40,514 nt of DNA. Source: Verrucomicrobiota bacterium (lineage in GTDB: Bacteria > Verrucomicrobiota > Verrucomicrobiia > Opitutales > UBA953). The translations under genes were made by a program, and so were the position numbers. The notes beneath the pieces are model-generated. The model saw only the letters and a list, made by a program, of their open reading frames with translations. It was not told the origin of the DNA and did not search any database. Location: contig JAURFU010000015.1 of assembly GCA_030834165.1 (NCBI GenBank), positions 1 through 40,514 on the forward strand, in the 5' to 3' direction. Below, one piece after another: positions 1 through 40,514 of the stretch; positions within the stretch are counted from its first letter, which is position 1, and each line of letters opens with the position of its first letter.

Positions 1-161
1 AAGGACGCGAGATTCTGCAGTCCACCGTCGAGCTCGTGCAGGGCAACATCGGCAGGACGGTCGTCTACGGAGACACGGACTCCATCATGGTCGACACGAG
101 CACCGACCAGCTCGCCGACGTCATCGCCTTGGGCGATGCGTGCGAGCACGCGGTCGACTGA
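1..161 (+). CDS. Fragment of eukaryotic-type DNA polymerase alpha catalytic subunit (family B), partial at left edge
   Basis: The third forward frame is open from the window edge to TGA at 159-161 (52 residues). It reads GREILQSTVELVQ followed about ten residues later by VVYGDTDSIMVDT, then a D-x-x-A-D-x-I-x-x-G stretch. YGDTDS is motif C of family B polymerases and holds the catalytic aspartates. The flanks GREIL and SIM(I/V)(D/N)T, and the spacing of the downstream D/A-D/I/G residues, match my memory of yeast and human Pol alpha better than bacterial Pol II, archaeal PolB or Pol delta. The family normally continues for hundreds of residues, but here the frame stops just after motif C, 14 bp from the stop of bacterial leuC on the other strand. 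I infer a chimeric contig end, or less likely a transferred pseudogene. An exon end near 150 is also possible. Confidence 0.72.
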   Translation, partial: GREILQSTVELVQGNIGRTVVYGDTDSIMVDTSTDQLADVIALGDACEHAVD

Positions 162-175
162 CGCGGAAGCGGACA

Positions 176-1582
<1,407 letters not shown>

Positions 1583-1675
1583 CTGAGTAAAAGGTGAAGG
1601 GTCAACGTAGGACGGGATGGTGCCTGGTCAATCCCGCAGGCGAGCCGAGGACGGGCATATTTCACGATAAAAACG

Positions 1676-1702
1676 CGGCGGCGACCGCCCCCGGCGCCGC
1701 CG
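1676..1702. other. GC-rich inverted repeat in the leuC-purU divergent spacer
   Basis: An 8-bp perfect stem (CGGCGGCG at 1676-1683 with CGCCGCCG at 1695-1702) encloses an 11-base loop, 40 bp before the purU ATG. It has no T-tract on the plus strand, so it is not a standard terminator. It could be a 5' leader structure of purU or simply a product of high GC. The rest of the 159-bp spacer (1583-1741) shows no convincing promoter hexamer pair. Confidence 0.3.
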
Positions 1703-1741
1703 TGTCTTGACCCCCGCGCCCCTCCCCTTCCATCCTCCGGC

Positions 1742-2596
1742 ATGGCCCGCACCCTCACCCTCAGCTTCTCCTGCCCTGACACCAGCGGCATCGTGGCCGA
1801 GGTGTCCGCGTTCGTGGCCGGCCACCAAGGCTGGATCACCGAAGCCAGCCAGCATACCGAGGCCGAGCTCGGACGATTCTTCATGCGCGTGGAGATCCGG
1901 GCCGACTCCCTCGACTTCCCCGCCGAGGAGTTCGCCGCGCGCTTCGCCCCGGTGGCCAGGAAGTTCGCGATGGACTGGAAAGTCTCCGACTCCGCCCAGC
2001 CGCGCCGCGTCGTCCTGCTCTGCTCCAAGCAGGAACACTGCCTCTACGACCTCCTCGCCCGTCACGTCGCCCAGGACTTCCCGTTCGTCGTGCCCTGCGT
2101 CATCTCGAACCACGAGAACCATCGCAAGATCGTCGAAGCCCACCGCATCCCCTTCCACTACGTCCCCGTGACGCCGGAGAACAAGCACGCCGCCTACCGC
2201 CAGATGGAGCAGCTCTATCGCGAGGCCCAGGCCGACCTCATCGTGCTCGCCCGCTACATGCAGGTGCTCGACGAAGCGATGTGCCGCGATTTCGCGGGCA
2301 AGATCATCAACATCCATCATTCCTTCCTGCCTTCCTTCGCGGGCGCCAAGCCCTATCACCAAGCGCATCGCCGCGGCGTGAAGCTCATCGGCGCGACCTG
2401 CCACTTCGTCACGCCGGACCTGGACGAAGGCCCGATCGTCGAACAGGACGTGATCCGCATCGACCACTCGGACACGCCCGAAGACATGGCCCATCTGGGC
2501 AAGGACATCGAGAAGGTGGTGCTCGCCCGCGGGCTCCGCGCGGTCGTCGAGGATCGCGTCCTGCTCGCGGGCAATAAGACCGTTATCTTCCGTTAA
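1742..2596 (+). CDS. purU: Formyltetrahydrofolate deformylase
   Basis: PurU hydrolyses 10-formyl-THF to formate and THF, supplying formate for PurT and balancing one-carbon pools. The 284-residue product has an N-terminal ACT domain (about residues 1-80, beginning LTLSFSCPDTSGIVAEVSAF) and a C-terminal formyltransferase-fold domain. Visible family motifs are VVPCVISNHENH, IINIHHSFLPSFAGAKPYHQ and GATCHFVTPDLDEGPI, which contain the Asn-His-Asp active-site set of this fold. Length and architecture are typical. The ATG at 1742 places the ACT domain directly at the N-terminus. It is divergent from leuC and 72 bp upstream of an M60-like peptidase gene, with no obvious functional link between them. 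Confidence 0.96.
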   Translation: MARTLTLSFSCPDTSGIVAEVSAFVAGHQGWITEASQHTEAELGRFFMRVEIRADSLDFPAEEFAARFAPVARKFAMDWKVSDSAQPRRVVLLCSKQEHCLYDLLARHVAQDFPFVVPCVISNHENHRKIVEAHRIPFHYVPVTPENKHAAYRQMEQLYREAQADLIVLARYMQVLDEAMCRDFAGKIINIHHSFLPSFAGAKPYHQAHRRGVKLIGATCHFVTPDLDEGPIVEQDVIRIDHSDTPEDMAHLGKDIEKVVLARGLRAVVEDRVLLAGNKTVIFR

Positions 2597-2668
2597 AATC
2601 AGTTGCACGCGGCGGTTTTGACGTTGGCGAAACCAAGGCCGAAAGCCAAGGTGACGCCACCCCACCCC

Positions 2669-4099
2669 ATGCGACTGCTTTGCGCCCTCCTGCTCGCGGC
2701 TTCCGCCGCGTACGCCGTTTCCCCCGAAGAGATCACGCCGACCAAGAAGGCTCCCTTCGTCCAGCCCGCCGAGGCGGATCGCGCCGAGCTGCACAAGGCC
2801 ATCAAGGACTACATGGCCCTGGAACCGGGCACCTTCGCGGCCCACGCCGGCGCGCGCGACTTCCCGGGTGTCGTCGAAAGCAAGGAACGCGTCGCCCGCA
2901 CGGTCGCCTACGACTCCAACCTCGTCCACCGCTGGGACACGAAGAACGGCGGCGCCCCCAATCTCTACACGAGCCCCGACGTCTGGCAGGAGACCGGACT
3001 TTACGCCGCGCCCGGCGAAGTGGTCGCGGTGAAGGTCGCTTCGTTGCCCGAACACCGCACGATCAAGGTCATCGTCGGCTGCCACCGCGACGGCCTGCTG
3101 AAGCTGCCCAAGTGGAACCGCTTCCCGCTCATCGCGCGCACGTTCGAACTCAAGGTCGGCGAGAACAAGATCGCCAACGCCTTCGGCGGCCAGCTCTTCA
3201 TCCAGAGTTCGCACAAGGACTGGCGCAAGCCGATGAAGGCCTCGCCGGCCACGCCCCTGCAGTTCAGCAACGCCGTGGCGATGCCGACCTACGTCCTCGG
3301 CAAGGACTCTCCCGAATCCTGGGCCAAGGCCAAGCAGCTCCCCGCCCCTTGGGTCACGCTCTCGGGCCGTCAGGTCATCCTCCACGTCCAGGCCTCCGCC
3401 GTGAAAGACCTCGCCGATCCGAAGGCCCTCTTGGAATGGTGGGATAAGGCGATGGCGCTCGAGGACGACCTGATCGCCCTCCGCCGCCTGGCGCCCGAAC
3501 GCGTGGTCCCTGACCGCCAGATCTCCGCGGGCTTCATGCACTCCGGCTATCCGTTCATGTGCTGGATCGACCCCTCCCAGAAAGACAGCGTGGACCTCCC
3601 CAAACTCATGAAGGACGGCAATTGGGGCTTCTTCCATGAACTCGGCCATAATCACCAATGCTCCGCCTGGACGTTCACGGGCCAGACCGAGGTGACCTGC
3701 AACCTCTTCTCGCTTTACGTGATGGAGAAGCTCGTCGGCAAGCCGACCGGACGAGGCCATCCTTCGATGGAGAAGCTGGACGAACTCCTCGCGAAGCGCT
3801 TCGCCGCCGAACCGAACATGGGTCCGTTCGAACAGCTCGCGACCTTCGTCTTGCTCATCCGCGCCCATGGCTGGGCCCCGCTGCGCGAGACGCTCCGCTC
3901 TTACGCGACCGAAGCCGCCCCCAAGGGCTCCACGAAGGAACAGCTGCAGGATCTCTTCGTGCTGCGTTACGGCAAGGCCGCCAAGGCCGACGTCAGCGAC
4001 TATTTCACGAAGATGGGCTACCACGTGACCCCCGCCACCCAGGCAGCCCTCAAGGGCCTCCCGGCCTTCAAGCCGAACCTGCCGACGGCGGCGAAATAA
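2669..4099 (+). CDS. Secreted M60-family (enhancin-like) zinc metallopeptidase
   Basis: The start is taken at ATG 2669 because it opens a clean signal peptide (MRLLCALLLAASAAYA); an upstream in-frame TTG at 2603 would add 22 implausible residues. The mature protein (about 460 aa) contains HELGHNHQ at residues 323-330 and a glutamate 13 residues after the second histidine (TEVTCN, about residue 341), matching the HExxH-(8-28)-E zinc site of the M60 family. That family cleaves glycoproteins and mucin-like substrates outside the cell. An upstream beta-sandwich region (about 90-200) is consistent with M60 proteins. It lies alone between purU and pta on the same strand. Natural substrate is not predictable; host or algal glycoprotein degradation is an inference. 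Confidence 0.85.
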   Translation: MRLLCALLLAASAAYAVSPEEITPTKKAPFVQPAEADRAELHKAIKDYMALEPGTFAAHAGARDFPGVVESKERVARTVAYDSNLVHRWDTKNGGAPNLYTSPDVWQETGLYAAPGEVVAVKVASLPEHRTIKVIVGCHRDGLLKLPKWNRFPLIARTFELKVGENKIANAFGGQLFIQSSHKDWRKPMKASPATPLQFSNAVAMPTYVLGKDSPESWAKAKQLPAPWVTLSGRQVILHVQASAVKDLADPKALLEWWDKAMALEDDLIALRRLAPERVVPDRQISAGFMHSGYPFMCWIDPSQKDSVDLPKLMKDGNWGFFHELGHNHQCSAWTFTGQTEVTCNLFSLYVMEKLVGKPTGRGHPSMEKLDELLAKRFAAEPNMGPFEQLATFVLLIRAHGWAPLRETLRSYATEAAPKGSTKEQLQDLFVLRYGKAAKADVSDYFTKMGYHVTPATQAALKGLPAFKPNLPTAAK

Positions 4100-4196
4100 T
4101 CTCCCGACGCAAGCCGCAAGGCGACGCCTTCTGCCTCGCCCTCAGGCCGTATTTCGGCTTAATCCCGCCTGACCCGCTCCGACGGGCCCATCGACC

Positions 4197-5252
4197 ATGT
4201 CCCTCATTTCCCGCCTTTCCGCCCGCCTGCAGAACCACCCCAAGCGCATCGTCTTCCCCGAAGGCACCGACGCCCGCGTGATCCAGGCCGCCCGCCAGTT
4301 CGTCGTGAAGAAGCTCGGCGTGCCGATCCTCATCGGCGACCGCCAACGCATCAAGGTCAACGCCGCCCGGCTCAACATCAGCCTGGAAGGCATCCGCGTC
4401 GTCGAACCCGAACGCAGCGACGAGCTCAAGGGCTTCGCCGAGAAGCTCGAATCGATCCAGCGCTACGGCAACACGAACCTCCAGGGCGACCCCGCCGAAC
4501 TCGCCCTCAACCCGAACTACTTCGCCTGCCTGATGGTCGCCACCGGCGGCGCCGACGCCCTCATCTCCGGCGCGACGACCCACGCCTCCTCCGGCCTCCG
4601 CGCCATCCTCCAGGTCATGCCCCGCCAGGCCGGCGTGGAGACCGTGTCGTCGATGCAGATCCTTGAATCCGAAGAAGGCAAGTTCGGCATCGAAGGCGTG
4701 CTCTTCCTCGCCGACTGCGGCGTCATCCCGGAACCGACCGCCGAACAGCTCGCCGACATCGCGGTGACCACCGCCGGACTCGCCGGCCACCTCACCAACA
4801 CGACCCCGAAGGTCGCGTTGCTCGCCTACTCGACGCACGCGGGCAACCCTCGCCTCGCCTCGGTGAAGAAAGTCCAGGTCGCCACCGACCTCGCCCGCCG
4901 CAAGGCCCGCGAGCTCGGCATCACCTGCGACATCGACGGCGAGATGCAGGCCGACGCCGCCATCAACCCCTTCGCGGCCCAGTCCAAGGAGGTCTCCGGC
5001 GCCGTCGCCGGCCGCGCGGGCGTGCTCGTCTTCCCGGACCTCAACTCGGGCAACATCGCCTCGAAGATGGCCCAGCACATCGCCGACATCCCCGCCTACG
5101 GCCAGATCCTCACGGGCCTCGACCGCCCCGCCGCCGAAATCTCCCGCGGCGCCAGCGCGCATGACATCTTCGGCACGGCGGTCATCGTCGCCGCCCAGGC
5201 GGTCGACAAATCCTACCTCTTCCCGAAGCTCAAGGACGGCCCCGCCGCCTGA
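4197..5252 (+). CDS. pta: Phosphate acetyltransferase (catalytic PTA_PTB domain only)
   Basis: This enzyme interconverts acetyl-CoA plus phosphate with acetyl phosphate plus CoA, the first step of acetate overflow or the last of acetate assimilation. The 351-residue product is the PTA_PTB domain alone: KRIVFPEGTDARVIQAA at the N-terminus, ATGGADALISGATTHASSGL in the middle, then EGVLFLADCGVIPEPTAEQL, VALLAYSTHAGN, CDIDGEMQADAA and FPDLNSGNI near the C-terminus. E. coli Pta is about 714 residues with extra N-terminal BioD-like and DRTGG domains. Those domains lie here in the next gene, whose ATG starts 2 bp after the pta stop, so the two are almost certainly co-transcribed. No acetate kinase gene is visible in the window. 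Confidence 0.94.
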   Translation: MSLISRLSARLQNHPKRIVFPEGTDARVIQAARQFVVKKLGVPILIGDRQRIKVNAARLNISLEGIRVVEPERSDELKGFAEKLESIQRYGNTNLQGDPAELALNPNYFACLMVATGGADALISGATTHASSGLRAILQVMPRQAGVETVSSMQILESEEGKFGIEGVLFLADCGVIPEPTAEQLADIAVTTAGLAGHLTNTTPKVALLAYSTHAGNPRLASVKKVQVATDLARRKARELGITCDIDGEMQADAAINPFAAQSKEVSGAVAGRAGVLVFPDLNSGNIASKMAQHIADIPAYGQILTGLDRPAAEISRGASAHDIFGTAVIVAAQAVDKSYLFPKLKDGPAA

Positions 5253-5254
5253 TC

Positions 5255-6400
5255 ATGCCCGCCCGCAAGCGCTTCGCCGAGAACATCCCCGGGCTGCTGC
5301 TGCGCCCGATGAACCTGGACACCCGCCGCGTCTTCGTGGCGGCGACGCGCATGAACGACGGCAAGACGACCACCTGCCTCGGCCTGACGGCCGCCTTGCA
5401 GGCGATGGGCCTGCACGTCGGCTACATCAAGCCGATCGCCCAACGCGTGGTGATGTCAGGCGAAGACCAGGTCGACGAGGACACGCTGCTCATCGACGGG
5501 CTCTTCGACCTCAACGTTCCGATCGCGGCGATGTCCCCCGTCGCCATCGGGCCTGATTTCACGAAGCAATACCTGGAGAACCCCGACGAGATCGGCCCGC
5601 AGCTGAAGGACCGCATCTGCCGCGCCTTCGACCGCACGGCCTACGGCAAGGACATCGTCGTCGTCGAGGGCTCCGGCCACGCCGGCGTCGGCTCGGTCTT
5701 CGGCGCCTCCAACGCCGACAACGCCGGCGTGCTCGGCTCCAAGGCCATCATCGTCGCGGCCGGCGGCATCGGGAAACCGATCGACGAGATCGCCCTGAAC
5801 AAAGCCCTCTTCGACAAGGCGGGCGTGGAAGTCGTCGGCGCCATCCTCAACAAGGTCATGCCTGACAAGCTGGATTTCATCCGTGACTTCGCCGGCCGCG
5901 GCCTGCGCAAGCTCGGGGTGCCCCTCCTCGGCGTCGTCCCGCTCCAGGAAACCCTCGTCTACCCCAACCTCGACCAGGTGGCCGATGAGACCAAGGCCCG
6001 CTGGATCCACCAGCCGGCCGGACTCCGTCGTGTCCGTCGCGTCGTGATCGGGGCGATGTCCGCTCGGCGCTCCGCCGAATACCTGCGCGTGCCCGGCACC
6101 TTGGTGATCGTGCCCGGCGACCGCGAGGACCTCCTCGAAGCCTTCATCGCCGGCGTCGGCGCCGAGACCCTTTCCGGGGTCCTCTTCTCGAACGGCCTGC
6201 TGCCTAACGACGACATCGTCCGCCGCCTCAAGGAGGCCGGCATCGCGATGGCCGCGGTCGAGGCGGAGTCCTTCGCGGTCACGGCGCGCATCAACAACAT
6301 GACGGTGAAGACGATGCGTCAGGACGCCGACAAGATCCCGATCATCCGCAAGATGATCTCGGACTCGGTCGACATCCAAGGCCTGCTGCGCTCGCTCTGA
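5255..6400 (+). CDS. BioD-like ATPase / DRTGG-domain protein, stand-alone homologue of the Pta N-terminal region
   Basis: The 381-residue product has a P-loop dethiobiotin-synthetase-like domain (about 25-220), with RVFVAATRMNDGKTTTCLGL as the P-loop segment and DIVVVEGSGHAGVGSVFG as a Walker-B-like strand. A DRTGG-like domain follows (about 240-350; VVIGAMSARRSAEYLRVPGT, LVIVPGDREDLLEAFIAG). This is the arrangement of the N-terminal half of long bacterial Pta, where it modulates catalysis in response to metabolites. It starts 2 bp after the catalytic pta gene, which supports a regulatory or chaperone-like role toward Pta. Its stop is separated by only 2 bp from the stop of the convergent amidohydrolase gene. 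Function is inferred from architecture and neighbourhood; an unrelated BioD-type ligase is less likely. Confidence 0.85.
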   Translation: MPARKRFAENIPGLLLRPMNLDTRRVFVAATRMNDGKTTTCLGLTAALQAMGLHVGYIKPIAQRVVMSGEDQVDEDTLLIDGLFDLNVPIAAMSPVAIGPDFTKQYLENPDEIGPQLKDRICRAFDRTAYGKDIVVVEGSGHAGVGSVFGASNADNAGVLGSKAIIVAAGGIGKPIDEIALNKALFDKAGVEVVGAILNKVMPDKLDFIRDFAGRGLRKLGVPLLGVVPLQETLVYPNLDQVADETKARWIHQPAGLRRVRRVVIGAMSARRSAEYLRVPGTLVIVPGDREDLLEAFIAGVGAETLSGVLFSNGLLPNDDIVRRLKEAGIAMAAVEAESFAVTARINNMTVKTMRQDADKIPIIRKMISDSVDIQGLLRSL

Positions 6401-6402
6401 GG

Positions 6403-7383
6403 TCAGACCGGCCGCAGGATTTCGCCCAGACGGGTGAAGTGGCCGTCGTCGAAACCCATCGCGCGCTTCAGATAGGCGTCGCGCTCGATGAGGTTGGGGA
6501 TGCGCCCCGCTTCGCTGGCCTGAGCCAACGTGATGAGCCCGCGAAGCCATGCCCAGCGAGCTCCGACGGGCACGGGAAAGTCGCTGCCATGGAGGAAACG
6601 TTCCGTCCGGCCCGACTCCTTGACCTGCTTCAGCACGCCGCTGCGGATGGGGCTGTTGAGGGCGCTGGTATCAGCGTAGAGCCGCGGGAACTCATCCATG
6701 AGCCGGATGAGTTCGCCGAAGTAATTCGGGTCGAAGAAGTGGCTGTTGCCCGAGGCGTGCGCGGCGATGACCTTCACGCCCAGTTCCAGCGGTCGGCGGA
6801 GGATGCGCGGATCCTGGTAGGCGCGATTGATCACCGGCACGGTCATCTCGCCGCCGGTATGGCAAAGGAACGGCAGCCCGGCGGAAGCCATGCGCTTCCA
6901 GAAGGCTTCATACTGAGGCAAGGAGCAGTCGACGTTCTGGCAGTTAGGCAGGAGCTTCAAAGCCCGGGCGCCGCTAGCGAGACAGCGCTCCAGCTCCTCG
7001 AGGGCGTCCTTTCGTCCGGGATGGATCGAGACGGCGGGAACGAACACCGGATGCGCGGCGCAGACCTTGAAGAGGTATTCGTTCGGGACGTAAAACGAAC
7101 CGAAGTCCAGCTTACGGCCGGTCTCGTCGTAGACCTCGTCCTGCGCGAGCAACAAGGCCGCATCCAAGGAAGACCCGGCCACCAGCCCGGCGAGATGACT
7201 GACGAAACTTTCGTCGAACTCCTTCGAGGTCGCCTTCGCCTCCAATCCGATGGTCCGGCGCATCACCTCGCCAAGGGCGCGATGCCACAGGCCATCGAGC
7301 CGCAGCCAACAGCCGCTGCCCCCTAGGCCGTTACCTACCAGATGGACGTGTCCGTCAAAACGGGTCGCGGGCATGGGGCTCAC
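6403..7383 (-). CDS. Amidohydrolase family 2-type metal-dependent hydrolase
   Basis: The 326-residue product starts with a metal-binding FDGHVHL motif and has the TIM-barrel amidohydrolase-2 signatures FLCHTGGEM (mid-protein histidine), VIAAHASGN and FLHGSDFPVP with the terminal metal-binding aspartate. Proteins of this family hydrolyse or decarboxylate small cyclic or carboxylated substrates in the cytoplasm; the substrate here cannot be told. The start codon overlaps the stop of the upstream DUF2339 gene by four bases (ATGA), so translation is probably coupled. Three methionine or start options lie within the first few codons; the first in frame gives the ATGA overlap and is preferred. No signal peptide is seen. 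Confidence 0.82.
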   Translation of the reverse strand: MSPMPATRFDGHVHLVGNGLGGSGCWLRLDGLWHRALGEVMRRTIGLEAKATSKEFDESFVSHLAGLVAGSSLDAALLLAQDEVYDETGRKLDFGSFYVPNEYLFKVCAAHPVFVPAVSIHPGRKDALEELERCLASGARALKLLPNCQNVDCSLPQYEAFWKRMASAGLPFLCHTGGEMTVPVINRAYQDPRILRRPLELGVKVIAAHASGNSHFFDPNYFGELIRLMDEFPRLYADTSALNSPIRSGVLKQVKESGRTERFLHGSDFPVPVGARWAWLRGLITLAQASEAGRIPNLIERDAYLKRAMGFDDGHFTRLGEILRPV

Positions 7384-9869
7384 GCGTCGCGCTTTTCGGC
7401 GGTGATCCGACCATAGAGCCAGGCGATGCCGAAGAAGGCGACCGCGACGGCGGCGCAGGCGGCGATACGTCCGAGCATATCGGTGATGTCATGCGTAAGC
7501 ACTCGGGCGGAAGCGATCAGCAGCCCCACGAGGCCGACCATGCGCAGCGAGCGGGTGGCCAGGAGATGCCCCAGCACGAAGGTCAGGACGGCGGCCAAGG
7601 CCCAGAAGAGCGAGACGCCGGCACCGGGCAGGCGTCCGAGCATCACGAAGGCGAAACCGAACACCAAACCCACGCCGAGCAGGGAGCGCTGGACGGTGCC
7701 TAAGGCGCCCTGCTCCTTGGTATGCGCCGCCAACATGTGCAAGAGACAGCCCAAGCCCAGCAGGACGAGTGGCGCCTGGGCAAGGCCGACATGCCTCAGG
7801 CCGGAGTTCTCCGCGACGACACCTTGGATGAAGAAGCCGGCGACGGCGCCCCAGACGATCAAGGCGAGGTCCGTGGCGGCGACATCGCTCCGGCGCAGCC
7901 AAGCGGTCACACCGGCGAGCAGCAAGCCGCCCGACGCCCAGATCAAGACCAGGCGCCAGCCGGACAGTCCGATCACTTCGGGAACCTTAGGGAGCAGGCT
8001 GACCCAGAGATGATGCGCGAAGGCGAACAGGACCATCGCCGAGGCGAAGCCCAGCGCGAGACGAAGGACCTTGAAGCCGACCCCCTCATGGCGACGCAGC
8101 CACCAGAGACCGAGGAGATTAAGCGCAGCCACCACGCCTGCCCAAGACGCCGCCCAGGCGAAGGATGAGGATCCGACGGCATTACCCCAGAAGACGACGA
8201 GGAAGGAGGTGACAAGATAGCCCGGCAGAGCCGCCCAGAGCACCGCAGGTCGGAAACGGATGACCGCCGCCAGCAGCAGCACGAGCCAAGGCCAGGCATT
8301 GTCGGCACGCGGGAAATCCGCCTGCACCGAGAGGACCGCCACGGCGAGGCCGAGGATGCCGAGCGCCCTACGCACCTGTTCCCAGCCGGAGACCCGCTCC
8401 CAATCTTCACGGAAGGCGAGCATGACCGCCAAGCCCGCCAGACCAGCCAGACTCAGCCAAGGCTCGCGGGACGGAGAATCGACGAAGGCCAGCACGGCGA
8501 CGCCGGCGAGAAGTTCCGCCCCCCAGCGGACCAACGCGGAGCCGGTCCGCGCCCCGACCACCTGGGTGGACAAGGCCGCAAGAACCCAGATCAGCCAGAC
8601 CAGATGGGGGTCGACCAACCAAGCGAGCCCGGCGCCCGCGAAAGAAACCGCGCCCAGGAGCAGGACCTCGCAGACGAGACGCATGCGCTCACGCTCCAGC
8701 AAGCCGGCGAGCGCCGCGATGGCCGCGATCAGCAAAGAGACGGTGGCGCGATCGGTTTCGCCGCCACGGGCGACGAACAAGGCGATGAGGGCCGGGGCGA
8801 AGAAGCCTGCCAGCTGGAAAGCCGAGCGCGCGTTCCGTCCCAGGAGCACGGCGTCGTCCTTGACCGATCGCTCGCCCAGCCAGAGAGCGAAGAAGGAACC
8901 CAGCGCCGCCAGCTGCAACGGCAGATAGGAAGCATCCTTGGTCGGCATCGCGTCGTAAAGGAACAGCAGGCAGGACTGCGAACCGACGAGGCCCAGCACG
9001 CCGGCCGCACCCCACGGACCACGCACCATCAGGATGACGCCGAGCAAGGCGATCAGGGCGGCCCCGACGGCGGTCGGCCAAGGAGCCGCGCCGCTGCCGA
9101 TCGAGAAGTAGACCGCGACGGCGGCGAAGGCCACGGCAAGCTGCCCGAAGAGCTTGCTGGCGCGCCAGACAGCGAGCGCGGCGACGCCGAGAGCGACCAC
9201 GAACTGGACGATCGCCGCTTCGGTCGGCCCCTCGAACAGACGCATCTTATCCAAACCATACGTGGCCCAGGCGGCGAATTGCCAGACGGCCAGACCAGCG
9301 GCGGCGACGACTTGTCCGTGGTCTTTACGCTTGGCCGAAAGACGGAGCCCACCCCAGAAGAGACCGGCGCCGACCAACGCGACTTCCAAGACGCGGACGA
9401 TCGGCGGGATAGTGGAGCGCAAGTTAAGCCAGATCCCCAGGAAGACGACCGCGGCCACGGCGAGGATGCCACCGGCACGCACGGCCCACCAGGCCCCGAG
9501 GGCATACTCCCCCTTGAGGTCGGAAGGCGGCAGGAGTCCTAGGTCGCGAAGGCGCTCGAACAGCGGGTCAGGCTGCGCGACGGTCGGGGTCGACGGAGTC
9601 GACGGCACTGGCGCGGATCTTGCCGGCAGCGGAGGCGGCAACACGGGGGCTGGCTCAAGTGCGGCGGCCACCGGTGCGACAGCCACGGCGGGTGTGGCGG
9701 CGGCCACCGGCTTGGGGGCATCGACAGGCGTGCGTTCGGCCAAGGCCTGCACGCGCTTCTCCAAAGCCTTCACTTCACCGATCAACATGAAGAAACGGAT
9801 CGGAATGAAGACGAGCAAACCAAGGAAGGCCAAGACCGCGACGACCCCGAAGAATTCCTCGAACTGCAT
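7380..9869 (-). CDS. DUF2339 polytopic membrane protein
   Basis: The 829-residue protein begins with one transmembrane helix (FFGVVAVLAFLGLLVFIPI), a short coiled segment (EVKALEKRVQALAERT) and a proline/alanine-rich linker (about 50-110). Some twenty hydrophobic segments then run to the C-terminus (last helix about 795-820), followed by a short polar tail. This layout, including the conserved LKGEYALGAWWAVRAGGIL region before the helices, matches the DUF2339 family of predicted inner-membrane proteins. No biochemical function is established to my knowledge. It is 82 bp downstream of nagA and shares an ATGA overlap with the amidohydrolase gene. Two stem-loops lie in the gap to nagA, so it may have its own transcript. 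The function remains unknown. Confidence 0.82.
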   Translation of the reverse strand: MQFEEFFGVVAVLAFLGLLVFIPIRFFMLIGEVKALEKRVQALAERTPVDAPKPVAAATPAVAVAPVAAALEPAPVLPPPLPARSAPVPSTPSTPTVAQPDPLFERLRDLGLLPPSDLKGEYALGAWWAVRAGGILAVAAVVFLGIWLNLRSTIPPIVRVLEVALVGAGLFWGGLRLSAKRKDHGQVVAAAGLAVWQFAAWATYGLDKMRLFEGPTEAAIVQFVVALGVAALAVWRASKLFGQLAVAFAAVAVYFSIGSGAAPWPTAVGAALIALLGVILMVRGPWGAAGVLGLVGSQSCLLFLYDAMPTKDASYLPLQLAALGSFFALWLGERSVKDDAVLLGRNARSAFQLAGFFAPALIALFVARGGETDRATVSLLIAAIAALAGLLERERMRLVCEVLLLGAVSFAGAGLAWLVDPHLVWLIWVLAALSTQVVGARTGSALVRWGAELLAGVAVLAFVDSPSREPWLSLAGLAGLAVMLAFREDWERVSGWEQVRRALGILGLAVAVLSVQADFPRADNAWPWLVLLLAAVIRFRPAVLWAALPGYLVTSFLVVFWGNAVGSSSFAWAASWAGVVAALNLLGLWWLRRHEGVGFKVLRLALGFASAMVLFAFAHHLWVSLLPKVPEVIGLSGWRLVLIWASGGLLLAGVTAWLRRSDVAATDLALIVWGAVAGFFIQGVVAENSGLRHVGLAQAPLVLLGLGCLLHMLAAHTKEQGALGTVQRSLLGVGLVFGFAFVMLGRLPGAGVSLFWALAAVLTFVLGHLLATRSLRMVGLVGLLIASARVLTHDITDMLGRIAACAAVAVAFFGIAWLYGRITAEKRDA

Positions 9870-9903
9870 GCGGGGAATCTGGACGATAATCAGAATATGG
9901 CGA

Positions 9904-9946
9904 GGCCTAGCTTAGGCCGCCGGCATCGAATAAATCGATGTCCGGC
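9904..9946 (-). other. Two tandem stem-loops between nagA and the DUF2339 gene
   Basis: The first is GGCCTA-GCT-TAGGCC at 9904-9918 (perfect 6-bp stem). The second, at 9919-9946, pairs GCCGGCATCGA with TCGATGTCCGGC around a five-base loop, with a single-base bulge. Neither is followed by a T-run on the minus strand, so they are not canonical intrinsic terminators. They could slow or process the nagBA transcript or mark a leader for the DUF2339 gene. Confidence 0.45.
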
Positions 9947-9951
9947 CCGGC

Positions 9952-11109
9952 TCAGACCACCCGACTTCCCCGCAGCCAGACCCCGGCGACGGCAGGAATG
10001 GAATTCGAGCCATCCCAGCGTAGGGCCACGAGGTCAGCCGGCCGCCCGGCCGCCAGCACCCCCCTGCCCCTGACCTGACGGCCGGGCGACGAGGTCATCA
10101 AGGCAAGGGCTTCGCCCAGACTGAGTCCGACCTGATTCACCAAGACCGGGATGGATGCGAGCAAGGGCAAGGCGGCGCCGGCCAGATAATGACCGGTGCC
10201 GTCATCGATGGCCAGGAATCCGTCCTCACGCAGGACGACCTTGCCGCCGACCGGCGTCTCATACTTTCCGGGCCCCATGCCGCCGAGGGCGACGGTGTCG
10301 GAAACGACCAAGGAGCGCCCCGGCCCCTTGGCCCTCGACATGACCTTCAGCTGCGCCGGGGTCAGATGGTGTCCGTCGGCGATGAACATCGCCGTGAGCC
10401 GGTCATCGGCCAGCTGCGGCCAGAGATGATTATGACGACGGTTGAGCATGGCATGCGAGCCGTTGCCAAGGTGCGTCGAAAGGCTCGCGCCTGCCTCGAC
10501 CGCGGCGGCGATCTGCGCGGCATCCGCGGAGGTATGACCGAGGGAGACGGTGACGCCCGCCTTCACGAGATGACGGACGTAAGCCGGCGCTTCGGGCCAA
10601 TGCGGAGAAAGCGTGACGAGCTTCACCAAGCCACCGGCGGCCTGCTGCCAGCGATCGAACTCGGCGACCGAGGGCGGACGCACGTCGGCGGCGGGATGCG
10701 CCCCACGCGGTCCGTCCTCGGGCGCGATATGCGGGCCTTCGACATGGATACCCGCGACCATCGCCGCGACTTCCGGATGCTGCTCGCAGGACTCACGGAT
10801 CGTCCGGAGGGCTGCGATGATGCGGGCCTCGGGAGCGGTGATGACCGTGGGCAGGAAAGTCGTGACGCCGACCTTGAGCAGAGCCTGGCAGAGCGCGCGG
10901 ACCGTCGCGACATCAAGGGTCAGTCCGTTGAGATCATGCCCGGCGTATCCGTTGACCTGCAGGTCGACGAGCCCCGCGCTGAGCCATTGCGTTTCGCCAT
11001 GCGCGGCGGGCTCGACGGCAGTGACCAGCCCTCCGGCCGTCGTGACGACGATGGCTCCGCCCGTCGCCGGATCTCGGCCCAAGATGCGCTGGGAGGAACC
11101 GGCGGACAC
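9952..11109 (-). CDS. nagA: N-acetylglucosamine-6-phosphate deacetylase
   Basis: NagA removes the acetyl group from GlcNAc-6-P, giving GlcN-6-P for NagB. The product has the amidohydrolase fold with SAGLVDLQVNGYAGHDLNG near the N-terminus, AGIHVEGPHI (metal ligand Glu region), SLGHTSADA, STHLGNGSHAMLNRRH, FIADGHHLTP and VVSDTVALGGMGPG with the catalytic Asp. The usual THLFNAM motif is replaced by a longer THLGNGSHAM version, suggesting a divergent NagA branch. I place the start at GTG 11109, two bases after the nagB stop; an earlier in-frame codon at 11160 would add 17 residues overlapping nagB. Product about 385 residues, normal for NagA. It is co-transcribed with nagB. Confidence 0.9.
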   Translation of the reverse strand: MSAGSSQRILGRDPATGGAIVVTTAGGLVTAVEPAAHGETQWLSAGLVDLQVNGYAGHDLNGLTLDVATVRALCQALLKVGVTTFLPTVITAPEARIIAALRTIRESCEQHPEVAAMVAGIHVEGPHIAPEDGPRGAHPAADVRPPSVAEFDRWQQAAGGLVKLVTLSPHWPEAPAYVRHLVKAGVTVSLGHTSADAAQIAAAVEAGASLSTHLGNGSHAMLNRRHNHLWPQLADDRLTAMFIADGHHLTPAQLKVMSRAKGPGRSLVVSDTVALGGMGPGKYETPVGGKVVLREDGFLAIDDGTGHYLAGAALPLLASIPVLVNQVGLSLGEALALMTSSPGRQVRGRGVLAAGRPADLVALRWDGSNSIPAVAGVWLRGSRVV

Positions 11110-11111
11110 GT

Positions 11112-11852
11112 TCAGCGGGTCAGTTCGGAAGCCGAGGCGAGATCGAGGTGCAGCGTGCAATCCGCATGCTGCTGGACGACGGAGGCCGGACAGGTCGGGG
11201 TGACCGGTCCTTCGACGGTGCCCTTCACGGCCGCGGCCTTACGCTTGTCCGGCACGGAAAGGATGATGCACGCGCTCTTCATGATCTGGCAGATGGACAT
11301 CGAGATCGCCTGCTTGGGCACGTCATCGAAGGTCGGGAACCAGCCTTCGCCGAACTGCTGCTGGCGGCAGGCATGGTCCAGGTTCACCACTATATAAGGC
11401 GCCTCAGTGGTGAAATCCGCGGGCGGGTCGTTGAAGGCGAGGTGCGAATTCTCGCCGATGCCCGCGAAACAAAGGTCGATCGGACATGCGGCGATGCGCT
11501 CGTTGAGCCGCTTGATTTCGGCTGCGAGATCCTTGGCGTCGCCGTCGACGGGGACGAACTCCGGCGCGACGGGCAGCTGGCTCACGAAACGCTCGCGCAG
11601 GTATTTGCGGAAGCTGGCGCCATGCGACTCCGGCAGGCCGACGTATTCGTCGAGATGGAAGACCGTGATGCGGGACCAATCGATGCCGGGCTCCTTGACG
11701 AGATACTTGAGCGTCTCGAACTGGCTGGCGCCGGTGGCGACGATGATGTTCACGCGGGCCTTGCGGACCAGCGCCTCGCGGAGCAGCTTCGCCCCCTGGG
11801 TCGAGGCCGCCGAACCCATGGCGGCGGCGTCCTGGTGGATTTGGATCTTCAT
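11112..11852 (-). CDS. nagB: Glucosamine-6-phosphate deaminase (NagB/6-phosphogluconolactonase family)
   Basis: NagB converts GlcN-6-P to fructose-6-P and ammonia, linking amino-sugar breakdown to glycolysis. The 246-residue product shows IIVATGASQFETL (phosphate-binding loop), ITVFHLDEYVGLP with the catalytic Asp, and CFAGIGENSHLAFNDPP. In E. coli NagB the last motif reads GIGxDGHxxFNEP, so the Asp-Gly before the catalytic His is replaced by Asn-Ser while the His is kept. This fits a divergent sugar-phosphate isomerase branch rather than 6-phosphogluconolactonase, given the adjacent nagA. The ATG at 11852 is 79 bp downstream of the DUF1552 gene on the same strand. The nagA start follows its stop by two bases. 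Confidence 0.88.
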   Translation of the reverse strand: MKIQIHQDAAAMGSAASTQGAKLLREALVRKARVNIIVATGASQFETLKYLVKEPGIDWSRITVFHLDEYVGLPESHGASFRKYLRERFVSQLPVAPEFVPVDGDAKDLAAEIKRLNERIAACPIDLCFAGIGENSHLAFNDPPADFTTEAPYIVVNLDHACRQQQFGEGWFPTFDDVPKQAISMSICQIMKSACIILSVPDKRKAAAVKGTVEGPVTPTCPASVVQQHADCTLHLDLASASELTR

Positions 11853-11931
11853 GGCGGGGTGGGACGCAGAGTGCCGCCGACGCCGCCTCCGGGCAAGCGT
11901 CTAACCGCAAGGATCAGGCAGGAATGGCCGA

Positions 11932-13272
11932 TCAGCCGACCATGTCCAGACCACGGAGCGTGCCCGTCGACGAGGCGAACTTGTCCGCCTCGATGCCCAT
12001 GCGCCGCAGCATCGAGACATAGAGGTTGGGCAGCGGGTAATTGTTCTGGGTGTCGAAGACGTGATGCTGGCCGTGCCTGAAGCCTCCGCCCATGAGCAGG
12101 GTCGGGAGGTTCGTGGTCACGTGGGTGCTGGCGTTGCCGAGGTTGCTGCCGTAAAGGATCATCGTCCGGTCGAGGAGCGACTGACCGTCTTCCTTGGCCG
12201 ACTTGAGGTCCGTCATCAGCTTGGCGAGCAGCGTCATGTGCATGCTGTCGATCTGCTTCAGCTGCTCGAGCTTCTTGGCCGACTTGCCGTGGTGGGAAAG
12301 GCTGTGGTAGCCGTCGGTGGTCGTGTGGACGTGGTCGATGTCGAGCGCCGGGGTGTTGACGCTGTCCAGCATGAGCGTGACGGCGCGCGAGGAGTCGGTC
12401 TCGAAGCACAGGCGGGCCATGTCGTACATCAGGCGGACCTTGTCCATGTACTCCTTAGGCGTGCCGGGATCGCGCGGAGCGGCCGTCTTGGCGACCGGGC
12501 GCGGCTTACGCTCCCACTCGCGGGACATCTGCATGCGCTGTTCGAGTTCGCGGACGCTCGTGAAATACTGGTCGAGGCGGTCGCGGTCGGTCGCGCCCAT
12601 GGTGCGACGAAGTTCGCCGGCCTGGCCGCCGACGGCGTCCAGGATGCTCTGGCCCAGCTGGAGGCGACGCTCCTGCGCCTTCACCTCGGCTTCGGAGCCG
12701 CCCATGAACATCCTGCGGAAGACCTCGGAAGCGCGCTCCTCGGTCGGGATCATCACGCCGCCGGCCGTCCAAGAAAGGCTGCGCGAACCGCGGGCGCAGT
12801 TCACGCCCAGCGTCATCGAAGGGAAGCGGGTGAGGTGCCCGATGCGTTCGGCCATGAACTGGTCGAGGGAGATCGTATTACGGAAGCCGCCGCTGCTCGG
12901 GTGCGGCGCCGCGGTCAGGAAGCAGTTGTCGGCCGGGTGGCCGCCGTCGACATCAGGGTGCGAGACGCCGGAGAAGACGCTGAAGTCCTCGCGATGCGCC
13001 TGCAGGAGTTCGAGATAGGCGGACGGTTTGTAGTCACGCCCCTTGCCCGTCGGGAAGAAGTAGTCCGGGACCAGGCCGAGGTTATTGCAGATACCCAGCA
13101 TGCGGCGCGGCTTGGCAGCCGGAGCCGGCGCCGCCGCGAAGGCCGGAGTCATCGACTCGAGCATCGGCAGCGCCAGGAGGACGCCCGTGCCGGCGAGGAA
13201 ACGACGACGGGAGACGGCGCGCTTGAACGCGACGTAAGGGGCGTCAGCCGGACGGAAAGACGGGGTGGCCAT
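11932..13272 (-). CDS. DUF1552 secreted protein with twin-arginine signal
   Basis: The start is taken at ATG 13272 ([20 protein letters not shown]), giving 446 residues; a longer open frame upstream overlaps the preceding gene and lacks family similarity. Residues about 21-47 form a Tat-type signal ([19 protein letters not shown] followed by an Ala-rich cleavage region). The body matches the DUF1552 family, with [64 protein letters not shown] and a C-terminal [22 protein letters not shown]1552 proteins typically accompany DUF1592 cytochromes in PVC bacteria; their function is not established. The upstream DUF1592 gene ends 13 bp before this start, so the two form an operon. Tat export fits the tatC gene elsewhere in the window. 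Confidence 0.9.
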
Positions 13273-13285
13273 AGGAAGGTAAGAC

Positions 13286-15850
13286 CTACTTATTGAGGAA
13301 AAGTTCGCTGGAAACAAGCCCGTGGACGAGTTCCCGCACCCCGTAACGGCCAGGCTTGGCCCGATCCAGGATGGCCTCGACCTTGGGGCGGTCCGCGAAG
13401 CCGACCGGCGACCCCGTCGCATAGACCGTGAAAAGACCGACCAGGTTGCGCGCCAGCTGGCGCTCGTCGGCGGCGACGATCTGCTTGAATTCGCGGATGT
13501 CCTTGAACGGCTTGCCATCGAGGTCTCCGTAGGATTCCACGGCGAGCGCGTTGTGGAAGGCGAACTGCTGGCCGTTCTTGCCGACACCGACCTCGGGCGT
13601 CTTGCCGTCCAGCGCGCGGTAACGCTCCCGGAAGCCGCCCATGACGTCGAAGCTCTCCAGGGCGAAACCCGGCGGGTCGATCTTGGTATGACAGGAAGAA
13701 CAGGACTCGAGCGTGCGGTGCTTCTCGAGCTGCTGGCGGATGGTCACGGCGCCACGCGTGTCGGGCTCGACCGCGGGCACGCTGGGCGGCGGGGGCGGCG
13801 GCTTGCGGCCGAGGATGCGCTCCATGATCCAGGCGCCGCGCACGACGGGGGAGGTCGTGGTGCCGTTGGCGGTGACCTTGAGGACCGCGGCCTGCGTCAT
13901 GAAACCGCCGCGCACGCTGCCTGCCGGCAGGGCGACCTTGCGCAGCTGGACGCCCTCGACGGGCGGAAGCTGGTAGAGCGCGGCCAGCCGTTCGTTGACG
14001 AAGACGTAATCCGCGGCGACGACCTCGCGGGCGGGACGATTCGCGCGGACCAGTTCGCCGAACGTGAGGTGGCTTTCGTCGCGGGCGGACTCGAGCAGAT
14101 GATCGTCCAGGTAATAATCAGGATACAGGAGGCTGTCGGGGTCGTTCGCCCCGGCCTTGCGGAGGTCGAGCCAGTAATCCGCGAAGCTCGTGGTGAAACG
14201 TTCCGAACGCGGATCGGCGAGGAGCCGGTCGGTCTGGGCACGCAGGACCTCGGGGTCGCGCAGCTTGCCGGCGGCGGCCAGCGCGCGCAGTTCCGCGTCG
14301 GGCGGCGAGTTCCAGAGGAAATAGGCGAGGCGGGTCGCGACGGCATGGTCGTCGAGCGGACCCGGCGCCTCGCGGAGATAAAGGTATGACGGCGAGCAGA
14401 GCACCGCGGTATAGCCGGCGAACATCGCCTCGGCGAAGCTGCTGCCCGAAGCCAGCGCCCCGCGGATCACGGGCAGGAAACGCGCTTCCTCCGCGGCGGA
14501 CACGGGGCGACGATAGGCCAGACGGACGAAACGGCGCAGGAGACGTTCGGCGTCGGCCGCCGGATCCTTCGGCACGACGACGTACGGCAGAGCCCCGCCT
14601 TTCACCGGCTTGGCCGGCAGGTCGTCGAACAAGACGGCGTAAGGGGCGGCGGGCCACTGAGGAGACAGCGGCCCCTTGACGTCGATCCAGCGCATGACCA
14701 GGCCGGGCTGACCTTCGGGCGTGGCGAGGGGATTCTGCGCGCGCGAGGCGCCGGGACGGGAACGGAAGAAGCGGGTGACGTCGATCTGGATGCTCTCGCC
14801 GGCCTTGAGGTAGACGTCCAGTTCGGCGACGGTGACGTCGGCGCCGAGGTCGATCGTGCCGATGCGGCGCAGCACGCGCGGAGGGGTCAGCGCATAGACC
14901 GTCACCGGCTCGGGTCGTCGTCCCTTGCTGATGTTGTCGAGGTCGGGAATCTGCCAGCGGACCTTGCCCTTGGACTTCGTCGTACCGGGACCGACCCAGA
15001 CCGAGTGGCCGCAGAGCTTCACGAGGTAACGTCCGGACTGCGGCGCGCGGAAGGTGCCGAAGAAAGGCTCCACGGGCTCGTAGGAACCGTGGACGACGCC
15101 GACGCCTTCTTCGTCGCGCAAAGCCGGGTTGGACTTCCCCACCGTCGCCGGGGCGCGACCGGCGCGGACCTCAGGCTGACCGACGAAGCCGAGAGTTGGG
15201 AACGTCGCGCGTTCGGGCGACTGATTGAACTCGGAGAACTTCATCCGGCCCACGTAACCGCCCTGCTGGCGGGCGTAATGGCGGTGGCTCTTGCTTTCGT
15301 CCGGAGCGACCGAAGAGACGAACGCCGAGCGCAGGGCCTCTTCCGCCGCGGAGAGGTAACGCTGCATCTGGACATGCGAGACATCCAAGGCCGCGCCGGT
15401 CTTGTTGAAGCGATGCGCGTCGGTGTCCTCGGGCAGGGACTCCTTGATGTCGAGCCACGGCGCCCGGAGCAGGTCGCGGAGGGCGTTCTCATACTCGAAG
15501 CGGTTCATGCGGCGTTCGACCGAACGCCCCTCCGCCGCGATGCGCGCGGCATCCTGCTTCGCCAGCGACGCCGCGAGCCCGCCGAGGTAGGCCGACTGCT
15601 GGCCGGCTTCGGGGCGCGCCTTCTTCTTCGGCGGCATCTCGCCGGAAGCGACGCGGTCATGGACCTTGGTCCAGACCTCGAAGGCACGTCGGTCGGAAAG
15701 GTCGGGCTTCAGCGTCGTCAGATCCAGGCCGCCTTTCTTGACCTCGCCGTCATGGCACTCGACGCAATGCTTCTCCAGGAACGGCGCGACCTGCGCGCGC
15801 GCGCACCAGGGCGAAAAAGCCAGCAACAGGGCGAGAAGACGGACGTTCAT
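13286..15850 (-). CDS. DUF1592-type cytochrome protein (PSCyt1/DUF1587/DUF1592/DUF1588/DUF1585 architecture)
   Basis: The start is taken at ATG 15850, which opens a signal peptide ([20 protein letters not shown]); the product is 854 residues. A c-type heme motif CVECH appears directly after the signal (about residues 29-33). It is followed by KKGGLDL, then SGEMPPKKK, typical of planctomycete cytochrome C (PSCyt1) domains. [15 protein letters not shown] matches DUF1587, the central block [20 protein letters not shown] matches DUF1595/1592, and [19 protein letters not shown] near residue 725 is the DUF1588 region with a second CxxCH. A DUF1585-like end ([10 protein letters not shown]) closes it. 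The protein should be periplasmic and may transfer electrons; substrate unknown. It is co-transcribed with the DUF1552 gene 13 bp downstream. Confidence 0.9.
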
Positions 15851-15872
15851 GGGAAAGGTAAGCATATGACAC

Positions 15873-15929
15873 CGGCAACCCCCAGAAGTTGCCGAAGCAA
15901 GCCGCTCGGCAATAGTAAGTTGTGCCGAG
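15873..15929. other. Two inverted repeats in the DUF1592-comM divergent spacer
   Basis: CGGCAAC/GTTGCCG (15873-15879 with 15888-15894, 8-base loop) and CTCGGCA/TGCCGAG (15905-15911 with 15923-15929, 11-base loop) lie in the 136-bp spacer. Both would be in the 5' leader of the DUF1592 operon if transcription starts near comM; neither has a T-tract in the right place. They could be operators or leader stems. I see no convincing promoter hexamers. The remaining spacer up to the comM ATG at 15987 has no clear Shine-Dalgarno. Confidence 0.3.
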
Positions 15930-15986
15930 AAAAGCACCCCATGGCTCGGAGGTTGTCCCCGGCCGGGCTTCGGCCTGCCCTCCCCC

Positions 15987-17507
15987 ATGCTTTCCATCAT
16001 CCGTTCGGCCGCCTTGGTCGGAGTCGAAGCCGTCCCGGTCGAGATCGAAGTGAACACCGGCGAGAAAGGCGAACTCGGCCTCTGGCTGGTCGGCCTGCCC
16101 GACGCCGCGGTCAAGGAATCCGAGGAACGCGTCCAGTCCGCCCTCCAGAACAGCGGCCTGCGGCTCCCGGAGACGCGCACGACGATCAACCTCGCCCCGG
16201 GCGACCTGAAGAAGGAAGGCGCGATCTACGACCTGCCGATCGCCCTCGGCATCGCGGCGTCCACGGGTCAGCTCGACCGCGCGTTCCTGCGGCATTACCT
16301 CATCGCCGGCGAACTCGGCCTGAGCGGCGCGACCCGTCCCCTCCGCGGCGGCGTGGCGATGGCGATCCTGGCCCGGAAGTCAGGACTCCGCGGCGTCATC
16401 CTGCCCAGGGCCTCGGCCGAGGAAGCCGCGCTCGTGGGCGGCGTCGAAGCCATCCCCGCCGACACGTTGGACGGAACCTTGCGCTTCCTCACCGGTGAAC
16501 AGCGGGTCACGCCCCTCTCACCCCCGCCGGCGGAGACGGCCGTCCCTGACGGTCAGCCGGACTTCGCGGAGGTGAAAGGCCAGCTGGCGGTTCGGCGGGC
16601 GGTGGAGGTAGCCGCGGCCGGCGGACATAACCTGCTCATGATCGGCCCGCCTGGTTCAGGGAAATCGCTCATCGCGAAGCGCATCCCGACCATCCTGCCT
16701 CGCCCGGATGCCGAAGAATTCCTCGAGATCCTCGGCGTGCATTCCGCCGCCGGCACGGGCCTCGCCGAAGGACGGCGCGGATGGCAGAGGCCGTTCCGCT
16801 CGCCGCACCACACCATCAGCGACATCGGCCTCATCGGCGGCGGCAGCATCCCCGGGCCCGGCGAAGTCTCGCTGGCGCACCTCGGCGTGCTCTTCCTCGA
16901 CGAGCTGCCGGAGTTCCGACGCTCGGCCTTGGAGGTGCTCCGTCAGCCGCTCGAGGACGGACAGGTCACGGTCTCGCGCGCGGCGGCCAAGGTCACGCTG
17001 CCCTCCCGGCTGATGCTCGTCGCAGCGATGAATCCTTGTCCCTGCGGACATCTCGGCGACCGTCGACGCGAATGTCGCTGCTCGCCGACGCAGGTGCGCA
17101 AATACCGCGGCAAGGTCTCGGGTCCGCTCCTGGACCGCATCGACATCCAGGTCGAGGCGCCCGCGCTGACGCTGGAAGAACTGCGCGACGCCGCGCCGGG
17201 CGAGGCCTCGGCGGCGATGCGCGCCCGGGTCGAAGCCGCGCGGGAACGGCAGCGGCGGCGGTTCGGCGCACGGGCCGGCGGCTGCAACGCGCTGCTCGGC
17301 GGCCGGGAACTCCGCGAATACTGCGCCCTCGAGCGGGCACAGGGCGACCTTCTGCAACAGGCCATGGAGAAACTCGGCCTTTCGGCCCGGGCTTACGACC
17401 GCATCCTGCGGGTGGCCAGGACCATCGCCGACCTCGCCGAGACGGACCGCATCGCCACGGCACATCTGCTGGAGGCCATCCATTACCGTTCCTTGGACCG
17501 GCAATGA
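15987..17507 (+). CDS. comM: YifB/ComM family AAA+ ATPase (Mg chelatase-like)
   Basis: ComM is a hexameric branch-migration helicase that extends integration of transformed DNA in naturally competent bacteria; it is also present in species not known to be competent. The 506-residue product is full length. An N-terminal Lon-like S5 domain (about 1-170) shows [16 protein letters not shown] and [13 protein letters not shown]. The AAA+ core has Walker A GPPGSGKS (near 220), [10 protein letters not shown], Walker [11 protein letters not shown] and the sensor region [12 protein letters not shown] cysteine-rich insert ([16 protein letters not shown]) and the C-terminal [18 protein letters not shown] are family hallmarks. 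It stands alone before a ThuA-domain gene. The PilX/GspK-like gene at the far end is the only other hint of pili or competence. Confidence 0.95.
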
Positions 17508-17553
17508 AAACACTCGCCCGTCCTCGGGAAAACCGTCCAATGAAGGCCTCCCC

Positions 17554-18603
17554 ATGAAATCCCTGCTCAAGCTCGGGCTCTTCAGCCTGCTCGCCCTCCT
17601 CACCCTGCCCCTCGGGGCCGCGGACAAGATCCGCGTCCTGATCCTCGACGGCCGCAACAACCACGACTGGATCCGCACCACCGCGTCCACCAAGGCCACG
17701 CTCGAGGCCACGGGACGCTTCGTCGTGACCGTCGCCACCGCCCCCGCGGGCTTCGCGAAGCCCAAGCCCGCCCGCCCCAAGCCCGGTGACGCCGCCGCCA
17801 AGAAGGCCTTCGACGCCGCGATGAAGGAGTGGAACGCCGAGGAGGCCGCCTTCGTGCAGGCCCACGCCGCCGAATGGGAGCAGTGGGCACCGAAGTTCGC
17901 CGACCACCAGGTCATCGTGAACAACTACAACGGTCCGGAATGGGGCACCGCGATGAAGGACTCCTTCACTGAGTTCGTCATGAACGGCGGCGGCCTCGTC
18001 AACGTGCACGCCGCGAACAACGCCTTCACCGGCTGGGACAACTTCAACGAGATGATCTGCTGCGGCTGGCGCGGCGCCACCTTCGGCAAGCGCATCGCCG
18101 TGGACGACAAGACCGGCCAGGCCGTCGCGCTCGTCGACGCCGAGGAGAAGATCCAGGACAAGGGCTTCGGCTCCGGCCACGGACCCAAGCACGTCTTCAG
18201 CCTCAAGACCCGCGACGCCGCCCACCCGATCATGCAGGGCCTGCCCGCGGAGTGGCTCCACGCCACCGACGAGCTCTACCACCGCATGCGCGGCAGCGCC
18301 GACCACATGCACGTGCTCTCGAGCTCCTTCTCCAAGCCGGAGTTCGGCGGCACCGACATGCATGAGCCGATGGTCTGGTACGCCCCCTTCAACAAGGGTC
18401 GCGTGGTCACGACCTCCATGGGCCACATCATGTCCGCGGACACCAGCCACGACGCCCTGCACTGCGTGGGCTTCCAGACCATCCTCGCCCGCTCCACCGA
18501 GTGGGCCGCGACGGGCAAGGTCACCCTGCCCGTGCCGGAAGGCTTCCCGACCCTCGAGAAGACGAGCGTCATCGAGCCCTCCAAGGTCAACTGGAAGAAG
18601 TAA
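17554..18603 (+). CDS. Secreted ThuA-domain protein (trehalose-utilisation family fold)
   Basis: The 349-residue product begins with a signal peptide (MKSLLKLGLFSLLALLTLPL, cleavage near GAA-DK) and then the ThuA-like class I glutamine-amidotransferase fold. That fold shows RVLILDGRNNHDWIRTTAST, VNNYNGPEWG, GGGLVNVHAANNAFTGWDNF and a conserved HPIMQGLP, with a C-terminal VVTTSMGHIM. A lysine/proline/alanine-rich insertion (about 66-95) is unusual and may be a surface loop. ThuA domains in PVC bacteria often accompany sugar oxidoreductases and cytochromes; the reaction is not established. The gene lies 46 bp after comM on the same strand and ends at a strong intrinsic terminator. Confidence 0.87.
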   Translation: MKSLLKLGLFSLLALLTLPLGAADKIRVLILDGRNNHDWIRTTASTKATLEATGRFVVTVATAPAGFAKPKPARPKPGDAAAKKAFDAAMKEWNAEEAAFVQAHAAEWEQWAPKFADHQVIVNNYNGPEWGTAMKDSFTEFVMNGGGLVNVHAANNAFTGWDNFNEMICCGWRGATFGKRIAVDDKTGQAVALVDAEEKIQDKGFGSGHGPKHVFSLKTRDAAHPIMQGLPAEWLHATDELYHRMRGSADHMHVLSSSFSKPEFGGTDMHEPMVWYAPFNKGRVVTTSMGHIMSADTSHDALHCVGFQTILARSTEWAATGKVTLPVPEGFPTLEKTSVIEPSKVNWKK

Positions 18604-18621
18604 GCCTCCGAACCGTCCCCC

Positions 18622-18652
18622 GAAGGCCCGCGCAAGCGGGCCTTCTGCTTTT
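18622..18652 (+). terminator. Intrinsic terminator of the ThuA-domain gene
   Basis: A perfect 10-bp stem (GAAGGCCCGC at 18622-18631, GCGGGCCTTC at 18636-18645) with a GCAA tetraloop is followed by TGCTTTT. It lies 18 bp after the stop at 18603 and reaches the stop of the convergent gluconokinase gene. On the opposite strand the stem is not followed by T residues, so it acts mainly on the plus strand. Confidence 0.9.
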
Positions 18653-19164
18653 CAGGCGAAGCGCCGCATGGCCACGGCCACGGTCGCGCAGATCTGCTCC
18701 GGCGAAAGGCTGATGCTGACGCGCAGGCAACGCTCGGTGGCGAGGTTCGGCCGCTCGAGCGTGGCGAGCTGGCTGCCCAGCAGCCCCGGCGGCATGAAGT
18801 GACCCTTGCGGGCGTCAAGGCGCGCCTGCAGCAGCTCCTGGCTGCCGTCGAGGAAGACGAAGAAGAGGTCTGGGTCGCCTTGGCGCAGACGATCCCGGTA
18901 GGCCAGCTTCAGCGCGGAACAGGTGACGACCATCGCCTCGCCCCGGGATTTCCCTTCGGCGAGCCGATCGGCCATGGCCGCGAGCCAGCCCGCGCGGTCT
19001 TCGTCCGTCAACGGAACGCCCGAACTCATCTTCGCGACGTTGGCCGCCGGATGGAAGACGTCGGCCTCGATGAGCGTCGCGCCGGTGCGCCGGGCGTACA
19101 GCTCGGCGACGGTGCTCTTGCCGCAGCCGCAGACGCCCATGAAGACGAGGTTCGGGTGCGCCAT
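18652..19164 (-). CDS. gntK: Gluconokinase (shikimate-kinase-like fold)
   Basis: GntK phosphorylates D-gluconate to 6-phosphogluconate for the Entner-Doudoroff or pentose phosphate pathway. The 170-residue product is typical in length and shows the P-loop FMGVCGCGKSTVAELYA, the substrate region EADVFHPAANVAKMSSGVPL, DRAGWL, VVTCSALKLAYRDRLR and the lid KGHFMPPGLLGSQLATLE, all close to the GntK consensus. It is last of a minus-strand set (sulfatase, Gfo/Idh oxidoreductase, gntK), 6 bp after the oxidoreductase. That suggests it phosphorylates gluconate or a related aldonate made in this pathway. No gluconate transporter is adjacent. Confidence 0.94.
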   Translation of the reverse strand: MAHPNLVFMGVCGCGKSTVAELYARRTGATLIEADVFHPAANVAKMSSGVPLTDEDRAGWLAAMADRLAEGKSRGEAMVVTCSALKLAYRDRLRQGDPDLFFVFLDGSQELLQARLDARKGHFMPPGLLGSQLATLERPNLATERCLRVSISLSPEQICATVAVAMRRFA

Positions 19165-19170
19165 CGCCGC

Positions 19171-20250
19171 TCAGAGGTCGATCGTGCGGCCTTCGCGGAA
19201 GGACTGGTCGGCCGCGGCGACGATGCGCATCGAGTTGACGGCGTCCTCCATGTGCGCGGTCAGGTCGAGATCCTCGCGGATCGCCTTCTCGAAGTAGACC
19301 TGCTCGCGCTCGCAGAGGCCGTCGTGGCCGGGATCGGCGTCGGTCGGGACGATCTGGTCGGGCTGGGTGAACTTGCCGTCGGGACCGAGCTGCGAAGAAT
19401 GGACCTTGAGGGCCTGCGCGGCGGAGTGGGAATCGACGTCGGCCGAATTGCCCGCCTGCGCGGCCTTGCCGGCGACGATCGAGACGCAGCCCTTCGGGCC
19501 GATGACGTCCTTCACGAAGAAGGCCTCTTCGGACATCATCGGACCCCACCCGGCTTCATACCAGCCAACGGAGCCGTCGGCGAAAGTGACCTGCAGGTGG
19601 CCGTAGTTGATCTGGCCGGCCGGCATGTCCTCGGTGAGGCGGGCGCCGATGCCGGAGACGCGCACGGGGCGGCTGCCGGTCATGAGGCACATCACGTCGA
19701 CGTAGTGCACGCCGCAGTCGACCACGGGGCTGCAGGTCTTCAGGAGGGACTTATGGGTGTTCCACATGTCGCCGTAGCTCTGCTGGTTGAGGTTCATGCG
19801 CATGACGAGCGGCTTGCCGAGCGTCTGCACCGTCTTGATGAACTGCGTCCAGGCCGGATGGTGGCGCAGGATGTAACCGATGACGACCTTGCGCTTCATG
19901 GCCTTGGCCTTGGCGACGATCTGCTCGGCTTCGGCGACGGTTACGGCGAGGGGCTTCTCCACGAAGACGTGGCAGCCGGCCTCGAGCGCGGCGACGGCAT
20001 ACTCGGCATGGGTGTCCGGGTAGCTGGAGATGGACACCGCGTCCGGCTTGGTCGCCTTGAGCGCGGCATGGAAGTCGCCGTATTCCGCGTAACCGCCGCC
20101 GAGCTCCGCATTGAGCTTAGCGCGGGACTCCGCGGAGCGGGTGACGAGCCCGACGATCTGGAAGCCAGGCAGCTTGTGATAAGCGAGGGCGTGCGAACGG
20201 CCCATGTGGCCGGCGCCGACGCAGAGGACGCGGAGAGGGGTCTGGCTCAT
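19171..20250 (-). CDS. Gfo/Idh/MocA family NAD(P)-dependent sugar oxidoreductase
   Basis: The 359-residue product has an N-terminal Rossmann fold with VLCVGAGHMGRSHALAYHKL, the conserved EKPLAVTVAEAEQI motif (Lys-Pro of the family, near residue 100) and a C-terminal alpha/beta domain with CGVHYVDVMCLMTG carrying the catalytic His region. These enzymes oxidise or isomerise sugars, inositols and glycosides in the cytoplasm; the substrate cannot be predicted. There is no Tat or Sec signal, unlike many PVC homologues. It lies between a sulfatase and gntK on the same strand, consistent with a role in handling sugars released outside the cell. A 71-bp gap with a stem-loop separates it from the sulfatase. 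Confidence 0.9.
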   Translation of the reverse strand: MSQTPLRVLCVGAGHMGRSHALAYHKLPGFQIVGLVTRSAESRAKLNAELGGGYAEYGDFHAALKATKPDAVSISSYPDTHAEYAVAALEAGCHVFVEKPLAVTVAEAEQIVAKAKAMKRKVVIGYILRHHPAWTQFIKTVQTLGKPLVMRMNLNQQSYGDMWNTHKSLLKTCSPVVDCGVHYVDVMCLMTGSRPVRVSGIGARLTEDMPAGQINYGHLQVTFADGSVGWYEAGWGPMMSEEAFFVKDVIGPKGCVSIVAGKAAQAGNSADVDSHSAAQALKVHSSQLGPDGKFTQPDQIVPTDADPGHDGLCEREQVYFEKAIREDLDLTAHMEDAVNSMRIVAAADQSFREGRTIDL

Positions 20251-20266
20251 GCGCCGAGCATCACCC

Positions 20267-20296
20267 TTCCCTCTCCCGCTTCAAGTCGGGAGAAGG
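20267..20296 (-). other. Stem-loop between the sulfatase and oxidoreductase genes
   Basis: On the minus strand CCTTCTCCCG pairs with CGGGAGAGGGAAGG (two-base bulge) around an eight-base loop, covering 20267-20296. It lies between the sulfatase stop (20322) and the oxidoreductase ATG (20250). There is no T-run, so it may be a processing or attenuating structure that sets the two genes at different levels. Confidence 0.35.
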
Positions 20297-20321
20297 CAGC
20301 GGTCGCAGATTAATCGAGCGA

Positions 20322-21893
20322 TTAGTTCGGTAACGGCTGTCCGACGCCCTTCGCGCGCTGGGCCTCGAGCAAGGCCTTGAGACGGGCGACGACCTCGGGA
20401 TGCTCCTTGGCGACGTTCTTGCGTTCGCCGGGGTCGTTCTGCAGGTCGAAGAGGCGCGGGCCGGCCTGGTCGCGGCTGTCGTTCTTTTGCTCGGCCTCGG
20501 AGCCAAGGAGGTCGACGAGCGGGCCTTGGGCCTTCTTGCCCTTGCCGGGGGCGCCGACGCCGGAGATGAACTTCCAGCGGGCGTCACGGATCGAGAGATG
20601 ATTGCCCTGCGTGCTGGAGATGAGGGTCTCACGCCCCTGGCCGCCCGTCAGCGCCGCAGAGGAGTCGACGGAGTCGAGCTTCAGGAATTCCGCCGGATCG
20701 CCGCCGGCGACCTTGGTGAAGACCGCGGGCAGATCGACCTGCGAGATCAGGGCGTCGGAGACCTTGCCGACGGGCGTATGGCCTGGCCAACGGGCGATGA
20801 ACCCCACTCGCGTGCCGCCCTCGAGGATGCTGTATTTGCCTCCGCGGAAGGGGCCGGCGGGCGCATGGGCGGCGGCCTTGTTCCGCTCGACGGCCTGGTC
20901 CTTGTATCCGTCGTCGAGCACCGGGCCGTTGTCGGAGGTGTAGATCACCAAGGTGTTCTGGACGAGCCCCTGCTTGTCGAGTTCGGCAAGGATGCGGCCG
21001 ACCTGGTCGTCGAAGGCGACCACCGCGTCGCCACGCGGGCCGAGCGGTGTCTTGCCGGCGTAACGAGGATGATGGACGCGCGGGACGTGGTTCTCGTGCG
21101 AAGCGTAATAGAGGAAGAAAGGCTTATCCTTGTTGCGGGCGATGAAACCGCAGGCCTTGTCGGCGAAGGTGTCGCCCATCGTCTCGTCGTTCCAGAGGGC
21201 CGCCTTGCCGCCCTTCATCCACCCGATGCGGCCGACGCCGTTGACGAGGGCCATGTTATGTCCGTGGGACCAGTCCATCTTGAGCTTCGCCCGCTCGGCG
21301 TCCGTCTTCAGGTCGGGATCGCCCGGGAAAGGCTGCTTGTAGCTCACCTCGATGGGATCCTTCGGGTCGAGGCCGACGACCGAGCCGTCTTCCACGAAGA
21401 CGGTCGGCACGCGGTCTCCGGTCGCGGCCATGATGAAGGAGTAGGCGAAGCCGATCTGGTTCGGCGAAGGGTCGATCTTCTTGTTCCAATCGACGTCTCC
21501 CTCGCCGAGACCCAGGTGCCACTTGCCGACGACGCCGGTGACGTAGCCGAGCTTGGCCAGGCTGGCGGCCATCGTCGGGCGTCCCGGCTTGATGATGAGA
21601 CGGGCGTCGCCCGGGAGCACGCCGGTGCCTTGACGGCGCCAGGCGTATTCGCCGGTCAGCAGCGAGTAGCGCGAAGGCGTGCAAGTCGCGGAGGTGCAGT
21701 AGCCGGAGGTGAAGCGCGTGCCCTGCGAGGCGAGCCGGTCGAGGTGCGGGGTCGGGATCGCCTTCGCCCCGTAGCAACCGAGGTCGCCCCAGCCGATGTC
21801 ATCGGAGTAGAGCAGCACGATGTTCGGAGGACGCTTCTCGGCCGCGAAGACGGAGAGCACGCAGGACAGGGCAACCAGGGGTAGAAGGCGCAT
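20322..21893 (-). CDS. Secreted S1-family sulfatase (arylsulfatase A-like)
   Basis: The start is taken at ATG 21893, which gives a signal peptide (MRLLPLVALSCVLSVFAA); the open frame extends 22 codons further without support. The 523-residue product has the metal-binding N-terminus PPNIVLLYSDDIGWGDLGCYG and the formylglycine motif CTPSRYSLLTG with its Cys at residue 71. GKWHLG, FFLYYASHENHVPRVHHPRY and YTSDNGPV also match S1 sulfatases. The Cys must be oxidised to formylglycine by FGE or an anaerobic maturase, neither of which is in this window. It hydrolyses sulfate esters, probably on sulfated polysaccharide; the linkage is unknown. It heads a minus-strand set with the Gfo/Idh oxidoreductase and gntK and is divergent from the dapF-like gene across 98 bp. 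Confidence 0.93.
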   Translation of the reverse strand: MRLLPLVALSCVLSVFAAEKRPPNIVLLYSDDIGWGDLGCYGAKAIPTPHLDRLASQGTRFTSGYCTSATCTPSRYSLLTGEYAWRRQGTGVLPGDARLIIKPGRPTMAASLAKLGYVTGVVGKWHLGLGEGDVDWNKKIDPSPNQIGFAYSFIMAATGDRVPTVFVEDGSVVGLDPKDPIEVSYKQPFPGDPDLKTDAERAKLKMDWSHGHNMALVNGVGRIGWMKGGKAALWNDETMGDTFADKACGFIARNKDKPFFLYYASHENHVPRVHHPRYAGKTPLGPRGDAVVAFDDQVGRILAELDKQGLVQNTLVIYTSDNGPVLDDGYKDQAVERNKAAAHAPAGPFRGGKYSILEGGTRVGFIARWPGHTPVGKVSDALISQVDLPAVFTKVAGGDPAEFLKLDSVDSSAALTGGQGRETLISSTQGNHLSIRDARWKFISGVGAPGKGKKAQGPLVDLLGSEAEQKNDSRDQAGPRLFDLQNDPGERKNVAKEHPEVVARLKALLEAQRAKGVGQPLPN

Positions 21894-21991
21894 GGGAGTC
21901 TTGTAAGCCCTTGGCCGGCGGAAACCAAGCCGACAGATATGCCACCCCTTGCTTGCCAAGCAGGCCTTTCGACCTCAATCAGAGGGCTAAC

Positions 21992-22846
21992 ATGCGTTTC
22001 GCCAAATACCACGCCCTCGGCAACGACTACCTGGTGCTCGAGCCCACGGACTGCCCCTCCCTCTTTTCGGCCGAAGCCATCCGCAAGGTCTGCCACCGTC
22101 ACTTCGGCCTCGGGTCCGACGGCATCCTCTACGGTCCGATCGAACGCGACGACGGCACCTTCGGCCTGCGCATCCTCAACCCCGACGGCTCCGAAGCCGA
22201 GAAGTCCGGCAACGGCATCCGCATCTTCTGCCGCCACCTCCTTGAGACCAAGCGCATCAAGGAAGGCCAGGAGTTCCGCCTGCACACCCTCGGCGGCATC
22301 GTCCGCTGCGAGGTCTTCGACGGAGGCGCCCGCATCCGCGTCGAGATGGGCAAGGTCTCCTTCCGCGCCCCGGTGATCCCGCACGTCGGCGCCGACCGCG
22401 AAGTCCTCGGCGAAGAGATCACCGTCCTCGGCAAGACCTTCAAGTATTGGGCGGCCACCGTCGGCAACCCCCACTGCGTGATCCCGGTGGACGACCTGAC
22501 GCCCGACCTCGCCAAGACCTACGGCCCGCACCTCGAGACGCACCCCAACTTCCCCAACCGCACCAACGTGCAGTTCATGAAGATCGTCGACCGTAAGAAC
22601 GTGCGGATCGAGATCTGGGAGCGCGGGGCCGGCTACACCATGGCTTCCGGCTCCTCCTCCTCGGCTTCGGCCGCCGTGGCCCGCAAAATGGGCCTGGTTG
22701 ACGCGGATTTGACGGTTAATATGCCCGGAGGTCAGATTATCATTGGCATCGGTGAGGATTATTCCATCGTGATGACAGGCCCGACGACCCCCGTAGGCAT
22801 CTTCGAGATGCACCCAGGAGTCCCGGTCCAAGACGTCGCCGTCTAG
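21992..22846 (+). CDS. dapF: Diaminopimelate epimerase homologue with both catalytic Cys replaced by Ser
   Basis: DapF converts LL- to meso-diaminopimelate for lysine and peptidoglycan. The start at ATG 21992 (MRFAKYHALGNDY) has AGAGG six bases upstream; 284 residues is normal. The DapF scaffold is clear: HALGNDY, FGLGSDGIL, NPDGSEAE, VGNPHCV, FPNRTNVQF, IWERGAGYT and VNMPGGQ. In characterised DapF the two catalytic cysteines sit in (M)CGNGxR and ACGTGACA. Here the first site reads AEKSGNGIR (Ser72, TCC at 22205-22207) and the second reads TMASGSSSSASAA (Ser219, TCC at 22646-22648). Substrate-binding Asn, Glu and Arg positions are retained. It may be a divergent epimerase with a different acid/base pair, an epimerase of another amino acid, or inactive. 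A weak terminator follows. Confidence 0.85.
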   Translation: MRFAKYHALGNDYLVLEPTDCPSLFSAEAIRKVCHRHFGLGSDGILYGPIERDDGTFGLRILNPDGSEAEKSGNGIRIFCRHLLETKRIKEGQEFRLHTLGGIVRCEVFDGGARIRVEMGKVSFRAPVIPHVGADREVLGEEITVLGKTFKYWAATVGNPHCVIPVDDLTPDLAKTYGPHLETHPNFPNRTNVQFMKIVDRKNVRIEIWERGAGYTMASGSSSSASAAVARKMGLVDADLTVNMPGGQIIIGIGEDYSIVMTGPTTPVGIFEMHPGVPVQDVAV

Positions 22847-22881
22847 GCGATACGTCTTACCGCTAGGTTTTTCCTCCTTTG

Positions 22882-22906
22882 GCGCGTCCTTTCGGACGTC
22901 GCTTTT
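22882..22906 (+). terminator. Probable intrinsic terminator after the dapF-like gene
   Basis: GCGCGTCC (22882-22889) pairs with GGACGTCGC (22894-22902, one bulged T) around a TTTC loop and is followed by TTTT (22903-22906). It lies 35 bp after the stop at 22846 and before the helicase ATG at 22924. Confidence 0.5.
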
Positions 22907-22923
22907 CACCGCACACCCTCTCC

Positions 22924-25866
22924 ATGGCGCCGCGTCAGCCGTTGCCCAACATCTCCGAGGACGATCTCATCGATCTCGCCGGCGGCGCGACCGTGCTCCT
23001 CGCCAAGGAGCTGGTGGCCAAGGGCAAGGTGAAGAAAGCGCTCTGGACTCCCCCGGTCGCGGAAGCGCTGGTCGACGACGGTACCGAGTCCCGCGAAGCC
23101 CGCTGGAACCTCCGCTCCGTGACCTTCCAGCGCAACGAATGCGGCTGCGACGTCTCCGTCGGCCGCAGGAAACTTTGCGTGCACTCCGTGGCCGCCTACC
23201 TCGTGCTCGCCGCCAAGGAAGGCTACCTGAAAGCCGAGCCCGCGGCGCCGGCCAGACCGGCCGCCCCGCCCGGCAAACCGCCGACGACCGCGACGACCAA
23301 GGAGATGACGGCTGACACGAAGAAGGAAAAATCAAAGCAAGCGGAAGCGACCCCGGCAGGACCCCGGCTCAAATCCCTCACCCTTTCGGAAAAACGCGGC
23401 ACTCCCGTCGAGGTGCGCTTCATCGTGCCGCCGAACATCGCGACCGCCGCCGCGCGCGACGAGATCATCTGCCGCCTCGAACTGCGCGTCGACGGCGCCC
23501 AGGTCGCTCCGGAAAACCTCGACCGCAGCAAGGCCTGGACCGTCGAGCCCGACACGGTCTTCTTCCTGGCGATCCTCGAGAACCTCTGCCACGGCAAGCT
23601 GCAGGGCATCCTGCCGCTGACCCGCCGCCACCTGCGCCAGCTCCTCGCGATCGGCAAAGGCCTCAAGATCTTCCGCATGGCCAACGCGCCGGAGACCCCG
23701 CTCGCGTGGGACGGCGACCACCTCGACAAGGTCCACGAGCACCTCGACGAACCCGTCGCCACGCCGCAGACCAACGCCGCCGGCGAGACGCCCGACGACG
23801 GCCCGGAAGAACAGGAAGTCCGCTCCCAGGAACGCGGCCGCGAAGACCGCCCGTGGGTCGACGGCTCGATGAAGTGGCTGCGCATCCGCCTGCCCCAGCA
23901 GTCCTCCGGCCCGGTCGCCGAACTCCGCGACGTCCTGCAGCGCAGCGGCTTCACCCTCGAGACGACCACCCGCGAATGGTATCTCGCCGGCACCATCCAG
24001 GTGCTCAACTTCCTCGCCCGGCACCATAAGCTGCTGATGACGGACAACGACGCGTTCTTCACGCACAACCTGTCCCACTCGTTGCGCAACGTCGACTTGG
24101 CCAAGGCGAAGTGCGACGCGTCCGAGGAGAACGACGGTTACCGCTTCGCCATCGGCATCGACCCCGAAGGCAAGTCTCCGAAGGTCATCCAGGAAGCCCT
24201 CTCCAGCGGGCGCATGTTCTTCTACACCGACCGCGGCCCGCGCCTCATCACGCCGGAGCTGATGGAGTCGATCCGCAACGCCCAGCGTCGCATCACCGGC
24301 GAGGCCAAGCGCGACGTGGACCTGGACCTCAACCTGAAGATCGGGTACGCCGACCTCGCGAGCGCCGACGCCATCGCCGAGGAGCTGCAGGCCGCCTTCG
24401 CCCCGCCCGAGACGTGGAGCCAGCGCTCCTCCGCGATCCGCAACCTTTCGAAGCTCCAGCCCGCCCCGATCCGCGAGGAGCTGGGCAAGATGCTCCGCAT
24501 CTACCAGCAGGTCGGCGTGGCCTGGCTCTGGCACATCCATAACAACTCCCTCGGCGGCCTCCTCGCCGACGAAATGGGCCTCGGCAAGACCGTCCAGGCC
24601 TTGGCGTTCATGGAGGCCCTGCGCCAGCACCGCCACGAAGACGGCCCCTGCCTCGTGGTCTGCCCCGCCTCGCTCGTCGAGAACTGGCGCCGCGAAGCCC
24701 GTCGCTTCACCCCTTCGCTCAAGGTCCTCGCCCACCACGGCCAGAACCGCTTCACCGCGCCGGACTACCTGCAGCGCTTCGACCTCGTCATCACCTCCTA
24801 CGGCACGCTCTCGCGCGACGTCGCCGCGTTCACCGCCGTGGCCTGGGGCGCGGCGATCTGCGACGAAGGGCAGAACATCAAGAACCCGCGCGCGCAGGCC
24901 GCCAAGGCGGTCAAGCAGCTCGTGGCGAAGGGCCGCTACATCCTCACGGGCACGCCCGTCGAGAACTCGCTGGAGGACCTCCGTTCCCTCTTCGGCTTCC
25001 TGATGCCGGGCTACCTGCCCAAGCCCGAGGAACGCGTCCAGGCCGACGAACGCAAGTGGCACGACGACCGTCTGCTGCAGATGGCCGCCCCTTATATCCT
25101 GCGCCGCTCCAAGGTCGCGGTCGCCCCCGAGCTGCCGGCCAAGATCGAGCAGATCGTCTACTGCGACTTCGAGGACAACCAGAAGAAGATCTACGACGAG
25201 ATCCTCGAGTCCACCCGCCAGGAGATCTTCGAGATGGAGATGGGCGGCGCCACCCAGGCCCGCATCCAGATGGCGGCCTTCAACCAGCTGCTGCGCCTCC
25301 GCCAGATCTGCGCCGACCCGCGCATCCTCGACCCGAAGCTGGCCGAGGCCGATTCGGCCAAGCTCCAGGCCTTCCTCGAGCTCGTCGAAGAGTCCAAGGA
25401 CGCCGGCCACCGCATGCTGGTCTTCTCGACCTTCGTCACGGCCCTCCAGCTCCTCAAGGAAGCCCTCGAGGACCGCGACATCCCCTATTGCTACCTCGAC
25501 GGCTCCACCAAGGACCGCCAAGGGGTCTGCGATAAGTTCAATTCGACCCCGAGCATCCCGGTGATGCTCATGTCGCTCAAGGCCGGCGGCACCGGCCTCA
25601 ACCTGACCGGCGCCGACACGGTCATCCATTTCGACCCCTGGTGGAACCCCGCCGCCGAGGCCCAGGCCACGGACCGCGCCCACCGCATCGGCCAGACCCG
25701 TACGGTGACCAGCATCAAGCTGATCGCGGCCGGAACCATCGAAGAACGCGTCATGGAGCTCCAAAAGTCCAAGTCTGAGATGTTGCGTAAGCTCCTGAGC
25801 GAATCAGACTCCGTCTCGTCCGCCCTGAGCCTTGACGTCATCAAGGACCTACTCCGCAAGGACTGA
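22924..25866 (+). CDS. SNF2-family helicase-like ATPase with N-terminal SWIM zinc finger
   Basis: The start is taken at ATG 22924; an in-frame TTG at 22879 would overlap the terminator-like hairpin. The 980-residue product has a SWIM finger (CxC-x9-CxH: Cys73, Cys75, Cys85, His87 in NECGCDVSVGRRKLCVH). A low-complexity Pro/Ala/Lys linker (about 100-145) and a bacterial SNF2 accessory region (about 150-510) follow. The two-lobed helicase has LLADEMGLGKTVQ (Walker A, near 550), CDEGQNIKNP (motif II as DEGQ instead of DEAH), ILTGTPVENSLEDLRSLF, MSLKAGGTGLNLTGADTVIH and DRAHRIGQTR. SWI2/SNF2 proteins translocate on DNA to remodel bound proteins or polymerase. The stop is 8 bp from the tatC start, so both are probably on one transcript. 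A DNA-repair or transcription role is inference. Confidence 0.92.
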   Translation: MAPRQPLPNISEDDLIDLAGGATVLLAKELVAKGKVKKALWTPPVAEALVDDGTESREARWNLRSVTFQRNECGCDVSVGRRKLCVHSVAAYLVLAAKEGYLKAEPAAPARPAAPPGKPPTTATTKEMTADTKKEKSKQAEATPAGPRLKSLTLSEKRGTPVEVRFIVPPNIATAAARDEIICRLELRVDGAQVAPENLDRSKAWTVEPDTVFFLAILENLCHGKLQGILPLTRRHLRQLLAIGKGLKIFRMANAPETPLAWDGDHLDKVHEHLDEPVATPQTNAAGETPDDGPEEQEVRSQERGREDRPWVDGSMKWLRIRLPQQSSGPVAELRDVLQRSGFTLETTTREWYLAGTIQVLNFLARHHKLLMTDNDAFFTHNLSHSLRNVDLAKAKCDASEENDGYRFAIGIDPEGKSPKVIQEALSSGRMFFYTDRGPRLITPELMESIRNAQRRITGEAKRDVDLDLNLKIGYADLASADAIAEELQAAFAPPETWSQRSSAIRNLSKLQPAPIREELGKMLRIYQQVGVAWLWHIHNNSLGGLLADEMGLGKTVQALAFMEALRQHRHEDGPCLVVCPASLVENWRREARRFTPSLKVLAHHGQNRFTAPDYLQRFDLVITSYGTLSRDVAAFTAVAWGAAICDEGQNIKNPRAQAAKAVKQLVAKGRYILTGTPVENSLEDLRSLFGFLMPGYLPKPEERVQADERKWHDDRLLQMAAPYILRRSKVAVAPELPAKIEQIVYCDFEDNQKKIYDEILESTRQEIFEMEMGGATQARIQMAAFNQLLRLRQICADPRILDPKLAEADSAKLQAFLELVEESKDAGHRMLVFSTFVTALQLLKEALEDRDIPYCYLDGSTKDRQGVCDKFNSTPSIPVMLMSLKAGGTGLNLTGADTVIHFDPWWNPAAEAQATDRAHRIGQTRTVTSIKLIAAGTIEERVMELQKSKSEMLRKLLSESDSVSSALSLDVIKDLLRKD

Positions 25867-25874
25867 ACCCCCTC

Positions 25875-26885
25875 ATGCTTTCCACCCTCATTCGCCGCAA
25901 CAAGCCCCGGAGCGAGATGACGTTCCTGGAGCACCTGGACGACCTCCGCGTCTCGCTCATCCGCGTCGTGACAGTGTTCGCTATCGGGATGGTTGCCGCC
26001 CTTATTTTCTACCGTGAAACCCCCGCCCTGCTGAGCCTACCCCTCGAATGGGCCAAACATCCCGAGACTTCGCCCCTGGCTTTTGCGCTCAGCGAACCCG
26101 GCCCCGGACTGGCAAACATGGGTGAGCTGAAAGAATTCACCTTCATGGGCGTCTGGAAAGTGCTCATGTATGCCGCTTTCGGCGTCGGCGTGGCCGTCGC
26201 CTCTCCCGTCTTCCTCTACGAGACGGCCCGCTTCGTCGGACCGGCCCTCACGGACAGGGAGAAGAGCGGGCTGGTCCCTTTCTGCGGTGCCGCGCTCGTG
26301 CTTTTCCTCCTCGGTGCAGCCCTGGCCTTCTACTGGCTAAGCCCGATGTCCATCCAGATCTGGCAGCACTTTGCAGAAGGAATGAAGATGGAGGTGACCT
26401 GGCAGGCTTCGGATTACTACGCCTTCGTGGTGATGATGTGCCTCCTCACCGGCCTGACTTTCCAATTCCCGCTCGCGCTCATCATCCTGATGTGGCTCGA
26501 ACTCATCCGCCCTCGCACCCTCTTGAAATCGTGGCGCGGAATGCTGGTCGGCATCATGCTGCTTGTCGCGCTGATCACGCCCATCGCCGAACCGATCTCC
26601 CTGATTGTGATGACCGGGGTGTTGTTCGGATTCTACCTGGCCGCCGTCGGCGTGGGCACGGTCATCGTGCGCCGCAAACGCGTCGCCCGCGGCGACAAGC
26701 CCAACCCGGAAGACGATGATCTCCCGGACGACGATGAAGACGACGATGAGGACGACGACGGCTATCGCCCGGCCCGCTCCGTCGATCCGGTGACGCCTTC
26801 GACCCCGGCCCTGGGTTCCTCCGCGACGAACAAGCCTAAGTCCACCCCGCCGCCCGCCGAAGGCGACCTGAGTTCCCTCGACTAA
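25875..26885 (+). CDS. tatC: Sec-independent protein translocase subunit TatC with acidic C-terminal extension
   Basis: TatC is the inner-membrane receptor for twin-arginine signals. The 336-residue product carries the family start MTFLEHLDDLRVSLIRV (residues 15-31) and about six transmembrane segments. FTFMGVWKVLMYAAFGVG, PVFLYETARFVGPALTDREK and FQFPLALIILMWLELIRP match TatC positions. Residues about 275-336 form a hydrophilic tail rich in Asp/Glu (DDDLPDDDEDDDEDDDGY) and then Ser/Pro/Thr, which typical TatC (about 250 aa) lacks. No tatA or tatB is adjacent. It is followed 4 bp later by a secreted zinc-ribbon protein. Twin-arginine signals are visible in the DUF1552 protein of this window, a likely client. 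Confidence 0.92.
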   Translation: MLSTLIRRNKPRSEMTFLEHLDDLRVSLIRVVTVFAIGMVAALIFYRETPALLSLPLEWAKHPETSPLAFALSEPGPGLANMGELKEFTFMGVWKVLMYAAFGVGVAVASPVFLYETARFVGPALTDREKSGLVPFCGAALVLFLLGAALAFYWLSPMSIQIWQHFAEGMKMEVTWQASDYYAFVVMMCLLTGLTFQFPLALIILMWLELIRPRTLLKSWRGMLVGIMLLVALITPIAEPISLIVMTGVLFGFYLAAVGVGTVIVRRKRVARGDKPNPEDDDLPDDDEDDDEDDDGYRPARSVDPVTPSTPALGSSATNKPKSTPPPAEGDLSSLD

Positions 26886-26889
26886 ACCC

Positions 26890-27738
26890 ATGAAGCTAAG
26901 ACTCCTCCTCAGCCTCCTCGCCCTGCCGCTCGTCGCCCAGACGACCCCCTTCGGCACCAAGGTCTCCGCGGAGCCCGCTCCGGCCGCGGCTCCGGCGACC
27001 GCCGCCCCGGCCGCCGCCGGCATCTCGGACGAGTTCGTCGACGACTCGGTGCAGATCTCTCCGTTCCGTCCTTCGTCGCTGCCTGAGGCCAAGACGACCC
27101 GCACCTTCCAGCTCTCGAAGTTGAATCGCCTGGGCTCGGCCGAGACCACGAAGGAACTGCAGCGCCTCTACTCGGCCTTCGCCTCTCAGAGCATCGTCGA
27201 CGGCTCCCCCGCCGGCTCGAGCAAGGCCCTCGGCTACGTGACCCCGGTGACCTACTCGGTCCTGCAGGACCTCGGCGACAACCGCTACCTCGCCAAGGCC
27301 GCCTGGCCCGCCGCCGGCCCCAACGAGGCCCTCGCCGCCGGCGTCGACACGATGGCCCTCCTCCTGCTCGAGAAACCCGCCAAAGCCGGCGACACGGGGA
27401 CGATCAAAGGCATGCATGTCGGCGCGGTGGCGATCCTCTTCACGCCTGACTTCGCCCCGCTCAAGGGCCGTCGCCTGACCCTTCGCCGGGAAGCGTTCGT
27501 CGAATGCGTGACGCTCGAAGAATCCCCCGCCGGCCTGCAACGCTTCGTCGAAGCGATCACCGCCGGCGCCGAACTCAGTGCGACGACCAACGAGACGATT
27601 CCTTGCAAGAAGTGCGGCGGCCTCGGCTTCACCCGCGAGGCCCAGAAAGGTCAGCTGGTCGACAAGCGTATCCCGTGCGCGGATTGCGCCAGCACCGGCA
27701 AGCAGATCATCTCGGTCGAGACGAAGTTCGTCCCCTGA
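26890..27738 (+). CDS. Secreted protein with C-terminal DnaJ-like CxxCxGxG zinc ribbon, unknown function
   Basis: The 282-residue product starts with a signal peptide (MKLRLLLSLLALPLVAQ), then an Ala/Pro-rich stretch (about 22-42), a mixed alpha/beta region of unknown fold, and two CxxC pairs near the C-terminus (CKKCGGLGFTREAQKGQ, then CADCASTGKQ). The CxxCxGxG spacing resembles the zinc-binding repeats of DnaJ. I do not recognise the middle region as any family. The gene starts 4 bp after the tatC stop, so it is translationally linked to tatC, and its signal looks Sec- rather than Tat-type. A periplasmic chaperone-like or structural role is only a guess. Homologues would probably be found in related Verrucomicrobiota. 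Confidence 0.72.
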   Translation: MKLRLLLSLLALPLVAQTTPFGTKVSAEPAPAAAPATAAPAAAGISDEFVDDSVQISPFRPSSLPEAKTTRTFQLSKLNRLGSAETTKELQRLYSAFASQSIVDGSPAGSSKALGYVTPVTYSVLQDLGDNRYLAKAAWPAAGPNEALAAGVDTMALLLLEKPAKAGDTGTIKGMHVGAVAILFTPDFAPLKGRRLTLRREAFVECVTLEESPAGLQRFVEAITAGAELSATTNETIPCKKCGGLGFTREAQKGQLVDKRIPCADCASTGKQIISVETKFVP

Positions 27739-27754
27739 CCGGGACAATCCGCAT

Positions 27755-27795
27755 CCTGCGCTTGCGCAGGGGCGGCATCGTCCGCAGATTGCGGC
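27755..27795 (+). other. Two small stem-loops before the polyprenyl synthase GTG
   Basis: CCTGCG-CTTG-CGCAGG (27755-27770) and CCGCA-GAT-TGCGG (27782-27794) occupy most of the 57-bp gap and the second touches the start codon at 27796. There is no T-run. They could restrain initiation at the GTG, or simply reflect GC-rich palindromes. Confidence 0.3.
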
Positions 27796-28746
27796 GTGTC
27801 CTCCCCGCTGCACGCCGGCCTAGAAGCCCATTTCGCGGCCCTCGAGCAATTCCTCGCGGAGCAGGAACTGGCGTTCGAACCTGAGGTCCGTCCGATGGTC
27901 CGCGACGTGCTCGCCCACCCGGGCAAGCGGCTCCGTCCCCTGCTCGCCTTCGGCGCCGGCGCCGGCGGCCCTCCTCCCCCCGCCCTGGTCCGCGGAGCCG
28001 GCATCATCGAACTGGTCCATCTGGCGACGCTGGTGCACGACGACGTCCTCGACGGCGCCGACACCCGACACGGCAGCGCCACCCCGAATCGCACCCACGG
28101 CGCCCACGCGGCGGTGCTCTTCGGCGACGCCCTCTTCGCCCACGCCCTCGTGCTGGCCGCCGACCACCCCACCCCCGAGCTCTGCCGCATCGTCGCCCGC
28201 GCCTCCCGCGAGGTCTGCTCCGGCGAGGTCTGCCAGACGTTCTCCCGCGGCCAGGACGACCTCTCCCTCGAGGACTACTACCGCCACATCCGCCTGAAGA
28301 CCGCCGAGCTGTTCGAAGGCGCCTGCCGCATCGGCGCGCTCCTCGCCGACCGCCCGACGGAACACGTCGACGCCTGCGCCCTCTTCGGCCGCCACCTCGG
28401 CATCGCCTACCAGATCTACGACGACCTCGTCGACCTGCTGCAGGATGACTCCAAGGCGGGCAAGACGCTCGGCACCGACGCCGCCAGCGGCAAGCTGACC
28501 CTGCCGATGCTGCTCGAACGCGACCTGTCCGGCAAAGGCTTCCTGACGCCCCTGCGGGCCGGCGGCGACGCCCGGAAACTGATCTCCGCCGCCTCCTGGC
28601 GCGAGTCCTTCCGTCGCCTCGACGCCGAGATCGCCGCGGCCGAACAGGCCCTCGCGCCGGTCGCCGGCACGCCTTCGCCCTTCTTCCTGCTCCGCCTCAC
28701 GGGCTTCCTGCGCGAAGCCGCCGCAAGGCTCGCTCCGCGCGCATGA
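27796..28746 (+). CDS. Polyprenyl diphosphate synthase (trans-isoprenyl, IspA/IspB/HepT-like)
   Basis: The enzyme condenses isopentenyl diphosphate onto allylic diphosphates to make the isoprenoid chain of quinones or other lipids. The 316-residue product has GKRLRPLLAF (IPP binding), the first Asp-rich motif LVHDDVLDG (Asp82, Asp83, Asp86), GDALFAHALVLA and the second Asp-rich motif GIAYQIYDDLVD near residue 208. Since the residues before the first motif are bulky (HLATLVHDD) the product may be medium length, but chain length cannot be fixed. GTG 27796 is the start that keeps the family N-terminus. The stop overlaps the ATG of a 34-residue peptide gene (ATGA at 28743), implying translational coupling. 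Confidence 0.92.
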   Translation: MSSPLHAGLEAHFAALEQFLAEQELAFEPEVRPMVRDVLAHPGKRLRPLLAFGAGAGGPPPPALVRGAGIIELVHLATLVHDDVLDGADTRHGSATPNRTHGAHAAVLFGDALFAHALVLAADHPTPELCRIVARASREVCSGEVCQTFSRGQDDLSLEDYYRHIRLKTAELFEGACRIGALLADRPTEHVDACALFGRHLGIAYQIYDDLVDLLQDDSKAGKTLGTDAASGKLTLPMLLERDLSGKGFLTPLRAGGDARKLISAASWRESFRRLDAEIAAAEQALAPVAGTPSPFFLLRLTGFLREAAARLAPRA

Positions 28747-28847
28747 GGATCTTCCGGACCACGGCCGCCGAACGTCTGGCCCTCGCCTTCGTCCTGCTCG
28801 TGCTCGCCGGCGCCGCGGGACTGCTGTTCCTCTGGCGCTCGCTCTGA
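28743..28847 (+). CDS. 34-residue single-span membrane peptide, translationally coupled to polyprenyl synthase
   Basis: An ATG at 28743 overlaps the stop of the polyprenyl synthase gene (ATGA) and the frame runs 34 codons to TGA at 28845-28847. The peptide starts MRIFRTTAAERLALAFVLLV and ends with a hydrophobic stretch closing in LLFLWRSL. It thus has a basic amphipathic N-terminus and one predicted membrane helix (about residues 11-31). The stop is 2 bp from the stop of the convergent DUF192 gene, so the whole space between the two neighbours is used. This supports it being real, but size alone allows chance. A small membrane partner of the prenyl synthase is a hypothesis; I know no family that matches. 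Confidence 0.55.
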   Translation: MRIFRTTAAERLALAFVLLVLAGAAGLLFLWRSL

Positions 28848-28849
28848 GC

Positions 28850-29353
28850 TCAGGGCAGGTACTTCTTCACGTCGTAACCTCGGGCGCGCACCGCCGCGCG
28901 GAGGTCTTCGAGGTTCACCTTGTCGCCCGGCTTGACGCCGAAGTCGCGGAACCAACCCGCGCGCATCTCGACCGCGAAACGCGCCTGCTTCGTGAGCGAA
29001 GTCGTGGTCTCGGTGTCGCCCGCCGTCATGGTGCGGACTTCCAAGACCGTGCCGTCCCGGCCGACGAACGCGATGTCGAGGTCGATCAAGGTGTTCTTCA
29101 TCCAGAAACTCATCTCGCCGTCCTCGTCGTAAAGGAACGCCATGCCCTCGGCTTCCTCCAGTTTGGTGACACCCATGAGTCCGCGCGCCTTCTCCAGGTC
29201 GGAGATGGCCACCCGCAGCTGGGTGAGCACGACGCCCATCCGGATGGGGAAACGGGTCTCGAGCCCGAGCTCCCGCGCCGGGGCGGCCTCCGGACGGCGG
29301 CTGTCGCAGGCGACGAGCCCGAGAGCCAAGGCGAGGAAGAACAACCGGAACAT
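28850..29353 (-). CDS. DUF192-family lipoprotein
   Basis: The start is taken at ATG 29353, which gives a lipoprotein signal (MFRLFFLALALGLVACDS) with a lipobox LVAC (Cys16); the open frame extends far upstream without support. The 167-residue product has the DUF192 fold with RVAISDLEKARGLMGV, MAFLYDEDGEMSFWMKNTLI, IDLDIAFVGRDG and ARFAVEMRAGWFRDFGVKPG. DUF192 proteins are widespread small periplasmic or membrane-attached proteins whose function is not well defined. It is divergent from the methyltransferase gene across 42 bp and convergent with the 34-residue peptide gene. Nothing links its function to these neighbours. Confidence 0.9.
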   Translation of the reverse strand: MFRLFFLALALGLVACDSRRPEAAPARELGLETRFPIRMGVVLTQLRVAISDLEKARGLMGVTKLEEAEGMAFLYDEDGEMSFWMKNTLIDLDIAFVGRDGTVLEVRTMTAGDTETTTSLTKQARFAVEMRAGWFRDFGVKPGDKVNLEDLRAAVRARGYDVKKYLP

Positions 29354-29395
29354 GCGGGCGAGTGTTCCTGCGATTGCCTCGGAGGCAAGTTTCGC

Positions 29396-30121
29396 TTGCG
29401 TGTCCGCATGGAACGCGACCCGCAGGCCCACTGGCTCGAGACCGAGACGGCCCTGCATTACGCCCGGGCCGCGGTCCGGGTGGGCCTCTGGGCCTCGGAA
29501 CGCGTGCTCATCGAACGCCACCTCCCGAAGTCCGGCCGCGTGCTCGAACTCGGCTGCGGGGGCGGCCGCGTGGTGCTCGGCCTGCGCCAAGCGGGCTACC
29601 CTGACGTCGTGGCGACCGACTTCTCGCCGATCATGGTCAGCCTCGCCCGCGCCGTCCTCGCCGACCACGACGCATCCTGGGAGCACTGTGTCGAACAGCA
29701 GGACGCGACGGATCTCAGCTATCCGGACGCCTCGTTCGACCACGCCATTTTCGCTTTCAACGGATTGATGTGCCTGCCGAGCCGTGACCATCGCCTCGCG
29801 GCGATGCGCTCGATCCATCGCGTCCTCCGCCCCGGCGGCATCTTCCTGTTCACGGCTTCCGATCGCGAGAAAGGCGCCAACGCCGCCTACTGGGCCAAGG
29901 AAGCGAGGCCCGCCGACGTCATTCCCGGCGATCGCTGGCACGAGAGCGACACGTCTCCGGTGTTCATCCACAGCAGCACGGAGCAGGAGACGCGCGCGGA
30001 GCTGGCAGAAACCGGCTTCGAAGTCATCGAGTGTCCGCTGAGCACCGAAGTCGCCGCAGACGGGCCGCTGGTCCGCGAGTTCGCCGGCGAGACCCGCTTC
30101 TACGTCGCTAAGAAGGCTTGA
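29396..30121 (+). CDS. Class I SAM-dependent methyltransferase
   Basis: The 241-residue product has the SAM-binding motif I VLELGCGGGRVVLGLRQA, motif II VVATDFSPIMVSLARA, an acidic EQQDATDLSYPDASFDHAIF segment and a post-motif III region VLRPGGIFLFTAS. This is the Methyltransf_11/25 type pattern; the substrate is unknown and could be a small metabolite or a glycan. The start could be TTG 29396, which has GGAGG ten bases upstream, or ATG 29408, which has poorer spacing; I prefer TTG 29396 with some doubt. The stop overlaps or abuts an upstream reading of the beta-helix gene. It shares a short near-palindromic spacer with the divergent DUF192 gene. Confidence 0.87.
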   Translation: MRVRMERDPQAHWLETETALHYARAAVRVGLWASERVLIERHLPKSGRVLELGCGGGRVVLGLRQAGYPDVVATDFSPIMVSLARAVLADHDASWEHCVEQQDATDLSYPDASFDHAIFAFNGLMCLPSRDHRLAAMRSIHRVLRPGGIFLFTASDREKGANAAYWAKEARPADVIPGDRWHESDTSPVFIHSSTEQETRAELAETGFEVIECPLSTEVAADGPLVREFAGETRFYVAKKA

Positions 30122-30156
30122 GGGAACCGCCCTCGATCGGTCTTGTCGGGGTAACC

Positions 30157-32877
30157 ATGCCTTTCCGTCTCTGCCTGTTGCTCGGGTTCCTGCTACCTTG
30201 CGCCGCGCAAGCCCTCGACCTGCATGTCGCTCCCGACGGCGATGACCGGGCGTCCGGTCGGGCCGACGCCCCGCTGGCCTCGCTCGAAGGCGCGCGTCAG
30301 GCGGTCCGCAAGCTCCCCCGCCCCTTGGCCGAGCCCGTCCGCGTCGTCTTCACCGCCGGCACCTACCGGATCACCCAAGCGGTCGCTTTCGACGAACGTG
30401 ATTCCGGCGAAGCCGGCCGAGGCATCTCCTACGAAGCCGCCCCCGGGGCGGTCGTGGTGATTTCTGGCGGCAAGGAACTGCCCGGCTTCGAAGTCGGCCA
30501 AGACGGTCGCTGGACGCTCCAGGTCCCCGCCGGCACCGAACATTTCGAACAGCTCTGGGTCGGCGAGCGACGGGCCACCCGCGCCCGCACGAGCCATCCC
30601 GGCACCCGCTTCCTGCGCAGCATCGAACAAGAGGCTCCGCTATCCGGCGCCGCGGCGACCCCCGGCATCACAGAACAGACCCTCCGCCTCGACCCGAAGG
30701 AACTCGACGCCTTCGCCGAAGTCGGTCCCGCAGAAGCGCAGGACGCCGTCGTGACGTTCTACCATAAGTGGGACTCCACCCGCAGCCGCGTCGAGTCGGC
30801 CGACCCTTCCTCCGGCCTGCTCAAGGTCCGTGGGCCTGCCCAGAAAGCAAACACCGCCTTCGATCACCACACGGGCGTCGTCATCGAGAACCTGCCCTCG
30901 CTGCTCGACGAACCCGGCGAGTGGTTCCTCAGCCGCCAAGGAAAGCTGACCTACCAGCCTCGCCCCGGCGAAGACGCCGGCCGCCTCCGCGGAGTCACCC
31001 CGGTGTCGGAAAAGCTCCTGACCTTCGTCGGCAAGCCCGGCGACAAGGTCCGCCATCTCAGCTTCCGCGGCCTCGCCTTCCGCCACGCAAAAGGCCTGCC
31101 CTCGCTCGCGACCGCCGCACCGAACCAGGCCGCCGTGCGCACCGTGGACGGCGTGATCACGCTGGAGCACGCCACGCAGGTCTCCTTCGTCGGCTGCGAA
31201 CTCTCGCACGTCGGCAGCTACGGCTTCTCGCTCGGACGCGGCACCCGCGAGGTGACGATCGAGAAATGCCTCATCACCGACCTCGGCGCGGGCGGCGTGA
31301 AAGTCGGGACGCTCAACGACGAGCCCAAGCCGGAGAACCATGCGAGCCACCATCGCGTCCATAACAACATCATCCGCGACGGCGGCCTGATCTTCCCCTG
31401 CGCGGTCGGCGTCTGGGTCGGCAGTTCTTCCGACAACGAGGTCACGCATAACGAAATCTCGGACTTCTTCTACTCGGCCGTGTCGGTCGGCTGGCGCTGG
31501 GGCTACGCGCCGAGCAACGCCAAGCGCAACCATATCGAGTGGAATCACCTCCACCACCTGGGCAAAGGCCTGCTCAGCGACATGGGGGGCGTTTATACGC
31601 TAGGCCCGTCCGAAGGCACCTCGGTCAGCCATAACCTCATCCATGACGTGACCTGCTTCACTTACGGCGGCTGGGGCCTCTACACCGACGAAGGCAGCAC
31701 GGGCATCACGATGGAAGGCAACGTCACCTACGATACCACCGACGGCGGCTTCCATCAGCATTACGGCAAGGATAACATCATCCGGAACAACGTCTTCGCC
31801 TTCTCCGAAGAATATCAGGTCAAACGCAGCCGCGCCGAAGACCACCTTTCCTTCACGTTCGAGAAGAACATCATCGTCTTCGACCGCGGCGAGCTGCTCG
31901 GCAGCAACTGGACCGGCACGACGGCCAACTTCCTCAACAGGGACAACGTCTACTGGGATGTCTCCCGCCGTCCGGTGACGTTCACCGACAAGAAGCTCCC
32001 GCTGGCCGAATGGCAGAAGAAGGGCCAGGACCTCGGTTCCATCGTCGCCGATCCGCTCTTCGCGGACGCCGCCCGCCGCGACTTCCGCCTCAAGCCCGGC
32101 TCGCCCGCCTTGGCCCTAGGCATCAAGTCCATCGATGTCTCCGCGATGGGCGTCCTCCGCGACGACCCGGCCTGGCGTAAGCTGGCGGAGACCTTTGAGC
32201 GCGGCGCGCCGGCCGCACGTCCGCCCCGCCCCACCGCACCGGCCCTGAACCTACGCCAAACCTTCGAAGGCCGGATCGCCGACCAGAAGCGCCCCTTCCC
32301 GCACGCGACGCCGGCGCTGTCGGTCCTGCGCTCCGCTCCGGGCATGCCGCGCGTCAGCCTCGGCGACGCCCTTCGTCTGACGAACTCCAAGCAGGCCGAA
32401 GGGAAGCAGTCCCTGCTCTTCCAGGACGCCCCCGGCCTGCCTTCGAATTACCTCCCGATGCTGTCCTTCAACCCGCATCACTCGGCGGGCACTTCGACGG
32501 TGAGCTTCGCGCTCTACCTCGAGCCTAAGGCGATCTTCATCCACGAATGGCGCACGAAGGGTAACCCTTATCGCACCGGCCCGGTGCTGCACATCCAGAA
32601 CGGCCGCCTCACCGGCGTGAAGGGCCTCGACGTCGCGGTGCCGACGCAGCAGTGGCTCCGTTTCGAACTCAAAGCCGTCATCGGCGAGGCGGCGACCGGC
32701 CGCTGGGACCTCAAGGTGACGCCCGAAGGCGAGCCTACGAAGGAGTTCAAAGGCCTTCCTTGCCGTCACCCGGACATGAAGACGCTCGATTGGGTCGGCT
32801 TCATCAGCAACGCGAACGAGAAGACCGAGTTCTACCTCGACGACCTGGCGATCCTCACGGACAGCCTCGGCCGCTGA
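30157..32877 (+). CDS. Large secreted right-handed beta-helix protein (GH141-like)
   Basis: The start is taken at ATG 30157, which opens a signal peptide (MPFRLCLLLGFLLPCAAQA); the earlier TTG adds 13 residues without a signal. The 906-residue product begins LDLHVAPDGDDRASGRAD, a pattern seen before pectate-lyase-like beta-helices, then ISGGKELPGFEV and LWVGERRATRARTSHPGTRF, which resemble GH141-type proteins. Repeated short helical coils follow (VHNNIIRDGG, NEVTHNEISDF, NHIEWNHLHHLGKG, SVSHNLIHDV). A C-terminal lectin-like beta-sandwich (about 730-906, ending FYLDDLAILTDS) may bind the glycan. An extracellular glycosidase or lyase on plant or algal polysaccharide is likely, but the reaction is inferred. 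Its stop abuts the stop of the convergent esterase gene. Confidence 0.85.
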   Translation: MPFRLCLLLGFLLPCAAQALDLHVAPDGDDRASGRADAPLASLEGARQAVRKLPRPLAEPVRVVFTAGTYRITQAVAFDERDSGEAGRGISYEAAPGAVVVISGGKELPGFEVGQDGRWTLQVPAGTEHFEQLWVGERRATRARTSHPGTRFLRSIEQEAPLSGAAATPGITEQTLRLDPKELDAFAEVGPAEAQDAVVTFYHKWDSTRSRVESADPSSGLLKVRGPAQKANTAFDHHTGVVIENLPSLLDEPGEWFLSRQGKLTYQPRPGEDAGRLRGVTPVSEKLLTFVGKPGDKVRHLSFRGLAFRHAKGLPSLATAAPNQAAVRTVDGVITLEHATQVSFVGCELSHVGSYGFSLGRGTREVTIEKCLITDLGAGGVKVGTLNDEPKPENHASHHRVHNNIIRDGGLIFPCAVGVWVGSSSDNEVTHNEISDFFYSAVSVGWRWGYAPSNAKRNHIEWNHLHHLGKGLLSDMGGVYTLGPSEGTSVSHNLIHDVTCFTYGGWGLYTDEGSTGITMEGNVTYDTTDGGFHQHYGKDNIIRNNVFAFSEEYQVKRSRAEDHLSFTFEKNIIVFDRGELLGSNWTGTTANFLNRDNVYWDVSRRPVTFTDKKLPLAEWQKKGQDLGSIVADPLFADAARRDFRLKPGSPALALGIKSIDVSAMGVLRDDPAWRKLAETFERGAPAARPPRPTAPALNLRQTFEGRIADQKRPFPHATPALSVLRSAPGMPRVSLGDALRLTNSKQAEGKQSLLFQDAPGLPSNYLPMLSFNPHHSAGTSTVSFALYLEPKAIFIHEWRTKGNPYRTGPVLHIQNGRLTGVKGLDVAVPTQQWLRFELKAVIGEAATGRWDLKVTPEGEPTKEFKGLPCRHPDMKTLDWVGFISNANEKTEFYLDDLAILTDSLGR

Positions 32878-33714
32878 TCACTTGGCGGGCTTCGGGTTCT
32901 CCTTGAAGAAGCGGGCGATGAGTTCGCTAGAGCCCTTGGCGTATTCGTGCCCGCCGGTATGGATGGCGGTCACGAGCGGTGCTCCCTTGGTCGAAGGATA
33001 GAGGGTGGCCTCGAGGACGCCTTCCTTGGCCCACGGGCGACCCTCTTCGGAGCACCCGTTCTGGCGGCGCACCACGGCGAAGGTGGCCTGCTGCCACGCG
33101 AACTTCACGAGCGGATCCTTCTCACCGGCGACATGGATCACCGGCATGGGCGAAGGCAGCTTGGCGTCTAGACGCAGGCTGCCCGCGACGGACCCGATGG
33201 CCGCCAGGACTTCCGGGCGGGCCTGCCAGAGGAGATAGCTGAAGGCGGCGCCGTTGGAATGACCCATCGAGAAGATGCGGCGTTCGTCGATCGAGTGCTC
33301 CTTCTTCAGGTCGGCCAGCATGGCGTCGAAGAACTTCATATCACGGCCGCCCTCGCTGCCGACGGAAGTCTGCCAGCCCGGCATGCGCCCTTCCTTGTCG
33401 ACCAACGGGGAGACGGTGGGAAGCCCCTGCGGGAAGACCAGGATCGAGGTGGTGTCGATCTCGGCGTATCCCCAGCGACTGGCAGAGTGCGTGGAGCGGC
33501 CACCGTGGCCATGCCAACCGAAGACCACCGCCATCTGACCGGTCGCGCCCGCGGGGACGCGCACGAGGGCGGTCCGTTTCACGCCGTCGATGGTCCAGAT
33601 CTTCTCCACGAACCCCTCCGGGGCCTTCGCCATGAGGAGCTCGCGGATCTTGCCTTGGGCGGACAGCGAAGCCGCGGAGAGGACGGTGAGCAGGATCAGG
33701 AGGAAGCGGCACAT
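32878..33714 (-). CDS. Secreted CE1/LpqC-like alpha/beta-hydrolase (feruloyl or acetyl esterase-like), copy A
   Basis: The 278-residue product starts with a signal peptide (MCRFLLILLTVLSAASLSAQ) and has the alpha/beta-hydrolase fold. VVFGWHGHGGRSTHSASRWG (oxyanion loop), SILVFPQGLPT, and the nucleophile elbow FSMGHSNGAAFS with Ser153 are visible. VIHVAGEKDPLVKF probably holds the acid and AIHTGGHEYAKGSSELI the catalytic His. This is the PHB-depolymerase/feruloyl-esterase branch (COG3509 type) that removes acyl groups from polysaccharides. A second, more diverged copy lies at 34018-34842. Its ATG is two bases from the T-tract of a terminator hairpin with no Shine-Dalgarno between, so how it is expressed is unclear. 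It is convergent with the beta-helix gene. Confidence 0.86.
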   Translation of the reverse strand: MCRFLLILLTVLSAASLSAQGKIRELLMAKAPEGFVEKIWTIDGVKRTALVRVPAGATGQMAVVFGWHGHGGRSTHSASRWGYAEIDTTSILVFPQGLPTVSPLVDKEGRMPGWQTSVGSEGGRDMKFFDAMLADLKKEHSIDERRIFSMGHSNGAAFSYLLWQARPEVLAAIGSVAGSLRLDAKLPSPMPVIHVAGEKDPLVKFAWQQATFAVVRRQNGCSEEGRPWAKEGVLEATLYPSTKGAPLVTAIHTGGHEYAKGSSELIARFFKENPKPAK

Positions 33715-33715
33715 A

Positions 33716-33754
33716 CAAAAAGAAGGGATTCCCGATGGAACACCGGGAATCCCT
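33716..33754 (-). terminator. Intrinsic terminator (minus strand) directly before esterase copy A
   Basis: On the minus strand an 11-bp perfect stem, AGGGATTCCCG with CGGGAATCCCT (plus coordinates 33724-33754), encloses a nine-base loop. It is followed by CTTCTTTTT (down to 33716). It lies downstream of the Bax-inhibitor-1 remnant and stops 2 bp short of the esterase A start at 33714. As it reads, transcription from upstream would end here, so it is either a relic of the decayed gene or a leader attenuator. Confidence 0.82.
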
Positions 33755-33784
33755 GGGAAGTTGCCTGGCCCGCGACTTGTTCGC

Positions 33785-33967
33785 GACGACCGGCGAAGAG
33801 GCGGATGACGTAGAAGAGCAGCGTCACGAAGGACGAGAACAGGATGAAGGCCGCGGCGACGCGCCGGTCGGTCTCCATGGCGTGCTTGAACTCATTGGTC
33901 CGGCAAAGGAGCACCCTGGCCATCAGGACGACCATCGCGATCGACCTGGCCGACGACGGGCCGAGGG
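33785..33967 (-). pseudogene. Decayed C-terminal remnant of a Bax-inhibitor-1/YccA gene
   Basis: The minus strand encodes SIAMVVLMARVLLCRTNEFK and then a run ending AAAFILFSSFVTLLFYVIRL and FAGRR. This matches the last ~60 residues of the intact gene at 36517-37236 (SVAMIVLMATVILYQTNEVK, AAAFVLFSSFVTLLFYVIRL). By eye about 85% of the bases agree over roughly 150 positions. No N-terminal part is present. The original stop is lost and the frame reads into the terminator hairpin. It occupies the 303-bp gap between the two esterase genes. I interpret it as a partial duplication whose remaining tail was left between the esterases. An ORF of 97 codons spans it, but without the rest of the fold a working protein is unlikely. 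Confidence 0.88.
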
Positions 33968-34017
33968 TGCGGGAGTGCGCAGGCGTCACCAGGCCCTAAG
34001 TGGCGCAGAAAGCCTGG

Positions 34018-34842
34018 TCAGCGAGCCTTCGGCGGCTGCTCCCTGAAGAAGCGGACGATCAGCTCGGAGGCGCCCTTCGGGAACTCGTGCGCGCCGTCAT
34101 GGATGGCGGCCACGACCGGCGCCTTTTCGGAAGTCCAGATCTCGCCCTTGAGCGCTCCCGCTTCGCCCCACGGCTTCGCCGTCTCCACGCAGGCGTTCGC
34201 CTTGCGTGCGACGGCGATGCTGGCCTCCTGGCCGGTGAATTTGACGATCGGATCCTTGCGGCCGGCCACGTGCAGCACGGGCATCGGAGTCAGCTCCTTG
34301 GGACGCGAGGCGATGACGCCGGCCACGGGTGCGATGCCCGCAAGCCGGTCCGCCCGCGTCTGACAGAGAAGATAGCAGAAGACGCCGCCGTTGGAATGGC
34401 CCAAGGCGAAGACCCGGTCCTTGTCCGCCCCCTGTTCCTTGAGGACGTCGGTCAGCATCACGTCGAAGAACCTCAGGTCGCGGTCCTCTTGCGCGCCCGG
34501 CCGGGTCTGCCATCCGTTGCCCTTGCCCTGCGGATCGTTCACGGTGGGGGTGGGCAGTCCCTGAGGAAAGACGAAGACCGCCTCCGGCCACAGTTTCATG
34601 ATTTCCCACTTGTCGGCCACGCGGGCCGCCGTGCCGTGGTGTCCGTGCCAGCCGAAAACCACCGGCGGCTTCGCCTCGCCCCTGACCAGAGGAGCCCGCA
34701 CGATGGCGGAACGCCGGATGCCGCCCACGTCCCAGACGCGCTCGACACAGCCGTCAGGCGGCTTGGGCAGTTCCCGCGGTTTCTGCTGTCCCGGCAGGCC
34801 GAGGGTCAGCAGGAGAAGGGACAGGAGAGGCAAAAGTCTCAT
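34018..34842 (-). CDS. Secreted CE1/LpqC-like alpha/beta-hydrolase, copy B
   Basis: This is the paralogue of the esterase at 32878-33714, with the same layout: signal peptide (MRLLPLLSLLLLTLGLPGQQ), VVFGWHGHHGTAARVADKWE, VFVFPQGLPTPT, the elbow FALGHSNGGVFC with Ser150, VLHVAGRKDPIVKF and AIHDGAHEFPKGASELIVRF with the catalytic His. By eye roughly 40-50% of residues agree with copy A, so the duplication is old. Its 274 residues are normal for the family. It begins 46 bp after the sulfatase stop on the same strand, so the two may be co-transcribed and act on one sulfated, acylated glycan. Substrate is not predictable. Confidence 0.86.
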   Translation of the reverse strand: MRLLPLLSLLLLTLGLPGQQKPRELPKPPDGCVERVWDVGGIRRSAIVRAPLVRGEAKPPVVFGWHGHHGTAARVADKWEIMKLWPEAVFVFPQGLPTPTVNDPQGKGNGWQTRPGAQEDRDLRFFDVMLTDVLKEQGADKDRVFALGHSNGGVFCYLLCQTRADRLAGIAPVAGVIASRPKELTPMPVLHVAGRKDPIVKFTGQEASIAVARKANACVETAKPWGEAGALKGEIWTSEKAPVVAAIHDGAHEFPKGASELIVRFFREQPPKAR

Positions 34843-34888
34843 GCTTATAAATCGATGGCGAAGACCGAACTCCCGACGAAGCCTCAGG

Positions 34889-36469
34889 TCAGCGACCGGC
34901 GGCGGCCTGCATGGCCTGCTGGACGGACTTCACGCCCGTCGCCTGGTAGGCGTTGAAGGGGCCGTCGGCGGAGCCCTTGGGCCAAGTGGCCGGGTCGGCG
35001 TAAAGGCCGTCATCCTTGTAATGATCGGCGAGCCGCTCGAGCTCCTTCCGGAGGTCGCTGAAAAGCTGGCGCACCTCGGGCGCATCGGGGGCGACCGCCA
35101 GCAGGTTGCGCTGTTCGGTGGGATCCTTGGTCAGGTCGAACATCTCCCATGCGTCCTTCTGCCAGTAGTGGATGAGCTTGTGCGTCTCGGTACGGACGCC
35201 GCGGTGCGCGGCCGTGTTGTGGTGACCGGGGCTGTGGTAGTAGCGGTAGTAGGCTGACTTGGGCCAGTCCGACGGCGTCTCACCGCGGAGGATCGGCGCA
35301 AAGCTGCGCCCCTGCATGCTCCCGGGCACGGGCAGTCCGGCGAGGTCGAGGAAAGTCGGCGCAAGGTCGACGTTGGTGACGAATGAACCGGGCGTCAGGC
35401 CCGCCTTCACGCCGGGACCGCGCACGATGAGCGGTGTCCGGAGCCCGGGTTCATACATGAAACGCTTGTCGTAAAGCCCGAGGTCCCCGAGATACCAGCC
35501 GTTGTCGGCGGTGTACATCACGACGGTGTTCTTAGCGAGTCCGGTCCGGTCAAGGTAGTCGAGCACCTTGCCCACGTTGTCATCGACCCCCTGCACGCAG
35601 GCGAGGTAGTCGCGCATGTACTTCTGATATTTCCAGCGCACGAGCTCGCGGCCGGTCAGGACGCGACCGTCGACCACCAATTCGGCGGGCTTTTCGTTCA
35701 GCCACTTGTTCCGCGCGGGCCCGACGAGGTCGGCGGGAGGGATGAGCTTCAGGTCGCGACGGGTGAGATCCTTGGCGACGGTCTGCTCATTCTCCGGCAA
35801 GGCCGCCGGACGCGTCGCATAGTCGTCCCAGAGGGTGGCGGGCTCCGGAATGACCTTGTCCTTGAACATCTCGGCATGCCGCGGCGCAGGGGTCCATTCG
35901 CGATGCGGCGCCTTCTGGTGGAGCATCAGAAAGAACGGCCGATCTTTGGGACGCGTCTCAAGAAATTCGACTCCGAGATCGCCGGTGACGTCGGTGCAAT
36001 GACCCTCGATGGTCAGCTTCCTGGTGCCCGGCACGAGGAAGACCGGGTTTTCGTAGACGCCTTGCCCCGGCAGCACGATCCACCGGTCGAAACCGGTGGG
36101 GTCGCTGCCGAGATGCCACTTCCCGATCATGCCCGTGTGATAGCCTGCGGCGCGGAGCCGTTTGGCGACATGGTCGCGCTCCCCGTCGAAACGGTTGAAG
36201 ACCGGGACGCCGTTGAGATGCGAATATTGCCCGGTCAGGAGCGTCGCCCGGCTGGGGGTGCAGATCGAATTCGTGACGAAGGAGTTCAGGAAACGCACGC
36301 CGCCTGCGGCGAGCCGGTCGAGGTGCGGCGTACGATTGACCTTGGACCCGTAGGCGGAGATGGCGTGCTGGGCGTGGTCATCGGAGAAGATGAAGAGGAT
36401 GTTGGGCCGGTCGGCGGCGCCGAGGGCGGCGCAGACGACCGATGCGAGGACGCAGAGAAGACGGGGCAT
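34889..36469 (-). CDS. Secreted S1-family sulfatase (iduronate/N-acetylglucosamine sulfatase-like)
   Basis: The start is taken at ATG 36469, giving a signal peptide (MPRLLCVLASVVCAALGAA); an in-frame TTG at 36478 would add three residues. The 526-residue product has PNILFIFSDDHAQHAISAYG (metal-binding Asp pair), the formylglycine motif CTPSRATLLTG with Cys70, MIGKWHLGSDPTGFD, VVMYTADNGWYLGDLGLYDK and RFMYEPGLRTPLIVRGPG. The last two match sulfatases acting on glycosaminoglycan-like or fucan-type chains, but the linkage cannot be assigned. It precedes esterase copy B by 46 bp. Maturation to formylglycine needs an FGE or radical-SAM maturase encoded elsewhere. Confidence 0.93.
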   Translation of the reverse strand: MPRLLCVLASVVCAALGAADRPNILFIFSDDHAQHAISAYGSKVNRTPHLDRLAAGGVRFLNSFVTNSICTPSRATLLTGQYSHLNGVPVFNRFDGERDHVAKRLRAAGYHTGMIGKWHLGSDPTGFDRWIVLPGQGVYENPVFLVPGTRKLTIEGHCTDVTGDLGVEFLETRPKDRPFFLMLHQKAPHREWTPAPRHAEMFKDKVIPEPATLWDDYATRPAALPENEQTVAKDLTRRDLKLIPPADLVGPARNKWLNEKPAELVVDGRVLTGRELVRWKYQKYMRDYLACVQGVDDNVGKVLDYLDRTGLAKNTVVMYTADNGWYLGDLGLYDKRFMYEPGLRTPLIVRGPGVKAGLTPGSFVTNVDLAPTFLDLAGLPVPGSMQGRSFAPILRGETPSDWPKSAYYRYYHSPGHHNTAAHRGVRTETHKLIHYWQKDAWEMFDLTKDPTEQRNLLAVAPDAPEVRQLFSDLRKELERLADHYKDDGLYADPATWPKGSADGPFNAYQATGVKSVQQAMQAAAGR

Positions 36470-36516
36470 GGCCTTCAATATGCCATGCTCCGCACCCTTG
36501 ACCAGCGTCTTTTGGA

Positions 36517-37236
36517 TCAGTCGCCCCGACGACCCGCGAAGAGACGGATGACGTAGAAGAGCAGCGTGACGAAGGATGAGAACAGGACGAAGGCCGCGGC
36601 GACGTGCTGGTCGGTCTCCATGGTGTTCTTCACCTCGTTGGTCTGGTACAGGATGACGGTGGCCATCAGGACGATCATCGCGACCGAGAACCAGGCACCG
36701 AGGGACCAGCCGGCGAAGAGCGAGACGATGATCACGCCGAGGGCGCAGATGCTGCCGATGACGATGGCGACCTTCAGGAAGGAGAAGTCCAGGTTGGTCA
36801 GGAAGACCACGGCGGTGAGGGCGGCCACGAGGGTGCCGGTGGCCAGACAGGCCGGGATGAGGATCTCGCCGGGGCTACCCTTGGTGACGAGGGCGGTGTA
36901 GTAGATCAGCGGGACGAAGATGACGGCCTGCAGGACGACATAGATGCCCAGGCCGGCGTATTGGGCGACGCGCGAAGCGCGGTTGAAGGCCAGGGACTGG
37001 GCGGCGCCGGTACCGAACCAGAAGAGGAGCATCACCCCGAGCAGGCCCCAGGAGCCCATGCCGGAGATGGAGCGCATGAAGGTCTCGGCGATGCCGGAGA
37101 CGAACAGGCCGAAGAGAGCCACGGCGAAGGCGCCGAACGCGGCGGCCACCAGGCCGTAGGTGCGGCGGAAGAAAGCGGCGCGGTCGGCGGCCGGGGCGTC
37201 AGCGACAATGAAGGGATTGGATTCCATGCCCTCCAT
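36517..37236 (-). CDS. Bax inhibitor-1/YccA family membrane protein, intact copy
   Basis: The 239-residue product is polytopic, with about seven hydrophobic segments: LVAAAFGAFAVALFGLFVSG, GLLGVMLLFWFGTG, GLGIYVVLQAVIFVPLIYY, LATGTLVAALTAVVFLTN, VAIVIGSICALGVIIVSLFA, VAMIVLMATVILYQ and a C-terminal FSSFVTLLFYVIRLFAG. It ends FAGRRGD. This matches bacterial Bax inhibitor-1/YccA proteins, which in E. coli (YccA, YbhL) modulate FtsH or behave as Ca2+-leak-like channels; role here is unknown. Methionines at 37236 and 37227 are both possible starts; I use the first. A decayed partial copy of the C-terminus lies at 33785-33967. The gene stands alone, 47 bp before the sulfatase start. Confidence 0.92.
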   Translation of the reverse strand: MEGMESNPFIVADAPAADRAAFFRRTYGLVAAAFGAFAVALFGLFVSGIAETFMRSISGMGSWGLLGVMLLFWFGTGAAQSLAFNRASRVAQYAGLGIYVVLQAVIFVPLIYYTALVTKGSPGEILIPACLATGTLVAALTAVVFLTNLDFSFLKVAIVIGSICALGVIIVSLFAGWSLGAWFSVAMIVLMATVILYQTNEVKNTMETDQHVAAAFVLFSSFVTLLFYVIRLFAGRRGD

Positions 37237-37275
37237 CTTAGCCCTTTCCCCCGCCAGTCAAGTCAGCCCCAGAAC

Positions 37276-39807
37276 TCAAGGGTTACGATATTGCACTGAA
37301 ATTATCCTGAACTTGCGGCCCAGCAGCCCGGAGGGGTGCTCCTCGGCGACGCGCTGGACCCTTAGCTCGCAACTCAGCGCTCCATCAGGCCCCTCGGCCT
37401 TGCCGATCACCTTGAAAGTATCGCCACGCACCGTGAGCAAGGGTGCCCATGTCTCGAGAAGATCGTCGGCGTCCAAGTATAATGGCCAACCCGGCGAGAC
37501 GTCCGCCGGCACATCGTTCAAACCGACTTCGCGGAGGGAGCGGTCCAGGAGACCAGACTCCGCGAAAGCCTGCAAAGAAGCGAAAGGCCAGCCACAGCTT
37601 GATTGCAGCTCGACGATCTTCCTGGCCCAGGATGTCACATGCGACTCTTCCAAGCGGCGGACCATCTGCGCCCCCTGCACCTGCGCGGAGACCTCGACCG
37701 GCAGGCCTGCCAAGCGGTCGTCTCCGAGGTCTAAAGGCAACGAGGCGGCCCACTTCGGTTGAGCGGCGCCCGTCGGACGGGTGAAGAACATCGGCCCGGT
37801 CAAGCTTAGGGGATCCCAAGGCCCGCCAGGCTCGGCATGCCACCTTCCCGTCGAAGCCTTCAGGAAAGCCTCCCAGGCGAGACTATCTGATGAGTTCACG
37901 TTCCAAGGCCCGATGACATACCATCCGCCCGCCGGAGCCCGGCAGGCGTCGGCTTCCATTTCATCCTGGGCAAGGAACGGCTGATGGGAGGAGACGCCCC
38001 GCTCGGCTTGCTCCGGACGCGCGCTGAAAAAACCCCGGTCCAACCAGGAATGCCAGGCATGACCCGTCGATGACTCGAGATGACGCAGGGAGCCGACCGA
38101 AAGATACGGCCAACCAGGCAGGTCCCTCCAACGCAAGGAGGCGAAAGCTCCCGCCTCAGCGGCGTCATGACGGTTGACCCGAAGATCCCACAACGGCCCT
38201 GCCAAAGGGGAGGCGTCATGATCGACGACATCCAAGGCGGACAGCAACGGAGGCTCGACCGACCACTCGGAAGCATCCGCAGGCAACCTGAAATCCCAGT
38301 CGTGCCGCTGGCAGGAGCCTTGCCCTGCCCCCGCATAAAAAAGCCCTTGCGGACGAGGTCGCAGACGCAGACGGAGGCATGCGCGCCGTTCCCCGATGAC
38401 GTAACCCGCGCTGTCCTCACGCGAATAATCCTCGCCCGTCGTGCGAAAGCCGAAATCAGGAAACGGCACGTCGCGTAAAGTGACCACGGGGGAGGACGGG
38501 TAGGCTGCGATGGGCTCGTCACGCGAGGGCTCACCGACATAAGGTCGAAGCTGGATGGTGACCCTCTGCCGGAAACGCACGGCGACCTCGATGCGATCGC
38601 CTGGAAGGAAGACCGACGCATCGGGACGACGCCAGCCGGGGCCATGCGACCGGCGATCCAGCCGCCAGGTACCCCGGGAAAGGATGCGGGCCAACCCTTG
38701 CGGCTGAGCCGTCTCCGGCGGATTCAGGAACGCATAGACTTCGCCAGGCAGGAGACCGCGGGCGCCCATGCCGTAGGTCTGCGCATCCGCCACCTCGACC
38801 CGGAACCATAGGCCCCGATCCCGAGGTCCCTGCCGGACGACGCCGAAATCTTCCTGCGGACAATCATCAAGGTCCACGGCGACCTTCGCCCCGGAATCCA
38901 AGTTGGTGATCGTCACTTCCGGAGCCCCGATGACTTCGCAGAGAAAGAACCGACCATGCGGCCCGGCCAGCAAAGGAACCGTGAACGGGTTCCAAAGCAC
39001 GCCCGACCCATGGAAGCGCAGACGATGCCGGCCATCGTGGCGTGAATTGAAGAAACCCAGACTGAGACGCAGGTCGGTCAGGACCGGGATCGCCCCTATC
39101 TGGAGACCATCCTCCCGGACCAACCCCGCCGGAAAGCCACGAGAGGGATGCTGTTTCCAGGCAGGACTCAGCAACGTCCGGGCGATCTGCGGCCCGACGG
39201 CCTGCCCGAGGCTGGCCTGCTCCGAGAGATCCAGTTTCCAGCCGCCTCGCCTGGCGTCGGTCAGCAGCCCGCGCACCTGCCAGGAATGCCAGGGCCGCAA
39301 CCTCTCCCCGCCGGCTGCTCCGTAAAGCTCGGCACCTCCCACGTCCAGAGCACGAGCCTGCGCCTCCGTCGGCATGACAGGCAAAGCGAGGGGCAGCTTA
39401 GGTCGGGCCACCATGCTTTGGGCCCAGGCGGAAGCCTGCCGCGACGCCATCGGCCGAGCCGCCAGATCAAACCCTTGGGACAGATCTTCGACCGACCAAC
39501 ACCAGCGAACTCCCGCAAGTTCGGCCTGGCCTCCCAGTTCCATCCGGAAAATCCCGCGATCCGCCCAGGTGTTGGGACCTTCCCGGCGGAAGGTATGGGC
39601 CTGATCCGATCCGACGGCGAACTGCAGGTCAGCCAACCCCCTCAGAGCCGCGGATTGAGCCGCCCAGCGCAGGCCTGCGTAACGCAAGCCTAACCTCGCT
39701 GCAGCGACTTCCGTATGCATGAAAACGGAAAGAAGGAAGGTTGTCGCGAGACAGATCGCCATGGCCATCAGAGCGAGCAACAACGCTAATCCATTTCGCT
39801 TATTCAT
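37276..39807 (-). CDS. Large membrane-anchored PilX/GspK-like protein (possible Verru_Chthon cassette type)
   Basis: The start is taken at ATG 39807 (MNKRNGLALLLALMAMAICL); the open frame reaches upstream without support. The 843-residue product has a short basic N-terminus followed by one hydrophobic helix (residues 6-28) and a polar helix (EVAAARLGLRYAGLRWAAQS), the layout of PilX/GspK minor pilins and of PVC proteins described as Verru_Chthon cassette A. The bulk is beta-rich and has no hydrophobic segment long enough to be a second membrane span. No pilin, ATPase or secretin genes are adjacent. A role in a pilus or secretion apparatus is therefore inference, and the assignment to any named family is tentative. 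It is divergent from a response regulator gene across 76 bp. Confidence 0.55.
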   Translation of the reverse strand: MNKRNGLALLLALMAMAICLATTFLLSVFMHTEVAAARLGLRYAGLRWAAQSAALRGLADLQFAVGSDQAHTFRREGPNTWADRGIFRMELGGQAELAGVRWCWSVEDLSQGFDLAARPMASRQASAWAQSMVARPKLPLALPVMPTEAQARALDVGGAELYGAAGGERLRPWHSWQVRGLLTDARRGGWKLDLSEQASLGQAVGPQIARTLLSPAWKQHPSRGFPAGLVREDGLQIGAIPVLTDLRLSLGFFNSRHDGRHRLRFHGSGVLWNPFTVPLLAGPHGRFFLCEVIGAPEVTITNLDSGAKVAVDLDDCPQEDFGVVRQGPRDRGLWFRVEVADAQTYGMGARGLLPGEVYAFLNPPETAQPQGLARILSRGTWRLDRRSHGPGWRRPDASVFLPGDRIEVAVRFRQRVTIQLRPYVGEPSRDEPIAAYPSSPVVTLRDVPFPDFGFRTTGEDYSREDSAGYVIGERRACLRLRLRPRPQGLFYAGAGQGSCQRHDWDFRLPADASEWSVEPPLLSALDVVDHDASPLAGPLWDLRVNRHDAAEAGAFASLRWRDLPGWPYLSVGSLRHLESSTGHAWHSWLDRGFFSARPEQAERGVSSHQPFLAQDEMEADACRAPAGGWYVIGPWNVNSSDSLAWEAFLKASTGRWHAEPGGPWDPLSLTGPMFFTRPTGAAQPKWAASLPLDLGDDRLAGLPVEVSAQVQGAQMVRRLEESHVTSWARKIVELQSSCGWPFASLQAFAESGLLDRSLREVGLNDVPADVSPGWPLYLDADDLLETWAPLLTVRGDTFKVIGKAEGPDGALSCELRVQRVAEEHPSGLLGRKFRIISVQYRNP

Positions 39808-39883
39808 TGATGAGGAATAAGCCCCATCGTCTTTCCGTTGATACCCGCGACACAATTCCGGAGATATCTCATGTATCTGTTCC

Positions 39884-40514
39884 ATGAAGACATCATTGCG
39901 AAAAATCCGCGTCACCCGGCCGTCGGCCGGACTCCCCCGTTACCCGCAGCCGGCCAGGCCGTCCGTCCCGGCGGCGCCTCACGCCAAGAAGCGCGTGCTC
40001 GTCGTGGAGGACCAGTCGGCGGTCTGCGACCTGGTGGCGGAGATGATCGCGACGCACCCGAAATGCGAACTCGCCGGCAAGGGCTGCGACGGGCTCAGCG
40101 CCATCGAACTGGCCCTGCGCCTCAAGCCCGACATCCTGGTGCTCGACGTGATCATGCCCGGCGTCGGCGGCATCGAGATCCTCCGCCGGCTCGGCGGCAG
40201 CCTGCCCTCCATGAAGGTGCTGATCTTCTCGGGCAAGCAGGAGCCCCACATCGTCCGCGCCCTCATGCAGGCGGGCATCCATGGCTTCGTGAATAAGAAC
40301 GGCCCGCTGTCGGAACTGCGCAAGGCCCTCGAGGCCCTCGCCCTCGGCAACACCTGGTTCAACGAAGATTTCAGCCGGACCGTCCGCCAGGCCCTCGCCG
40401 CCCCTTCCTTCCTCGGCGATGGCATGATCGACCAGCTGACCCCCCGCGAACGCGAGATCGCCGTCCTCATCGCCCAGAGCCACAGCAGCAAGGAGGTCGC
40501 CAGCCGCCTGCACA
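39884..40514 (+). CDS. NarL/FixJ-type response regulator (REC plus LuxR HTH), truncated by window end
   Basis: The frame from ATG 39884 is open to the window edge (210 codons). After about 36 basic, proline-rich residues a receiver domain begins (RVLVVEDQSAVCDLVAEMI) with the phosphoacceptor in KPDILVLDVIMPG (Asp88), a later VLIFSGKQE strand (Thr/Ser position) and FVNKNGPLSELRKAL with the conserved Lys. The C-terminal part has the LuxR HTH start LTPREREIAVLIAQSHSSKE and is cut at ASRLH. It should bind DNA as a dimer when phosphorylated. No sensor kinase is visible. The N-terminal extension is unusual; a start nearer the receiver domain is possible. Divergence from the PilX-like gene suggests it may control it. 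Confidence 0.88.
   Translation, partial: MKTSLRKIRVTRPSAGLPRYPQPARPSVPAAPHAKKRVLVVEDQSAVCDLVAEMIATHPKCELAGKGCDGLSAIELALRLKPDILVLDVIMPGVGGIEILRRLGGSLPSMKVLIFSGKQEPHIVRALMQAGIHGFVNKNGPLSELRKALEALALGNTWFNEDFSRTVRQALAAPSFLGDGMIDQLTPREREIAVLIAQSHSSKEVASRLH

Follow-up and report, generated by a model that had tools for sequence, protein, structure and literature searches.

A branch of DapF (diaminopimelate epimerase family) proteins with serine at both catalytic cysteine positions in Verrucomicrobiota and other bacteria

Diaminopimelate epimerase (DapF) converts LL-diaminopimelate (LL-DAP) to meso-DAP with a pair of catalytic cysteines. It serves as a model for how a proton of pKa about 29 can be taken off by a thiolate, a weak base with a pKa of about 8.5 (PMC12039745). 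In the DapF of C. glutamicum, alanine mutants of eight residues almost abolished the activity, these DAP-binding residues being N15, N74, N85, N159, N194, E212, R213 and T223, and a disulfide redox switch has been described for the same enzyme (PMC5296763). In Anabaena DapF, the catalytic sulfurs are reported to have no basic residue within 4 angstrom, the Pro-Glu-Met loop ahead of the first cysteine to curve round the substrate with no direct hydrogen bond to it, and the second sulfur to be close enough to the Gly227 NH for a hydrogen bond (PMC12039745).

Departures from the cysteine pair are described in related enzymes. The proline racemase superfamily, whose fold kinship with DapF is stated in PMC11602996, includes a Ser/Cys 4-hydroxyproline epimerase and a Ser/Thr trans-3-hydroxyproline dehydratase, and clusters without one or both cysteines have been noted there (PMC4113996). 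PrpF and PhzF are DapF relatives without the Cys/Cys pair that use other acid/base residues, such as Lys73 of PrpF (PMC5690661). In openly licensed full text (PMC), a scope that most subscription papers fall outside, we found no report of a natural DapF with serine at both positions (Ser/Ser), and no activity, structure or genetics for one. Here we describe such a gene in a 40,514-nucleotide stretch of Verrucomicrobiota DNA (the window) and the branch to which it belongs.

The Ser/Ser gene of the window and its active site

The window dapF (Table 1) begins with ATG; the mechanical ORF list opens the same frame further upstream, at TTG 21911. Its product matched the NCBIfam DapF model TIGR00652 over the whole length at about twice the cut-off (228.4 versus 114.65 bits), and PF01678 with 176.6 bits in two matches, one per half-domain. 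A Pfam scan of the protein (E up to 0.001) returned PF01678 DAP_epimerase only and no proline racemase family model. The bifunctional DapF/glutamate racemase (NF038284) is a related family, but the window protein gave only a weak match (57.9 bits against a cut-off of 350) and was rejected as a member. A sulfatase gene (20325-21893, reverse strand, upstream), a Gfo/Idh oxidoreductase and a small AAA_33 protein lie on one side of dapF, and a SNF2 helicase and TatC (22921-26885, forward strand, downstream) on the other. No lysine-pathway gene was found among the five scanned neighbours, and a tRNA scan of the window found none.

Table 1. Coordinates of the Ser/Ser dapF and its main features in the window
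Feature	Position	Strand	Evidence
dapF, Ser/Ser type, 284 aa + stop	21992..22846	+	TIGR00652 228.4 bits, PF01678
N-terminal DAP epimerase half-domain	21998..22363	+	PF01678 2.0e-24
C-terminal DAP epimerase half-domain	22451..22786	+	PF01678 1.3e-26
Lys71 (AAG)	22202..22204	+	153/153 Ser/Ser rows; Asn with Cys72 in Cys/Ser branch
Ser72 (TCC), first catalytic Cys position (E. coli Cys73)	22205..22207	+	alignment
His161 (E. coli His159), invariant	22472..22474	+	153/153 Ser/Ser, 30/30 Cys/Cys
Glu210-Arg211, DAP-binding pair (C. glutamicum Glu212-Arg213, by motif), invariant	22619..22624	+	
Ser219 (TCC), second catalytic Cys position (E. coli Cys217)	22646..22648	+	alignment
Ser222 (TCC), i+3 from Ser219	22655..22657	+	153/153 Ser/Ser rows

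The original prediction, made from the sequence of the window, held that TCC serine codons occupy both catalytic cysteine positions while the remaining signature motifs (GNDY, NPDGSEA, GNPHC, PNRTN and WERGAG) are kept. Our analysis confirmed both statements: in four phmmer alignments Ser72 and Ser219 stood opposite the catalytic cysteines of solved DapFs, and all of the motifs were present. The protein resembles the canonical Cys/Cys DapFs of H. influenzae, E. coli, C. glutamicum and Anabaena in length, in its two PF01678 halves, and in keeping the DAP-binding residues, His161 and Glu210. Unlike them, it has Ser for both catalytic cysteines, Lys71 in place of Met, Gln or Leu, Ser222 in place of the i+3 Gly of the second site and Ile78 in place of E. 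coli Cys79, and it belongs to a separate clade. Counted from the catalytic residues, the Pro-Glu-Met of Anabaena DapF corresponds to Ala-Glu-Lys here, and Gly227 to Ser222.

Residue conservation was counted in an alignment of 184 rows (153 Ser/Ser, 30 Cys/Cys and 1 Cys/Ser). The C. glutamicum residues were mapped by motif and by the E. coli column, without the C. glutamicum sequence itself, and on this mapping N11, N74, N159, N192, E210 and R211 were each present in 153/153 Ser/Ser rows and N63 in 152/153; residue 221 (T223 of C. glutamicum) was Ser in 144 and Thr in 9 rows, and E. coli also has Ser there. Two further residues distinguished the types. Lys71 occurred in all 153 Ser/Ser rows and in none of the 30 Cys/Cys rows (Met 28, Leu 1, Gln 1), and the same was true of Ser222 (Gly 29 and Ala 1 in the Cys/Cys rows). 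This pattern persisted after thinning to below 85% identity (100 Ser/Ser and 26 Cys/Cys rows). The i+3 residue of Ser72 is Gly75 in 153/153 Ser/Ser rows. At the position of the DAP-binding Asn159, 27 of the 30 Cys/Cys rows (L078-L101 and others) carry Val, while E. coli and the Ser/Ser clade have Asn; the Cys/Cys type of the window's class is thus itself unusual at a substrate residue.

Sequencing error and pseudogene formation, which the original prediction had argued against, were both rejected. All 31 loci read in the window's genus (window counted) are Ser/Ser, and six genus-mates differ from one another in the third base at each of the two serine codons (TCC/TCT at 72, TCC/TCG at 219), which excludes sequencing error. 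The dN/dS values of 0.07-0.11 against the same six genus-mates show that the gene is not decaying.

Extent, phylogeny and copy number of the Ser/Ser type

From the family and class searches 99 distinct loci were read (the best 30, 29 further ones and 40 hand-chosen over the identity range), of which 74 were Ser/Ser and 25 Cys/Cys. The window protein query had matches in 63 of the 79 genomes of the family set; the match in G011 was Cys/Cys and that in G062 was only a contig-end fragment. In the class sample 130 of 141 genomes had a match. Close matches (at least 51% identity) were present in 34 of these, and all 34 were read and were Ser/Ser; among the remaining 96 matching genomes 24 were read, and all 24 were Cys/Cys. 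Every genome read from the window's order in this sample (23/23) was Ser/Ser, and family f11 of the class contained both types, in different genomes.

A genome collection was also scanned with the Ser/Ser alignment, and the best 80 of at least 574 relatives were kept (hereafter the named loci). Since the query itself was Ser/Ser, the scan describes breadth and not frequency. Among these best 80 of at least 574, 79 were Ser/Ser and one was Cys/Ser, and their record titles included Dadabacteria, Chloroflexi/Chloroflexota, Methylomirabilota, Rokubacteria, Nitrospira, Aquificota, Bacteroidota, Bacillota, Armatimonadetes, Ignavibacteriae, a Myxococcales MAG and others. An oddity confined to one lineage was rejected on this spread. 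Ser/Ser DapF forms a large, apparently unremarked branch scattered over many bacterial phyla, including Nitrospirota. In a draw of 148 genomes from the phylum of Flavobacterium panacis, close matches to the Ser/Ser query were found in two only, F. panacis itself and G326 (60% identical), so Ser/Ser is the minority type in that phylum; the other listed matches had 26-41% identity, G326 and these weaker matches being assigned by identity only. A plasmid survey gave 118 matching records, none at 60% identity or more, and the first-ranked one at 39%.

Whether the Ser/Ser sequences form a clade, a question raised by the original prediction, was answered by the tree. With 104 rows (76 Ser/Ser, 27 Cys/Cys and 1 Cys/Ser), one branch of length 1.0 separated the types with 100/100 support, the bootstrap being not fully converged and one Cys/Cys row (L214) very long. 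The support was 99 when the catalytic motifs were removed (quick search, 86 rows). The tree is unrooted, and either state could be ancestral.

A second, Cys-containing dapF was sought and not found in the window's genome (2.25 Mb, 81% complete), where no further PF01678 gene was detected. The search covered 40 genomes, namely 9 relatives of the window and 31 hand-picked from the named loci (best 80 of at least 574), one of which carries the Cys/Ser gene. The gene of the Ser/Ser branch was the sole PF01678 gene in 36 of the 40; the other four, all Bacillota records (L123, L126, L136 and L165), have two, the second copy being Cys/Cys. The Ser/Ser copy in these four genomes may be acquired, and offers a possible natural test of redundancy. 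Nor did the search reveal a hidden second Cys/Cys gene in six complete single-contig relatives. In the class search none of the 130 matching genomes had two full matches, G184 and G185 representing a single gene in two pieces and G193 a weak second match (E 9e-4); the same query does detect Cys/Cys genes elsewhere (E about 1e-15 to 1e-30). These searches indicate that the Ser/Ser gene replaces the canonical dapF rather than adding to it.

Some genomes gave no match at all. Genus g4, which belongs to the window's family, is represented by eight genomes. Seven of them (G012-G018, 90-98% complete) have no PF01678 gene over the cut-off, G014 having only a fragment with a stop; the remaining one, G011, carries a Cys/Cys gene (L071). 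G165 and G182 (family f8, genus g24; 99% complete) also lack a PF01678 match, in a genus where the class search gave a DapF match in 16 of 18 genomes.

A natural change at one of the two sites was found in Bacteroidales. We sampled 198 genomes from the order of one Bacteroidales MAG; 179 genomes had a match, and the best 30 of the matching loci were read. They comprised 7 Ser/Ser proteins with Lys71, 3 Cys72/Ser219 proteins, 19 Cys/Cys proteins and 1 other Cys/Ser protein. The three Cys72/Ser219 proteins (one of them L153) all have Asn71 and keep Ser222, and they formed one branch (98/96) among the Ser/Ser sequences in a tree built without residues 70-73. In this branch Ser72 has thus given way to Cys, with loss of Lys71, while Ser219 and Ser222 stayed. 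That residue 71 changed together with residue 72 and the other site did not ties Lys71 to Ser72, although the swap is a single evolutionary event, weak as statistics but maintained. The other Cys/Ser protein (L260, from G516, whose genome has a second match) belongs with the Cys/Cys-type DapFs and carries Met71 and Gly222. A lone Cys-to-Ser change at 219 can thus occur without Ser222, which is mildly against Ser222 being required.

Lysine-pathway genes and gene linkage

The pathway was surveyed in a panel of 24 genomes, including six complete single-contig genomes of the window's order (G102, G159, G163, G171, G194 and G214). DapL was over the cut-off in all six and in 11 of the 24. LysA was over the cut-off in five of the six, with the sixth just under (294.5 versus 297.9), and in 14 of the 24. 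A meso-DAP dehydrogenase was over the cut-off in 2/24, both of them complete genomes (G102 and G171), and G194 has only a fragment of it (E 5e-4). In the four complete genomes with no such dehydrogenase over the cut-off, LL-DAP would need an epimerase, the known route to meso-DAP, for which the searches indicate no candidate there but the Ser/Ser gene. The presence of the dehydrogenase in G102 and G171 counts against reading the Ser/Ser gene as a DAP epimerase. The picture in the window's genus counts against this reading as well: DapL was over the TIGR03542 cut-off in 0/4 genomes, and LysA matches (260-271 bits) stayed below the cut-off. A DapL-like aminotransferase under the TIGR03540 cut-off was present in five genus-mates (E about 1e-102 to 1e-104), and in the window's own genome at only 4e-78.

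Among the named loci (best 80 of at least 574 relatives), 22 have lysA and/or dapL within 3 kb of the gene, when these are required to be at least 67% identical to the Tangfeifania genes; dapL-like matches at 25-29% identity beside five named loci were left out of this count. All 22 are Bacteroidota, many of them close kin, with the order dapL-dapF-lysA in Tangfeifania, and this confinement of the linkage counts against the epimerase reading. In the window's class, dapA adjoins the Ser/Ser gene in 2 of 29 loci, with dapB too in one of them.

We take Opitutus and Lacunisphaera to belong to the window's order (Opitutales). GC/MS revealed DAP in Opitutus terrae and in three strains of Lacunisphaera, at about one tenth of the E. 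coli level, the hydrolysates containing ornithine in amounts equal to or above DAP, and strain IG16b is listed with DapL and DapF (PMC5303756). The detection of DAP and the listing of both enzymes favour DAP epimerization as the role of the gene. The low amounts, and the reported lack of DL-DAP by thin-layer chromatography in the three Lacunisphaera strains (PMC5303756), count against it.

Proposed chemistry and alternative explanations

The original prediction allowed for three outcomes: a different mechanism, a different substrate, or a non-catalytic protein. Gene context, single-copy replacement and intact DAP-binding residues together point to an unchanged substrate and altered acid/base chemistry, and the other two outcomes become less likely. 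Ser/Ser DapF is thus probably a functional diaminopimelate epimerase (LL-DAP to meso-DAP) that uses its serines as the acid/base pair. DAP as the substrate is well supported by context, and the serine acid/base chemistry is what we infer. In the proposed mechanism, Ser72 and Ser219 would take over from the two catalytic cysteines. Lys71, the invariant neighbour of Ser72 and a basic residue missing there in Cys/Cys DapFs, would activate this serine, and Ser222 would hold and polarise Ser219 from the i+3 position, where a backbone NH lies near the second sulfur in Anabaena DapF. That Lys71 and Ser222 can reach the serines is suggested by published statements about other DapFs.

Serine has been reported as an alpha-proton base in the proline racemase superfamily, whose Ser-type enzymes share with the window protein a two-face acid/base site and a natural Ser for a catalytic Cys (PMC4113996). 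The serine there is positioned by its i+3 residue (Ser90-Asn93), with the same spacing as Ser219-Ser222 (PMC4113996). This parallel is limited to the second serine, since the i+3 residue of Ser72 is glycine. The superfamily enzymes also differ in that their substrates are prolines and the characterised epimerase keeps one Cys (PMC4113996), whereas the window DapF has Ser at both positions and DAP as its most likely substrate. Against serine chemistry, single Cys-to-Ser mutants of a DapF-like histidine racemase had greatly reduced turnover (PMC11602996), and a review attributes the preference for Cys to its lower pKa and easier desolvation (PMC8142540).

The same conserved residues could be read in another way, with Lys71, or a Lys-water relay, as the proton-abstracting base of a DAP epimerase and the serines as hydrogen-bonding partners only. 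We consider this possible but rather unlikely. Lys71 is as invariant as the serines and is gone where residue 72 is Cys, and a lysine is the proposed catalytic residue of the DapF relative PrpF, although at a different site (PMC5690661). That lysine (Lys73) lies at the PhzF glutamate position and not at the residue before the catalytic Cys, and PrpF and PhzF have other substrates (PMC5690661); a direct structural parallel with Lys71 was thus rejected. In Anabaena DapF, moreover, the residues ahead of the first Cys are reported to form no direct hydrogen bond to the substrate (PMC12039745), and the strict conservation of Ser219 and Ser222 would be left unexplained. Relocation of the thiol, with Cys162 (of GNPHC) or residue 224 standing in for the missing cysteines, has only a very slight chance of being correct: Cys162 is present in 151/153 Ser/Ser rows and Cys at residue 224 in 74/153, but E. 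coli DapF has the GNPHC cysteine in addition to its catalytic pair, and residue 224 is Ser in the other 79 rows, the window protein among them.

A change of substrate or reaction, by which the protein would be an elimination enzyme or would racemise or epimerise a different (di)amino acid (ornithine or lanthionine, for example), is improbable. It has a precedent in the proline racemase superfamily, where such changes follow Cys-to-Ser/Thr replacement and the Ser/Thr member is a dehydratase (PMC4113996), and would suit the ornithine content of the Opitutus and Lacunisphaera hydrolysates (PMC5303756). In the four Bacillota genomes that also have a Cys/Cys copy, the housekeeping role need not fall to the Ser/Ser copy. 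The residues that recognise DAP are kept, however, the gene is linked in relatives to lysA, dapL, dapA and dapB, and the two types never occur together in the 130 class genomes. It is more improbable still, indeed very much so, that the protein is a DapF homologue without catalytic activity, retained for a binding or regulatory role while another protein epimerises DAP. Serine is a poor base, the Cys-to-Ser mutants of the DapF-like racemase are much slower (PMC11602996), and a meso-DAP dehydrogenase exists in 2 of the 24 panel genomes; but the position as sole PF01678 gene in 36/40 genomes, the purifying selection, the kept substrate residues and the gene context all speak against a dead protein, which would also give no reason for the paired 71/72 change.

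The sequences of this branch are public, the standard model already names the window protein DapF, and single-Ser variants are known in the proline racemase superfamily. What seems to be new is the recognition that the branch lacks both catalytic cysteines yet replaces the canonical enzyme. The textbook two-cysteine mechanism of DapF may therefore not be universal. If the serine acid/base reading is true, a thiol/thiolate pair would not be required for this reaction, and a natural clade would carry it out with serine. The Ser/Ser, Cys/Ser and Cys/Cys enzymes, with their common descent, would then provide a ready-made comparison for a long-debated problem of catalysis, and a housekeeping step of lysine and cell-wall synthesis would be predicted to be insensitive to thiol reagents and to a disulfide redox switch of the C. 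glutamicum type.
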